A stretch of 64,000 nt of DNA, from assembly GCF_003171515.1 (NCBI RefSeq), contig NC_089391.1, positions 2,604,001-2,668,000 on the forward strand. Direction: 5' to 3'. The notes beneath the pieces were generated by a model, which saw only the letters and a program-made list of their open reading frames with translations, was not told the origin of the DNA and did not search any database. The stretch's first letter is position 1. Every line of letters begins with the position of its first letter. This document shows positions 1 to 64,000 of this stretch, piece after piece. This DNA is from Pyrenophora tritici-repentis. Lineage: Eukaryota; Ascomycota; Dothideomycetes; Pleosporales; Pleosporaceae. The position numbers were made by a program, and so were the translations under genes.

Positions 1-153
1 GGCAAGCGTGAGGCAGACGCAGACGCAGAGGCCAGTTGGACTCAGAAGCGCCCTTATGGTATGCCAGTCGGAAAACGCGAGGCAGAGGCCAGTTGGAGAC
101 AAAAGCGTCCCTACGGAATGCCTGTCGGCAAGCGTGAGGCTGACGAGCAGTAA
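1..153 (+). CDS. Alpha-factor-type mating pheromone precursor, 3' end only (partial)
   Basis: Frame 1 is open from the window edge to TAA at 151-153. It encodes two tandem pheromone units, SWTQKRPYGMPVG and SWRQKRPYGMPVG. Each is preceded by a KR site followed by acidic-Ala dipeptides (EADADAEA, then EAEA) and followed by GKR; the protein ends KREADEQ. This is the layout of yeast MF-alpha-type precursors: Kex2 cuts after KR, a Ste13-like dipeptidyl aminopeptidase trims the EA/DA pairs, and a Kex1-like carboxypeptidase removes KR. The secreted peptide would be the ligand of the Ste2/Pre2 GPCR. The KR inside each unit is followed by Pro, which should protect it from Kex2. The signal peptide and any earlier repeats lie left of the window. 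The repeat architecture makes the call firm; the exact mature ends are inference. Confidence 0.88.
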   Translation, partial: GKREADADAEASWTQKRPYGMPVGKREAEASWRQKRPYGMPVGKREADEQ

Positions 154-2612
154 ATTCAAAATCCTCAAATCGACATGCAACGGCCACTATAGGCATCACG
201 ACAACCGATGATGCATTACTTTTTATATATCAACGCATTTCATTACTGTATTTCGAAACACTCGACGAACGCCTGGTCATTTGCAAGCTACATACATATC
301 ATGTAGACGCTTGTACCCACGACTACAACCGATACTCCTTAAGTCTTGTACATTTTATCTAGTAGCTCTTCATAATACTGTCGCCATAGACGCGGCAGGT
401 TCCAGCGATTGGTCTGGAAAGCATAGAGAGCGGGCCGGTTTCCCATGTGTTGGCAACATTCTGTCTACGAAAGAATGTTTGCACAAGTGGGAGTATAGCC
501 GGTCTATTTTTCTGTATCCAATTTAAATTATTTTACTTGTTTACTCACGCAAGGACGTTGCTTTCGCTGTGATGATGTGACGGTTCCATGACCTACACTT
601 GGTTCATCTTCACCCCTCGAACGTTGTCTTATTTGCTACAAAAACGAGACCATAGGACAACTTTCTGTTTTGGTATCCAGTTGCAACCAGTAACATATAG
701 TCTGTTACTGCCAATGTCCCAACGCCTAACATCAGGCACCGTACGACGTCCCCCTCCTTTTTTATCACACGTGCTCGCACTCTCCTAGCTGCACAAGAAT
801 CCATAACACCAAATTAGCCATTTCCAAAGACGCGGCCTAGCACTCCCGACCCGTTGATTTTCACGTTACACCGAGCCAAAACTTCTGACAGCTGTCAGTG
901 CGACCTCAACTTGTAACAGTCTATTGTTCTTGCCAGAAGAAACACCATTATGCGGGTGCCCACTGCCATTCACATGTTCGTGTCTGGTACGATACTCCAG
1001 TGGGAGGGCTCTGGTGATTTCCCAGGTAGCATTTGAACCCCCTGATCATGGGATGGGATCTGGCTGGACTGCTCGATGGCTGAGCATTGGGTTGGTACTA
1101 TCAAACTTGCTGGGCATTAACGAATTAGACCTTGTGCGACGAATCTGCAGCGATCACTCGTTTGAACAGTGGGGAAAGCAGGAACAAGCCATTGGGAAAT
1201 CAAAGCATATTTCCCCAAGTAAGAAAACTTTGGTACAGCATGACGCGTTCCCTGCTCTTACCCCTCCAATGCGAAAAGCTTCAACATAACACCATATCTC
1301 CCTCCATGAGTAAGTATTGTACCCTGGCTATACATACCCGGTAGTACTTGACCATTCTGCGGCAACACGACTCATGAACCAATAACCCCCTAACCCCGAA
1401 CCACGCAATACCAAGCCAATCCACAATATAACCATATTCTCCAGAGTAACAATGGCTTTATTTGTCACTTTACTCGCTACCGCACTTCCCCTGGCCTGCC
1501 CCCCTCCTAAACACGCGAACATCGCAATAAGCCCCGCCTATTTGTCACTGAACGAAAACCCAGCACACCCGACAATGTGGTAGAGCTGCAAGCCGCCGCG
1601 ACGGCATTAAGTGGTAACTACGCGACTCTTACTTTCTGGGGCCGAAGGAAAAAGCAATGAATAAAAGGCGCAATGCGAATCCCCAAACTCGCGTATTGTG
1701 GGGTGCTGCGACTGGGTTTGCGAGGTGTGATGGGCTTAGCATACAATGTATGTTCAATCACATTGTGAGGCGGGTTTCAGAGTCGCCGTGACTGGTTGGT
1801 TTCGTTCATGCGAACTGGACGGGCGGGTGAGGTGACTTTTGTTCGAAGCGAGGTGTGGTGTTGTGAAAAGTTTAATCCTTCCCTGCGTTAGTGAACGGTG
1901 TGATTTGTATTTTCCAATCGAGAATAATTAATGGTCATTTGCGGACATGTGCGTTTTATGTGTGAATGTAGACCGGGAGTCGTGTTATGGGGCTGGCAGC
2001 ATGATCGGTGTGCGGCGTCGGATTCCGACGGTTTGAAACGCAGAAAGGGAGTACATACACACGAGCTGCAATGATCATGTGAAGTCTCGCAAGCAACTTG
2101 AATGAAGAAGAAATATTAGGGGATATGGGATATCATTATGTTCGTCGTAATACCTAATGCTTCTTTCTCCTTCCCTCTTTCAGTTTGCATCCATCGCATC
2201 CTCCACTAACGTAACGAGAGCTTTTGGTCAAAACAGACATTCCACACCAATACATTCAACGAGTGAGCGCAAGAAATCCGCGCTAAGCGGCCTACTCAGT
2301 ACATTACCATGCTCCAAATCGAAACCAGTGTGTCCCATGACCTTGCGGCCCCGCGCAGCGTTCCAAGTCTTTAGAGATATGTAGTAAAAGATAATTATGC
2401 AATGCTCCAAACAAAACGAGATAAAAGATAGACAGCAAGATGTTGACTAAGGAAGCAGAATACAGAAAGGGTATAGTGGTCATGATCAGCAAATATAAAA
2501 AGGAAAGACAAAGAAAGACAGAACGCACGCTCGCTGGCTAGATACAAAAACAAAACACAGGAACAAATTGGGGGACAGGAGAGGAGAGATTGATGAGCCT
2601 GAGATGGACTCA
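154..2612. other. Intergenic region, no gene seen
   Basis: This holds the 3' flank of the pheromone gene and the 3' flank of the SAM/PH gene. Only short overlapping frames on both strands are open, and none has recognisable protein character or plausible splice partners. No tRNA, long repeat or transposon remnant was noticed. Confidence 0.6.
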
Positions 2613-5142
2613 TCACATGTTAGCACCGTTCACGTTGACCTCATAGCCGTCCTTCTTGGCCTTTAAGGCCTTGGCCAGCATAAGCTCACGCATCCATTCG
2701 ATCCTTTGGTCTTTGGTAGTGACAGCGAAGTGCTGTACTTTGCCGTTGGGCATGACCTTTTTGAAGTCTCCCTTGTCAGGCGCGGTAGGTACAAGCTGGA
2801 ACTCAAATGCAGGTGCGGAAGCGGCAGTCTTTTCCTTGTGATGGCCGGAAGAAAGCTTCAAGGCCCTGAACTTGGCCGAGAGCTTGTTGGAAGCAAGCGA
2901 TGAGCATGCTACAGCATAGTCATCTACATCAATGGTCTGCAGTGCAGACGATGACGGCAGCTCATTGGGGTGCATGGCCAACATGGTGCCCTGGAGGCGG
3001 AAGTGGTGGTCTTGCCATTCGTGACGCAAGAGCTTGGTGCGTCGCTTCTTCATCCAGCCATGGTGGTTCACACCCTTGTACTGGAAGCCTCCCTTGGGCA
3101 AAGGCGCGATAGTGTCTCCGGCTTCGCTGTCAAGGGCCTTGGGAGCCTTTAGTGGCGAGGAGCTAACGCTGTTACTAGTACTGACAGAGTCGTCGAAAAT
3201 AGTCCCGCGCAGAGTATCGTCATCGGAGTGGGCCGTTGGACTGAAAACGCGGTCTTCAGCTAGCGCTGGCATGGGCAACGACGGGCGCCTCCGGTCATGG
3301 CGGGATCCAGCCCTTTGGATTTGAGGTTGGTACTGCATGTTTGGAGGCACGGACTGACTTGTGTCGCGGCTAAGTGGCTCTGGTTGCACAGCAGTCACGG
3401 GGACGTCCATCTCGGAAAATGGCGTACCGAATCGGTAGACGCCACCTGGTGACGCTGTCCTACATGGCGAAAAGGCGGTGTCGGGCGCGAGATAGTGGTT
3501 TGCTGGGATGCCACTGCGTGGGTTACCAGCGGGCTGGGCGGACATGGACCGTGCCGGAGGTATCGTCAGTTTGGGAAGGCTCTTAAGATTCGAGTGAGGC
3601 GCCGGCATGAACTCCGGAGGGTGCAGAGCTGGGGTCTGGGGTGTTTGGGTGAATGGATCAAATGACTTGGTAGTGTGCGCCGACGTGGATGCGGAAAAAG
3701 CCGAAACCTGCGGGTATGGCTGGTGCTGCGGTATTACCAAGAAAGGCCGGGGTGGGTATGATTCTGTGGGTGGGGTTGGTGGAGCCTCGATGGGAGTAGC
3801 ACTGGTGAAAGGCTGCTGCTGTCCCTGCAAGGTGAGGAATTGTCGTACATTGTCTTGCGGGTCGCGTTGTTCGAACCTCTGGAGATCATCAAGGCTAAAT
3901 TCGGGCATTTGGCCAGGCCCCAGCACATCTGATGATGCTACTACAGATGGCACGACGACAGAAGGGGTAGCTTCTGAATTTGGACGATGGACGTTCTCAA
4001 CGGCATGAGGCGCTGTTTGGGCATTGCCGGGGTCGCCAGCAATGAAGATGTGACCGCCCTTCTCGGGAGAGATGGGGAAGCCATGTTCTTGCTGGAGCTT
4101 TGCGAGCTGCTTCTTTTGCTTGATCCATTTGCGGCATCGCTCACCCTTTGCGCACACGTGTGGCTTGGGTAGCAGTTGTTCAATCGCCACGATTGAGACG
4201 GAATGTGCAGGAGTGATGAGATCGTCTCCCAAGTTACGTCCCCGAGACTTATCGCGTCGGCTAGCTTTCCTGCCCTTGCTCTTGGACCGGTTGTTCCTTG
4301 CCTCTCGACATGGGCGTTCGACGTCCTCGAACGGGGTTGGGATGGCTGCGGGAGCAGTCGGTGACATGAGACCATCAGCGGTGCGTAGAGCATCGATCTG
4401 GTTCCACAACTGGTGCCTTTTGCCAAATGACTGGATCTCCAACTCCTTAAGATGTTCAAACTGTAGATCAAGCAGGACTCCGCCTGTGATGTCATGTTCC
4501 ATGAACTTGTTGATGACCTCGTCCTCAAAACCATTCTGGTACATCCAGGTAGCAACGTCTTGAGAAGTCCAGGCACGCACTTCGGCATTGTCGAGGTGGG
4601 AAACTGCGAAAGCAATGTTGTTGTATTCTCTTTGGGGGACTATCGTTGCTGGTGTGGTTTCACGGAATGCGGTCGGTTGACGGAATGAAGTCTCTTTGGG
4701 CAACAATGGCGACATCTGCATGACTGTATCATATGCGAAGTCATTGGATGATTGAGATGCGCGGAATAGATGCGGTCCCTTGGGGCCTTCTACCGACTTC
4801 TGCTCAGGCCAGTAGGCAAACTGTGGCCGTACTTCCTCTGAAGGTGTTCGTACCTCCTCGAAAGTCGATATTGTTGTTTGACTCCGCCTGTTCTCACTCT
4901 GTGGAAAATTAGTATCAGACATGGTGTTCAGACTAGGGCGATCGTACAGAAGAGCCACTGAATTCCTCCTCAAACTCTTCGAATTCACTGGAGTCATCCT
5001 CAATGTCGGTATAAGCAACGCTAATGTGTGAGAGCGGACGCTCCAGCGACGACCGGGCCGTCAGAGCATTTGAAAAGAACGACTGGGCTTTTCCCCTCTC
5101 GAACATTTCCACGCCCGGCTCCAGCGGGGTGATGGGTGTCAT
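2613..5142 (-). CDS. SAM- and PH-domain protein (Boi/Pob1-like without a visible SH3 domain)
   Basis: Two exons: 5142-4948 and 4898-2613. The 49-bp intron (GTACGA...TACTAAT...CCACAG) is phase 0, giving 826 aa. Residues 1-65 are acidic at the end (DDSSEFEEFEEEF). A SAM domain lies at about 174-237 (AWTSQDVATWMYQNGF...). A long Pro/Ser/Gln-rich disordered stretch follows, with a basic patch. A PH domain lies near 680-815 (GWMKKRRTKLLRHEWQDHHFRL to EWMRELMLAKAL). Family knowledge: SAM+PH proteins such as Boi1/2 and Pob1 bind phosphoinositides and act in polarised growth; no SH3 is visible here, so a matching role is inference. Upstream, a second intron (5149-5202, GTAAGC...CTAAC...TTTAG) directly follows an ATG at 5205-5203. 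Splicing would give M-Q-A-M-T-P and add three residues, so the true start may be 5205. Confidence 0.8.
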
Positions 5143-5205
5143 GGCCTGCTAAAGGTATGTTAGAAGAAGTGGGATGTGCATCAAAACCGGGTTCGAGCTT
5201 ACCAT

Positions 5206-8200
5206 GATGACGGATTTGGTCGGCTTGCTCCCAGAAGTAGGGAATATGGCTGTTCGTCGGACTGCTACAAACTATGCCGAGCAATTGTCGCGAGCATGGT
5301 ACACACACACACTTTAGCAGCACAACGGTCGGAAACGGAGAAAAGGACCCTACGGGTGGAGAGCGCTTGCGAGTCTTTTGTAGAGAGTGCTTGGGCGCCG
5401 TTGATGGTGGGGAAGTGTGGTTGGACAGTATCACACTGTCTATTGCTGCATGGGACAGCGCATGCCTGCTGGCACCGGCCACTGAGGACTCTCGAGTCTG
5501 CTACAGACACCGGTCGGCGGCCAATGTGCATCCGGAGCTTTCCCGCTCGCATGCTGGTCGAGGTTTAGGTTGGCGCTTAGACTACAGCGTTGAGAGGCGT
5601 GAGACAGCCCCGATTCGCTACTGTGCAGATTGGCTTGCGGGCTAATTTCGCTCTTTCGGGACACGTAATTGCCATTAATATCGTGAACGGCGGCCCAGAT
5701 GCAAGCCACAACAGGGCCGTCGGGGATCCACTCATGATCAAGCAGGGCCGACGACGGCAGCGGATCGTGTCGCCGCTTGTCGAGTGGTTGCAGATGCAGT
5801 GAAGATCTGGCCCATGGCGTGCGCGCACCGCTGTTGGCTGCTCTGGTCTTGTGCGCCGCCCCAGAGTACGTAGCTCGGAAAGATTATTGTCCAGTCGCAA
5901 GTATGAGGCTGTCAAGTGACATTGAAGAAGTTTGACTGGGGCGTCTGCGTGGCTTGTCGGTGAAGGCTGAAAGCTGGCTGGGAAGTGGGTGCTAGTCGGG
6001 CTGGCATCACGTGTCAACATGCAAGCACGCGATATTGGCACAACCGCATCACATGCGGGTGAGTTCCGTGCTCGACGGCTGCTTGCAGCCCCGGACGCCG
6101 CCGCCGCCGAGTCGACTCGATTGTCGTCATTGTTGTAGTCGCGGGATCCGAGGATACCTATCTGTCGTGCACGTTGGTCGGGCCTACCTCAAATTTCTTG
6201 CGCTGTTGTGCTACCTGGCACAAGACGTGTTCCTGGCGAAATAGAGATGTGATACGTGTACCGATAGCGGACCCGATCTTGACTCGCCCCCCTCCCCCCC
6301 CCCCCCCCCCCCCCCCAGGCCGCTGGCCGCTGGCCGCTGGCATAGCAGACCGCGTTTCCGACCGTTGCAATGCTACTACGCCTAGCCCACGGATAGCAAG
6401 CAGGGCAGCAACCCTCGTGACGGCTTGCGATGGAACCCTCATCAATGCGCCGACCAACAGTGGCGCAGATGGCTCGCACACAGCGAGCCCGTGACTGCAA
6501 AGCTCTGCGGGCGGCCGCACCTTTTTCGCCTCTTGTGCTCCGCTACCACGACAGCCTCGTCGGAGCGTGGTTTGGATAGACGAATCAGGTTGGTGACATG
6601 GCTTCCAGCGACCAGACTACCAGACCGCAAGTCGTGCAAGTTGGTGCAAGCATGATCCCAAGCACAGGTCGAAACACGACGCCAAGCAGCAAGAGAAGTT
6701 CCACCTTTGGTGCTATGCTGGATGCGTTGGGGGATACCAGCGGAACGGCTGCTGTCCCACCTGAATTACAGCACAAGCCGGAGTCACAACGCAGGCTCGG
6801 TGGAAAGTTCTGCGCAGAAATTTGTCAAGTCAACCGCTAGCCCGACGTGTGCCCGATGTGCGAGCAAGCCAAGATGTTGAGGAGCGCAGTTCGCGATGAC
6901 AATCTAATTCTCATTATCCATGTCTAGTAATGGTAATGGAGCAGCTACACAGCGGGATGCAGCGGGAACTGGCAACGAGCACATACCACTGCTGGATCTA
7001 TGCCAGGCTGGACAGATTCCAGCAGGATGCGGGTATCCTAATGAGCAATGAATGCGCGCTGTCAGGTGAGCGATGCCACGATGGTCTTTGCGACCGAGAA
7101 GGTACCCAGGTACCCAGGTACTCAAGGGCGATTCGTGGACGTGCAAGTATTGACAGCAATTGTCGGTAACCAATGAGGCGGCCTTGATGCAGTATCACAC
7201 ACCCAAAGCGGCCTCGCTTGGGTTGTGAGAGGGTAAGTCGCAGGCCCCTAATTATGGGCAATTATGGTCATGCGTGGGAGGATAATTAACGGCCTATACT
7301 TAGCACCAGCCTCTTCCCCTGTCACCAGCCGAGCTGTCGCTGCCGGTGGCTTGCCCCGCAATGCGGGCTAGCAGCATCTGTGCTGTCATTGGGCGAATCG
7401 GCCCGCTAACAAAAGCTTGGCCTGCAAAATCCAACTCCAACGACATGCACAAGCGATGGCTTCGCGTGGGCGCGCACGCTGACTGGAGGAATGGCACATG
7501 TCGTGCTACGCCCACTGGCCGCGGTACACGAAGGCTCACCCACTCCAAGTCGTCTGCTCGCCTAGCTCGGAAAACCATCGTCAACAGACCTGCCGTGTTG
7601 GGGCGACCTTGCGGTCTACCTTTTTCCTTCGCCTAAGTTAGCTGCTAAGTTAGCTGCTCAAGTCCTGCGGTGGAAATGATCACAACTGCGTGGACACGAA
7701 TTGGGCCGCCGCGACTCTTGTAGGACTCCGTTTTTGAATGCCCCAACGTTCTGGCCAAGCTTCTACAGACGAATAGGCGGATGCCGTCCCAGTCTGCTCC
7801 CCTAGCCATGCTACACGCCTGTTGACACGAGAGCACCTAGCTGGCCTGGTACCGAAATCACGCTTCTGCACCACCGGGCAACGGGACATGCAAATGCTAT
7901 GCAATGCTATGCCATCGTCTGCAGACTTGGCATATTGCAGTCGGTGATCGACGCATCTGCACAAGGCCACCAGTAACGTCCGGCCCGGCCACTTATCGCA
8001 GCCGCTGCAAGTGTTTCCTAAGCTCCTCTAGGAACCAAGCTCGATAGTGGTGTCTGCAAGGGGGTTAGGGAAAAAGGCACACGGCCCCAGTCAGCAAAAG
8101 GTCTCATGGGAGCATGCTGCCAGTCCCAAACTGGTGAATTAACTTGCTAAGGTTGTTGCGGGGACCACTGAGCCGATCGATAGCCGTGGAGATAGGTAAG

Positions 8201-8690
8201 CTGGGCGCTGCAGTTGGCTCTAGCGCGGCGGGTAAGTGAGCCCCAAAATAGCAGGGTGCACAGAATGACCCCAAATGTCGACGTCAAGCTGCAGGCCAGC
8301 AATATGCCAGCCAATCACTATGCCGTGTCGACGTGCTGCATGGCGTTCGCATCTCCCTCCCGTTGGCCGGCTGCCCTGCCAGATAGCACGGGTCCAAGAA
8401 TAGATTCAGAAGTATTTGTGAACATTTTAATCCCTTCGTGGTAGATATAAGGTACATGTCTCTCACTAATACCTCTCCACGCAACAGGTAGACCGCATAA
8501 TTTGGTTCCGCTCCTTCCTTCACATCAAGCCCGCTGGTCGAGCTTCGAATACCCATCTTTAATTACGAGCAGCCCGGTCGAGCCCTGCCATCCTGTCCCT
8601 TACGAATCGTCCCGTCGCGCGTTAGTCGTTATTGCCGCTTTGTTTACTGGCTCTCCTCATATACCACCGCTCTGGGTACATCAAGCGTCC
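5206..8690. other. Long GC-rich spacer upstream of a Zn2Cys6 gene; no gene seen
   Basis: About 3.5 kb between two divergent genes, mostly GC-rich, with many short frames on both strands and no supportable protein. It holds a poly-C tract and a GGCCGCT repeat (separate entry), a repeated GGTACCCA-type stretch near 7101-7120, and a perfect 12-bp tandem duplication (CTAAGTTAGCTG twice, 7633-7656). It is probably a long regulatory region and 5' UTR of the transcription-factor gene at 8691, which is inference. Confidence 0.5.
6287..6340. repeat. Poly-C tract (C6-T-C23) followed by GGCCGCT heptamer repeat
   Basis: Six C (6287-6292), one T, then 23 consecutive C (6294-6316), then three head-to-tail copies of GGCCGCT plus a partial fourth (about 6318-6340). 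The tract sits in non-coding DNA. Run lengths this long are error-prone in sequencing, so the exact count should not be trusted. Confidence 0.9.
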
Positions 8691-10755
8691 ATGTCCTCCT
8701 CGTCCGCTCCCGCATCTACTACCAAACAGTCCTCAACCATGGTAGGGACTACTACTAACGCTGCCAATGCAGCAAAGCAAGCTGCATCTAAAATGCATCG
8801 CCGCTCACGAACAGGTAAGGGCTGCCCTTTGGATGCGCATGCAAGGATCCTGCGCATGGACATTTTTGGCTAACCGCACCTCTGCAGGATGCTTCACATG
8901 CCGCCTACGACGAAAGAAGTGTGATGAAGGAAAAGCTTCTTGCCGCGCCTGCAAACACCTTGGCCTCAAGTGCGAATACAAGAGGCCAATGTGGTGGAGC
9001 AACAATGAGCAAAGACGGAACCAAAAAGAAGTCATCAAGAACATCATCAAGCGCACCAAGCTCAATGAGAAGACGGCCCAAGGCGGCGCAATGGGTACAA
9101 ACACCCCACCAAGTCTCTGCCACTCAATGCAAACCGCCGACACCTTCTCAGACGGCGTCAGCTGCACTCGCGCACCATCAGTCGATTCGCAGAACTCGCT
9201 GGACTACAACTTCAACCCCGCTGCGACACCCGACTTCTACAACTCGTCAATGCCGCCGCCAATGTTCGCCCCCAGTTTCGCGCATCCAGGACACTACGTC
9301 CCATACGACATCGACATCAAGACCGAAAGCCAGATGTTCATCAACGACATTCCCACTCGACGAGACTCAACCATATCTAGCTACAGTCACTACCAAACCC
9401 CTCCAGCCGTCAACAACGTCTTTCCCACCGACAACTGGATTCAGCAAGACTACTTTGAGAGTCGCCGCGAGTCCTTCACCGAGGAGCCTCTCGAATTCCC
9501 CATTTTTGGTTACACCACCTACGGTGCTTTTAGCCCGTCGCACCAAGCTTCGATCCAGGTAGACGATTGCGACAGGCACCTTCTCAGTCATTTCTTGGAT
9601 AACATCATGCCTTCGGCCTTCCCAGTCCTCGAGACAAATCAGCCTGGCGCAGCCCAACGCGATGTCATCATCCCTGCATTGGAATCCAACAAGGCATACC
9701 TGCACTGCTGCATGAGCATCTCAGCGCTACACATGAAGACGACACAAGGCCTCACAGGAGAGCAGATCGACCAGGACATCCAGCGACACCGCGGTGAAAC
9801 TGTCCAACAGCTCACTGCTGCCCTTTACAGCGACAGTCAGCACGGCCAGACTCTCGAGGCAGCGCTCGGAATGATCTTCTTCCAATGCTCTGTTGGTAGG
9901 TTCAATGACGGTCTTATGGATATTCCGTGGCACGGCCATTTCGAGGCAGTTCAGAACCTTGTTCACAGGCTCGAACTTCCTGCACAGATGGTGGCAATGA
10001 ATGGACAAGCCAACGCTCAGCCTCCCTTCAACATGACTCTGGCTTCTTGGATCGACATCCTAGGCGCCACCATGCTCGGAAGGACACCTTCATTCGCTGA
10101 CACTTACCGCGAGAAGCTCATCGCTGACGCGTCTTCTGGCCTTGCCGAACTCATGGGTTGTGAAGATCGCATCATGTACCTGATCTCGGAGATCGCCTGT
10201 CTCGAGGCGCTCAAGAACGAGAACATGGACGTTGTGCAGCTTTGCGCGCACATCAAGCTCCTCGGCGAGCAAATCAGCTTGACTGAGCCTCCTCAGGGAT
10301 CGCTCAACACTGCCTACACATCGACGGGTGAAATTCTCCCCAGGCAGCTCCGCCGAAACATGACGGCAGTATACCGCCTAGCCGCGCGCATCTACCTCTG
10401 CAGTCTAGTACCAGACTTTGACCGCACCTCGCCCACATTTGTCAACCTAGTGAGCGCACTTTGCAAGGCTATGGAGTATATTCCTGCTGGACCCGATGGA
10501 TTCGACCGCTCTTTGGTATGGCCCCTCTTGGTCGCCGGCTCAATCTCGGTGCCACAGTCAGGATTCCGCAAGATGTTTGCAGAACGCTCCGCTCTGTTGG
10601 GTGAGGGTGCCAACTTTGGATCTTACGGCAGAGTCAAGAACCTCCTTGAGGAAGTTTGGCGAGTCAACGACGACAACCTCGCGAAGGGTAACACACAGAG
10701 TGTCCACTGGCGGGACATGATGCGACAGAAGAACTGGGACTTTTTGCTCATCTAA
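8691..10755 (+). CDS. Zn(II)2Cys6 fungal transcription factor
   Basis: Exons 8691-8814 and 8888-10755. The 73-bp intron (GTAAGG...CTGCAG) falls just before the first zinc-cluster cysteine; the product is 663 aa. The DNA-binding cluster is C-x2-C-x6-C-x6-C-x2-C-x6-C at Cys43, 46, 53, 60, 63 and 70, preceded by basic HRRSRT and followed by a basic linker (KNIIKRTKLNEK). The long C-terminal part (about 250-640) resembles the fungal-specific TF regulatory domain with helical repeats. The intron-split frame is required: reading straight from the internal ATG at 8767 would destroy the N-terminus. The start at 8691 is the first ATG giving a Ser/Thr/Ala-rich leader. Such proteins are nuclear activators of pathway genes, but no target can be named from the sequence. 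The long upstream spacer suggests complex regulation. Confidence 0.85.
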
Positions 10756-11597
10756 AAAGCCCTGCTCTTCTGCTGGTATGCATCCTGGTCTTGTGTGCCC
10801 TCTTCGCAGGTGACATTCTCTTTTCGTCGGGCTCACGGCTTGGGTGTCGGGCCAAAAGCATTTGCTTGTTTCTTTGCATATATTTTCTTCACAACGATAC
10901 CCCCCTTTTGTAATTTGGATACTATTGGCGCTCCAGGCGCAAGGAAGCATTCAAACGGCGCAGCAGCATCGATTGGATGGAGTTGGGAGTGGCTTTAGGG
11001 CTGACGATATCACGGCTGTCAGACTGGGCAAGGGGCCACACATGGCATGGGAAGCTAGCGCAGCACCCAGGCGCCCACATGTACAGTACGGTAGGATGGG
11101 GCTCAAGTAGGAGCTCCATCGATACAGACGAATAGAAGGTGAAACGAGCGATACGCTCAACATGAACAACGCCTCACTTGTGCATATGCAAAATGTGATG
11201 TGATTGGATTGGAGGCCGGCTGAGCGACATGGGATGTGGCGCAACACAGGTTCGCCCCTCGCAGTTGCCAGAGTGAGAGAACAGTCTGGCTAAATATAGC
11301 GAGCAACATCAGACTGACAGCGAGGCTGCATCTGGACGCGTAGCAGTATACTGACGGTGGGCCAGACACGTCGAGACGGTTGTCTGTTGTCAAAGTCAGA
11401 AGAAGGTTCCCGGTGCGTGCCTAGCCGCGTGTCCAAAGCGTCGCGTCTCACGCCGTCGCATAGTTACGGGCCGTAAATGACTATCATTTTGCCGTCGCCG
11501 TTATTAACTCTTAGACCGGATTTCCGCCCCCACCCCTCAGTATAGACGTACCGTCCCGCCAGTATCGCGCTTTCGACCCTCGAACTCCACCTTTCTG
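10756..11597. other. Intergenic region, no gene seen
   Basis: 3' flank of the Zn2Cys6 gene and promoter region of the next gene, both on plus. Short overlapping frames only; no RNA gene or repeat noticed. Confidence 0.6.
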
Positions 11598-12749
11598 ATG
11601 GCGCCCCCAGCCACGGCTCCGTTTACGTCGGTCAACACACACACGCTGCAGCCTGCCACGGATGAAGTTGAGTCGCCGAGCATTTCCAGCACGAATGCAC
11701 TCGCCCGCTACGAATACGAGGCCGGCCATGCGAATGCCACAACAGGCACCAAGATCTTGATGGTCGAGTGGGAGGATGATGACACAACCCGAGGCGTGCG
11801 GGGAGACTGGCATATATCATGGGAAGGCAGCACACGCGTCTTGCCCGCCAACGATCAGCCCGCCAATGATGTGAATCGCATGTATTTTCTTCTGCCTCCG
11901 GGTGTTGCGGTACCGACAAGCGTCACACTCACGCTACGACCGCAAGACGCTAGCAAAGCTCCCGTAGTATGGCATACAAATCCCCTGCCGGCCCTGTTTC
12001 CCCCTGAACTTGGCGCATCAGCACGCGCAGCCGGAAAGAAGGGTGTTCTGCACACCATCTGGGCAAAGAAGAGGCTACAGGTGCTGCAGAAGGAGATTGA
12101 AGCAGAGTCAAGAAACAATGTTGAGGGCGTTGGCCTGCTCATGGTAGTGCAAGAGAAGGAATGGATTGAGTCTACCTTTGGTGTCAATGCCAAACCAGCC
12201 GGTCTCAGTATCTCGCTGGGAGAGCCGACATTAGCACCAATGAAAGCTCCGTCTAGCCCGCGATCACCAGGCGGGGGGAGGCTCATGGACAAGCTGGCTG
12301 GACTGCGGTTGGGCACGAGCGAGAAGGACCTTAGCCCCAACAGCAGCACGCCAGGCTTCTCCAATCCTCTCTCACCCGAATCCTCCGACATTGCTATTAG
12401 TTCATTTTCCGTATTCAAAGGCGCGAATCCATCTGCACTTGCAGCGAAACCGCCGCAGCCGCCACAGTCTCAGCCAGCAGTAGCCCCGCGGAAAGTCGCC
12501 GCTCAAGCGCCCCCGCAATTCATCACGGAACAGCAAGGCTCTAGTCTGATGGGCTCCCTGAACGCACTTTCTGGTCCAGCCCCTATCTTCCAGTCCCGTG
12601 GTCCATCAGCCCCTGTGGACGAGGACGACAAGGACGACGGGCTATTTGCGCTGCCTATCAGCCCGAGGAGCCCTGAAGTGGGCAAGAGTCCATTCTCGTT
12701 TGCAACCAGCGATACGGCACCTTTTCTGAAAGAAGAAAGTGCTGTTTGA
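11598..12749 (+). CDS. Uncharacterised conserved-type fungal protein, Ser/Pro-rich
   Basis: A single exon of 383 aa. I do not recognise a named family. The first ~170 residues look folded: a run of beta-strand-like segments (ARYEYEAG, TKILMVEWEDDD, GDWHISWEG, MYFLLPPGVAVPTSVTLTLRP). A basic helix follows (HTIWAKKRLQVLQKEIEAESR), then LLMVVQEKEWIESTFG. From about 210 onward it is Ser/Pro-rich and probably disordered, with several S-P sites that could be phosphorylated. No signal peptide or membrane segment is visible. Codon use and the long open frame support a real gene. The start is the first ATG of the frame, close after a pyrimidine-rich leader. Function unknown. Confidence 0.7.
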   Translation: MAPPATAPFTSVNTHTLQPATDEVESPSISSTNALARYEYEAGHANATTGTKILMVEWEDDDTTRGVRGDWHISWEGSTRVLPANDQPANDVNRMYFLLPPGVAVPTSVTLTLRPQDASKAPVVWHTNPLPALFPPELGASARAAGKKGVLHTIWAKKRLQVLQKEIEAESRNNVEGVGLLMVVQEKEWIESTFGVNAKPAGLSISLGEPTLAPMKAPSSPRSPGGGRLMDKLAGLRLGTSEKDLSPNSSTPGFSNPLSPESSDIAISSFSVFKGANPSALAAKPPQPPQSQPAVAPRKVAAQAPPQFITEQQGSSLMGSLNALSGPAPIFQSRGPSAPVDEDDKDDGLFALPISPRSPEVGKSPFSFATSDTAPFLKEESAV

Positions 12750-13346
12750 GTGTTACAGAAATCGATTCATTAGGGTCTTGGAGTCTAGGGTATGGTATTC
12801 TTTCGCTCGTGGGAGGGATTTTGTAGCCTAACATTGTTGAAGCGATACCTTTAGCGGCCTGCATGCCTCTTCAATAAGTAGCAATGATTAGAAACATGGT
12901 AATAGGTCTTCACACTCAAACATGGCCAATGGGATCGATGTGAATGTACCTTTGTGTCTTCACGTTGCAAGTGCATCCAACAGATCTCTCGGGAGCAGTG
13001 GCATCACCGCGAACATGCGTATGTATGCTTCTCTTGATGATCCACTATAAATTTTGATAAATTTGGGTGATACAAACGCGTGTGTACATGATAGCACATA
13101 TTTGGCCTAGAGCAGTAGCATGCAAAAGTAAACGCGGACAACGGTGAAGGACAACGCACGTGCTAGGCAGCCGTTCGCCTTGGCACGCTACTGCTGACCA
13201 AAGTGGATCTCTCCAACGCGAACTCCAGCGCAGCTTCCACGAGAGTCGCAAAGCTCTCACCACCTCAGCCCACTATTTCCCCTTTGTCGCACACTTTCCT
13301 TCGACAACTACACACATTCTCTCATACAGATCCAATTCGCGCAAAC
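12750..13346. other. Intergenic region, no gene seen
   Basis: 3' end of the uncharacterised gene and promoter/5' UTR of the PRP39 gene. An in-frame upstream ATG at 13203 could extend PRP39, but the added residues look like translated leader sequence. Confidence 0.55.
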
Positions 13347-15397
13347 ATGTTGCACACGGGGCGCGGTGCCATTGCCCAGATCCACTACACGGGCGAAGAG
13401 GCTGCGGGTGAGATCAACAAGCTCTTAGGTGCAGTTGTAAGTACTATCCGCTCCTTCCTCACGCTTTCACACTGACGCCGACGTGCATTCAGATCGAGAA
13501 CGAGGACGACTTTGAGCGATGGGAAGCCCTTGTTACGCGCGCCTCCGATCTTGAGGGCGGCGTCACTCGGAACTCCAGCCCTGGTGCCATTGAACTTGTG
13601 CGCAATGTCTACGACTGCTTCCTCACAAAGTTCCCACTGTTCTTTGGCTACTGGAAGAAATATGCCGACCTCGAGTTCTCTATTGGCGGTACCGAGACTG
13701 CCGAGATGGTGTACGAGCGCGGTGTCTCTTGCGTCACAACCTCAGTGGACTTGTGGGCAAACTATTGCACCTTCAAGATGGACACGTCGCATGATAACGA
13801 TATTATTCGAGAGTAAGTCTTGCCTTTCCTCCCCTTCCCCTCCCGATTTGGAGGCTCAATCTTGCCGTAGCCAGCGGCGAGTCCCGCGCATTCTGGCGCT
13901 TCATCTTTACAAATGACCTTGTCTCGCTGCATACAGTTTGATGCGCCTCCTAATTGCCCCGTCACTATTTACCCTGCGAATGAGCAGCATGATGCGCTAC
14001 TAGTCCGAAGTCCATGGTCATATTGCCTTGTTGTTGGCACACTAGGTTACTTTACAACAGCACCCCCTCCCCTCCCTCCCCTATATGTAGACCTGTCATG
14101 CTGACCCAACAGATTGTTTGAGCGTGGTGCCCACTTTGTCGGTCTTGACTACCAGAGCCACCCGTTCTGGGACAAGTACATTGAATTTGAGGATCGCATC
14201 CAAGAGCCAGCGAACGTCACCAAGCTCTACTGCCGAATTATGCATATGCCCATCTACCAGTCTTCTCGATACTATGAGAAGTATTGCCTACTACTTGCCG
14301 ACCGGCCAGTCGAAGAACTAGTCGATTCTGATATGCTTGAGACGTTTAAGAGCGCAGTTCAGCTGGAGAACCAAGGACAACCTGAGAAGCCGGCGCTAGA
14401 AATCGAACGACAGTTGCGCGTCAAGATCCATGAATACTGGTATGAAGTCTACGGAAAGACCTCGGCGGATACGACGAATCGCTGGACTTTCGAAACAGCC
14501 ATCAAGAGGGCCTACTTCCACGTCACCGATCTCGAAGATGCCGAACTCGAGAACTGGCGCAAGTACTTGGAGTACGAGGAGAAGCAGGGTGGCTTCGAGC
14601 GCATCTCTTTCTTGTACGAGCGCTGTTTGGTTGCGTGTGCGCTGTACGATGAGTTCTGGCTGCGATATGCCCGCTGGATGTTCTCGCAGGGCAAGGAAGA
14701 AAACACGAGGATCATCTACATGAGGGCTAGCTGCATATTCGTACCTATTTCAGCGCCTACCATACGCCTAAACTGGGCCCGTTTCGAAGAGAAGATCGGT
14801 CGTATCACTGTCGCTCGCGATATCTACCTGGCCATGCTCGAAGAGGCTCCCGAACATACCGAGACTCTCATTGCTTTGGCAGGCTTGGAGCGACGCCACG
14901 AGGGCAATGACGCTGCTATTCACCTGCTGGAGGAGTACATCAAACGTTCCAACAACCAGATCGGTGGTATCCTAGCTGCAGAACAGGCGCGGATACTCTG
15001 GCAATGCAAGGGCAGTGTCGATGAAGCGCGTCAAGTGTTCCAGAACAAGTACGAGCAGTTCCCGGACTCACGAGAGTTTTGGGTCAAGTACCTCGAGTTC
15101 GAAGTGGCACAATCTTCACCCAACCAGGACGAGGCTCATGCCCGGATAAAGGCAGTTCACGAGCTTATGCGCACCACAGGCCGCTTCTCTTCTGACGTCT
15201 CGAAAGGACTATCGCACTACTACATGTCATACCTACTCGACCGTGGAGGCAAGGATGCAGCTGAGGAGTACATGCAGTTAGATAAGGATGTTAATGGGTA
15301 TGTATTATCTGCTACCAGCGCTCCCTCCCAAATTCCCTCCCACAAGAAACGAAAAGGCCAGCCTCACAATGCAGTAAACAAACGTCAGCGCAAATGA
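13347..15397 (+). CDS. PRP39: U1 snRNP-associated pre-mRNA splicing factor Prp39 (HAT repeats)
   Basis: Exons 13347-13436, 13493-13812 and 14113-15397 give 564 aa; the introns are 56 bp and an unusually long 300 bp. The protein is built of HAT (half-a-TPR) repeats, seen as recurrent W...Y..FE patterns: FGYWKKYADLEF, DLWANYCTFK, PFWDKYIEFE, ENWRKYLEYEE, EFWLRYARWMF, EFWVKYLEFE. Prp39 is a core U1 snRNP protein that helps recognise the 5' splice site in the nucleus. The reading across both junctions (LLGAV|IENEDDF and DIIRE|LFERG) matches the expected family order. The C-terminus is short and basic (KKRKGQ...NKRQRK). A possible GTATGT donor after LDKDVNG means the true C-terminus could instead be spliced further. 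Confidence 0.9.
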
Positions 15398-16314
15398 TTA
15401 CTTGTTAGGTCTTGTCGGCGTAGCAAGGTTGCGACGCACGTTGCCAGTCGGCGTGGCATCCCACTGCTCTAGTGTTCATACCCCTTCTTGAGAGCCTTTG
15501 TTATTTACCATTTCTCTACATTTGCACACCTGCTAGCAAAACGTAATAAACCACACTTCTCGTCACCTTGTCGTGCTTGCTGACCTTGGCTTTCCGTCAC
15601 AGTGCGAAACAGATCGAAGACGGTACTGTTGCTCCACCAATTGCACCCGCAAAGCCCAGCCACCGCACTCGCTTTTAGTATCTCGACTGCAGTCTGGTAC
15701 ACACCTCCTGTCATAGATTTCATTTATCACACTCTAACTTATGTGTAGACTAGGCTGCCTTTCTCCAAACTTCATGAGCGTCTAGCAGCTAGATGCAGAT
15801 CCTACACGGAAGAGTAATGTGTGTTCAGCTGTATCCGCTACCACGTCGTTACAATAATAGCAAGACACAGGCGGGGCACAATGACAGTGTCAGGACTGGG
15901 CACCTTTACAATGACTTTGTCAAGATTGTGGATGAAGCCAGAATTCGGACTTGCCATAGGTAAACAACCACCCCATCACCATCTCCTTTGACTTGCACTG
16001 TACAATTTGGGGCGTTCAATTCGATTCTTTTTCTAATAAGATGTGCGGAGATGGGAATGCCATTTCCTTTAGGATAGCGATTTTGATCGGGGGCATGCAT
16101 TATAGTCAAATGAGCCTAGCTTTGTAGATCAAGCTCTATGTATGTAAAAAGTTCAATCATATACTAAATTGAGAGTCTTCGTGTACGGTTGAAGTACATA
16201 TAATACTGTTTGGTGACGCTTATCGGGAAGAGCGGAGGTCATGATATGTGTTTGGGAATGGTCTATAGGGGCTTGCCAGGCTACCATGGTGGTCTACCGC
16301 ATTCATGTTCTACT
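15398..16314. other. Intergenic region between convergent genes; no gene seen
   Basis: 3' flanks of PRP39 (plus) and the gamma-glutamyltransferase gene (minus). Frames here are short and unconvincing, and no RNA gene was noticed. Confidence 0.6.
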
Positions 16315-18094
16315 CTAAACGGCAACACCTCCACTGTTCTTCTGCCTAGGTTCTCCCGCAGCCTCAAATGTTCCATTCGCCAATCTCCTTAGCCCCTGTG
16401 CACTGCTGCCGGTGGGAGCACTCCACGTCACATTGGCACCCAAGTTCTTCAAGAACGCAGTCGTGCCATTGTCAAAGCCATACTCGAAACTTACCTGGGC
16501 AGGCACCAGCTGATCGTGCATCCTGGGTGCGGCGAGCGCCTCCGCGGTCGTCATGTTGCCATCCAGAATGTTGATCAAGTTCTGAACAGTAGCGGTAATG
16601 ATGCGCGAACCACCTGCTGCACCGATGGCCACGTAAAACGCGTCTGCAAGGGTAGAGTTCAGGTGTTCAACAATGACAGGCGAAATTGAAGACAAAGGTC
16701 GCTTTCCTGGGCGGATGAAGTTCGCAGCGCTGGGAATGAAACCAAACGAGTTTGACTGACCAGGGATACTGAAGTCGTTCATCTGGCAGTTCATAATCAC
16801 ACCCGTTTCGGGTACCACGAACCTGCTGCCGAAGAGGAGGTTGACAGTTGTGGTGAGAGTGATGGCCATTCCACTTGCATCGGCGCTGACGACATGAGCG
16901 GTTCCTGGTGTCTCAAGGGACTCGAGACCAAGGGGGTTGTAGTAGGATACTTCAAAGGTCTTGTTGTCGTAGATTTTGCTACGGATCTCCTTGGCTGTGG
17001 CTTCCGAGTGTATCTGCTCTTGGTACTTGTCCATGCCTTTTACGAAGAAAGGGTCGCCGAGCTCGGCGCGCAAGGCGTAGGCAAACTTCATGCTTTCGTC
17101 AAGGCGGTGCGTGGTGAGGTTGATATTGGATGGGTCGCCAACATTGGAGTAGCCTTCCATGAATTTCAGGGTTGAAAGAGCGACATCGCCACCAGATGGA
17201 GCACCACAAGCTGTGAGTTTGTAGTTACGGTAGTTGATGGTTGAAGGTTTGCGAATCGCGACTTTGTAGTCGGCCAAGTCTTGGAGTGTCATGGTGCCAT
17301 TTGATGCCTGAAGCGCGCGGATGGTAGCTTCTGCTATGGGCCCCTTGTAGAACGCATCAGGGCCTTTATTGGCCACGGTTTCGAGCGTGTCGGCAAAGCG
17401 CTTGCGCGTAATGGTCTCGCCGAGCTTCAAAAGCTGACCGTTGGGTGCGAAATCGATGGCGAATTGCTTGTCATCGACCAAGAAGTTGGATCCGGCTGTG
17501 GCGGTCGCAGAAGCCATGTACCTGACCAAGTCTTCATTGACCTTCCAACCATCCCTGGCGACTTTGACAGCCGGAGCAAGAACCTTGGCCCAAGGTAGGG
17601 CACCGTAGTGCTCGTGGAGGTACTGAAGGCCGCGGAGCTCGCCTGGGACGCCAGATGCAAGACCGCCAGTGATACTGGCATTTACGTTGTTCTTGAACAT
17701 GTCCTCGTAAGCAGCGGCTGGGGCCGTTTCACGGAAGTCAATAAACTCATATGTGCCGTTCGGTGCTCGGACAAGCATAAAGCCACCCCCACCGATACCT
17801 GTAAGTGAAAGATCAATACACAATATCTGATAATTTGCAGCAATTCAACTTACCAGAATGGTACATGCCGATAACCCCCATGCATACTACAGTACCCACC
17901 ATGGCATCTGCAGCATTGCCACCAATTTTCAGCAGATCGGTACCAATGTGACTGCAGATTTCATTCCCCGATGCCACTGCACCTAGCTTCCCTTCTGCAA
18001 GAACAGGAGGCTTGTTACCGGCTACCGGGCTACCTAAAGCACTCTGCAGCGTCAAAAGACCCACCACGCATTTGGTTAGGGATCCACGCGCCAT
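16315..18094 (-). CDS. ggt: Secreted gamma-glutamyltransferase (ECM38-type)
   Basis: Exons 18094-17854 and 17798-16315 (55-bp intron) give 574 aa. The enzyme cleaves the gamma-glutamyl bond of glutathione and conjugates. It is made as a proenzyme that cuts itself before a catalytic Thr. That Thr is seen at about residue 380 in GTAH-VVSAD, matching the TAH form of animal enzymes. Other family marks are GGGGFML near the N-terminus, CGAPSGGD, NDFS, RPLSSISPVI and GAAGGSRI. The start chosen (18094) begins a good signal peptide (MARGSLTKCVVGLLTLQSALGSPVAG), and an upstream in-frame ATG would add a polar extension. N-glycosylation sequons are frequent, fitting secretion or a vacuolar location. It is divergent to MSH3 with about 1.1 kb between starts. 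Confidence 0.92.
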
Positions 18095-19231
18095 GGTGTC
18101 CGCAGCGCAACGTTCTCGAAAAGATGAAGGAAGAATAAGGTCAGCAACCCAGCAACGTAGCGAAGACAATGAGCTCGTCACTGATACTATTTATGTACGG
18201 ACCCTCCGCTGAGTAGTCGGTCACCGCTTTCATAAGCAACCAACGATAGTACCATGAATTTCCCCGCACGGCGAGACTAGTAGCGACTGGACAGATGGGG
18301 AGGCTACGACGGTAGAGGCTAGGATTGCGTTTGGGTAAGAAAAAAATGCATCATGGCGGTCCGTGTGGTGAGTTAGTTACTGCATGAGTGCTTACGTACG
18401 CTGGATTAGGGAAGTTTGTCGTGGTCAAGATAAGAGAATGCGGGCCGATGTCGATGGGGGATAGTTAGCACGCCTTCGTCGGGAAAATAGTGACATTCTT
18501 CTAGATGCCGCGACCTGTGCGCTGAGGAAAAATGTCACTCTTTTCTCAATTACGTGAAGAATAAGCGAAAGGAACAGCGCGCAGTGCGGTATTTTACTTT
18601 TTAACCAGTTATATCTACATACTGAACTTGTATCAGCCCGCCGTTAACAAGCCTGCAGACTGAGTCGAGTAGCAAAACGATTACAGCTAACTTACAACTC
18701 GACCCTGGTCCAAGATTGAACGCCTCCACCGAACCTGAGTAGCAAAGCATGATGAGAGAGAGTTTTGGTAGCGACATTGTGCTGGAATTAAAAATTAAAG
18801 TTTAGACGGCTTGCAAGTTGAAGCCATGTGAACACGTGGGGTGTTCAACAACACACAACGACATTGCTCATTACAATATATATGAAGTTCCATGTATCTT
18901 TCGCTATAGGTCATGGGACGGCTGTGGTACTGAGAAATTTCTGATTGCGAAGGGTCGAGATCTGACCACTGTATGCGGAAATCCGCGCTTGGCTGAGTAG
19001 TAAAGTTTCGAGATAGCTACCATAGATGCCAGCAGCTGTCTGTGAAAAAAGGTTCCATGAATGATCTCTGTCGTTGTGAGTTGGTGTTCGTGTTGGTGTT
19101 TGACTTGGCAGCCGAGCTTCCCCAGAAAAGCGTAACTAGTTAGAGGGCAGAAACGTGACAGCGTGAAGCGCGTACTTCGGCGCGTCTTCAGCTTCTCCAC
19201 ATACACATCGACCACTCGTCACCCCGCTCCA
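18095..19231. other. Divergent promoter region between ggt and MSH3
   Basis: No supportable gene. The AT-richer core (18.5-18.9 kb) presumably holds both promoters. MSH3 has an in-frame upstream ATG at 19163, but MAPKN at 19232 begins the recognisable PCNA-binding leader. Confidence 0.55.
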
Positions 19232-22200
19232 ATGGCGCCGAAGAATAGTCAGTCGGCGCAGCCCAAGTCGTCCCAAAAGGGAATTCAGCAGACGATTTCC
19301 AGCTTCTTCACAAAACCGTCGCAGGCACCAAAGCCTAGTCCCGCCCCTGCCCCCGCTGCTAAAGCACCCTCTCCAGCCGCAACGACACGGGAAGAAGAAA
19401 ATGACGACGATTCAGAACAAGACAGCCTCCCCGTACGGCCAGCACCATCATTTCGAAAGCGCGCCATTGAGGAGAATGTGCAAGACGAAGATTCCGGACG
19501 TTCATCGCCGCCAAAGCGCGTGCGTGTCGCGAAGGGCGACGACTCTCCTCGACAGTCGCTTGGACAAACTTCTGCCACCAGCCTGAATGCTGCAAAGCCG
19601 CCAAAGATCACCGAAAGGACATCCAAGTTCTTGTTCTCATCATCGCCAATGGTCCGAGACGAGAACCAGCAGGAAGACGACGAAGACGCCGCGGCTTCAC
19701 AAAAGCAGAGGGAGAGACTCCACGAGAAGTTTGTGAAGAAATTGGGACGACCAGACAGCTTCGCAGAGCTCAGAAGAAGAAACAAGATAATAGCCGAGGA
19801 CAATGCCAATGGCGAAGAAGCAGAAGGCGAGGAAGACGAGGAAGAAGAGCCTCCCGCAAAGCCTGCCAGAGGGAAGAAGGGCGCCGCGACAAAGAAGGCG
19901 AACAAATTGACGCCTATGGAGATTCAGTACCTTGACATCAAGCGCAAGCATTTGGACACGGTTGTCATCGTGGAGGTCGGATACAAGTACAAGTTCTTTG
20001 GCGAGGATGCAAGAACCGCGTCAAAAGAACTGGGGATCGTATGCATACCCGGCAAGTTTAGATACGACGAGCATCCCTCCGAAGCCCACCTCGATAGATT
20101 CGCATCCGCCAGCTTCCCCACACATCGTCTACAAGTTCACGTCAAACGCCTCATACAAGCCAATCACAAGGTCGGAGTCGTGCGCCAAGTTGAGACGGCA
20201 GCACTCAAGGCTGCAGGGACCAACAGGAACACGCCTTTCGTGCGCAAGCTCACCAACCTGTATACCAAGGGCACATATGTTGACGACATAGAGGGTTTGG
20301 AGACGCCTACTGCTGGGTCAGGCGCTGGGGCACAGTCGACTGGATACCTCCTCTGCATCACCGAAAGTAATGCAAAAGGATGGGGTACAGACGAGAAGGT
20401 CCAAGTCGGTCTGATAGCTGTTCAGCCGGCAACTGGCGACATCATTTACGATGACTTTGAAGATGGTTTCTTGCGCAGCGAGATCGAGACACGCCTACTC
20501 CACATTGCCCCAGCTGAGTTTTTGGTGGTCGGCGATCTATCCAAGGCAACCGATAAGCTAATACAACATCTGTCCGCCAGTAAGACGAACGTCTTTGGAG
20601 ACAGGTCCCGGGTGGAGAGAGTTGAGAAGCCGAAGACGATGGCCGCACAAGCATACAGCCACATCTCAAACTTTTACGCTGGGAAAATGAAGTCTAGTCA
20701 GGAGAACGATAGTGACAAGCAGGGCGCCATTCTGGACAAGGTACACCAGCTGTCGGAACATGTGACGATTTGCCTGTCAGCCATGATCACATACCTCAGC
20801 GAGTACGGACTTGAGCACGTCTTTGATCTCACAAAGTACTTTCAGCCTTTCAGCGCCCGGTCGTACATGCTACTCAACGGCAACACACTATCCAGTCTCG
20901 AAATCTACCAGAATCAGACCGACTTTACTTCCAAAGGCAGTCTATTTTGGACCATGAACCGGACCAAGACACGCTTTGGTCAGCGATTGCTAAGGAAGTG
21001 GGTTGGTCGACCGTTGATTGACAAGTCTAAGCTAGAAGAGCGCATAGCAGCTGTCGAGGAACTGAAAGAAGGCGAGAACACCATTCCTGTGGACAAGTTG
21101 AAGTTTATGCTCGGTAAGATCAAGACAGACCTTGAGAAGGTGCTCATCCGCATATATTACAAGAAGTGTACGCGGCCCGAGTTGCTAGCCGCGCTGCAAA
21201 CACTGCAGGAGATATCAGGTGAATACTTGTCGGTCAAGACTCCGGAGGAGAGCGGATTTACTTCCACATTGCTGAGCGAATCTGTGTCGAATGTGCCGAA
21301 AATCTACGATGATCTCAACAGCTTTCTTGAAAAGATCAATGCGCGTGCTGCAAAGGACGATGACAAATACTCCTTCTTCCGAGAGGAGCACGAAGCGGAG
21401 GATATCAACGATTTCAAGCTCAGCATCGCTTCTGTGGAAGACGACCTCAACACGCACCGTAAAGACGCGGCTGCAAAGCTCGGAAAGAGCAAAGTGGATT
21501 ATGTCACCGTTGCAGGCATCGAATATCTGATCGAAGTCAAGAGAAAGGCACCAGAGGAGAAGAAGGTGCCTGCATCCTGGCAACAGATTTCTGCCACCAA
21601 GACAACCCTCCGTTTTCATACTCCTGAGGTCAAGCGCATGCTCCAAGAGCGAGATCAGTACAAAGAGTCGCTTGCAGCAGCATGTGACAAAGCCTACAAG
21701 GATCTCTTAGAAGACATTTCATCCAAGTACCAGCAACTTCGGGACTGTGTATCTTCCTTGGCAACACTGGATGCGCTTCTTTCCCTCGCTGCTCTGGCAA
21801 ACCAGCCCGGATACGTGAAGCCAACCTTCACCGATGACATCGAGCTCAACATAACCGGTGGCCGTCACCCCATGGTTGAACAGCTACTCCTCAACAACTA
21901 CGTCCCAAACGACCTATCATTGTCTCACGACTCAACCCGGGCCTTGCTCATAACAGGCCCCAACATGGGCGGGAAATCCTCCTACGTACGCTCCGCAGCT
22001 CTCATCGCCATCATGGGGCAAATAGGCTCCTACGTCCCCGCCACGAACGCACGGCTCGGCATGCTAGATGCAGTCTTCACCCGCATGGGCGCATTCGACA
22101 ACATGCTCAAAGGCGAATCGACCTTCATGGTCGAGCTCAACGAAACATCTGATATCCTCAAATCCGCTACCCCACGTTCCCTTATCATTCTCGACGAGCT

Positions 22201-22685
22201 CGGTCGCGGCACTTCTACTTTTGATGGTGTCGCCATTGCCGAAGCAGTCCTCGACTATGTCATTCGTGACTTGCAGTCTTTGACGCTGTTCATCACACAT
22301 TACCAGCACCTTGCCAAGCTCACTACTCGCTTCCCCGCCGGGGAACTGAAGAATGTGCACATGCGATTTGAAGAGCAGAATGGCGGTAAGGAGGTTGTCT
22401 TCTTGTACGAAGCTACAGAGGGGATTAGTCACAGGTCGTATGGACTCAATGTGGCGCGGCTGGCGAGGGTGCCTGAAAAGGTTATTGATGTGGCTGAAGT
22501 CAAAAGTGCGGACCTGGAGGAGAGTATGGAGGTGTGCAAGTTGGGGAATTTGTGAGTTCAACTTGATATGATGATTGGGGAACTGGACGCTAACTATAAT
22601 CAGATCGCGCATGATGAAAGGGTTACTGGCCGATGGCTCTGAAGCAAGTCTTGATAAGCTTGTAGAGGGCATCGCGCAGTTGTGA
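19232..22685 (+). CDS. MSH3: DNA mismatch repair protein MSH3
   Basis: Exons 19232-22551 and 22604-22685 (52-bp intron, GTGAGT...CTAAC...TCAG) give 1133 aa. A PCNA-interacting peptide lies at residues 19-26 (QQTISSFF). A charged disordered N-region (to about 230) follows. Then come the MutS mismatch-binding domain ([29 protein letters not shown]), connector, core/lever domains and the C-terminal ABC ATPase: Walker [10 protein letters not shown] near 909-917, STFMVELNE, Walker [17 protein letters not shown] near 987, then an HYQHL switch. MSH3 pairs with MSH2 as MutS-beta to repair insertion/deletion loops in the nucleus. Length and domain order are normal. The small last exon restores the helix-turn-helix C-terminus ([23 protein letters not shown]), lost if the intron is read through. 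Confidence 0.96.
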
Positions 22686-22975
22686 TATGACATGGGAAAC
22701 ACAGTATGTATTGTATTGTTGAGGCGTATATCGAGATGGGAGGCAGGTATCTTCCCACTTGGGGATGATAGGTTCTGTATCGCTCATTATAGAAGGTGTC
22801 TCTACATCATAGGTATTATCTATCACGAAAAGCAATAGCAACATCACGTTGGACACAGATGATGGTGTTCGTTCTAGTATCGCTTGATGCATTATCAATA
22901 CTTTATGTCATGGCTATCATACTGGTGTGCATGACCAACGGATCCCCTGTCCTGCTGGCTCATATCGCAGCTCCT

Positions 22976-23385
22976 CTATTTGTCCTGAATGGGGACATCT
23001 GAGCCAGTAGCGTTCTTGTACTGCTTGCGGATGGCATCGCTGATCTGTTCGTCCTTGGCTTGCTCGAGCGCAGACTCGTTGTCTTGAGGGCCGGCGCCCA
23101 TGAACTTCTCCTGAACATAGTCGACGCCTATATGACGAAAATGTTAGCTACGAGCCTACATGACCACATGTTGTGGTTGGAGGGGGAAGGAAGCATACCC
23201 TTGTCAACGTAGTCCTCGTTCTTCTCGCTCTCACGACCGCCACCAGCAGCAGAGTTCAACTTGTCGCCGAGGCCACCGAGGAAGCCACCGGAGCCGGAGG
23301 ATTGTTGGGACTTTTGCTGGTCGCCGACGACTTGTTCGTTGGCGCTCTGGCTGTTGCCGCCGGCGAGCTTGTTGACAAAGTCCAT
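22976..23385 (-). CDS. Small hydrophilic Gly/Gln-rich protein, possibly stress-related
   Basis: Exons 23385-23199 and 23127-22976 (71-bp intron) give 112 aa. The N-terminus MDFVNKLAGG is followed by Gln/Ser/Gly-rich sequence (GSGGFLGGLGDKLNSAAGGG). A highly charged amphipathic C-half follows (NEDYVDKGVDYVQEKFMG, then QAKDEQISDAIRKQYKNATG). There is no signal peptide or membrane segment. This kind of short, Cys-free hydrophilic protein is widespread in filamentous fungi, often among stress-induced genes, but I cannot name a function. A GTA-repeat microsatellite (23437-23463) lies about 50-80 bp upstream of the ATG, probably in the 5' UTR. The gene is divergent to the CobW gene. Confidence 0.8.
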
Positions 23386-23967
23386 GGTGAATGTGTGGTG
23401 TTGGGTATGAAGTAGGTAGGTAATTGAAGTTGTCGCTGTAGTAGTGGTAGTAGTAGTAGTAGTTGAGAGTTTGTGTTGAAGAATACAGAAGAAGTGAAGG
23501 AAGAGAGAGCTATTTATGCAGTCTAGAAGACCCTCTCGACTTCCGATCTTGGACACGGTCGTAGCACAACGCAAACGGGTAAAGCAGGCTCTAGTTCCTG
23601 ATTTCACGCTCTTGGTACTGCAAGCTAAGAGGGCTTGATAGGCGCATGTTGCAAGCCCAGGATGTGAAGCTCACAGACGCTACGCAGTACCGGTCATTGT
23701 ACCTGATGTTGGTCCGCAGCAATGCCCCACCCCACTGGCTAGAGCTGCGCAGCGACGTCATTTTATGGCCCCGCCAACGGCACAAGCGAAGCTAAGCTCT
23801 GGAGGAGGGGAAGCTAACTGCTGAATAACACGTGCGGGGGAGATCTGAAATATAGCCACTTGCCAAAGTTTGGGAATTGCTTTTCTTAGCTTCGACTGGG
23901 GGGATTTGCGTAAATTGATCCAAGGCAGCGACATCATACAGTACATTCGTCATCGCCTTGTTTCACT
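23386..23967. other. Shared promoter region between small-protein gene and CobW gene
   Basis: 582 bp between divergent start codons. It contains the imperfect (GTA)n tract at 23437-23463 next to the small-protein gene. No other coding or RNA feature was seen. Confidence 0.6.
23437..23463. repeat. GTA trinucleotide microsatellite
   Basis: About nine GTA-type units with one interruption (GTAGTAGTGGTAGTAG...), 52-78 bp upstream of the start codon of the small hydrophilic protein, so probably in its 5' UTR or core promoter. Confidence 0.85.
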
Positions 23968-25103
23968 ATGATACCCATCACCATCATCACAGGCTTCCTA
24001 GGCTCAGGAAAAACCAGTATGACACTCCAACACTCTGCATTCAACGAAATACAGGCCATGAAACTAAAAATCATATAGCTCTCATTCTAAACCTCATCCC
24101 CCAACTCCCTAAAACCTACAAACTCGCGCTCCTCAAAAACGAGTACGGAGACGTAAAAGTCGACACTGCCCTCGCCTCCTCGGCAGCGATCTCGGGCGTC
24201 CAAGAACTTCTCAATGGCTGCATATGCTGTAACCTTGTCGGGCAACTATCCGACGCCCTCGAAACACTCGCAAATGATATAACACCCGACCGCATCGTCA
24301 TTGAAACCTCTGGCTCCGCCTTCCCCGCCACCCTCGCCATGGAGGTAAATCGGCTGTCGCGCGAGACAGGCAGATACGTCCTCGACGGTGTCATGAGCGT
24401 GATTGATGTGGAGAACTGGAAGGGTTACGAGGACACGAGTTACACGGCTAAGATGCAGGCCCGCTACACGGATCTTATTGTGCTGAATAAACACGAGCTG
24501 GTCAGTGAGCGGCGGCTGGAAGATGTCGAGGATGCTATCTTAGCGCTAGAAGTAGAGCCACAGATACCACGCACGAAGAGCAGCAAGGGCTGGGTGGATA
24601 AAGATATCGTGTTTGGGCTAGATGCTAGACTTGCGGGTGTGACAGAGGAGAACAAAGAAGCAGATGGACATGATCATGCGCACTCCAGTGAGGTGGAAGT
24701 CCTTAGTCTGACGCTCAAGAGTGAAGACCTGGCAGCAAGTGTAGACACGGAGAAGTTGGCGACGTTGCTGCAGGACCCTACAAAAGATGAAGTGTATAGG
24801 ATAAAAGGCATCTTGTATGCATCTAAGCCCCCCAAATCTTCGGATACCACACCTCTCTCCACACAGCAAAACCCAGAAGGAAGGGCAAGATATATCTTGA
24901 ACTGGTCGTTTGGCCGCTGGACGTTTACACATGTACCATTACCGTCGGAACAGGGGTACAACGAGGTAGAGCCGGTCTTGAGACTCACGATAATAACGGC
25001 GAGATACGAGTCTACAAAGTGGAAGAAGCAAATCGAGTCGAGCGGGCTTGTGGCATTGGAAGGCGATGTGCAGGGCATGCTGACCGTGGAGAAGTTATCA
25101 TGA
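23968..25103 (+). CDS. CobW/COG0523-family GTPase, putative zinc metallochaperone
   Basis: Exons 23968-24016 and 24079-25103 (62-bp intron) give 357 aa. The first exon encodes MIPITIITGFLGSGKT, and splicing completes the P-loop GFLGSGKTTLILNL; without it the Walker A motif is lost, so the junction is well supported. Other motifs: KNEYGDVKVD (switch I), CxCC metal motif in NGCICCNL, ETSGSAFP (Walker B/switch region), NKHE (guanine specificity, NKxD-like) and a His-rich segment DGHDHAHSS that could bind metal. The C-terminal CobW_C domain is present (YRIKGILYAS to WSFGRWTFTHVP). Eukaryotic relatives such as ZNG1 deliver zinc to methionine aminopeptidase. Whether this paralogue does the same is inference. 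Confidence 0.9.
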
Positions 25104-25540
25104 GAGACCTTGACCCAGTATACAGATACCCCAGTCCAAGACTTGGATGAACCATAGAAAACCAAGAACATACAAACTAAACCGTGCCGAGGATATTGGG
25201 CGAGTAAGTACCACTTATACACTCATTATTTAATCCCAGGAGGCTGTATTACAATGTACACAAGTCATCAAGAGCATCATCATGTCAAAACTACGACTCC
25301 CCATATGGTAAGAGTCTAGGTCTTGATTGTGGTATCTAGGAAGATTCTGTAGGAGGAAGAACCGCCGGACTCCACTCATGCATACTGCAATGTTCACGCG
25401 AACTGTAGTCTTTTCCTTTGTTTCCATTAACCCTGGAGCTCGTCACGTCATACCTTCATTCCGTTAATTTTCGTCAAGTCATGAGATATGTGCCCCTGAC
25501 ATCATGCTCAATTTTTTGCCCACGTGAGACCTCGTTAACT
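25104..25540. other. Intergenic region between convergent genes; no gene seen
   Basis: 3' flanks of the CobW gene (plus) and the trehalose synthase subunit gene (minus). Nothing else noticed. Confidence 0.6.
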
Positions 25541-28451
25541 TCATGGCGACGAGCGCTGGGCTTTGGCGAGTTTGCTAAGAGCACCTAGTAGACCTACAAC
25601 CATCATTAGCACCTCAACAACACAATATTTGATACAAGACTCACCAGTTGTGCCATTAGGAAGCGTCGACATGGCAATCGAATTGCGATCCCCCACTGTG
25701 ACAGTCTCGACGTTAGGAATGATACTCTCATCCTTCAACTTCTTTGCCCAATGGAAGACTGCTTCATCGCTACGGTCGTTACCGGCAACGAACAAAAAGT
25801 CAGGCCGAGCTTCCTCCGGGTACTTGTTCAAGATATGCTGTGACGCGAATGCCTTGTCAAAGTCAACGGGCTCAATGACAACAGAGTCTTTGGTGGGGAT
25901 TGCCTTGACGCGCTGCTGTTCGCATGCGTCATTGATGTGGTTGGCACAGTCGCCAGCATGTCGACTTGAAGAGTCGTCTTTGTCGTTAGACTTGTTGTAG
26001 TGGAAGATGATTGAGCAGTGGCGCTCCTCGACCCAGCTACCTTCTACACGCTCAAGGTAATACTGCAGTATAGGTTTTACAGAGTCCTTCCACTTGACTG
26101 TCTTCTCTTCTTCGGGGAACTGGATCCACTCGTTTGTGTTGGGCTCACGCAGGAAACAACCGTTCTCTGCAATGAGGCCGAGACCACGTACACGGTTGAA
26201 GATGAGTTCAGTCTCGCGTACAGTACGGCCAGTCATGACGTAGACCACGTTCTTCTCCTCGGCAACAAGGTCATTAAGTACCACAATAACACGCTCAGTA
26301 TTCGCCAGGATTGTGTTGTTAACAGAACCATACGATGCAAGCGTGCCTTCGTAGTCGAGTACAAACAGTCGCCGCTGAGACTGTTGGTAACTGCGAGAGA
26401 GATTGGTAGAAGAGAGACGGGGAATGGACATTGTGTCCCGCTTGAACTGCTCCGCATGAACCTTTGACAGATGATTGCTTAGGTTGTTGACCCAAAAGTC
26501 GCCGGTCTGGTGCATGACCATATTGCGCAGCTTTGTATACCTCCGTTCTTTCTCGACGTCGGACATTTCCAAAGCGACCCTAAATGCTTCGGCAATGTTG
26601 TTGTAGTCCCATGGGTTCACGGATAGGTCGGCGCCATCGAAAATCGAGGCACTGCCGGTGAACTCACTGAGAATAACGGGACTGTGCTTCTTCTCACTCG
26701 CTCGGCCATCTTGACAGATGACAAACTCATGGCAGGTGAGGTTCATGCCCTCACGTAGACTCGTGATTGCCAGAGCGTCGGCGATGGAGAGGAGTGCAAG
26801 GTACTGTGAGAAGGCGATGTCTTGCCTCAGGAAGATGAGCGGGTTATGTGTCAAAGTTGAGTGAACTGCATCGATACGGGTGACGATCTCTGACACAGTT
26901 GCAGCCAGCTCGGTATCTTCGGTTGTGGATGTCGCGACCTGGATCATTACAACCTTGTCTTTCCATTCCGGGTTCTTGTTCAAGAACAGCTCAAACGCCA
27001 ACAGCTTCTGTCGTACACCGCGAATGTTGTCCAACTTGTCTCGAGCGACAATGACCTTCTTGCCCTCATATCGCTTCTGCATGGTAGTGATCCACTCCAA
27101 AACTTGGGGCTCTTCGCGCGCTAGAGCAAGGGCACGGGGATCAATGCCAATGGGGGATGACCATACGTTGACGAACCGGCTCTCGAGTTGGACTCCATCC
27201 TCGGTAGCCTCTACTGAGAGAATTCGACTGCATGTTTGCAGGAAGTGGTGAGCGTACTCGGGAGTCTGGAATGCGACAAGGTTTGCACCAAGCATGCCAT
27301 CAAGCAGCTCTTTGCGGGCAGCTAAGCAACGGAAGACCTCGGACGATGGAAAGGCCGTGTGCAGGAAGAAGCCAATCTGTGCATCTGGTAGCTTTTGGCG
27401 GATCATCTGGGGAACGAGACACAGATGGTAGTCGTGGATCCAGATGACATCTCCGCGCTTGTAGTTCTTGACAACCTTGTCAGCAAAGGCCTGATTGACC
27501 TTGACGTAGAAAACCCATGAGTGGTCCAGGAAAGCCTTGCTCTTGGGGTGGTCAGGGATGATGTAGTGGAAGACGGGCCATAGGATTGTCTTGCAGTAGT
27601 GAGCATAGTGGCCGTCAAAGTCCTTGTCGCTGACGAAGACGGTGAGAGCATCGTGCTCCTCCTCTAGCTTATCGTAGATCTCCGCCTTCTTGTCCTCATT
27701 CAGGCTGTCAGTGGGAAAGCCAATGAGGCCGACAAAAATGATGTCGCCGATGCACTTGTTGTCGACTGCAGCACGGACGGCGTTGGTCAGGCCACCGTTG
27801 CCCTGGACAGCAGGTACGACCGAGTACTCGGTTGCCCAGCGCGGATCTGTTGTAGGTTTGCCAGCATGTGAGCCTTTCATGCGCTCCTTCTGAGCCTGGG
27901 CCCGCTCTTGTGCTTTGGCGTACTCTAAGATGGTATCCGGGGGCGCTGGCTCAGCCCGCGATATGGGCTGGTTGAAGAACAAGCCACTCGCACCCCACTC
28001 CGGGACATGAGCATCACTACGAACCAGGCCCCGGGGGTCTGCTGGTTTGGGGAAATGTGTGGCGGCACTGGGCTGACCTGGCGTGAAGAAGTCTTCGTGC
28101 TCCGTCATGCGCATCGGTGTCTTGGGCAGCTGGATGTGCGACGGAGGCGCCTGCTTAAGGAGACTCTGGGGCTGCTCTTCATTCTTGCTACCTGACCGTA
28201 CACTCGGTATGCTCGTGGCCGAAGACGGCTGGCGACCGGCATCGGCTAGCTGTGTGGGAGCTGGCTGTGGTGAGCTGGCGGGGCTCGAGTTGGAGTTTGA
28301 CTTTGACTCGTGGAAATCTACAGTATAGGGCAAGAAACTGGCTGTATTAGACGAGATAAAGGCTAAGAGCTACAAACGAAATAGATAAGGTGCCGTTTAT
28401 AGGCAGTTGAGCAAACGTGGATACCTACAGAGAGACAACATGTGTAGTCAT
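25541..28451 (-). CDS. Trehalose-6-phosphate synthase complex subunit, TPS3/TSL1-like
   Basis: Three exons (28451-28429, 28337-25645, 25593-25541) give 922 aa. The tiny first exon plus a 91-bp intron produces MTTHVVSLFLPYTVDF, the usual family N-terminus. Ser/Pro-rich residues to about 150 are followed by a glucosyltransferase-like TPS domain (RGDVIWIHDYHLCLVPQ, FFLHTAFPSSEVFR, RDKLDNIRGVRQK, SLREGMNLTCHE) and a HAD phosphatase-like domain. Its DxDGT motif reads DYEGT (Asp near 669), so the second acidic residue is Glu, and the late motif is GNDRSDE. Together this fits the regulatory TPS3/TSL1 class rather than catalytic TPS1 or TPS2; activity is uncertain. Trehalose is made in the cytosol as stress protectant and reserve. 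The last intron (25594-25644) is 51 nt without stop, so an unspliced message keeps the frame. Confidence 0.88.
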
Positions 28452-29680
28452 GATGGGCAGTGGGCTGGCCTTGTTGCCCGCTGATAACGAATTGTAGGTC
28501 GGGAGGTGGCGTAGAAATGGCTATCAGATACAGGTGAGAGAGGTTGCGGGGCCCTTATCAAGCTAAGGTCAGGAGAGGTGAGGATATCGAGGCGGTGGAA
28601 GAGCGCAGTGAAATTTCCGGTAGGTTCGATGGATCGTGTTGACAATGGAAGCTTCCAAACCTTTGGCGCGTCGTCTCGGCGCCTACGCAAGAAAGTGCTG
28701 CCGGTAGCTTACGGCAACAAGGACTTGGGCGGTATTGGCTGTCTTGATACCAAACGATGCGTGCTGCTTGCGACAAGGAACTTGCTTGCTGCGTGTTCTT
28801 TGCCTGTTGTCGCAATTTGCAAGATTTCCCCCCGCTGTCACCATATGACGTACCTATGGAATACCGAAAGGGCACAGCTCGCTGGTGGGCCTCTCCACCA
28901 TCTTACTGCCCATCCATGCAATCACTGCTCCGCTCGAGTCGCGCCTTGACTCGACGAGCATCACTTTTACGTGTTTGGCAGAAATCAGTTGTCAACAAAG
29001 TGCCTGCTGCTGCCCGCATGCCTAACAGTTGCGGGTGTTGCTCCGTTAGTCGCAAATTACACCCCGCGCGCCCATGAATCTGGTTAGTATTTCTACACTG
29101 TCTACCTATGCCGCACGCTGAATCTCCCGGTCTAGCCAACCTTCTTGCACGCTGCTGTTTTCACATGCCGCCCGTCTACTTAGGCTGCTGAGGGGCAGTG
29201 GGGGAAATTGCTACCCGCCTCAACTTGGCAGGTATCGCCGTCATGGCATTTCTTCAGAATACGATGTCGCACAAAGAATTCGATGTTGGACTCCCCCCAC
29301 ACGGCACGCATGCATGTCGGATAGGAATGCTTGACATAGAAATGATAAAACCGGTATTTTCGAGGGGCTGAAGTGTGCCTGGAGTGGACCAAATTATAAA
29401 AATATGTGGGTTGTGCATGGGAACTCGTCAAATTCTGCAGATAGATGCCTCCGAGGCGCCAAGATGGACAAGTCCCTCATGTATGTAAATGCTCATGAGA
29501 GCAAGTCATGTGAGGCTGTAGGCATTGCCTACCCAGGCAGGTGCGAGGTAAATCCTTGACATTACAAAACTTTCCGAACTTGCATATCCGCCCCAGTAAG
29601 ATATGATCCACATTAAGGATGGACATCCATGAGGAAGTACCATAGCCATATAGCCCTGCCCACTCACCACATACAATCCA
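28452..29680. other. Intergenic/promoter region of the trehalose gene; no gene seen
   Basis: 1.2 kb upstream of the TPS3-like start. Two AGGGG pentamers (near 29190 and 29358) match the stress-response element core, but such short motifs are common by chance. No convincing ORF or RNA gene. Confidence 0.45.
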
Positions 29681-30130
29681 TCAAGCCGTTTTCTTCTGTC
29701 CCTGCCTAGGTACTCCGATCCCTAATAAATACGCCGCCCTCACCAACACAGGCATCACGTTCAGCGTGTTCGTGACTCCATCTTTCCCCTGCCAGCCCGC
29801 CGCCCCGAAGATATCATCTCCCATCGCACACCAGGCTGCATAGCAGTGCCCCAGATCACACAGCATCAAGCCGAACACAATCCACTGCCACGTCCTCTTG
29901 TCATCCACAACCCGCAGCAGTACACCCTCGATGAATGCAAATAGCAGGTAGGCCGAGGCCAGCTGGTCGCAGAGTATCTGTGAGCTAGCGCTATACGCGG
30001 TTGTGGATGGCATGTAGGTAAAGTAGTCGAGCGGTGAAAAGTGAAGTTTGTACGCGCCGCTGAGGGCAAAAACAGGTTCGAGATAAAGGTGCCAGAGCCG
30101 ATAGATAAAGGGCGTCCCGGGAGGCGCCAT
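29681..30130 (-). CDS. Small four-helix membrane protein (DUF7704-like)
   Basis: A single exon of 149 aa from the internal ATG at 30130 (MAPPGTPFIYRLWHLYLEPVFALSGAY). An ATG at 30187 would add 19 polar residues that hide the hydrophobic N-terminus. Four hydrophobic segments are visible: around YRLWHLYLEPVFALSGAY, LASAYLLFAFIEGVLLRV, WQWIVFGLMLCDLGHCYAAW, and LNVMPVLVRAAYLLGIG. The pattern of an N-terminal LYLEP motif and a central D-x-GH-x-YAAW resembles the fungal DUF7704 family of unknown function. The C-terminus is basic (RQGQKKTA). Location in an internal or plasma membrane is inferred. Confidence 0.75.
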   Translation of the reverse strand: MAPPGTPFIYRLWHLYLEPVFALSGAYKLHFSPLDYFTYMPSTTAYSASSQILCDQLASAYLLFAFIEGVLLRVVDDKRTWQWIVFGLMLCDLGHCYAAWCAMGDDIFGAAGWQGKDGVTNTLNVMPVLVRAAYLLGIGVPRQGQKKTA

Positions 30131-33100
30131 TGTTGCAGATATGTGGCGTGGTTCGGTGCGTTTCAGGGCCGGTAGTCGTGTTTGCAAAACCTATCCCTCT
30201 GGATAATGTCGTGGTTGCCTTGTTCCCACCAATAGAAGAAGAACCGTATGCGATACTGCGAGGTACAGCAGATTACTGTCGACGACTGGCTTTGTGCATA
30301 GTGAGGGACGGAGGGATGTCGACTACGTTGCATGCAAGCTCCGCGCGTAGCCGCCTTGTTCTGTCCGCAGGTTGCGCCGGATCTTAAGGTCATTGGCGGA
30401 ACGTGCCCACCGTAATCAACGGCTGCCCATGTATTACCTCGTACGGAAAGAAGAGCAGATGACCACCTTCTGCTGTGTTAATGAGCATCTCCTCACCATA
30501 ACTATATCAAGCATACACCAAATCGGAAGATTACTTCACTGTCCCTATCAACATGACATTGTACAGCCAAGGTAGTAGCACATCTTCGTGGTGGCAAGAG
30601 TCAGTGTCCATTGCACTGCTAAGCAACCGGATGAAGACGGGTTCAATTCATCTCCATGGATGTATTTATGCCGGCCTGTTCCACTACACATGCGTCTCAG
30701 TGCCCGACAATGTCTCTCAGGATTGCGTGTGCATTCTAGGCCGTTCGTGCCTTTGGCCATAATTGCTTTGCCTTTGGACTACAGTAGTAGTCTACCCGTA
30801 CAATTTAAACTGGGTCAGCGCACCCTCAGAGCGTGAGCAGCCACGTGATTGGACTCTTCCAGGAGCTTGTGCAGCCGTAACCTGAGCAACGAACGTAGAG
30901 AAAGCAATGCTATGCTGAATACAACTTAGCGTTACCTTAAAATTGTCCTTCCATCTACCACACCATCGGTTCTTCACTCAACTCTTTTCTCAACGAAACA
31001 CGCAATCTGCATGTTCTAAGATTTGAGCGTACATGAAGGCTTTACACCATCCCTGCACATAATATTGATGCATGACGTGGCACAGCAACCTCGCCACCCA
31101 GCATCGAGTTTCACAAGACGATACAGATTCAAAAATGGAAGGGTACAAGAAGAGGACAGCATTCTCGTCAATGGACAAGATAGACGATCAAAGGACTAGC
31201 CTAAATGTTACCTTGGTAGACATCTAGGTAGGCTCTCGATTGTCTGTCTTGGACCTGCCTAGGGTCGTATAAGGGATGCTGCATGCTAAGTGGGGCAATG
31301 AAAATATTGTCTAGGTTTTGCAAAAAAACCAAACACCATTGCTCTTTTCCGGATTTTCAGAGGGGAAGTGTCATGTTCTTTAAGATAGCAGCTCCTTCAT
31401 ATAACTCGAAAATCGACCTCACTGTGTTGTCACAAATGCCCAACCAATGCAGACGTACTGGTACGTACTTGCCCAACTCTGCTCGTTTGATTGGTCGACT
31501 CATATATGCTCTCAGTTCTTTCTGCCCGACCACCCGTTAATGCCTTTGTATGCCTAAGATGGGCGAATCAGGAGATGAATCACTCACCCTCTCATCTAGG
31601 CCAAGAAAAGACATGTATACGTTTGGCATTGTGTGAGCGCAACTGATTGAAAACCCTCCAATACATACCCTGACAATCAAGTGTCATTGCGGGACATCGA
31701 CTATCCCGATAACAAGTGCTGGCTGTCCCGGTTGTGGTTATGGAAGATGTGCCTACTGTACAACGACGCGAGTACAAGTACGCACATCCAGCTCGAAGTC
31801 AGATCCCCCTGTAGCGAGTCATCTGAGCACATCACAACCAGGGTTATCACAGTGCCCTTTGGGTATGGAAGATTTGCCTTATTTTCAATTCCCGTCCCGT
31901 CTTTTGACCTCTGGATCAACACATACCAGCCAACGAACATCTAACACGACTCCAGGTGGCTGCAGCTTCGGGCGGCGACGCAAAGTCGGCCTCAGACGTC
32001 GGACCTGACAGAGAAAAGCAAGTAAGTCGAGGGACAAAGTATTGAAGTTACATCAAAGAAATGTGATGTATTCGTGAGAAGACGATTCCGATTGATTACA
32101 TGCTGACTCCCCTGTAGTGTCTCAGTCACGCATGAAGCTATATGACAAACCTTCAATATGGTGCGCAACAACCGCGGCTTCTAAAACTATACTTGTTGAT
32201 TGTCGTACTTGCATCAATTTCTATCATCTATCCTCGCGTCCTACCTGTGTATTCCATGCTCATCGGTGAACATGCATCGATGCCGCAAGTGAGTTCAGCT
32301 GGCCTTGCTAACATTGACACTACAATGTTCGACGTTGTTCTAAGCTCTGCTTATACATTCCTCATTCGGCAAACGTGGCGCAACTACCGATCCAGTCTGA
32401 TGAATGCCGGTACGTTGTGCGTCCCGATCTGCCGGAATCAGTTATGCACGTCAGATGTATACACCCGCCGGTCTTGCTGGTAGAAGGCAAACGGCGGTCA
32501 ACGGTCTCTAGATAGTCCTATTGGCAAATGTGAGGTCCTTCAGGCAGGTAAGCTGGGCTTTGGTCGTAGCCCAACGAGGCTGAGAGATATGCGCAAGGCA
32601 TACGGCTGGCTCTGCAGCCTGAAACTCTCTAACTTGAAGACTATCGACGTCATTACCGCATACACGGGTCGACAGGATCATTTCCCTGCGTTTCTACACC
32701 CAACCAATAAACAAGAAATAGCTGATCTCAGGTGCAGTAGTCTTTCTAGTCGCATAGCTTGGCTGGCGGTGTTGTGTATCGAAGCATACATGCGGGAGCC
32801 TTACGAAAGCCCTACTATACCATAAATCCTCCGCAAAGACGTGGTTCTAATCAGAACGAATGGATCGATACCACGTGCGCATTTACACCGCTGTGTGACC
32901 ACGAAATTGTGAGGGCTGGGTGAAGTGATATGTGGGTAACTATTGGACAAGAGCAGGGCGATACTGATGGCTATGCAGGTATCGCTCAACTCCGAGGATA
33001 CAAGGGGACGCATGTATATAATGACAGATGGGCGATCACAAAAGCGGTTGTTTCTACTGTGCAGTACGTTCTATTCACCGATCGGGCATCATCTGAGAAG

Positions 33101-33267
33101 AGCAGCTCTATGGATTGTACTATGCGTGTCATAATTCATTTGGCACCAATTGTTTCCAATGATATCTACTAATACACCAAGCGGACTTGGCGCTCAGGGA
33201 GGCACTTTGAGCAGGTATGTAAGCAAGGAAGCCCTAGCTTCCAGCACTAAGATCCAGCAGACACTAT
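30131..33267. other. Gene-poor region, possible decayed sequence
   Basis: Over 3 kb without a supportable gene. A hydrophobic frame at 32142-32483 and a frame ending at 32825 (open from about 32530; YGWLCSLKLSNLKTIDVITAYTG) have partly protein-like composition, and GT/AG sites occur around them. I could not join them into a coherent gene. They may be remnants of an accessory gene. No tRNA or LTR was seen here. Confidence 0.45.
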
Positions 33268-35311
33268 ATGGACACCGGAATCAGCAAACATAATTGGGCC
33301 GTTATAGATCCTTTCGAGAAGCAATGGAGTGAGATATATTACAATACTCCAGTACCGAAAGACGACATTTCATACATGGAACAGTTACGGTCTCTGCCGC
33401 AAAAGCCCGACTTTGAAAATATTGAACTCTTTGCTCGGACCGATGACGAAGACACGATTTCGACTGACGTTGATGACATCATTCAATTTTGTAAAGATCT
33501 AAAGAAGTCTGATCTTGACGAGCAGACAAGAGAGTTCATTTGGCTGGACGACCGGACGTATACGGCGTATTTTCCGAACATGATGTCATCGTCTTCGCAT
33601 GGAAACACTCGGCGCAAAATCTCGAGCCTGGACGGACACGTTATCAATGCTCACATGTCCAGTAGCTACGAAAAGCCTGCTACAAGCCCGATCCCCGGAG
33701 GAAACGAAGCCCCATGCGCAAGGAGGCCTTCAGCTCGATACTCTCCCCCCTCCAGAAGCTATAACGTTCCTTTGACAGCGAAGACACTGTACAATGCGTT
33801 GAAAGAAAAGGTAAAGCAATTTAATTTGATCCAGTGTGTCGCGTAGCGCAAATGTACAAGTCTTTGCCGCATGACACTTTTTGAAGGCTACTACCCAACT
33901 ATTCAACACATCAAAGCCGGTTTGACGAATGGTCCTCGTATACATGATTACTGACTCATACAATAGCGCTTCGACCATGAAAGTCTTCCAGATGCTGATC
34001 GGCGCCTTATGTAAGTATATGAGCCTTTGTTTGATTGCCAGTGTGCTGATACCAGGATTCAGATACATGCCCGATCCGGAACCTCCCGACTTCTTCGCAC
34101 TCACAGAGACAGTTCCACGTCATCAACATGGAGCTCTCAGGACAGCAATCGCCCAACATCTAGCCTTTAGCCCCCTGTTGGAGGTCAATCTCTCTGTAAG
34201 TTATACCTGCCGTGTTTTGGTTCTTGTGCATACTAATGCCAGCCGATAGACTAGCGATATCTTCATCTTCCAACTCGACTTACATTTGCCGTTCTTTGCA
34301 ATGCGAACCGATGCATACCATAGAAATCATACGACGACAAAGCTACGGCGAGAATGGATAGACTTGTCCTTCATCGCGCAGGTCTTACCAGGTTCGGACA
34401 AAGATGGTGAGCTGGGTATCTATCCGGCGCAGGTATCTGTTACCATGTGTGGAACAAGTGCACGACATTATACCGTGTATGGATTTGAAGATACCGATTT
34501 CGACAAAGACCATGGGCCCGCTGGAGATGAAGAAGATGATGACGATTCTACGTACATTGGCGTTCAGCATGATCAGATCATCAGAGGGAAACAGGATGCC
34601 AACTTTCCAATTTGGGATCCTCGAGAATACTTTCTGACGACCTTGAAGTCCAGAGTTCGACAAATACGCAACGAATGGGATCGACTTGTACGGACAATTG
34701 AGCGGGCATATATGAGCTGCACCTGTCATCTACTATACTGGTACCAAACTATGCTACAGCGGCTTCAGATACTGTTGCCAGTGCTTAAAGCTACCACCGA
34801 CCTTTGGGATAACTTCGTTGCGCCTGGTGGTGATATCTTATACTTCACCACTACGACCTCACCATCCTGCGCCCCCAGGATTCGCAACATGCTCGCTGCC
34901 ATCCGTAAAGACTTCGAAAAGCTGAAGGCGCTCTACAAGACCTTATCCCAGATCCAGGAACAATGCGAGAAGGGAGAGAGCTCTGTTGAGGCTCAGATGA
35001 TGCAACAGAACAACAACAACGCCGACCTCATGATACTCTATATTTGCCCAGTGAGCGTAGTGTCTTCATTCTTCTCGATTGATACACCCATCATGGCATT
35101 CAAGCGCAATTTAATCTCCTTTCTCGGTTCTACCATTGTTCTAATGCTGATCGTTCAACTACTACGCTTGGTAAAGGCCAGGCAAGCATATAGACCTCAG
35201 TGGTGGAGGGTCATATTCACTCGTGGCAATCAGGCCCTGCAAGGCGATCGCAACAACATCATGAGAAATATAGCAGGAATTAGGTCGGTTCGACGAACGA
35301 GGACAGTTTGA
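33268..35311 (+). CDS. CorA-like fungal membrane protein, divergent
   Basis: Four exons (33268-33810, 33967-34010, 34063-34195, 34250-35311) give 593 aa; the introns are 156, 52 and 54 bp. The 44-bp exon 2 encodes RFDHESLPDADRRL, and the following junction completes LIYMPDPEPPDFFAL. This order matches the large group of fungal proteins related to CorA magnesium transporters. An acidic loop (DEEDDDD, about residue 333) precedes the helical stretch. A coiled C-terminal region (MLAAIRKDFEKLKALYKTLSQIQEQ) leads to two predicted membrane helices near 500-518 and 528-549. In transporters the loop after the first helix carries GMN; here the equivalent is FFSIDTP, so magnesium transport is doubtful. 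The role of this subgroup is unknown. The surrounding DNA is gene-poor. Confidence 0.72.
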
Positions 35312-35971
35312 TAGTACATCAGGTCAAAGCTGTCGGTATCATGGAACGCGTCACACCTGTACTGCAAGACAGAGAGAAACCCAGGCATACCCTGATTATA
35401 TTCTTACAAAGCGATATGATGCAAGATAGGTTATTGTATACCCTGGGCTGAAAGTTTGCCTCCATGGAATGACATCGCGAAGCATCATGACGTGTCGGCA
35501 TCAGGGAACCTATGTGAAGGCAACATCTAGAGTCGCAGGAGCTTTCCAAAGTTCCGTGTCATTGGCCGCCATATCAGTAGAACTTTTTACCCCACCTTAC
35601 TATACATGAGTTGGTGTACACGGCAAACGAATCAAAGAACTCACTCTTCCCTCGCGCATTCAAGATGACGAGTATCGCCATCTCATTGATCACGGCTGAT
35701 GAGGTGCATGAAGCGAGGGCCAATTGCGGAGAACCACGAACGCTGCCTGGTCGACGTGGCAGTCAGCTCCTACTTTGATGAGGCTGATGATAACGACCGG
35801 TGAACATTTTAAGCCAGTTGGAAACAAAAGACGTGAAACACTTTCTGCCGCTGCTGATCATCCCGCAGTCTCTGTTGAGCGGATCGAGAGCGTGTACACA
35901 AGCATCGTCAAGATCCACAAAGCACTCGAATCATCCTTTGTTGAAGGAAATCACAAAACGATTGAATTGAG
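35312..35971. other. Intergenic region; possible 5' leader of the ArgRS-like gene
   Basis: No independent gene. An ATG at 35665 opens only a short frame. The ATG at 35972 fits the ArgRS N-terminal domain, so this stretch is probably promoter and 5' UTR. Confidence 0.5.
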
Positions 35972-37960
35972 ATGAATGCGCTCGAGCAGTCCCTTGGGTC
36001 CTTGGATCTCGGCGTTCCCATCCCCCAAGTGGAAGGAGCAGAGGTGCTTGCCAACCCGCTAGATATCTATCGTACCTACTTTGGGCAAATACTGGCAATA
36101 GCGCTCGATTGTGACATCAGCATTGCCTACAAGTCGATACAATGGCCGAACAACATCTCCAACGGAGATCTTGCTGTCATACTTCCAAAGCTTCGGCCTG
36201 GCACTAAAGCAGATGCAGTAGCTGTTGAGCTCATGGAGAAGGTGCATACCATTCAAACTTCATTGACGCGCAGCGACAATCCAATTGCTAAGCCTTCCTA
36301 GTTTCCAAAGGAACACCCACTCTTCCTCCTGCCTTTTCTGGAAGGCGTACACCTCCGCGTCTTCACGAAGCCAATCCCACTAGCGCGCCTTCTGCTACCA
36401 TACATTACGAGCCGCAGGACTACTTATGGCTCTACCACTTCGTTAGAAGTAAAACATGAACGAAAACTTGTCATCGAGTTTTCTTCGCCTAATATAACGA
36501 GTGAGTTCCAGGGGAAGCACCTGCGAAGTACGGTTATCGGTGCCTTCATAGGCCGACTATACGCATCGATGGGATGGGACGTGGCTCGCGTCAACTACCT
36601 CGGCGACTGGGGAAAGCCGATCGCATTGCTGTATGTTGGATGGGCAAAGTATGGTTCAGAAGAGGCGTATGATACAGACCCAATTGGACATCTCCTGGAA
36701 GTCTATCGCAAGATTGAAGAGGACTTTAAGCCTGAACAGGCTGCAAGCAAGCAAGCTCGTGATGAAATGGCCAAAGAGGGGGGGGATAAAGGCGAGGCGC
36801 AGGTTGAGATTGAAAGCAGGGGCATTTTCGCGGAGCGAAACGAAGCCTTCAAGAAACTCGAGGAAGGCGACGAAGGACTTGTGGCGTTTTGGAAGCGTGT
36901 ACGAGATACTAACATCGCAAACTATGCAAAGTTTTACGACCGACTGGACATCCGCTTCGACGAATACTCTGGCGAGTCACAAATTAGTCCTGATACCATG
37001 GTTGAGGTCGAGCAAATGTTGAAAAATAAGAGTTTATCTGAAGAGAGTGGAGGTGCCTGGATCGTACACATGCAGAACATTGGTGCGAAAGCCGGGACCG
37101 CTATTATTCGCGATCGCTCAGGAAGTAGCACGTATCTGCTACGAGACCTTGCCGCAGCGTTGGAGCGCTCGAGAAGGTACTCATTCGACAAGATGATATA
37201 CGTGGTAGCTAGTGACAATAGCGTACACTTCACCCAGCTTACCATGATTTTGGAGGCCTTGGACATGAAGGATCTTGCGGATAGGCTACAGCATGTCAAG
37301 TTCAATGAGGCGTCTAAGATTGTGACAGCCCTGGGAAGAGGGTATACTCCACAAGGCATACTCGACAAATGTGAGGAGGCGATGGAAGGTCTTCAAGAAG
37401 CCGATAACGATAAGCTCGCGTCGATGGGTGATTTGGTACTTACGAGAGAAGGTCTAGCGATCTCCTCGCTGCTCATTCAAGAGCTCTCCACCCGTTTCGC
37501 TACCGCTCATGCGTTCGATACCAACGCGATGACAACTTTCAAACTCGGTTCAGGCCCAGATCTGCAGTACTGGCTGACCAGACTTCGCCTCCTTCTAAAG
37601 GGTGCTGATACTGCAGCACAGCTTTCGAACGAAGACTACGAACAGTTGGTGGAGGAGGAGCAGCATAATCTCCTGCGCATCCTGATGCAGTACCCAGAGG
37701 TGATGGATACCACTTTCCACTCGCTCGAGCCGTCCAGCATAGTCGCTTACCTTGCTATCGTGACGGAGCAACTTGCTGAGTGCTTGGAAGAGGACGACGT
37801 GGGTGAAGGTGAAGATGGAAAGAGTGTAATTGTAACTCCGGGAGTTGCTGCGCTATATGGAGCAGCTGCAATTGTGCTTGAGAATGGCATGAAGCTGCTC
37901 GGAATGGTTCCGCTGTCGTGCTCAACACCGGAGAGAGCTGATACACCAGTGATGGATTGA
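35972..37960 (+). CDS. Arginyl-tRNA synthetase paralogue with altered signature motifs
   Basis: Exons 35972-36241 and 36302-37960 (60-bp intron with GTGCAT donor, CCTAG acceptor) give 642 aa, normal for ArgRS. Domains in order: ArgRS N-terminal domain (SIQWPNNISNGDLAVILPKL), class-I Rossmann core (VIEFSSPNI then HLRSTVIG; ARVNYLGDWGKPIALL), an insertion, AIIRDRSGSSTYLLRDLAAALERS, and a C-terminal helical anticodon-binding region ending VLENGMKLLGM. The HIGH box reads QGKH (about 160-163). The region expected to hold KMSKS-like residues reads ASKIVTALGRGYT. TGPxLQYxxxRL has become SGPDLQYWLTRL. All exons are open, so it is not a simple pseudogene. It is probably a second ArgRS copy beside a standard cytosolic enzyme elsewhere; its activity and compartment are unknown. 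Confidence 0.82.
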
Positions 37961-38231
37961 ATGAACGTGGAGTTACTCTTGATCTCAACATAAAACAGAC
38001 TTTCAGCGCTACTTGTAATGATGCAATAGATTGAGTGTAGCATGTTCTTAATAGTAAGTCCCGAAGCGAGTGCTCCACCACATGCTGTGAAATTACGTTT
38101 TAGTGCGTACCGTCTATCGGGTGTATTCCGGTTCCAGGGTGTGCAAACCCTTCCTTCCCCACTCACGTTCCTGCTGCATTTATGTGCACAGTAATATTTA
38201 CATTAATTCAAAATTTCTCTATCAAATCACA

Positions 38232-38430
38232 TCCGATATGTTAGTCTGCCTTAAATCCTCTCATCAGCCTCTTGCTAACAAGCTTCAAGGGTCTAGTGGC
38301 TAGGATTTGCCGCTCTCATCGCAGAGTTAGTTCACTGTTCAGTGCCGGCAAGGCCCGGGTTCGGTAAGCTTCACATCGAGCCTGTCTTCGATTCACACCT
38401 CTAACATTCAATAGATTCCCGGTGTCGGAA
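38232..38430 (+). tRNA. tRNA-Glu(CTC), interrupted by three introns, two of GT-AG type
   Basis: Exonic blocks 38232-38239, 38290-38318, 38345-38363 and 38415-38430 assemble to a canonical 72-nt tRNA-Glu with anticodon CTC at 38315-38317. The acceptor stem is TCCGATA/TGTCGGA (seven pairs, one G-U). The D arm is GTCT-AGTGGCTA-GGAT, the anticodon stem TGCCG/CGGCA with loop CTCTCAC, the variable loop AGGC and the T arm CCGGG-TTCGATT-CCCGG. Insertion 1 (38240-38289, 50 nt) lies after nucleotide 8 and reads GTTAGT...GCTAAC...CAAG. Insertion 2 (38319-38344, 26 nt) is a normal 37/38 intron. Insertion 3 (38364-38414, 51 nt) lies in the T loop and reads GTAAGC...TCTAAC...AATAG. T7 at 38441-38447 is a Pol III terminator. 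Removing only the normal intron leaves a non-functional tRNA. Confidence 0.75.
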
Positions 38431-38440
38431 ACAACCATTC

Positions 38441-38447
38441 TTTTTTT
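38441..38447 (+). terminator. Pol III terminator of tRNA-Glu
   Basis: A run of seven T, ten bases after the discriminator base of the interrupted tRNA-Glu. This is the expected signal and spacing for RNA polymerase III termination. Confidence 0.65.
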
Positions 38448-39989
38448 GCTCTTGCAGCGACCTTTTAGTCTAACCCATAAGACTACCTCTATCCAGCATA
38501 TAGTGGAATTTAGAACTGTGTTTTTGCTCCTGCACGGTGGGGTGACGCGCTTCGCGCTAGCAAGCACAAGCCCCGCAGCCCAGGATTGGGGTCCTTGCAC
38601 CCTAATCGATGCGCTCACCACCTGTTTCCCTCACTCTACTCAAAGTTCAGCTTTTATATGACACCCCTTTTTCGATAACAGCGTGCCTTACCACAGTACA
38701 AAGCTACTGTCTTTTTTCTTCTACATTCATGATGTCTTTCCCGATCTCGGGTACGAATTCGCAAAGACGGATCGGGCGGCGCCAACAACAATGAACCCCC
38801 TGTATCACGCATGGTAGAGCAGAGTAAGGCTGTCGCGGGCTCACTGTCTGGCTCATACGTTCAATTGAGCAAGACGCTTCATCTGCTCCATACCGACTCC
38901 GAAACTTCAATTAGTCCCATGCCCAAGGCGGAAGCCAAAACTGGGTAAGTCGGCTACAGCACCCACTCCTCTAGTTTCGACGACTGCGGATGGGGCGCTA
39001 TTCCGTGATATAAAAATCTATGGGCTGGGGACTGATAAATCAAGCCAAACTCCTGGACAGCGTTCTTAGAGTCGGTGGTCTGCCATGTGCTGCTAAGTCT
39101 TATGGAATACCTTCCAAACAAAGCTTAAAAAGAATGATTCTCCTCAGAAAAAGCTCGAGAGACGACACAAGTGAGATGTTGTCTGCCAATCCGCAAGATG
39201 TAACCGTTCTTTTGTAAGTAATCCGGCCTGATACAAAGCTACCGAATCAAATAAAACTTCTTGGCCGTCCTCAAGTGTCAAGATGGGTAAGGTCAGCTCT
39301 GAGTGTCCTCTCCCCCCACGCGGTTCACAGTGGGATCTTCGTACATCCCATCATCTTTAGTAGAAACAATGTCACTAGTCAGGTCTAGGCGAGAGATAAC
39401 AACGAACAATGGGGTCTGCATGACATTGTTACCAAGTCTCGACGTGGTATGTATACGTATGGAAGCTGGCAGTGGAGTATGCACTTCTAGGATTCAACAT
39501 GATATACGAACGAAGTATATTAACACATAAATTGCCCTCATTGGGTTTGGACAACGACACCAGGTATGCACGCATTTGTGGCAGGATTGTTGGGGAGCCC
39601 TGACATGTGGCAGGGATAGTAGATTTTAGCGTGGCGCAGTCAAGCTCCAATGCGCTCGAGGGCTAATTCTCTCCACTTCAAATTAACTCTTGTTGAGCAG
39701 CACGAAGCAAACAAATGCCCTCACATGTCATCAATAGCTGGCCTTGGGATGGTCTGCTCCATGCATCCTCTTCAGACCCCGCAGTGACATCACGACTGCA
39801 TGGCAACTGCGATATGCGGCATAGAGCTACCTAGGAAAGAATGATAGCTGACTTGTTTGCCCACACATTCTAATGCTCTTTTTACCCGTAAACTTCCTTT
39901 CTTCACGCATTGCTCCTTCCATCTACCTCTGTAGTGTATTGCTCAAAGCATCGTCTAAGCATTCCTCTACCACTACCCCGCTATCCAAG
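38448..39989. other. Mostly non-coding; possible exon fragments of an unrecognised gene
   Basis: One frame at 38811-38944 (MVEQSKAVAGSLSGSYVQ..., ending at a GTAAGT) and another at about 39020-39213 (LLDSVLRVGGLPCAAKSYG..., ending at a GTAAGT) have protein-like, amphipathic composition. The phases at the obvious junction do not agree, so I cannot assemble a gene; this may be a decayed or unusually spliced locus. The rest up to the aldo-keto reductase start shows nothing. Confidence 0.3.
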
Positions 39990-40925
39990 ATGTCGGCGAA
40001 ACCCCTCAGCATAGATGCGACGTTCCCCTTGACGGGCTCGCAACACCAAATCCCACAAATCGGCTTTGGTGTATACTTGTCACCTAAGGACGTATGCGTC
40101 AAATCTTGCAAGAAGGCGTTTGATGCAGGCTATCGCCATATCGACACAGCCCAGTACTACGCAAACGAAGAGCAAGTTGGCCAGGCATTGGCTGAAAGCG
40201 GGCTTCCAAGGAAGGATGTCTATATCACCTCCAAGGTTTTGAGCCCTGCAGAGGATGTTGAATCAACATACAAGAAAGTCGCCGAGAGCGTTGAGAAGCT
40301 GGCTGGGAAAGACGGTTATGCGGACCTGTTCCTCGTTCACAGTCCGAATGCAGGAAAAGAGGCCAGGAAGACAATGTGGCTCGCGTTGGTGCTCGCACAG
40401 GACCGGGGCAAGGTGCGAGACATTGGCGTCAGCAACTACGGCATTCAACACATTGAGGAAATATCCACGATCCACGTCGAGGAGGTTTCTACGGCCCGCA
40501 AAGGTGCTGTTCTACCTGTCGTCAATCAAATCGAGGTTCGTGACATTTCGTCTCCTTGCTTACAACGCCATGAACTAATGAGATAGTAGCTCCACCCTTG
40601 GTGCCAACAACGCGAGATTGTCGACTACTGCAAAGACCATAAGATAGTAGTCGAAGCCTATTGCCCTCTCGTGCGCAATGAAAAGGCAAACGACGAGACA
40701 CTCGTCAGCATCGCCAAGAAGCATAATAAGGAGCCGAACCAAATTCTAATCCGATGGAGCCTGCAGAAGGGATTTGTACCTCTTCCCAAGAGCGACACGC
40801 CATCTCGAATTGTCACCAATGCCGATGTATACAGCTTTGAGCTCGACAAGGATGACATGGATAAGCTAGATGGTCTGGATCAGGGAGTGAAGGGAGCCAT
40901 TGTGCAAGCCGTTAGCAATGCTTAG
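39990..40925 (+). CDS. Aldo-keto reductase (NADPH-dependent)
   Basis: Exons 39990-40535 and 40590-40925 (54-bp intron with GTTCGT donor) give 293 aa, at the short end for AKRs. The catalytic tetrad is visible: Asp and Tyr in GYRHIDTAQYYANE, Lys in YITSKV and His in LFLVHSP. The intron joins VVNQIE to LHPWCQQ, restoring the family motif NQIELHP. The cofactor-binding end is present as PLPKSDTPSRI, the usual P-K-S pattern for the NADP(H) phosphate. The protein is soluble and presumably cytosolic, with no signal peptide if MSAKPL is the start; a frame upstream of it is open but looks like translated leader. It reduces aldehydes or ketones, substrate unknown; the sequence resembles fungal 2,5-diketogluconate-reductase-like AKRs. 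Confidence 0.88.
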
Positions 40926-41611
40926 GACATGATTTCTTGTAACCTACCCTATTGGCAGAGGCGTAAGTGAAGGATGAATTCACACCCTAGTACAAATTTT
41001 GAGGCATGCCTATGTCCCTGGAATTTCCAAATAAAAAAGGATAATATCTTGCATGGTTTTCCAACTTGCATACTACGTTTATAGCTCAGCGGGTAGCAAA
41101 TTCACGCTCATAATTTCAGATGTCGCATATGCCATGTACGCATTGACAAACCCGGAAACCAATGAAACAGGAATGCGTAAGATGAGAATATTCTAGTTTT
41201 TTCGTGATTATATTCTCGCTATCCTCGTGCTGAGCCTGTTGTTCGATATGTAGCCGCCTTGCGCCCTTGTGCTATTAGTCTAGGTGTTGCGTAGCTAACC
41301 TACAAACGATGATGTGATGCTGAGCAAGTCAAAGCCTAATATCCAATCCTAAAACGATTAACAGAGGTTACGAGTACACTAATAAGAGTCTGCGCAAAGT
41401 CAATATGGTTTTGTAGCTTCCTGCCCCACCAGCCAGAGTTTTACTAGACCCCGCCGACCCCACCTCATGCGAACAGAAATTTTGCAAATTCTTTCCCCTA
41501 AACAGTGGTCTCATGGCACATGTCGATTTGGGCACTGTATTTTGCTGGTCATCAGTCTCTTTCATGTTTAAAAACGGTGTATATAATTTTTGTAAGCCGG
41601 ATTTTGTTATC
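40926..41611. other. Intergenic AT-rich region; weak tRNA-Met-like relic
   Basis: No protein gene. Around 41080-41125 the sequence TAGCTCAGCGGGTAG followed by CTCATAA recalls the D arm and anticodon of an elongator tRNA-Met, but stems cannot be formed, so at best it is a decayed fragment. Confidence 0.35.
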
Positions 41612-41699
41612 GGTTTTGTAGTGTAGCGGTTATCACTCCGGATTCTGATAGCATGTCAGTAGCTTTCCGGCAACCCCGGTTCGATTCCGGGCAAGACCT
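41612..41699 (+). tRNA. tRNA-Gln(CTG) with 16-nt intron
   Basis: Acceptor stem GGTTTTG/CAAGACC (one G-U), D arm AGTGTAGCGGTTATCACT, anticodon stem CCGGA (41638-41642) / TCCGG (41666-41670), anticodon CTG at 41645-41647, and an intact T arm CCCCGGTTCGATTCCGGG containing the B box. The sequence is close to the well-known yeast tRNA-Gln. A 16-nt intron (41649-41664) sits one base 3' of the anticodon at the canonical 37/38 site, to be removed by the tRNA splicing endonuclease. The discriminator base is T. Confidence 0.92.
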
Positions 41700-41713
41700 C
41701 TTCTATCTGATTC

Positions 41714-41720
41714 TTTTTTT
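41714..41720 (+). terminator. Pol III terminator of tRNA-Gln
   Basis: Seven consecutive T, 15 bases after the 3' end of tRNA-Gln, an expected RNA polymerase III stop. Confidence 0.75.
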
Positions 41721-42200
41721 GCCCTTTCTTCCCTCATATGGGTTAAAAGTTAATTTTTTGCTAATGGTAGGTAGGGAAGGCAGCTGGTTGCATTGAGTTT
41801 TTGGATGCCTGGAACGCTGTTGATCTTCAGATGACTGAATGTTCTGATCGCCTATTTGTTTGCCACAGTTCACCTTGTTTGCAGCGACCATGGTGAGACA
41901 AAGAATAACTAGAATCGTTAGTAGTGTTTTGCATTGATTCGTTCCTTCCCCTCCTGGAGCTATGTACAATCACCATGCAAATACAACTCGATGCACCGCA
42001 TCTATGATTATTAATATTCATCTGTAAGACATAACTAACCGTAGACAAACGAAAAGATAACTTGCAGCAAGGCTGCGCGATGCTTCTCAGCATGCCGCCT
42101 GGTATCGTAACGGGACACCTGAAAATGCGCAAACAAAACAGCGCCATCGCTAAAATGAAATGTGAGAGTGAGGAAAACGCCACCACAGGGTATCTATCAA
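41721..42200. other. Intergenic region, no gene seen
   Basis: Between tRNA-Gln and the 3' end of the permease gene. Nothing supportable. Confidence 0.6.
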
Positions 42201-44036
42201 TCAACAAAAAAACTTGTACACCTTCTTCCACTTGGGCCATCTCCGCTTCTCTTCGCGCTCCTCTTCAATCAGTACTTGCAAGTTCAGCTCCCGGATTCCG
42301 GTAACGAGATCCATATTGTGGGATCGTACAAATGAGGTACGGAACCACAGCTTATAGGGAAAATAAAATGCCAGGGTGACTGGAAGGGCGAGATAAACAC
42401 TGAAGAAGCGCTGTAGGCGCTGTGAGGTTGACAGTACGTTCATGTCGATGGGCGCAACGGACACGTAAAACTGTGCCACGAGGACGAGAATGTTCAAACA
42501 CAGTCCAATATAAGAACCGATGATGCCAGGCTGTGAGCGGAAAGCAAGCTCGTCCAGGCTGTGTCCTTGAACTTTCCAGCCCTGGCGGAAGCGGATATGA
42601 GCCAAGCAAATGGACAACCATGTGAAAACTGCAGAGAGGGCGGAGAGGGCGAGTAGCCAATTGAATGCCGCGTCTTGCAGTTTGCGATCTGCGCCAGCAA
42701 GAAAAGCAAGAAGACCGAGGGAAGAAGCGAACGCAATCGAAACTAGAGGGCGGCCCTGACGGTCAATGTAGGCAAAGATCTTGGGGGCTTGATGTTGCTC
42801 TGCCAGTGCAGCAAGAGTACGTGATGAACCGTAGATGGACGAGTTTCCGACAGAGAGTACAGCAATCATGATGACGGCGTTGAAGACCGAGGGTAGGCCT
42901 TGGATACCAGCATTTTGGATGGCGATTACAAAAGGCGAAGCAACGACATCGGCGTTGTTCTTGTCCTGTAGGAGACGCCTGTCGTTGTAAGGAACTAACA
43001 GCCCGACAATAGTGAGAGAGACAATGTAAAACAGGGAGATGCGCCAGAAGACTTGTTTTACGGCAGTAGGGAGGGATTTGCGCGGATTAGCAGTTTCTGC
43101 AGCGGCCAGACCCACGAGTTCAGTTCCAGAAAAGGCGAAGGCGGCGTTGACGAAGACGCTGCAGACGCCCTTGAAGCCGTTGTTGAAGGGCCCTGGGTCG
43201 CGCCAGTATCTTGCACCGATGTAGCCGCCGTCCGGACCACCGCCAATGTTGATGATTATACCCAGAATGATGAAGCCAATGACTGCCGTAATTTTGATGA
43301 TGGCGAAGATGAACTCTGCCTCTCCATATCCCTTGATACCGAACAAGTTGATGACAACGACCAGGAACAAAAAGACTGCTACCCATGCATTGTTGTCAAT
43401 GGACCCACCACTCCAGTATTCAATGGTGAAGGTAGCGGCGACGATTTCGAGTGGAAGGACGACAAGCCATTGCAGAGCATAGTTCCAACCCATGGCGAAA
43501 CCCCATGCCGGATCCAGAAAGCGGGTAGAGTATGCAGAGAAGGAACCAGCGACCGGGAACAGAACTGCCATCTCGCCCAGCGCGTGGACAGTGGTGTACA
43601 ACATTATACCGACGAGGCAATAACATATGACGAGCGACGCTGGGCCACCATTTGCTAGCGCTTGTCCCGAGCCGACAAAGAGACCGGTACCTAGACAAGT
43701 TAGGCCGGAACATGTACTTGGTTAACACATGGCAGTTACCGTACCTATGGAACCTCCGATTGCTATCATCTGTAAATGTCGGCCCTTCAGCCTTCGCGCG
43801 AGTGGCGAGTTTGCCGTATTCGCTGCTGCTGCTTCTGGATCGAAAATGTTGCCTTCTGCTGCCGTCGTTCCCTTGGGAGCCATGGTCATGGCGAAGTTCG
43901 GATCTCTCTTAAAACTCTCAATCACCCTCCGCCCAAGGCCGTCTTGGTACCGCGAGGACTCGCCAAAGTAGTCGGACCCTTGCGATGCTCTCCCAAAGCT
44001 CTTCTCCGTCCCGTACATTTCGTCTTCGGGGGTCAT
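42201..44036 (-). CDS. Amino-acid permease (fungal YAT/APC family)
   Basis: Exons 44036-43745 and 43690-42201 (54-bp intron) give 593 aa. The cytosolic N-terminus (about 90 residues, polar) is followed by about twelve hydrophobic helices. The first carries the family motif MIAIGGSIGTGLFVGSGQALANGGP, reconstituted only by the splice (SIG|TGLF). Further helices include YCLVGIMLYTTVHALGEMAV, AMGWNYALQWLVVLPLEIVAA, FIFAIIKITAVIGFIILGIIINIGG and SLGLLAFLAGA. The C-terminal tail is charged (EEEREEKRRWPKWKKVYKFFC). It is a plasma-membrane proton symporter for amino acids by family; specificity cannot be read. GATAA motifs occur upstream (about 44463 and, reversed, about 44713), which could allow nitrogen control by GATA factors, though such motifs are frequent by chance. 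The start MTPEDEM was chosen as the last upstream ATG before translated leader. Confidence 0.92.
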
Positions 44037-47000
44037 GTTGGATAGACGCAAGGGTGCGACAGGGACAAGCACAGGAATAATGAGAGTAGTTGCAGTGATG
44101 CTGCACGGCGGTGGATGTGGCTGCGGTGCAGCCGTCGGAGACCAAATTCTTTTTCTCTGTGCGATGGGCGCAGGAGCGGGATATGACTACAGTACTGAGG
44201 TCTAGGGTGGTTGGGCTTGGACCTATTCTTGAGCGTGCGAGCTCGCACTCGGAAAGCAGAGGCGTCAAGGATCAGGCCCAGAACGGCGGGTACAGTAAGG
44301 AAAGGACTAGGATCTGTAGCGGCCGGGGGGTGCAACTGTTTTTGGCTCAAGTGTGGGAGCGTCTCTATCGGGCGCAACGGAGTGACCAGCTGCCTATCTT
44401 CTTCCACTCTCAATGCCTTGGAGGCAGTGTCGTGCAGGGTGATGTGACCCGTCCCTAGACCTGGATAATCTGGTGGCGTTTGCCCTTTGTGAAGAGCGTG
44501 GGGAGGCGGTTGACAGTCTTTATCCACCGACAAAACTGGCGTAGGTAGATAGCTCGATCTTGCAACTCGACTCCTTCGCTCCTTCGCTCCTTCGCTCCGT
44601 CCATCGCCCGTCGCCTCTTGACTACCCGAATCCGTGGCGCGGCCGCGTCCAACAATCCAACGAGGCTCCATAAGAGGCTAAACTGTTACTTTCGGTCGCT
44701 TAACTCATTTCATTATCTTCTCCAGATTTACGTCCCGCGTGTCGGAACCAGTAACGTGTTTCGGTGCTGGCTGCCGGCGCTATCGCGGCGAACTCAGTGT
44801 CGAGTCCTCGGCTTGGTGGCGCCCGCTGGTCTTCTCGAAGAACACGGTGCGTGCGACTTCCTTATCGCGACGCCACTAGCACTCTTGCGGCATGTGCTCG
44901 CAACAAAGGCCACCCGCCTACTGACCCCACGTCTGGCACCAACAACATCTCATACACGTCCTCTAACCCGACAGGCACAGACTGCTCAGCTTCCTGGCTT
45001 GCCTAGCTTTTCGGGCTTTGCTCGTAGGCCCTGTTGTTTCGACTGGTCGTGACCTCGGACGTCACATCTTACAGTCAGTCACCCGTTGACCCGTCCCGCA
45101 GCCGCCGCACTGGCGCTGCTTTAGCACTGCCCCTCCATGCTCCAATGTCAGCCCGTCCATGGCCTGGAACCTCTACAATCCTGGCCAGGGCCTGGCTGTC
45201 GTCTCACGCTCGACACACTGGTTCGATAAAAACGGCTGCCCGGCTTCCAGCAAATAGAGTTATCGCAAACTCGCCGCTCAGCATCACGTGTATTAATTTG
45301 CATGTGTACTTTGTTGTGGCCCCGAGTACGTGCAACCGTGGATGAACGCGTCATGCCACTGGAGCGGCTAAATTCCATTACGTCTTTACTGAATCTGCGT
45401 CAGCGACTGTCGTTCGATATCAACTCCCGTCTCAACTTGCCATATGCAGGGGCCTCCTAGGTCCCCTCGTATCTCTCAATCTAACCTCGCTTTCAGCCCA
45501 TGCAGGTACAGACGCCGACTTATACCTGCCTACATATGCGCCTTCTTAGACTGTCGTCGTCCCCAGAGTCCGCATTGATCAAGATGTAGATCTGCCCAAT
45601 GCTCATCACGCGACAACTAACCTTGACCTTGGCTTGTCTCCAATGCGTCTGTCGACAGGCCAGGCTTGGACAACAGGCACAGCCAGCCCCGCCCCCCAAT
45701 CTTCTCGTACTAGAGCAACACAAACCACCCGTTTACGGTTTAGGAGGCATTTGTACCTCCCTCAACCTTTGTGCCATGTCATTTATTGGCGGCATACCTT
45801 TGCTTATCCATTCAATACCTGCGTACTAACTAGTCACCAGCACGTTAATCCGCATGTTATGAACATGTCACCGTCTTTTCATGCTTGCCACTGCTTGTTA
45901 TCAACAAAGTCAAATATATTGCAACCTCGTACGAAGCTTCGTATGACCCAACGCGCACGCAATCGCAAGCGAGATGCGGTTGTTGTGGCTGTCTTCCGTG
46001 ACTGGCCAAGTCAAAAACGCCTTAAAGGACCGAGCAAACCACCACAACGCTTCTTGACTTGCCATCCGTATTCACATGTTGGAGCCCAAGACCTGCTGCG
46101 TGGTCACTGTCACCAGCATGCGCTGCCATGTTGCTAAGGCGAGTGCCGAGTAACGATCTGCTTCCGTCTTTCTTCTACTTGACTTCTACCGTGTAGCAAT
46201 GGCACTTATGAGGCTTGTGCAGATGTCGATCTTTCCGACTTACCTTGCAGCTTGCATCTTCTCAAGCAGCAGTTCGTCGAGTGTGGCGCCCGTGCGCCCA
46301 AAACCCCACGCTGCACGCCATTGTTATCAACTATAAGCCGAAACATATTACCCTTTGGTAAGAGCATGGGAGGTTTCGCCATTGGCCCTGTCCCGACTTT
46401 TGGGTCTCACTACCCTTCATTTGAAGACATGTACAGTACAGCGACAACGCCCAGCCTCCAACTTGACTACCACCGTGGTCCTTGCGGCGCTCTGTGTCGC
46501 ACAACGTTGGCAATATGCATGCCGCCTCCCACATCTCGGCTCTCGGGCTCCTGGCCTCGTGCGGTTCCATGCAATAGTCTCGCACAGGGCGCAATGTCAC
46601 TGCGCATCGAGATGCCTGATGGGCAATGTTTCATGGGCGATCATGACTCGAATCGTCGGTTTTCTAAACGATGAGAATGTCACTGCCGCATGCTGACAGA
46701 CTGACCGCTTCAAAATCTCCGACGCTTCATGTCGGTAATTGCATATCCAGTCAGCGAGCATCGGCACTTTTGCAGCACTGACAATTGTCCTGCGAAGCTT
46801 TTCGTGAGCACAGGTCGTACGTGGTCACACCACTTTTCCCAATCCAACCTTGATATCAAAATCCGATGTACACCACACCGCCTCCTCGAATTCGATGTGC
46901 AACAACAGGCTTGCTTTGGGCGTAGTAGCCAACTTAGCTGAATGCACAAACTCCATCTCGGAATCGTATCGACGCGGAGTTGCCGTACCTGCATCCATGT

Positions 47001-47570
47001 ATGCATACACGTGTCAGTGTGCGAGGTTACCCAGCATCATCGATTTATCGATTTTCAGAGTACAGTACAGTACACATGTCGTATGAACAGGTCATGCCGC
47101 TTACGCGAAAACCTTGGAGCTCTCCGTGAATGATGCAAAGGATTCGGGCTAACACGGGCGGACCGACACGGATGGTGAAGATCTCCTTTGAACGGCGACT
47201 CTCTGATACACATGACCCGTGACTTTAGCTCCGCCATGTACACATACATATGCGGTCATGGCAATGGCGCCGACGATAAGAATATTGGCCGATGCATGTA
47301 TGAATTAGAATGGACAGAAGAGAACGATATGTAGACTGCAGGTAGGCATCCAAATGACCAAACGGTGGCTACAAGTCTATGTCGTGGATGGAGGAAATGA
47401 ACAAACAGAAGATGGAATCAACACGCTTTATCCACTGCAAAAGAAAAGGCACCAATAAGAAAGAAAGCCGCAACGAAAATGGCCGAAATATTCACACCAA
47501 TCCAACAACGCACTTCTCCCGATATCAAACAAACCAATAAATCCCCTTTTAGTGAGAAGAACCATCAAGC
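44037..47570. other. Long intergenic spacer, no gene seen
   Basis: 3.5 kb between the permease promoter and the 3' end of the kinase gene. Many short frames occur on both strands without protein character. The part next to the permease contains an 8-bp tandem repeat (separate entry). No tRNA or transposon was recognised. Confidence 0.5.
44571..44598. repeat. Tandem repeat, CTCCTTCG x 3.5
   Basis: Three perfect head-to-tail copies of CTCCTTCG and a partial fourth, about 540 bp upstream of the permease start. Pyrimidine-rich tracts like this are common in fungal promoters. Confidence 0.85.
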
Positions 47571-50269
47571 CTATAAAGCCACGCCCTTGTCTTTGGGGGG
47601 TGTCATAGGCGGCGCAACAGTCTCTTCTTCTATAAACTCACCCTCTGCCAATTTTCCGCCAAATGTCTCCACCTCTTCAACTTCTTCTTCCTCCTCGTCT
47701 TCTTCGGTGATGCCCAGAATCTCTCCGCTCCTTCTCCCTTGCACACTTGTTCCTCTACTCCCCGTACCCCCCTCTCCGTTCCTGCTCCTCCACCCACTGC
47801 CCGGGGGATTGCCACTAGTGTTGATCATAGGCCCTTTGAACGGCGTCCTCTTCCTCTTTGCAAACACCAGACCTGGAGATTGCGGAGGAATCGAATTCCC
47901 GTTTCCAAACGCGGCGCTGGACTCGTTGAGGCCGGGTGGGAAGCCGGAGCGTACAAGGCGAATGTTGGAAGGGAAGGATGAGGATGTTGGCGTAGCAGGT
48001 AGGACTTTAATGCTGTTGTGTGGCGACTTTGAGGGCTTGTGGGAACCGCTGACGGAGCCGGCGGGAGAGGCGAGTGAGGCTGAGGAGATGGACGAGGCTT
48101 TGCTGTGGGTATGGTGGTGGTGTGGCATAGAGCGGATGGAGGATACAGATGAGGATGTCGACTTTCGACCCCGGAGACCACCAGAAGAACGGCGGTAGGA
48201 GGAGCGCGGTGTGAGTGGTGCAGGAGACGCTGAAAGCCGTCTCATGGAGCCCGAACCGTGGGTTGAGCCTCGTGGACGTGGTGCCATATGTGTCTGCGGC
48301 GTCCTGGGCGTTGTCGCTATAGATGATCGGTTCGTCGTGTTTTGCCTCCTTTTCGAATCTGGAGACCTACTCTCGGTGAACTTTGGTGAATGGCCGCCAC
48401 TAGCTTTTGAGCCGGGTGATCGTGCCCGCTTCGATGTCTCTTTTATCCAATTTCTAAGTGACAGAAGATGGTTGATAAACGGTTGCTTCCGTCGCCGCTT
48501 TGGCACGAAGCCGTTCGGGGAAAGGAGGTCGGGGTTGCTGGAAACGACTTGAAGCATGCTACTGCGTGACCTTCGCCTATCTATATCTTTTCCTGGTACC
48601 GGCGGCCGCGAAGTTGAATGCGATTTGCGACCGCGGTGGGTATCGATTGGAGGGAGGGGCTTGTCGTCGATGGTCAGAGTGGGAGAGGTGCCAATTTCTG
48701 GCAGGCGCGGTAGCTCGGGAGCACCTGGTTCAAGTGAGCACAATGCTATCGATTTGAATGTAACGCCGAACTTACCATGTAAGCTGCTACGATTCATAGT
48801 CCTTCCGCGACTCTTGGGCGTGGACGGCGAATGTAGGCCCTCCTCATCCATTTCTCTTATAGTGGGCGCGAGCTTGTCTAGACGACTACTCGCAGCGCTC
48901 AGCCGTCTCAGACTCTTTGCCTCAGCTTCCTTTTCTTTACGCTTGCGCTCTCTTCTCTTCGCTTTCCGCTCCTCCTTCTCAAGTAACAGGGCCCACCAAC
49001 CAGCCAAAGAATCGCATCGTTGGGCAAGCACATTTTCGATTACCATGTCAATATCCACGCCAGCCGCGCGCATCCGGTGCAGAACCTCCTTTTCCAACTC
49101 GGTAGAGAAAGGTGCCGGCTGCTGAAGCTTCAGGATTTCTTGTTGACGTGGCGCATGCTCGGACAGCCATGGATTCTGCAATATATCTGCCAGCGTCGGT
49201 CGCAGGATGGGCCGCTTCGATAGCAGCAATTGGCACAACTCTCTAGCCTGCTGCGGGAAGTTCTCTGGGTATTTGGGCTCCTCTTTCAGTATCCTCGTCT
49301 TGGTGACTATTTCGTCGTCGTCGTCAAAGGGGAGCTCGCCGACCAGAAGCGCGTAGAGAATGATGCCCAGACTCCAGACGTCCACCTTTTCTCCCGCATA
49401 CTTCTCGCCCTTGAGCATCTCCGGAGCGCTGTAGCAAATGGTACCGCACCATGTCTGCAGGTAGTTTGACTTGCCCTCATATTCACGCGTGAAACCAAAG
49501 TCGACCAACTTGACATTCTCGTGCTTGTCCAGCAATATGTTCTCGAGCTTGAGGTCGCGGTGAACGCATGACTTGTTGTGGACGTACGTGACAGCGCCGA
49601 CGAGCTGGGTGAAGATGCGCTGGACTTTGGCGGGCTCGAGGGCGCCCTTAGCTAGGAGGTAGTTGTATAGTTCATCGCCTGGACAGTACTCGAGTACCAG
49701 CCAGACCAACTCCTCGGTGACTATGACCTCGTACAGGCGGGCGATATGCGGATGTATAAACTGTCGATGGTGGTGGATCTCGCGCGCGAGGTTGGAGTCG
49801 TCTTTCTTTGCGCTCTTGAGCACGACCTGTCTGCGGTCAGCATGACCGACCCTGGCTTGTTGTCAATTCCGTCATCGCACCCTGGAGCCATTGCTGAGTT
49901 TATGCGACGCCAAGTAGACCTTGCCGAAACTGCCTTTGCCGATGAGCCTCCCAAGAGTGTAGTTTCCGACGGTCTTCAGATCAGTCGCGGCGAATTCACT
50001 GTGTCCATGTCAGCAAGAGCAGTGCATGTGAAACGCGTAGACGGCAGGCGCGCAAAAGCAATTATCTCGTGGGCGACTCACTCAAGCAACTGTTTATAAG
50101 AATTCGCAAGCTGCTATAATTCCAGCATCAGCAATGTGTACACGAAACATGGATCCGGGGGCTCCTCAGTGCGGCGCACGAGCGTGTACGGTAAACGGGA
50201 AGGAGGGTGCATAGGTACCTTCTTCCTCTGGGCCTGAATCTCAGCCTGGGCTCTGAGATTTGACTGCAT
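47571..50269 (-). CDS. Ser/Thr protein kinase, CAMKL/KIN4-like
   Basis: Five exons (50269-50219, 50113-50082, 49998-49881, 49826-48776, 48724-47571) give 801 aa. The N-terminus MQSNLRAQAEIQAQRKK|QLANSYKQLL precedes a complete kinase domain: glycine loop GKGSFGKV, catalytic VVLK (Lys71, created by the exon 3/4 junction), HRDLKLEN (Asp near 158), DFG near 176, SAPE and WSLGIILYALLVGELPF. The order and sequence resemble fungal KIN4 kinases, which in yeast enforce the spindle-position checkpoint. The region after the kinase has a basic coiled stretch (EKEERKAKRRERKRKEKE), then a long Ser/Pro/Arg-rich disordered tail and an acidic end. The last intron (48725-48775) is 51 nt without stop and could be retained in frame. 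The start is the first in-frame ATG after an upstream stop. Confidence 0.87.
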
Positions 50270-50845
50270 GGAATGATGCGCCGCTGCTCCGTGGTGTCGA
50301 CTGCGCAACCAGCGTCATCTATGAACAGGAGAGTACTGACTGGCGAGCGAGCGCCGTGGGAGTGAGAGAGGCCAATCGACGCCTAATGGCAGTGAGAGTG
50401 GAGATGACCGCAAACGCCAGGGGGTCTAGGGCGTTCGAGATGTACGAGGATAAGAATACTAAGTTTGGCCGACCGGAACTGCAGAAGGGTATTAATTGTG
50501 AATATTGCGGAGGCACCGCGTGTTCCATCGCATCTCTCCTGAGCTTGTGCTGCCCTGGCTTTGCGGAGCGCTATCCTAGCTGCAGATCATTCACATGCCG
50601 CTCACTCGGGAAGGTCCCTACTCTCCTCCACACCCCATGGTCCACATCGCCTGTGTCTGGTAGTGTACAGGCTGTCAATATCAACAATATCAATACATAT
50701 TGTACAACAAATCACTAGCCTCGAAGCAAACATGCACGCCGACAGGCTGTCGTTCGCTTCTGAAACCACGTTACACCAGAACGCAGCCCGAAGATGCAGG
50801 GTCCGAGATACGATGAAGCAGTATTGAGGCACTGCACGGCCCAGT
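50270..50845. other. Intergenic region upstream of the kinase gene
   Basis: Probable promoter of the kinase gene up to the LTR element. No gene seen. Confidence 0.5.
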
Positions 50846-51052
50846 CTATCTGTCGGCATACACACGGTGTGTCGCCTAATAAGGCCCAATGTACCGCCTC
50901 GATCCTACTTCGGCCCAACTCGGACCCAACGCTATGTATACCTTCGTAGCCCCCACATTCGTAGAATCATCATACACCAGAATACCAATACACAAGATTA
51001 CCTTAGCTACTGTTATTCACCGTACGATCGTACAAGGCCTTCCAACACTATC
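50846..51052 (+). mobile_element. Solo LTR-like element, copy A (197 bp plus 5-bp target duplication)
   Basis: The element proper is 50851-51047. It begins TGTCGG and ends CCAACA, thus 5'-TGT...ACA-3' as in retroviral-type LTRs. It is flanked on both sides by the direct repeat CTATC (50846-50850 and 51048-51052), a perfect 5-bp target-site duplication. A second copy in opposite orientation at 61057-61253 differs at a single base, so movement or exchange was recent. No internal retrotransposon domain lies beside it, hence a solo LTR or a very small non-autonomous element. It stops 36 bp beyond the stop codon of the nitronate monooxygenase gene and may supply or alter its 3' end. Confidence 0.82.
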
Positions 51053-51088
51053 ACTAATACAGACCAAACATGGATACTCGACATGTAT

Positions 51089-52138
51089 TTACAGCTTGCT
51101 ACTGGGACCCGCGATGAACGTCTGGCCCAGCCTCAGCATCTCAACCGCCTCCTGCACCATGTCGTCTACAATCTCCTTTGCGGGCTTAATGTCCCCTATC
51201 ACGCCCGCAACCTGGCCCATCAGGAACGGTATGTCCACGTCCTTGCCATCGTCCATGTCCTTTGCCAGCGGCACGATGCCCGCGTCGGTCAACTTCTTGA
51301 TTTCATCCTCCCTCTCGTGCCAGTCCTTGATATAGTCGTTGTATCGAACGCGTAAAGGACGACCACTGATGACCAAAGTACGCCCTGTGTCTGTGAAGTC
51401 GGCCGTGACAACGTTCTCCTTGTGCATCTGTGAACAACCAGCTTCGGTCGAGGCTACGAAGCGTGTGCCCACCCATACACCCTGTGCGCCTTGCATCAAG
51501 CTGCTCGCTAGACTGCGACCATTGTAGATGCCTCCTGCTGCCACTACCATAGCTGGCTCGCCCGTCAGAGGACTCTTGTATTTGCGCGCCACGTCGACGA
51601 CGGCCGGTATGAGGATGCTGTTTGCGATGTCGCCCGTGTGTCCACCGCCCTCTCCGCCCTGTGCGCATACGATATCCACACCCGCGTCCAGCGCCTTCTT
51701 CGCATGCTTGGGGTGTCCTACCATGTTCATGATCAAGATGCCGGCCTCGTGAAGCCTCTTGATAGTCCTCGCTGGCGGCACTCCCACGGCGCTGACAAAC
51801 AGCTTTGCGCCATTCTTGATTGTGACTTCGATGAGTTCGTCAAGATGGCCGTGTGTATAGTCATGGTTCGTCTTGCGTGCGCTACCACCGACCTGTGGGA
51901 GAGCCAGGTCAACACCAAAAGGGAGGTTCTTGTCGCGAAGGTTGGATTTGAGGTCGTCAATGATGGATTGGAGCTGTTCGGGAGTGTAGCCCAGACCGCC
52001 AATGACACCGAGGCCGCCGGCATTCGATAGTGCTGCTGCAAGCGGCCCGCCGGATGTGCGCGCCATTCCGGCGAGAATAATTGGGTACTGGATGCCCAGC
52101 AGCTTCGAGAGCGGCGTTTGCAATGACGGAGGTGACAT
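51089..52138 (-). CDS. Nitronate monooxygenase (2-nitropropane dioxygenase type), peroxisomal
   Basis: A single exon of 349 aa from MSPPSLQ at 52138; an upstream in-frame ATG at 52231 would add a hydrophobic leader that does not fit the family. It is an FMN-dependent TIM-barrel enzyme that oxidises alkyl nitronates. Motifs: PIILAGMARTSGGPLAAALSNAGGLGVIGG at the N-terminus, the FMN/active-site segment VCAQGGEGGGHTGD with the conserved His, AAGGIYNGRSLASSLMQGAQGVWVGTRFVAS (phosphate binding) and a C-terminal helical end. The last three residues are SKL, a type 1 peroxisomal targeting signal, which fits a role in detoxifying propionate 3-nitronate or handling nitro compounds in the peroxisome; the localisation is predicted only. 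A solo LTR lies just beyond its stop. Confidence 0.92.
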   Translation of the reverse strand: MSPPSLQTPLSKLLGIQYPIILAGMARTSGGPLAAALSNAGGLGVIGGLGYTPEQLQSIIDDLKSNLRDKNLPFGVDLALPQVGGSARKTNHDYTHGHLDELIEVTIKNGAKLFVSAVGVPPARTIKRLHEAGILIMNMVGHPKHAKKALDAGVDIVCAQGGEGGGHTGDIANSILIPAVVDVARKYKSPLTGEPAMVVAAGGIYNGRSLASSLMQGAQGVWVGTRFVASTEAGCSQMHKENVVTADFTDTGRTLVISGRPLRVRYNDYIKDWHEREDEIKKLTDAGIVPLAKDMDDGKDVDIPFLMGQVAGVIGDIKPAKEIVDDMVQEAVEMLRLGQTFIAGPSSKL

Positions 52139-52911
52139 GTTGGCGCAGGTGGTAGAAGCTTTTTGTGTGGAAAGGGAGTAGAAGCAATCGAATATCAAGT
52201 TGGGTAGACTAATGGCGAGTATGAACAGCACGCCAGAGACTCTGGAGCTATACGTGACGGCATGGCGATTATAGTGGGCATGTTGATGCTAAATACCGGC
52301 TACGGCAGCGCCTGCAGCAGGAGGTGTCCTGGATGACAAGGGTCTTGCGGGGAAATCGTGCCGAGGCATCTGTATCTCCACCGGCCGATTCGTCCCCTTT
52401 CCCATACCGTTTACCTAGCCAAGTACTAAGATCAAGGCTCGTTGCGTCTGGGTTTTCTTGATACAAGTCTTGATTGTCTTGGTTGTCTTGATACCAGTCT
52501 TAATTCTCTTGATACCTGGCAATTGATCAGCATTCTTCTGAAGATATTGCCCAACATTTTAAGATTCTCAAAACACGAACAATGTAACTATACGAAATGT
52601 ATCCAAGTCGGACATGATTGTTGAGATGATAACCTTGTCACAGTTTCAAGTCTGGGTGTAATCATCAGGGTTATGCATGTTCAAGAAAGGATGCACGGCA
52701 CTTGAATTGATCTCAACATCCAATGTCACGTCGAGACATCTTCACCAACCTTCTCAGAGAGTTCACTCTGCAGTTTCACATACTCGCCACCTAGACGCAA
52801 ACGCGCCATGGCTTCTTCCGAGGGACACTGGCAGCTCTAGCTGAATAATGGGTGTAAAAGCGATAGTTGTACAATGCGGCAAATCCGGAACATCAGTGGC
52901 TGATATTGCTA
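52139..52911. other. Intergenic region with a CTTGATAC-rich stretch
   Basis: Promoter side of the nitronate monooxygenase gene and 3' flank of the taxilin gene. TCTTGATAC occurs three times (52456, 52486 and 52507) within a degenerate repetitive stretch rich in TCTTG. No gene seen. Confidence 0.5.
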
Positions 52912-54617
52912 TTAGCGCTTGACTCCATTCATTTGCCCGTTGGCCTGTTTGTGTCCGTTAAGCTTCCCCTGTGACACTGGCTGTGGTTGAGGCGGAGGTG
53001 GTGGCACAGGCCCAAACGGCCTACGCTCAGGTGCGGGCTCGACGCCGTCTTCCTCCGTATCGTCATCGTACTCTGCACTATCTTCGTCTTCGTATTCATA
53101 TTCGCTCTCCGTGACTTCTTCGTCCTCCTCATCGTGTCCCTCGTGTTCCAACTCGTGCATCGGAACCTGCCCTCTTCCCTGTGCTTGCATCCCGCGACAC
53201 AACGTTTCCAGCCGAGCAATCTTCTTACGTTGTTCTTCCGTCTCTCTCGTTCTCTTGGCGAGCTCCTCTTGCATTTTCTGGCGCTCTTCTACCATCTCAC
53301 CAATGTTTCGATTCGTGATGTCTTTATGGCGTTGTAGATTTTGGTTTTCCTTCTCGAGGCGCTTGGTCTTCTTGGACATTTCTTCCATCTCTTTGCGGAA
53401 CGTGAGGAAGAGATCGTTGGAGTTGTTGAGAGTTTCCTCGACCTGCATCTGGTCAGTATTAACCATGATGATACTGATCAACTGGGGGTTAAAGGACTTG
53501 ACGTACCTGTTTGAACTTCTCGACATATATGTTGAGCTGCGTGCGGAGTTCGGTCTCTGTCTGCGAGAAGGTCGACACCTGGCGGGTCAATTGATGTGAC
53601 TTTGACGATTCGGCTTCCTGTTGTTTGCGCTGCTGTTCTAGTCGGGCGGAGTGATATTGTATTTCAAGTTCCTTGAGTCGAAGCATCGAGTGGTACTGCA
53701 GCTCGCGCAGTTCGTACTGGTCAATGAAAGATTTGAACTTTTGGCGGAATCTAGTTGTTTTAGTCTGAGGAGACATGATCTGAGACTATCAAACTTACAG
53801 CTCATCCAGTTCCTGTTCAGCTTGGTTCGGAGGTTCTGGCCCGTTTGCAGCAGCGATACAGTCGTCTACGTCATTTACAAGATGTTCCAGACGGTCGTGT
53901 AGTTCTTGTCGGGCAGTCGATTCGCTGGTCTCGAGTTTGTGTAGTTCGTCCTTGAGCTTCTTGTTCTCCTTTGCAAAGTCACGCGACAACTTGTCCAACT
54001 TGTCCTTCATCGTGGTAACCTTGTTCAACTCGGACCTTTGCGCATCTTTCTCTTTCTGCAACTGGTCTCCACGCTTCTTCGCCTTTTGATGCTCGCGTTC
54101 GGTGCGCTTCATGTCGGATAAGAGTTCGGTATATCGCTTCTGCACGACTTCGAGGCGGGACAAGGGACCGTCCATGTTGGAGAGGAGCGAGGAAAGTTCA
54201 CGATTTGCTTTCTTGACTTCGCGTTCTGTCCATGCCATTCGTCAGCCAGCGATTCATATGATTTTAGCCCAAATGCCATGCCGTGCAGCCAGTGACTGCG
54301 CCACGCAGGGTGTGCCCGCCTCCGCATCGCCGTCGCCGTCGCCACGTATGGATAGACGCACCGATTTCAAGTTCCTGCTCCTTGTCTCCTGCCTGGTCCA
54401 GCTCAAGCTGAGCAATCTTGGCCTGGATCTGCTTCTGCTGCTCTGATGGATCTGGCGCCTTCTTGCCTTTGCCCTTTTTGGCTGGCGCAGGCGCAGGCGC
54501 CGGGGGATGCTGTGAGGGTGCCATGTTTGCGGGCGAGGCAGATGCGCTGCGGGTTGCTTCGTGGTGTGGACGGGACTGGGCAGACGTCGGCTGGCGCTGC
54601 TGGGCGACGGTTGCCAT
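52912..54617 (-). CDS. Taxilin-family coiled-coil protein
   Basis: Four exons (54617-54362, 54225-53799, 53750-53507, 53448-52912) give 487 aa; introns are 136, 48 and 58 bp. The N-terminus is disordered and Ala/Pro/Lys-rich (PAPAPAPAKKGKGKKAPD). From about residue 65 to 380 it is nearly continuous coiled coil (for example SEQQKQIQAKIAQLELDQ, QKEKDAQRSELNKVTTMKDKLDKL, ELRTQLNIYVEKFKQ, MQVEETLNNSNDLFLTFRKEMEEMSKKTKRLEKEN). The last segments match the taxilin signature. The C-terminus is very acidic (ESEYEYEDEDSAEYDDDTEEDG) then Pro-rich. Animal taxilins bind syntaxins and nascent-polypeptide complexes; the fungal role is less clear. The gene is head-to-head with CYM1, starts 689 bp apart. Confidence 0.88.
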
Positions 54618-55306
54618 GAAGCCGTGACTCTTCCGTCTAGCAGGCCGGTTGTGGGGGACGTCGTCGGCTTTGAGTCGGATAATCCTCCGCCTATGGTCCC
54701 AATCTAACAAATTCGCAAAACAGTCCTGTGTGCCGGCGGGGTGCGCATCCGTATTGCCGCCGCCGCCAGTCTACGATGCGCGTGGTGAGGGCACAAGCCG
54801 TCCGCTGACGTCTCAGAGCTGCTCGGGTGCAAAACAGACACACGGGACAGTCGAGGGAGCTTCAAGCGACGTGTTGTAGTAATATGTACGGGCCGAGGTC
54901 ACGTAGCCGTCCAGGTTAGGTTGGACAATGTCTCGTGGCGGGTGTCGAAGAGGAAGGAGGGGAGCAGAGGTTGGTGGTTTCAATGGCGCAGAGGCACAAG
55001 ACAGCGTCCAAGAGTCTCCACCACGCCCACAAGCTTCACTATCAAACCGCAACAGATGCAAGGATACACTTGCTTGGCCAATGTGACTTTGTCAAACATG
55101 CCATAATCCATCACCACGCCCATACAGGCACACGAGTGCGTCTTAGTAATTTTGCCGCCTAATCTACTTTGGGGACATAGGACCCTCGGCCAATCGGCGG
55201 GACAGGCGTCATCGATGGCCTGGCCTCTGACATTTCTGGTCCCGCCTGTGAAAGCGATTGAAGTTGAAGCATTACGCCTGTCAGCCACCCACCCGCAATT
55301 CCGATC
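54618..55306. other. Divergent promoter region between taxilin and CYM1 genes
   Basis: 689 bp between start codons, likely with both 5' UTRs and promoters. Frames present are short and unsupported. Confidence 0.55.
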
Positions 55307-58300
55307 ATGCTGCGCTCTGTTGGTCGACAGTGTCAAAGCCGTCGAAATGCTGCCATAGCCCCGCACCGCCTGTCAACCTTCGCTCGACGTGGATATGCCG
55401 CAATCACCGATGTCTCCAACTTCCCGAGTGTTGGCGAGCAGCTGCATGGCTTCACCCTTAAGCGCGTCAAGCAAGTGCCGGAGCTTGAACTAACTGCACT
55501 GCACCTGCAGCACGACAAAACGGGCGCCGAGTACCTGCACATTGCCCGCGAGGATGCGAACAATGTCTTCTCCATTGGCTTCAAGACCAACCCGCCAGAT
55601 GCCACCGGAGTGCCACACATCCTGGAGCATACCACATTATGTGGAAGCGAAAGGTATGTCACGTTGACCAGAACCTAGGACCTCCTATTAACAGCTTAGG
55701 TACCCTATTCGTGACCCCTTCTTCAAGATGCTCCCCCGTTCCCTGTCCAACTTCATGAACGCCTGGACATTCGCCGACCACACTGGCTACCCGTTCGCCA
55801 CGACGAATGCCCAAGACTTCAAGAACCTCATGTCCGTGTATCTTGATGCGACCCTCCACCCGCTCTTAAAGGAAAACGACTTCACGCAGGAGGGGTGGCG
55901 ACTGGGTCCTGAGAACCCGTTGGCGAAAGAGTCGGAAGATCCGAATGCAAAGCGCATAGTGTTCAAGGGCGTTGTTTACAATGAGATGAAGGGCCAGATG
56001 TCAGATGCAAGCTATTTGTTCTACACAAAGTTCCAGGACCACCTCTATCCGGCCATCAACAACTCTGGCGGCGATCCCCAGAAGATTACTGATCTTACCT
56101 GGGAACAGCTACGCAAGTTTCATGCGGACCACTACCACCCTAGCAACGCCAAGATTCTCACTTATGGAGATATGCCACTGGTCGAACATCTGAAAGAGGT
56201 GGATAGCCGCTTGAGCAGCTTCAACAAGATAGCTGTCGACCAGGAAGTCAAGGCGCCGATAGCTCTGGAAGCCCCCAAGCATGTTACAGTTGACGGACCC
56301 CTAGACCCCCTAGTACCTCAGGATAGACAGTACAAGACGTCCGTCACCTGGATGATGGGCGACACCGCTGATTCCGTGGAAAATTTTGCCCTTGGTGTGC
56401 TGAGCAGCCTGCTTATGAGTGGATATGGATCTCCCCTGTACCGCAACCTTGTTGAATCTGGTCTTGGAGCCGACTTCAGTGCAAACACTGGCTATGACAG
56501 CGCCGGAAGGCGAGGCGTCTTCTCCGTGGGGCTAGATGCGGTCAAGGCAGACGACGTACCAAAGGTTCGCGAAGCTATCGCCGAGACTCTGCTTGAGGTA
56601 CGGAAAAACGGCTTCGACAAGATCAAGGTGGATGGCATATTACACCAGCTGGAACTTTCCCTCAAGCACAAGACAGCAAACTTTGGTATGGGCATCCTCC
56701 AAAGACTTAAGCCGGGCTGGTTCAACGGCATCGACCCAATGGAGGCTCTCGCATGGCAGGAAACCGTAGATGCTTTTCAGAAGAAGTACGTTGAAGGAGA
56801 CTACTTGGAAAGCCTGATCGAGAAGTACCTCCTCAATGACAATACCTTAACCTTCACTATGAAGCCGTCAGAGACCTTCAGCCAGGAACTGGTAGAGGAG
56901 GAAAGTCAACGGTTGGCAGCAAAAATCTCAGAGACTACTAAACAATTCCCAAGCGAACAAGAGGCACGAAAGTACTTGGAAGAGCGAGAGCTTCAGCTAC
57001 TGGAAGTACAAGAGCAGGCGAGGAACGAAGATCTGAGCTGCTTGCCCACCGTCCACGTTAAGGATATTCCACGAGAGAAAGAGAGGAAGCCACTTCGACA
57101 TACAGACTTGGATGGCGTCAAGGTTCAATGGCGCGAGGCACCTACAAATGGTCTGACATACTTCCGCGCTGTACATAAGTTGCAGGACCTTCCAGACGAG
57201 TTACGGGAGATGATTCCTCTATTTACAAGCGCCATTATGCGCCTTGGCACCAAGGACAAGACAATGGAACAGCTCGAGGAACAGATCAAGCTGAAAACTG
57301 GAGGTATCTCTGTGGGATACCACTCATCACAGTCACCCTTATCGCTCGATGTTTACGAAGAGGGTATGGCTTTCTCTGGTTATGCATTTGATCGCAACAT
57401 CCCAGACATGTACGAGCTTATCCGGACCATCATACAAGAGACCGACTTCGATAGTCCAGAAGCAGGAAAGAAGATTCGAGAACTACTACAAAGCGCGGCA
57501 AGTGGCGCAATCAACTCCATTGCCGAGTCCGGTCACTCCTATGCAATGCGGTTTGCTGAGGCTGGTACAAGCCCTGTCGGTCGGCTAGCAGAAGAGACAG
57601 GAGGTATCACTCAGGTCAAGCTTATGACGACCCTGGCGTCGCAAGAATCACTCAACGATGTTATTGAGAAGCTCAAAGCTATACAGTCATTCACCATCGC
57701 AAACAGCAACCAGCTTCGCGTGGCCCTCAACTGCGGTAGTGAGAGCTCGACATCGAACCAAGAAGCACTTCATCGCTTTTTGAACACGCTGCCAAAGAAC
57801 GTTTCTGTACCGACAACATCACAGCAGAAGCAATACCCCCGCAACGTAAAGTCATTCTTTCCCCTCCCTTACCAAGTCTATTACTCCGCCCGCGCTGTTC
57901 CAACAGTATCCTATACCGATGCTGCCAGTGCGCCTCTCGAGATTCTCGCCAAAATGCTGACATTCAAGCAACTGCACCCCGAGATCCGCGAGAAAGGTGG
58001 GGCATATGGCGGCGGCGCATATGCCCGTGGTCTCGGTGGCGTCTTTGGCATGTACTCGTATAGAGACCCCAACCCACAGAACAGCATGAAGATCATGGCT
58101 GAAGCAGGACTATGGGCGCGCGACCGTGCATGGACTGCTCAAGACCTTGAGGAAGCCAAGCTCAGCGCGTTCCAAGGCTATGATGCACCGCAGAGTGTCA
58201 GCCGCGAGGGTATGAGACAGTTTCTCTCTGGTGTGACCGACGACATGCTGCAAACACGTCGTGAGCGTCTGCTCGATGTTACTGCAGAGCAGGTGCAAGC

Positions 58301-58493
58301 AGTAGCCGACCAGTTTCTTGTCAAGCGTGCACAGGAGAGCAGTATGGCTATTCTAGGAGAGAGGAAAGACTGGGTCAAGGAGAGTGATGGATGGCAGTTC
58401 AGGGACTTGGGCATGACGGAGGCGGCCAAGGCAGCAGAAGAGGCGGAAGGTATTGCGCAAAAGGAGGATGGTGTGCCAGCTATCGCGAGCTAA
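55307..58493 (+). CDS. CYM1: Mitochondrial presequence protease CYM1 (M16C metalloprotease)
   Basis: Exons 55307-55653 and 55700-58493 (46-bp intron, GTATGT...CTTAG) give 1046 aa, normal for the family. The Arg/Ala/Ser-rich N-terminus ([31 protein letters not shown]) is a typical mitochondrial import signal. The inverted zinc motif HxxEH is HILEH at residues 104-108 in [14 protein letters not shown]. The intron falls directly after SER and the frame resumes with [11 protein letters not shown]. Two M16 halves are joined by a helical hinge ([34 protein letters not shown]). Late conserved elements include the stretch [18 protein letters not shown], with the Arg/Tyr-type substrate residues expected in the C-terminal half. 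In the matrix it degrades cleaved presequences and other short peptides. Confidence 0.95.
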
Positions 58494-59084
58494 GAAGTTC
58501 GCATTGTGGCGTTATGGAAATGTACAGTATATGTGTATGATAAGAGAGACTAGCATTGTGGGCGTTGCAGGTGGATTGCATCTACACTGGGTAAGTGAAT
58601 GCATACATATGCGTGCGATGAGGGCCGTTCTTTCCTCCCATGACCTTACGGTAACATCTCATCTTCCTCCAAGCCAACCGCTCGCTCACGTCTACCTAAT
58701 CGTCGCTCCGGTCGGACCTTTCTCCGCTCCGTGCTTGCGCAAACATAAGAGCTTCCCTCATCCCTTACCCTTTCCCTTTCTCCACACATTACCAACAGCG
58801 CATCGAACAGATCCTACAGACGGCCTATGCATTTTCCCTATTGCTGGTCGGCTCTGTACCCCTTTGATTTATTCGAAGGGTCAAACGCGCGAGAACAATC
58901 ACCGTGGTCATCTACCCAGTCGCGAGACTTGGGTGGAGGCGCACACCGAGCACTTGCTTCAGAACTGCCTGATTTATTGAGCGAGATTCTTCTCCTGGCA
59001 GACTAAATGTAGGGGTACACTTTTTGTAACACGTGATTACTGTGAGATTTGGTAATTGGGTATTATATATCTAGCTATCTTTAT
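58494..59084. other. Intergenic region between convergent genes; no gene seen
   Basis: 3' flanks of CYM1 (plus) and the M20 peptidase gene (minus). A longer plus frame through the CYM1 3' UTR has no protein character. Confidence 0.6.
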
Positions 59085-60296
59085 TTACAGTTCAAGCTGT
59101 TCTTTGGCTTTGCCTTGTCGCTCCTTTTGGCGTACTTCGGTGGCTTTGAGGATGAGACGGCGGTAGTCGAGCACGGCTTGTTCGAGCTCCTTGCGCTTGA
59201 GCGCTTCGTGGTCGGAATGCGCGACGAAGATGGAGCCGGGGCCGTAGAGGTAGCGCTTGTGGTCGCCGGACAGGTTGGGCACGTCGGTTCCGTAGTTGAC
59301 GGTCATAGTCTCGAAGCCTTCGATGTCGCAGTCAATGTCTACAACGCCATAGCCCTCGCTCGACCACTCTACGTTTAGATCACCACCTTCCTTTTGTGCA
59401 AATGCCTTGACTTCCTGGAGCGCATTGATGATTTGTCCGCGTACAAGGTCGGGTGTGCCGGCTGCGAGGCGCGTAGCGATATTCGCAGTCGCAGTCTCAG
59501 CAACGACGTTGGCCGCGACACCGCCTTGGACGCGTCCAAAGTTCATCGTGGTGTTGCCGTACTTTGTGCTCCAGGGCAGGTGCTCCCTTAGCTTGAGCAG
59601 CTCGCCCAGCGCCGAGACCATGATATCATTCGCGCTCACGCCCAGCCATGGGTATCCCGAATGCGCCGCCTTGCCCGTCGCCTGGAGCGAGAAGCCCAGC
59701 ATGCCCTTGTGTCCGCAGACCAACTTCCTCTCTGTAGGCTCGCCGAATATAATAATCTCATGCGAGGAAGGGCGATCAGACCAGTCGCTGAATGCGCGCA
59801 TGCCGTCGCCGCCCGTTTCTTCGCCCACCACAAACAAGAGCGATATGTCGTCCTGCATATGCTCCCTGATGGCTTCTGCAGCGATTATCATGGGTGCCAC
59901 GCTGCCTTTTGCATCCACACTCCCCCGGCCTCCAATCATATCCGTAGTCTCATTGTAGTAGTATGGCCAATACGGTGGTACTACATCGATGTGTGAAGAT
60001 AACAGAATCGTAGTCTCGCGCGTGCTGCCGTATGCGAGAAGGTTGTACCTGTCCTTTGACACCTCTTGCTTCTCTACAGTCCAATTATGCGCGCGCAAGT
60101 ATCTTGTAAGCCAAGCTCCTACTTTGCCTTCGTTTTCGGTTATCGATTCGATCTCTACGAGATTGCGGTGGAGCTCGAGGAGGTTCTTGGAGGTGGATGG
60201 GTCGAGAACGGTGGGTTCGAGAGATGATTGGGCTGGCGTGATGGAAGCAAGGGTGCTGAGAGCCAGAGGAACGAGAGAGAGCGCTTTGAGAACCAT
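59085..60296 (-). CDS. Secreted or vacuolar M20-family metallopeptidase
   Basis: A single exon of 403 aa. The N-terminus MVLKALSLVPLALSTLASITPAQS is a clear signal peptide. The two-zinc centre of the M20 (ArgE/DapE/ACY1/CPG2/yscS) family is visible: His102 in LLSSHIDVVPP, Asp128 in GRGSVDAKG (bridging), Glu159/Glu160 in VVGEETGG (catalytic base and ligand), Glu186 in FGEPTE, and a C-terminal His in FVAHSDHE. The central dimerisation domain starts with GKAAHSGYPWLGVSAND. Several NxT/S sequons fit the secretory route. It likely trims peptides or N-acyl amino acids outside the cell or in the vacuole; acetylornithine deacetylase annotation would be misleading given the signal peptide. The exact substrate is unknown. 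Confidence 0.9.
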   Translation of the reverse strand: MVLKALSLVPLALSTLASITPAQSSLEPTVLDPSTSKNLLELHRNLVEIESITENEGKVGAWLTRYLRAHNWTVEKQEVSKDRYNLLAYGSTRETTILLSSHIDVVPPYWPYYYNETTDMIGGRGSVDAKGSVAPMIIAAEAIREHMQDDISLLFVVGEETGGDGMRAFSDWSDRPSSHEIIIFGEPTERKLVCGHKGMLGFSLQATGKAAHSGYPWLGVSANDIMVSALGELLKLREHLPWSTKYGNTTMNFGRVQGGVAANVVAETATANIATRLAAGTPDLVRGQIINALQEVKAFAQKEGGDLNVEWSSEGYGVVDIDCDIEGFETMTVNYGTDVPNLSGDHKRYLYGPGSIFVAHSDHEALKRKELEQAVLDYRRLILKATEVRQKERQGKAKEQLEL

Positions 60297-61051
60297 GGTG
60301 TGGGTGGTTCGCTGTTGCGATTGGAGGTTGGTTGGAGCTTAGGAATGAGAGACGATAGCTCGGCGCAACAGAGCTTCGTTAGTTAACTTAGCTGCAGCCG
60401 ATGACGATTATGAGCCTTAGTGTCCGCTCTCTTTGCACATGCATGTTACCTCATACGCACGAATCCCATTCGAGTGGTTAATTAACAGGTTCCATACTTT
60501 TTCATCCCTCACTTCCAATTGGTTTTTAAGAACAAACATTTCGCTGCAGCGATGAGCCCCCCACCTTGAGTTTGTACCTCGCTGTCTTGCGCGAGTATAT
60601 TTTACTTCTGACAGAGCAATATCGCCGAAGTCGGTTCTACAGTTTGAAATAGTGAACGATGGACTGGTTAACTTCAACAAATTCCTGTAAGCGGGCTATT
60701 GTACCAGGGAGGATAGTGAAGCCCCGGTTCCTAAGTATGACTTTAGAACATCCGTTACGTTAGCAGAAAAAGGACTGGTCTTATTGATAGCCTGCAACTG
60801 TTCAATTGATTATTCGTTTGCTAGATAGAATAGCCAGGGAAGTTGAGCACTAGTGACGGATTTGGAAGGAACGGAAGGGGCAAACACGGATTCATCTTAA
60901 GACCTCCACTATATGCATTCTTGTCCTCTTTTGTGTATGTTACACGGTAGCGTGCTAAGCTACGTAAGGTCACTAACGCATAAAATCTATGTAGTGAATA
61001 GGAATGCGAAGCGGCAATCCTGCAGAATATACAACAGTCTAACTATTTAGC
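60297..61051. other. Gene-poor stretch left of LTR copy B
   Basis: Promoter side of the M20 gene and then AT-rich DNA. A plus frame ending at 60690 (reading ...SVLQFEIVNDGLVNFNKFL) has some protein-like character but no start or splice context; possibly a relic. Confidence 0.35.
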
Positions 61052-61258
61052 ACAACTGTTGGAAGGCCTTGTACGATCGTACGGTGAATAACAGTAGCTA
61101 AGGTAATCTTGTGTATTGGTATTCTGGTGTATGATGATTCTACGAATGTGGGGGCTACGAAGGTATACATAACGTTGGGTCCGAGTTGGGCCGAAGTAGG
61201 ATCGAGGCGGTACATTGGGCCTTATTAGGCGACACACCGTGTGTATGCCGACAACAAC
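61052..61258 (-). mobile_element. Solo LTR-like element, copy B (197 bp plus 5-bp target duplication)
   Basis: The element proper is 61057-61253, the reverse complement of copy A at 50851-51047 with one C/T difference in 197 bases. It is flanked by ACAAC on both sides (61052-61056 and 61254-61258), a perfect 5-bp target-site duplication different from that of copy A. This shows independent insertion rather than segmental duplication. Ends are TGT...ACA. The short frame starting MCRLIRP that can be read in both copies is part of the element and not a gene. Confidence 0.85.
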
Positions 61259-62448
61259 TGTAATTTACTAAGAGGGTATCGAATAACTCAAAGAACAAAC
61301 GAAATACGGAACTAGCGGTCTGAAGCTATGGTATAAGATTTTGCACAACTGGAACTTAGAAGTGAGGTAAACTTGGACACAGATAATAATAACAATAGAG
61401 TAGGAAAGTAAAAGATTGTTTTGGGTATTTTTTACCTTTGGAGAATAGACACAAGAATTCAATTCTAATAGTTAAGACTTGTTGTAGTATCTCTTCTAAA
61501 GTGTTACGTAATGCTTTCTACTAAGATAATTATAAAGAATTTTCTAAGTGATTAATATCAAGATAGACGGTTGCTATTTAGAGCTACAGATTCGCTAATA
61601 AACTCCTATAATCTCCCTTTTGCCTGCATGTATGTCGGACCTAGCCTTCGCATTTTATCCCTTGCTCCTCTCGAACGTGGAAAGTTTGTGCGCTAATCAT
61701 ACCTAGGTACCTGAGTACCGATTTCTGTTTCTCTCATCATCTCCCATCGTCCTTATCGATCGGGAAGCGTGGAATCTGAAGTATACCTAGATACGCCCGG
61801 AAAAGCTGTGCTAAGATCCGGGACTGACCAGAAGGATCGGATGCAAGGCAGTCATCTCAGGTAAGAGTCAGGCTGCAATACCTGCCGTATATACCTAGAT
61901 GTTCTGCTTCACACACGACAGGAAGGCATTGTGGGACTGCTGCATTCTTCTAGCAGACAGGGATTCTCCACTATCCCGGACGCGTTCCCTTCCTAGGCAG
62001 TACGGCCTCGTCCTTCATCACCCTGACGTGATTAAACTTCAAGCCCATCTCTCAAAGCTTCTACAACGCAGAGAGAACCGTTCTAGTGGAACGTGGTCAC
62101 CACCTCCTATATGCTGTTGAGAGCGACCGACAGTGCTGAGCGCCCGTTGACCGAGCACGCCATTTACCCACCAAATGAAGATCTATGAACAATCCTTAGA
62201 GTAAGCATTCCTAAGCTTCGTGATATGCCATCTTACCTAGCCCCTCAACTTATCTAAAAGATACCCGCGGACGCATTTGGTGACACTATCTTCCTGCAGG
62301 CTAGCCCACATGAAGGTTGGGGGTACACAACCTGAAAGATGTGAAAACCCCAATAGAGTTCAACGAGCGCGATTCTCGCAAAATACATCAAGATACATAG
62401 CTAGTACCGAAAGCCTCGCAGTATAAAAGATCTGAGTTCCGTACATCG
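61259..62448. other. AT-rich, probably decayed repeat DNA
   Basis: Strongly AT-rich, TpA-rich sequence at about 61260-61620, followed by more mixed sequence. No supportable gene. The composition is compatible with repeat-induced point mutation of old transposon DNA, but no parent element could be recognised. Confidence 0.45.
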
Positions 62449-62921
62449 ATGGAAAGCATCCAAGGAGGGCTATACAATCCATGGCGAGATGCAAAACAAC
62501 CACAATGGCGGCCCTGCGAAGGAACTCTACTGCCTGGTAACGAGCCATACGATGAACACATGTACGTCTGTCTGGAGCTTGTTTACTTTGTGGAAGAACA
62601 ACGCGACTCGAATGGCTCCAACGACGATTGGGGGGGTGAACATCTTGACGGCGACCCGATTCCAGTGTGTACATTCGCCAGGAAGAGGCACACATACGTA
62701 TGGCAATGTGTAAGTAAACTGGGTCAGACAAATACTCGCATAGCTAACTGTGTCGGTGTTAGGATAGATGTGGGTACACATCATTGCCGTACACGACCCC
62801 TTCATGCCCTTCGTGTGGCCACGGACGCTGTGGGACTTGCCCCATCACCAAAGTCCAGCTGAGGGCACACACAATACAGGAGTGGTTGGTCTCGGATCGC
62901 GAGTCGTATATACCTGGTTGA
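62449..62921 (+). CDS. Possible small Cys-rich zinc-ribbon protein
   Basis: Proposed exons 62449-62709 and 62763-62921. The 53-bp intron has textbook fungal signals: GTAAGT donor, GCTAAC branch site and GTTAG acceptor, phase 0. The product would be 139 aa. The splice creates WQCDRCGYTSLPYTT, followed by PSCPSCGHGRCGTCPI, a cluster of seven Cys with W-x-C-x2-CG ... C-x2-CGH-x2-C-x2-C spacing. It resembles the small zinc-binding modules common in lineage-specific fungal proteins. The first exon is less convincing and the start uncertain. The gene lies in repeat-like DNA. Function unknown; it could also be a fragment of a larger broken gene. Confidence 0.45.
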
Positions 62922-64000
62922 GACACAGGTGTTCTCTCTTAGGTGGTCGCTGCACCCCTTCAAGTGGACCGAACAAAGGATGAGGCCCTTATGATAACGA
63001 TGACATGTACATGTCTGTGAACATGGCGATACACTAGGATAATCACTTAGAGGATCTTCGGGGTGGACTTGGTTTCCTGGATGAGTAGTGCGTGCTCGCT
63101 CAAATTCGTCGTGTCGTTGTAAGCAACGGCTTTCGATGCTGGTTTTTCTTTACACATTTTCTTTGCTCCTCTTCTCAGCTAATCAGGTATTTTTTGTGCG
63201 AGGAGTGTGGAGGTGCGCACGTCCTGAAGCGAACACTGGATATTCGCACGGTTACAATAGTCTGTCCTAATATCAGCGTAGTCTTTCCTCTTGTGCGGGG
63301 GGCCGCATTGCTCTACCTACCAAGTAGATATAATATAGTAAGAACCTCTAATTCCTCCTACCAATCATGTCATAGGTTCTGTTGACTCATTGCTGATTTG
63401 TTCCAAGGTTGAATAGAACCCTGTAGGTCTAGGAAGCTGAGAGAGTGAAGTCGAAGAATATTAATAGAGCTATCATCAGATAGGACAAGTGTTTAATCAT
63501 GGTATAATAAGAATTATATGAAGATGAAAGATAGTAAAAGATCGAGAAAGTCACGGTATTCACATCCTATCTTTTGTCTTATCGGCGTAAGGCGCCGAAT
63601 GAGTATCAAACTGATTGGAGGGTAGGTAGTTTCAGGAAAGCAAGGGGGAGAGAGGGTATGCAGGCTGTTGCACAAGAAAAAGGGTGAAAAGTTTCACGAT
63701 AAGGAAGGAGGATAGGTGCTACCAAGAGAAAGAGACAAGGTAAATAGTATAAAAAGGGGGGAAGGGTGCATAAGAGGTTAAAATTACACGGTTTAAGTAA
63801 AGGAAAGGACGGCGGGTATTCGAAGAGCAGCGAAAGAGGTCACGCTATCAAGCTGAGTCATCGAGGCTACGTGTGAACAAGCCATCTGGAAGTGTTACTT
63901 GAACACGGATCGGTACCAACTGATATGCTTATTGGCCTCTGCGACGATGCATTCTGATAGGATATGGAAGAACGTGGCTGCTCGAGACGCCTTGACAACA
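62922..64000. other. AT-rich terminal region, no gene seen
   Basis: No convincing ORF. The 63.35-63.56 kb part is very AT-rich, followed by purine-rich sequence (GA/AAG-rich, about 63.6-63.85 kb). Probably repeat or decayed transposon DNA continuing beyond the window. Confidence 0.45.

Follow-up and report, generated by a model that had tools for sequence, protein, structure and literature searches.

Putative spliceosomal introns in nuclear tRNA genes of Pyrenophora tritici-repentis, some with a B-box core

Can a tRNA gene still be expressed when introns of the mRNA type split both its cloverleaf and its internal promoter? This question is raised by a tRNA-Glu(CTC) gene in a 64,000-nucleotide stretch of Pyrenophora tritici-repentis DNA (NC_089391.1, positions 2,604,001 to 2,668,000; hereafter the window). 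The first-pass annotation, made from the letters of the window, described the gene as interrupted by two GT-AG inserts in addition to an ordinary intron at 37/38, and its coordinates, CTAAC motifs and T7 run all proved correct on re-reading. The overall explanation favored here, to which we assign a probability of about 0.9 on the strength of sequence comparisons, is that U2-type spliceosomal introns would be removed from Pol III pre-tRNAs and that some of these introns carry a B box.

The tRNA-Glu(CTC) gene of the window and its paralogs

Joining positions 38232-38239, 38290-38318, 38345-38363 and 38415-38429 of the plus strand yields a 71-nt tRNA-Glu(CTC), with the discriminator A at 38430. 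Exon 1 (nt 1-8, 38232-38239) has the same sequence as in an uninterrupted paralog (contig C2, 4387111-4387207). It is followed by a 50-nt GT-AG intron at 8/9 (after nt 8; 38240-38289; GTTAGT..CTAAC..AAG), placed by reading the sequence and by comparison with the paralog; its branch-site-like CTAAC lies at 38275-38279, with the A 11 nt before the intron end. Exon 2a (nt 9-37, 38290-38318), which contains the anticodon CTC, and exon 2b (38345-38363), whose 3' end GGTTCG falls within the B box, were delimited by paralog comparison. They flank an ordinary 26-nt 37/38 tRNA intron (38319-38344) that has a diverged counterpart in the three other Glu(CTC) copies. The 51-nt GT-AG intron at 57/58 (after nt 57; 38364-38414) splits the B box, as indicated by a B-box pattern match and by the paralog. 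Within this intron, recurrence of TTCGA identifies TTCGATTC (38387-38394) as a putative B-box core, and a CTAAC at 38401-38405 reads as branch-site-like. Exon 3 with the discriminator A occupies 38415-38430, as read from the sequence and the paralog. The T7 run at 38441-38447 resembles a Pol III terminator, and the upstream element ATCAA (38221-38225), common to most tRNA genes read, probably marks the start region. An arginyl-tRNA synthetase ORF is the neighbor of the gene in the window; over 96% of its length it shows 100% identity to a Pyrenophora tritici-repentis protein.

Removal of the inserts had been claimed to leave a flawless tRNA-Glu. This is borne out by ARAGORN, which scores the gene at 113.5 with the inserts removed and makes no call with them in place, and by the identical exons of the uninterrupted paralog. 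The interrupted gene was missed by intron-blind ARAGORN and by Rfam at the gathering cut-off. The further claim that the inserts equal this genome's mRNA introns in length holds for the single mRNA intron checked (n = 1, counted by hand), the 52-nt MSH3 intron in the window (GTGAGT..GCTAAC..CAG). Pyrenophora was absent from the matches listed for MSH3, of which the nearest named one was Alternaria viburni at 87%.

A genome search with an 18-nt exon piece gave four perfect matches, corresponding to four Glu(CTC) copies. These are the window gene (Glu A; 38232-38430, plus strand; introns at 8/9, 37/38 and 57/58), Glu B (C2:1453954, minus strand; extra intron at 8/9), Glu C (C2:4387182, minus strand; 37/38 intron only, and hence the uninterrupted paralog) and Glu D (C5:347758, minus strand; extra introns at 8/9 and 57/58). 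A Glu exon pattern allowing up to three mismatches returned 20 matches and its reversed control equally many, so that the signal consists of the four perfect matches; one of the 16 imperfect matches is a tRNA-Asp. The four genes carry 0, 1, 2 and 2 extra inserts, and their tRNA exons are identical in all four. The count of uninterrupted Glu(CTC) copies for which the first-pass annotation had called is one in four (Glu C). Identities between 8/9 introns are 35/53 (A-B), 39/50 (A-D) and 33/53 (B-D), and the 57/58 introns of A and D share 38/56; introns with shuffled cores average 62%. On these figures the 8/9 introns of Glu A and Glu D appear plainly related, and the A-B and B-D 8/9 pairs and the A-D 57/58 pair are near the shuffle level. 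Since the exons have stayed identical in four genes while the 57/58 introns diverged (38/56), this pattern was counted as evidence of selection.

Interrupted tRNA genes across the assembly

One assembly of 40.9 Mb in 41 contigs was searched, and at least 28 interrupted tRNA genes with 30 GT-AG introns were read in it; 41 uninterrupted calls were obtained among the loci read. The 28 genes are a lower bound drawn from a sample rather than a census, and no genome-wide fraction is claimed. Matches to fetch were picked by eye, some search patterns demanded a T-run, and two pattern searches refer to the matches listed (100 of 221 and 100 of 121). An Rfam tRNA search, in which 63 of 1172 first-look candidates were scored, is no census either: the window tRNA at 41612 escaped it. 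The 41 uninterrupted calls are 49 unspliced ARAGORN calls minus eight that were set aside, namely the interrupted genes Glu B and Ser(TGA) and six repeat-family copies. Three of these copies belong to a SINE-like family of 84 nt and three to a related 99-nt family that ARAGORN labels Arg(CCG).

When the genome was searched for B boxes that a GT..CTRAY..AG insert divides at 57/58, six places matched, as compared to none for the reversed pattern. All six are tRNA genes: Glu A, Glu D, three Gly(GCC) and one Asp(GTC). A wider form of the pattern gave 18 matches versus 22 for its reversed control; seven of the 18 were tRNA genes on reading, and an Arg(TCG) gene was added. Further inserts come from tRNA genes found by their intact B boxes or in passing. 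In the 5' half, introns were read after nt 10 in two Ala(CGC) genes, after nt 11 in Gln(CTG), after nt 13 in Glu(TTC) and in four Ser genes, after nt 15 in Leu(CAA), and in the D loop of Pro(CGG) and of three Tyr(GTA) genes. Further introns lie at 30/31 in Asp(GTC), at 52/53 in Arg(CCG), Leu(TAA) and Lys(CTT), at 53/54 in two Ala(AGC) genes and at 55/56 in Arg(ACG). A- or B-box sites make up 15 of the 18 isoacceptor-site pairs, a share biased by the two pattern searches aimed at 57/58. With anticodon introns of up to 40 nt allowed, ARAGORN made no call at 24 of the 26 interrupted loci submitted; interrupted tRNA genes escape tRNA finders such as this one. The 2013 genome paper gives 129 tRNA genes, and its accessible parts make no mention of such introns (PMC3538342).

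Several loci were named by our own reading over the ARAGORN label: the window tRNA at 41612, L102 and L093 as Gln(CTG), L111 and L115 as Arg(TCG), and the gene before Gly in L058 as Arg(ACG). The tRNA at 41612-41700 (plus strand) is called tRNA-Arg(TCT) by intron-blind ARAGORN and tRNA-Gln(CTG) with a 37/38 intron, and its relative L093 (C1:7011700-7012021) has a 63-nt GT-AG intron after nt 11. The ARAGORN label Tyr for L022 was rejected, as this gene becomes Arg(TCT) once its intron is set at 37/38. Two tRNA-like stretches with T-runs, L134 and L135 (C3:2073120-2075135), gave no cloverleaf. Contig C41 (183,218 bases) is mitochondrion-like and contains many tRNA genes, some clusters of them twice. 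About 20 dispersed 84-nt tRNA-like copies of one score (L063, L076, L081, L112 and equal-scoring places) are perhaps the tRNA-Ser-derived SINE described in the accessible parts of PMC3538342. The sequence GGTTCGATTCC, followed by CAACA, occurs in pairs spaced 5,500 bases apart, among them C1:465007 and C1:470507; long terminal repeats flanking an element of this length would be spaced likewise.

Splice signals, polymerase and function

Comparison with uninterrupted paralogs fixes each insert without assuming splice signals, leaving two to four possible placements. A GT-AG placement was possible for 14 of 14 inserts, as compared to 0.125 expected in all; these comparisons leave out Asp, Glu(TTC), Ala(AGC) and the genes with no close uninterrupted relative. 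The exons were identical to those of the paralogs in 13 of the 14 comparisons and matched at 34 of 37 positions in the remaining one. In the 29 introns measured, the donor is always GTNNGY and a CTAAY is always present, the distance from its A to the intron end being 9-17 nt. Lengths range from 50 to 63 nt (n = 29), with a median of 55 (n = 28); the 30th intron, in Ser(GCT), was read by eye and stands outside all intron feature counts. For the ARAGORN check of spliced genes, GT-AG ends and CTRAY were imposed as a condition and are not a result of that check. The GT-AG ends, the extended donor and a branch distance within the fungal range are those of U2-type introns at the sequence level. That range is given as 6-36 nt in the accessible part of PMC5832005. 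With ends, donors and branch motifs this uniform, the spliceosome is the machine indicated, and the extra inserts are best read as U2-type spliceosomal introns in nuclear tRNA genes. Invasion of a Pol III gene by spliceosomal introns, as proposed in the first-pass annotation, is strongly supported, and the proposal extends to many tRNA genes.

Cleavage of the extra introns by the tRNA splicing endonuclease, as thought for the non-canonical introns of archaea and Cyanidioschyzon, is very improbable. That enzyme is not known to need GTNNGY and CTAAY. A complete bulge-helix-bulge central helix, searched for in one simple geometry, occurs in none of the 29 introns; shuffles give 0.86, so the structure is absent rather than depleted. 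What this alternative can call upon is that archaea and nucleomorphs do have introns at non-canonical positions, and three of them in one gene (PMC4090602, accessible parts).

Most spliceosomal introns sit in Pol II transcripts, and this usual home is what speaks for a Pol II origin of the interrupted tRNAs, with the introns still spliceosomal. Signals around the genes argue otherwise. A run of at least five T follows 26 of 26 interrupted genes, including nine of nine whose search required no T-run, whereas the background is 2% per 45 nt. ATCAA occurs within 50 nt upstream of 17/26 interrupted and 20/23 uninterrupted genes against a background of about 5%; its lower frequency in the interrupted genes counts against the preferred reading, and one locus (L133) was left out of this count as its start anchor failed. 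No TTTT occurs in the 29 introns, whereas shuffles average 6.5 introns with one (P = 0.0004), as transcription by Pol III would require. For TTTTT alone, with 1.6 expected, avoidance falls short of significance (P = 0.17). The T-runs, ATCAA and TTTT avoidance fit Pol III. Together with the B-box cores inside B-box-splitting introns, the T-runs directly behind the genes, the absence of intronic TTTT and the upstream ATCAA shared with uninterrupted genes disfavor the idea, also raised in the first-pass annotation, that Pol II makes the gene, and we consider it unlikely, with a small chance only slightly above that of the endonuclease.

The interrupted genes might also be dead copies that have received insertions. 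This would be compatible with the uninterrupted genes found for Glu(CTC) (one of four), Gly(GCC) (three of six read), Lys(CTT) (four of five read) and some others. An uninterrupted gene is the easiest target of a search with spliced tRNAs, and a DNA search with seven spliced tRNAs, in which 13 of 13 candidates were scored, found three Tyr genes, all interrupted. Because of its insert, each was matched only from nt 21 onward. Leu(TAA), Leu(CAA), Pro(CGG) and Arg(CCG) were represented by one gene each, and every one of these is interrupted, as are both Ala(CGC) genes and the one Ser(TGA) gene. No uninterrupted Tyr or Leu(TAA) copy was found in this search, which was not exhaustive: a like search missed Glu A and Glu D, which lie in four pieces each, and found the uninterrupted Glu copy first. 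Tyr(GTA) alone decodes UAU and UAC, and Leu(TAA) alone decodes UUA. These genes must therefore work, unless further copies are absent from the assembly or from the search. With all Tyr genes and the only Leu(TAA) gene found interrupted, dead copies are very unlikely, as unlikely as endonuclease cleavage; the unbroken exons, identical to paralogs in all comparisons but one, and the uniform splice signals also argue against them. The marks of tRNA pseudogenes, namely degenerate exons and intact genes covering the function, do not describe what was found.

Spliceosomal removal from Pol III transcripts, the preferred reading, would proceed as follows. Pol III would make a pre-tRNA that starts upstream of the gene and ends at the T-run. 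The spliceosome would excise the GT-AG introns of 50-63 nt, probably before T-arm folding and end processing, and the tRNA endonuclease would take out the ordinary 37/38 intron. Where the B box is broken at 55/56 or 57/58, a second, intronic B-box core would replace it as the TFIIIC site; at 52/53 and 53/54, the last intron bases, read across the 3' junction, would restore the box in full or almost so. It is likely that nuclear tRNA introns include a third class, made up of spliceosomal introns that have spread through tRNA genes and lie mostly in the A and B boxes. Tyr and other essential tRNAs would then exist only after spliceosomal splicing, and some introns would carry the Pol III promoter element that they displaced. 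If so, tRNA synthesis would depend on the spliceosome, tRNA supply would be tied to spliceosome capacity, and some transcripts would require the tRNA endonuclease as well as the spliceosome. This raises the question of how an uncapped Pol III RNA with a first tRNA exon of 8 nt is recognized.

Internal promoters and known systems

The B box is interrupted by eight of the introns, of which seven lie at 57/58 and one at 55/56. TTCGA occurs in seven of these eight, 27-32 nt before the intron end, as compared to none of the 21 others (Fisher 5e-6), a motif that was noticed first and tested post hoc. Among the 57/58 introns alone it is present in six of seven; shuffles average 0.3 and never exceed four in 20,000. 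B-box cores are a feature of the B-box-splitting introns, and they are weak as full boxes: when the full 11-nt box is scored, five of seven intronic B boxes are individually not significant, and a score of 7/9 (P = 0.015) is reached by Tyr 2, one of the 21 introns outside the B box. At 52/53 the terminal AG precedes GTTCGA, rebuilding the B box across the 3' junction, and at 53/54 it precedes TTCGATTCC, giving a B box one base off. Some tRNA introns seem to rebuild a promoter. In fission yeast U6, the B box is located inside the intron. The best reading of the present pattern is that some introns carry a B box that would restore the Pol III promoter. The A box speaks against a promoter restored in this way: for the 16 introns in the 5' half, the best match before splicing loses one point of eight relative to the spliced gene in 11 cases, is equal in four and higher in one, and no replacement A box stands out.

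The exception without TTCGA is the Gly gene of L058 (C4:2537271). An interrupted Arg(ACG) gene ends 13 nt before it, no T5 separates the two, and the Gly gene may share a transcript with this preceding gene. A second close pair, Ser(GCT)-Ser(AGA), is found at L140 (C1:8051435-8051900) and may also be a two-gene transcript. The pairs are 13-15 nt apart with no T5 between, and all four genes of the Arg(ACG)-Gly(GCC) and Ser(GCT)-Ser(AGA) pairs are interrupted.

Known systems were compared through the accessible parts of the cited papers. As here, fission yeast U6 snRNA has an mRNA-type intron spliced from a Pol III transcript (PMC10484740); U6 is one gene, whereas 28 tRNA genes are concerned here, some with two extra introns, and many of the same transcripts also contain tRNA endonuclease introns. 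The best U6 match in the P. tritici-repentis genome is full-length with no break, a point against the preferred reading. Fungal U3 snoRNA resembles the present case in its GT-AG introns, RCTRAY branch sites, small structured RNA and paralogs with and without the intron, but it is no tRNA, and an interrupted internal promoter is not described in the accessible parts (PMC5832005). Lichen fungal rDNA likewise has spliceosomal introns outside Pol II transcripts, but these are in Pol I transcripts, and "tRNA" is absent from the accessible text (PMC8527467). Archaea, red algae and nucleomorphs share D-arm and T-arm introns, several per gene; these are either attributed to the splicing endonuclease or given no explanation, those of one nucleomorph measure 3-24 nt, and "spliceosome" is absent from the accessible text of the review (PMC4090602). 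GT-AG introns in nuclear tRNA genes were not named among the literature matches listed, a search with most subscription papers outside its scope, and were not seen in the accessible parts of PMC13149111 and PMC11782384.

The first-pass annotation named introner-like insertions as a possible origin. Introner-like elements of Dothideomycetes, the same class, are similar in the parallel gain of short spliceosomal introns (PMC4457414, accessible parts). They multiply as related copies, whereas the median pairwise identity of the tRNA introns is 0.64 (406 pairs) versus 0.62 for shuffled cores, with some related pairs: among the 14 pairs of highest similarity, eight surpass the shuffles (P of 0.003 or less). 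Scans of viral contigs for relatives gave no match. Gain or loss of introns has left a natural record in the paralogs, whose exons are identical although they carry 0, 1 or 2 introns. Leu(TAA) and Arg(CCG) (L116 and L100) have 52/53 introns that look alike, with 40/57 identities as a raw count, and that were possibly copied between tRNA genes.
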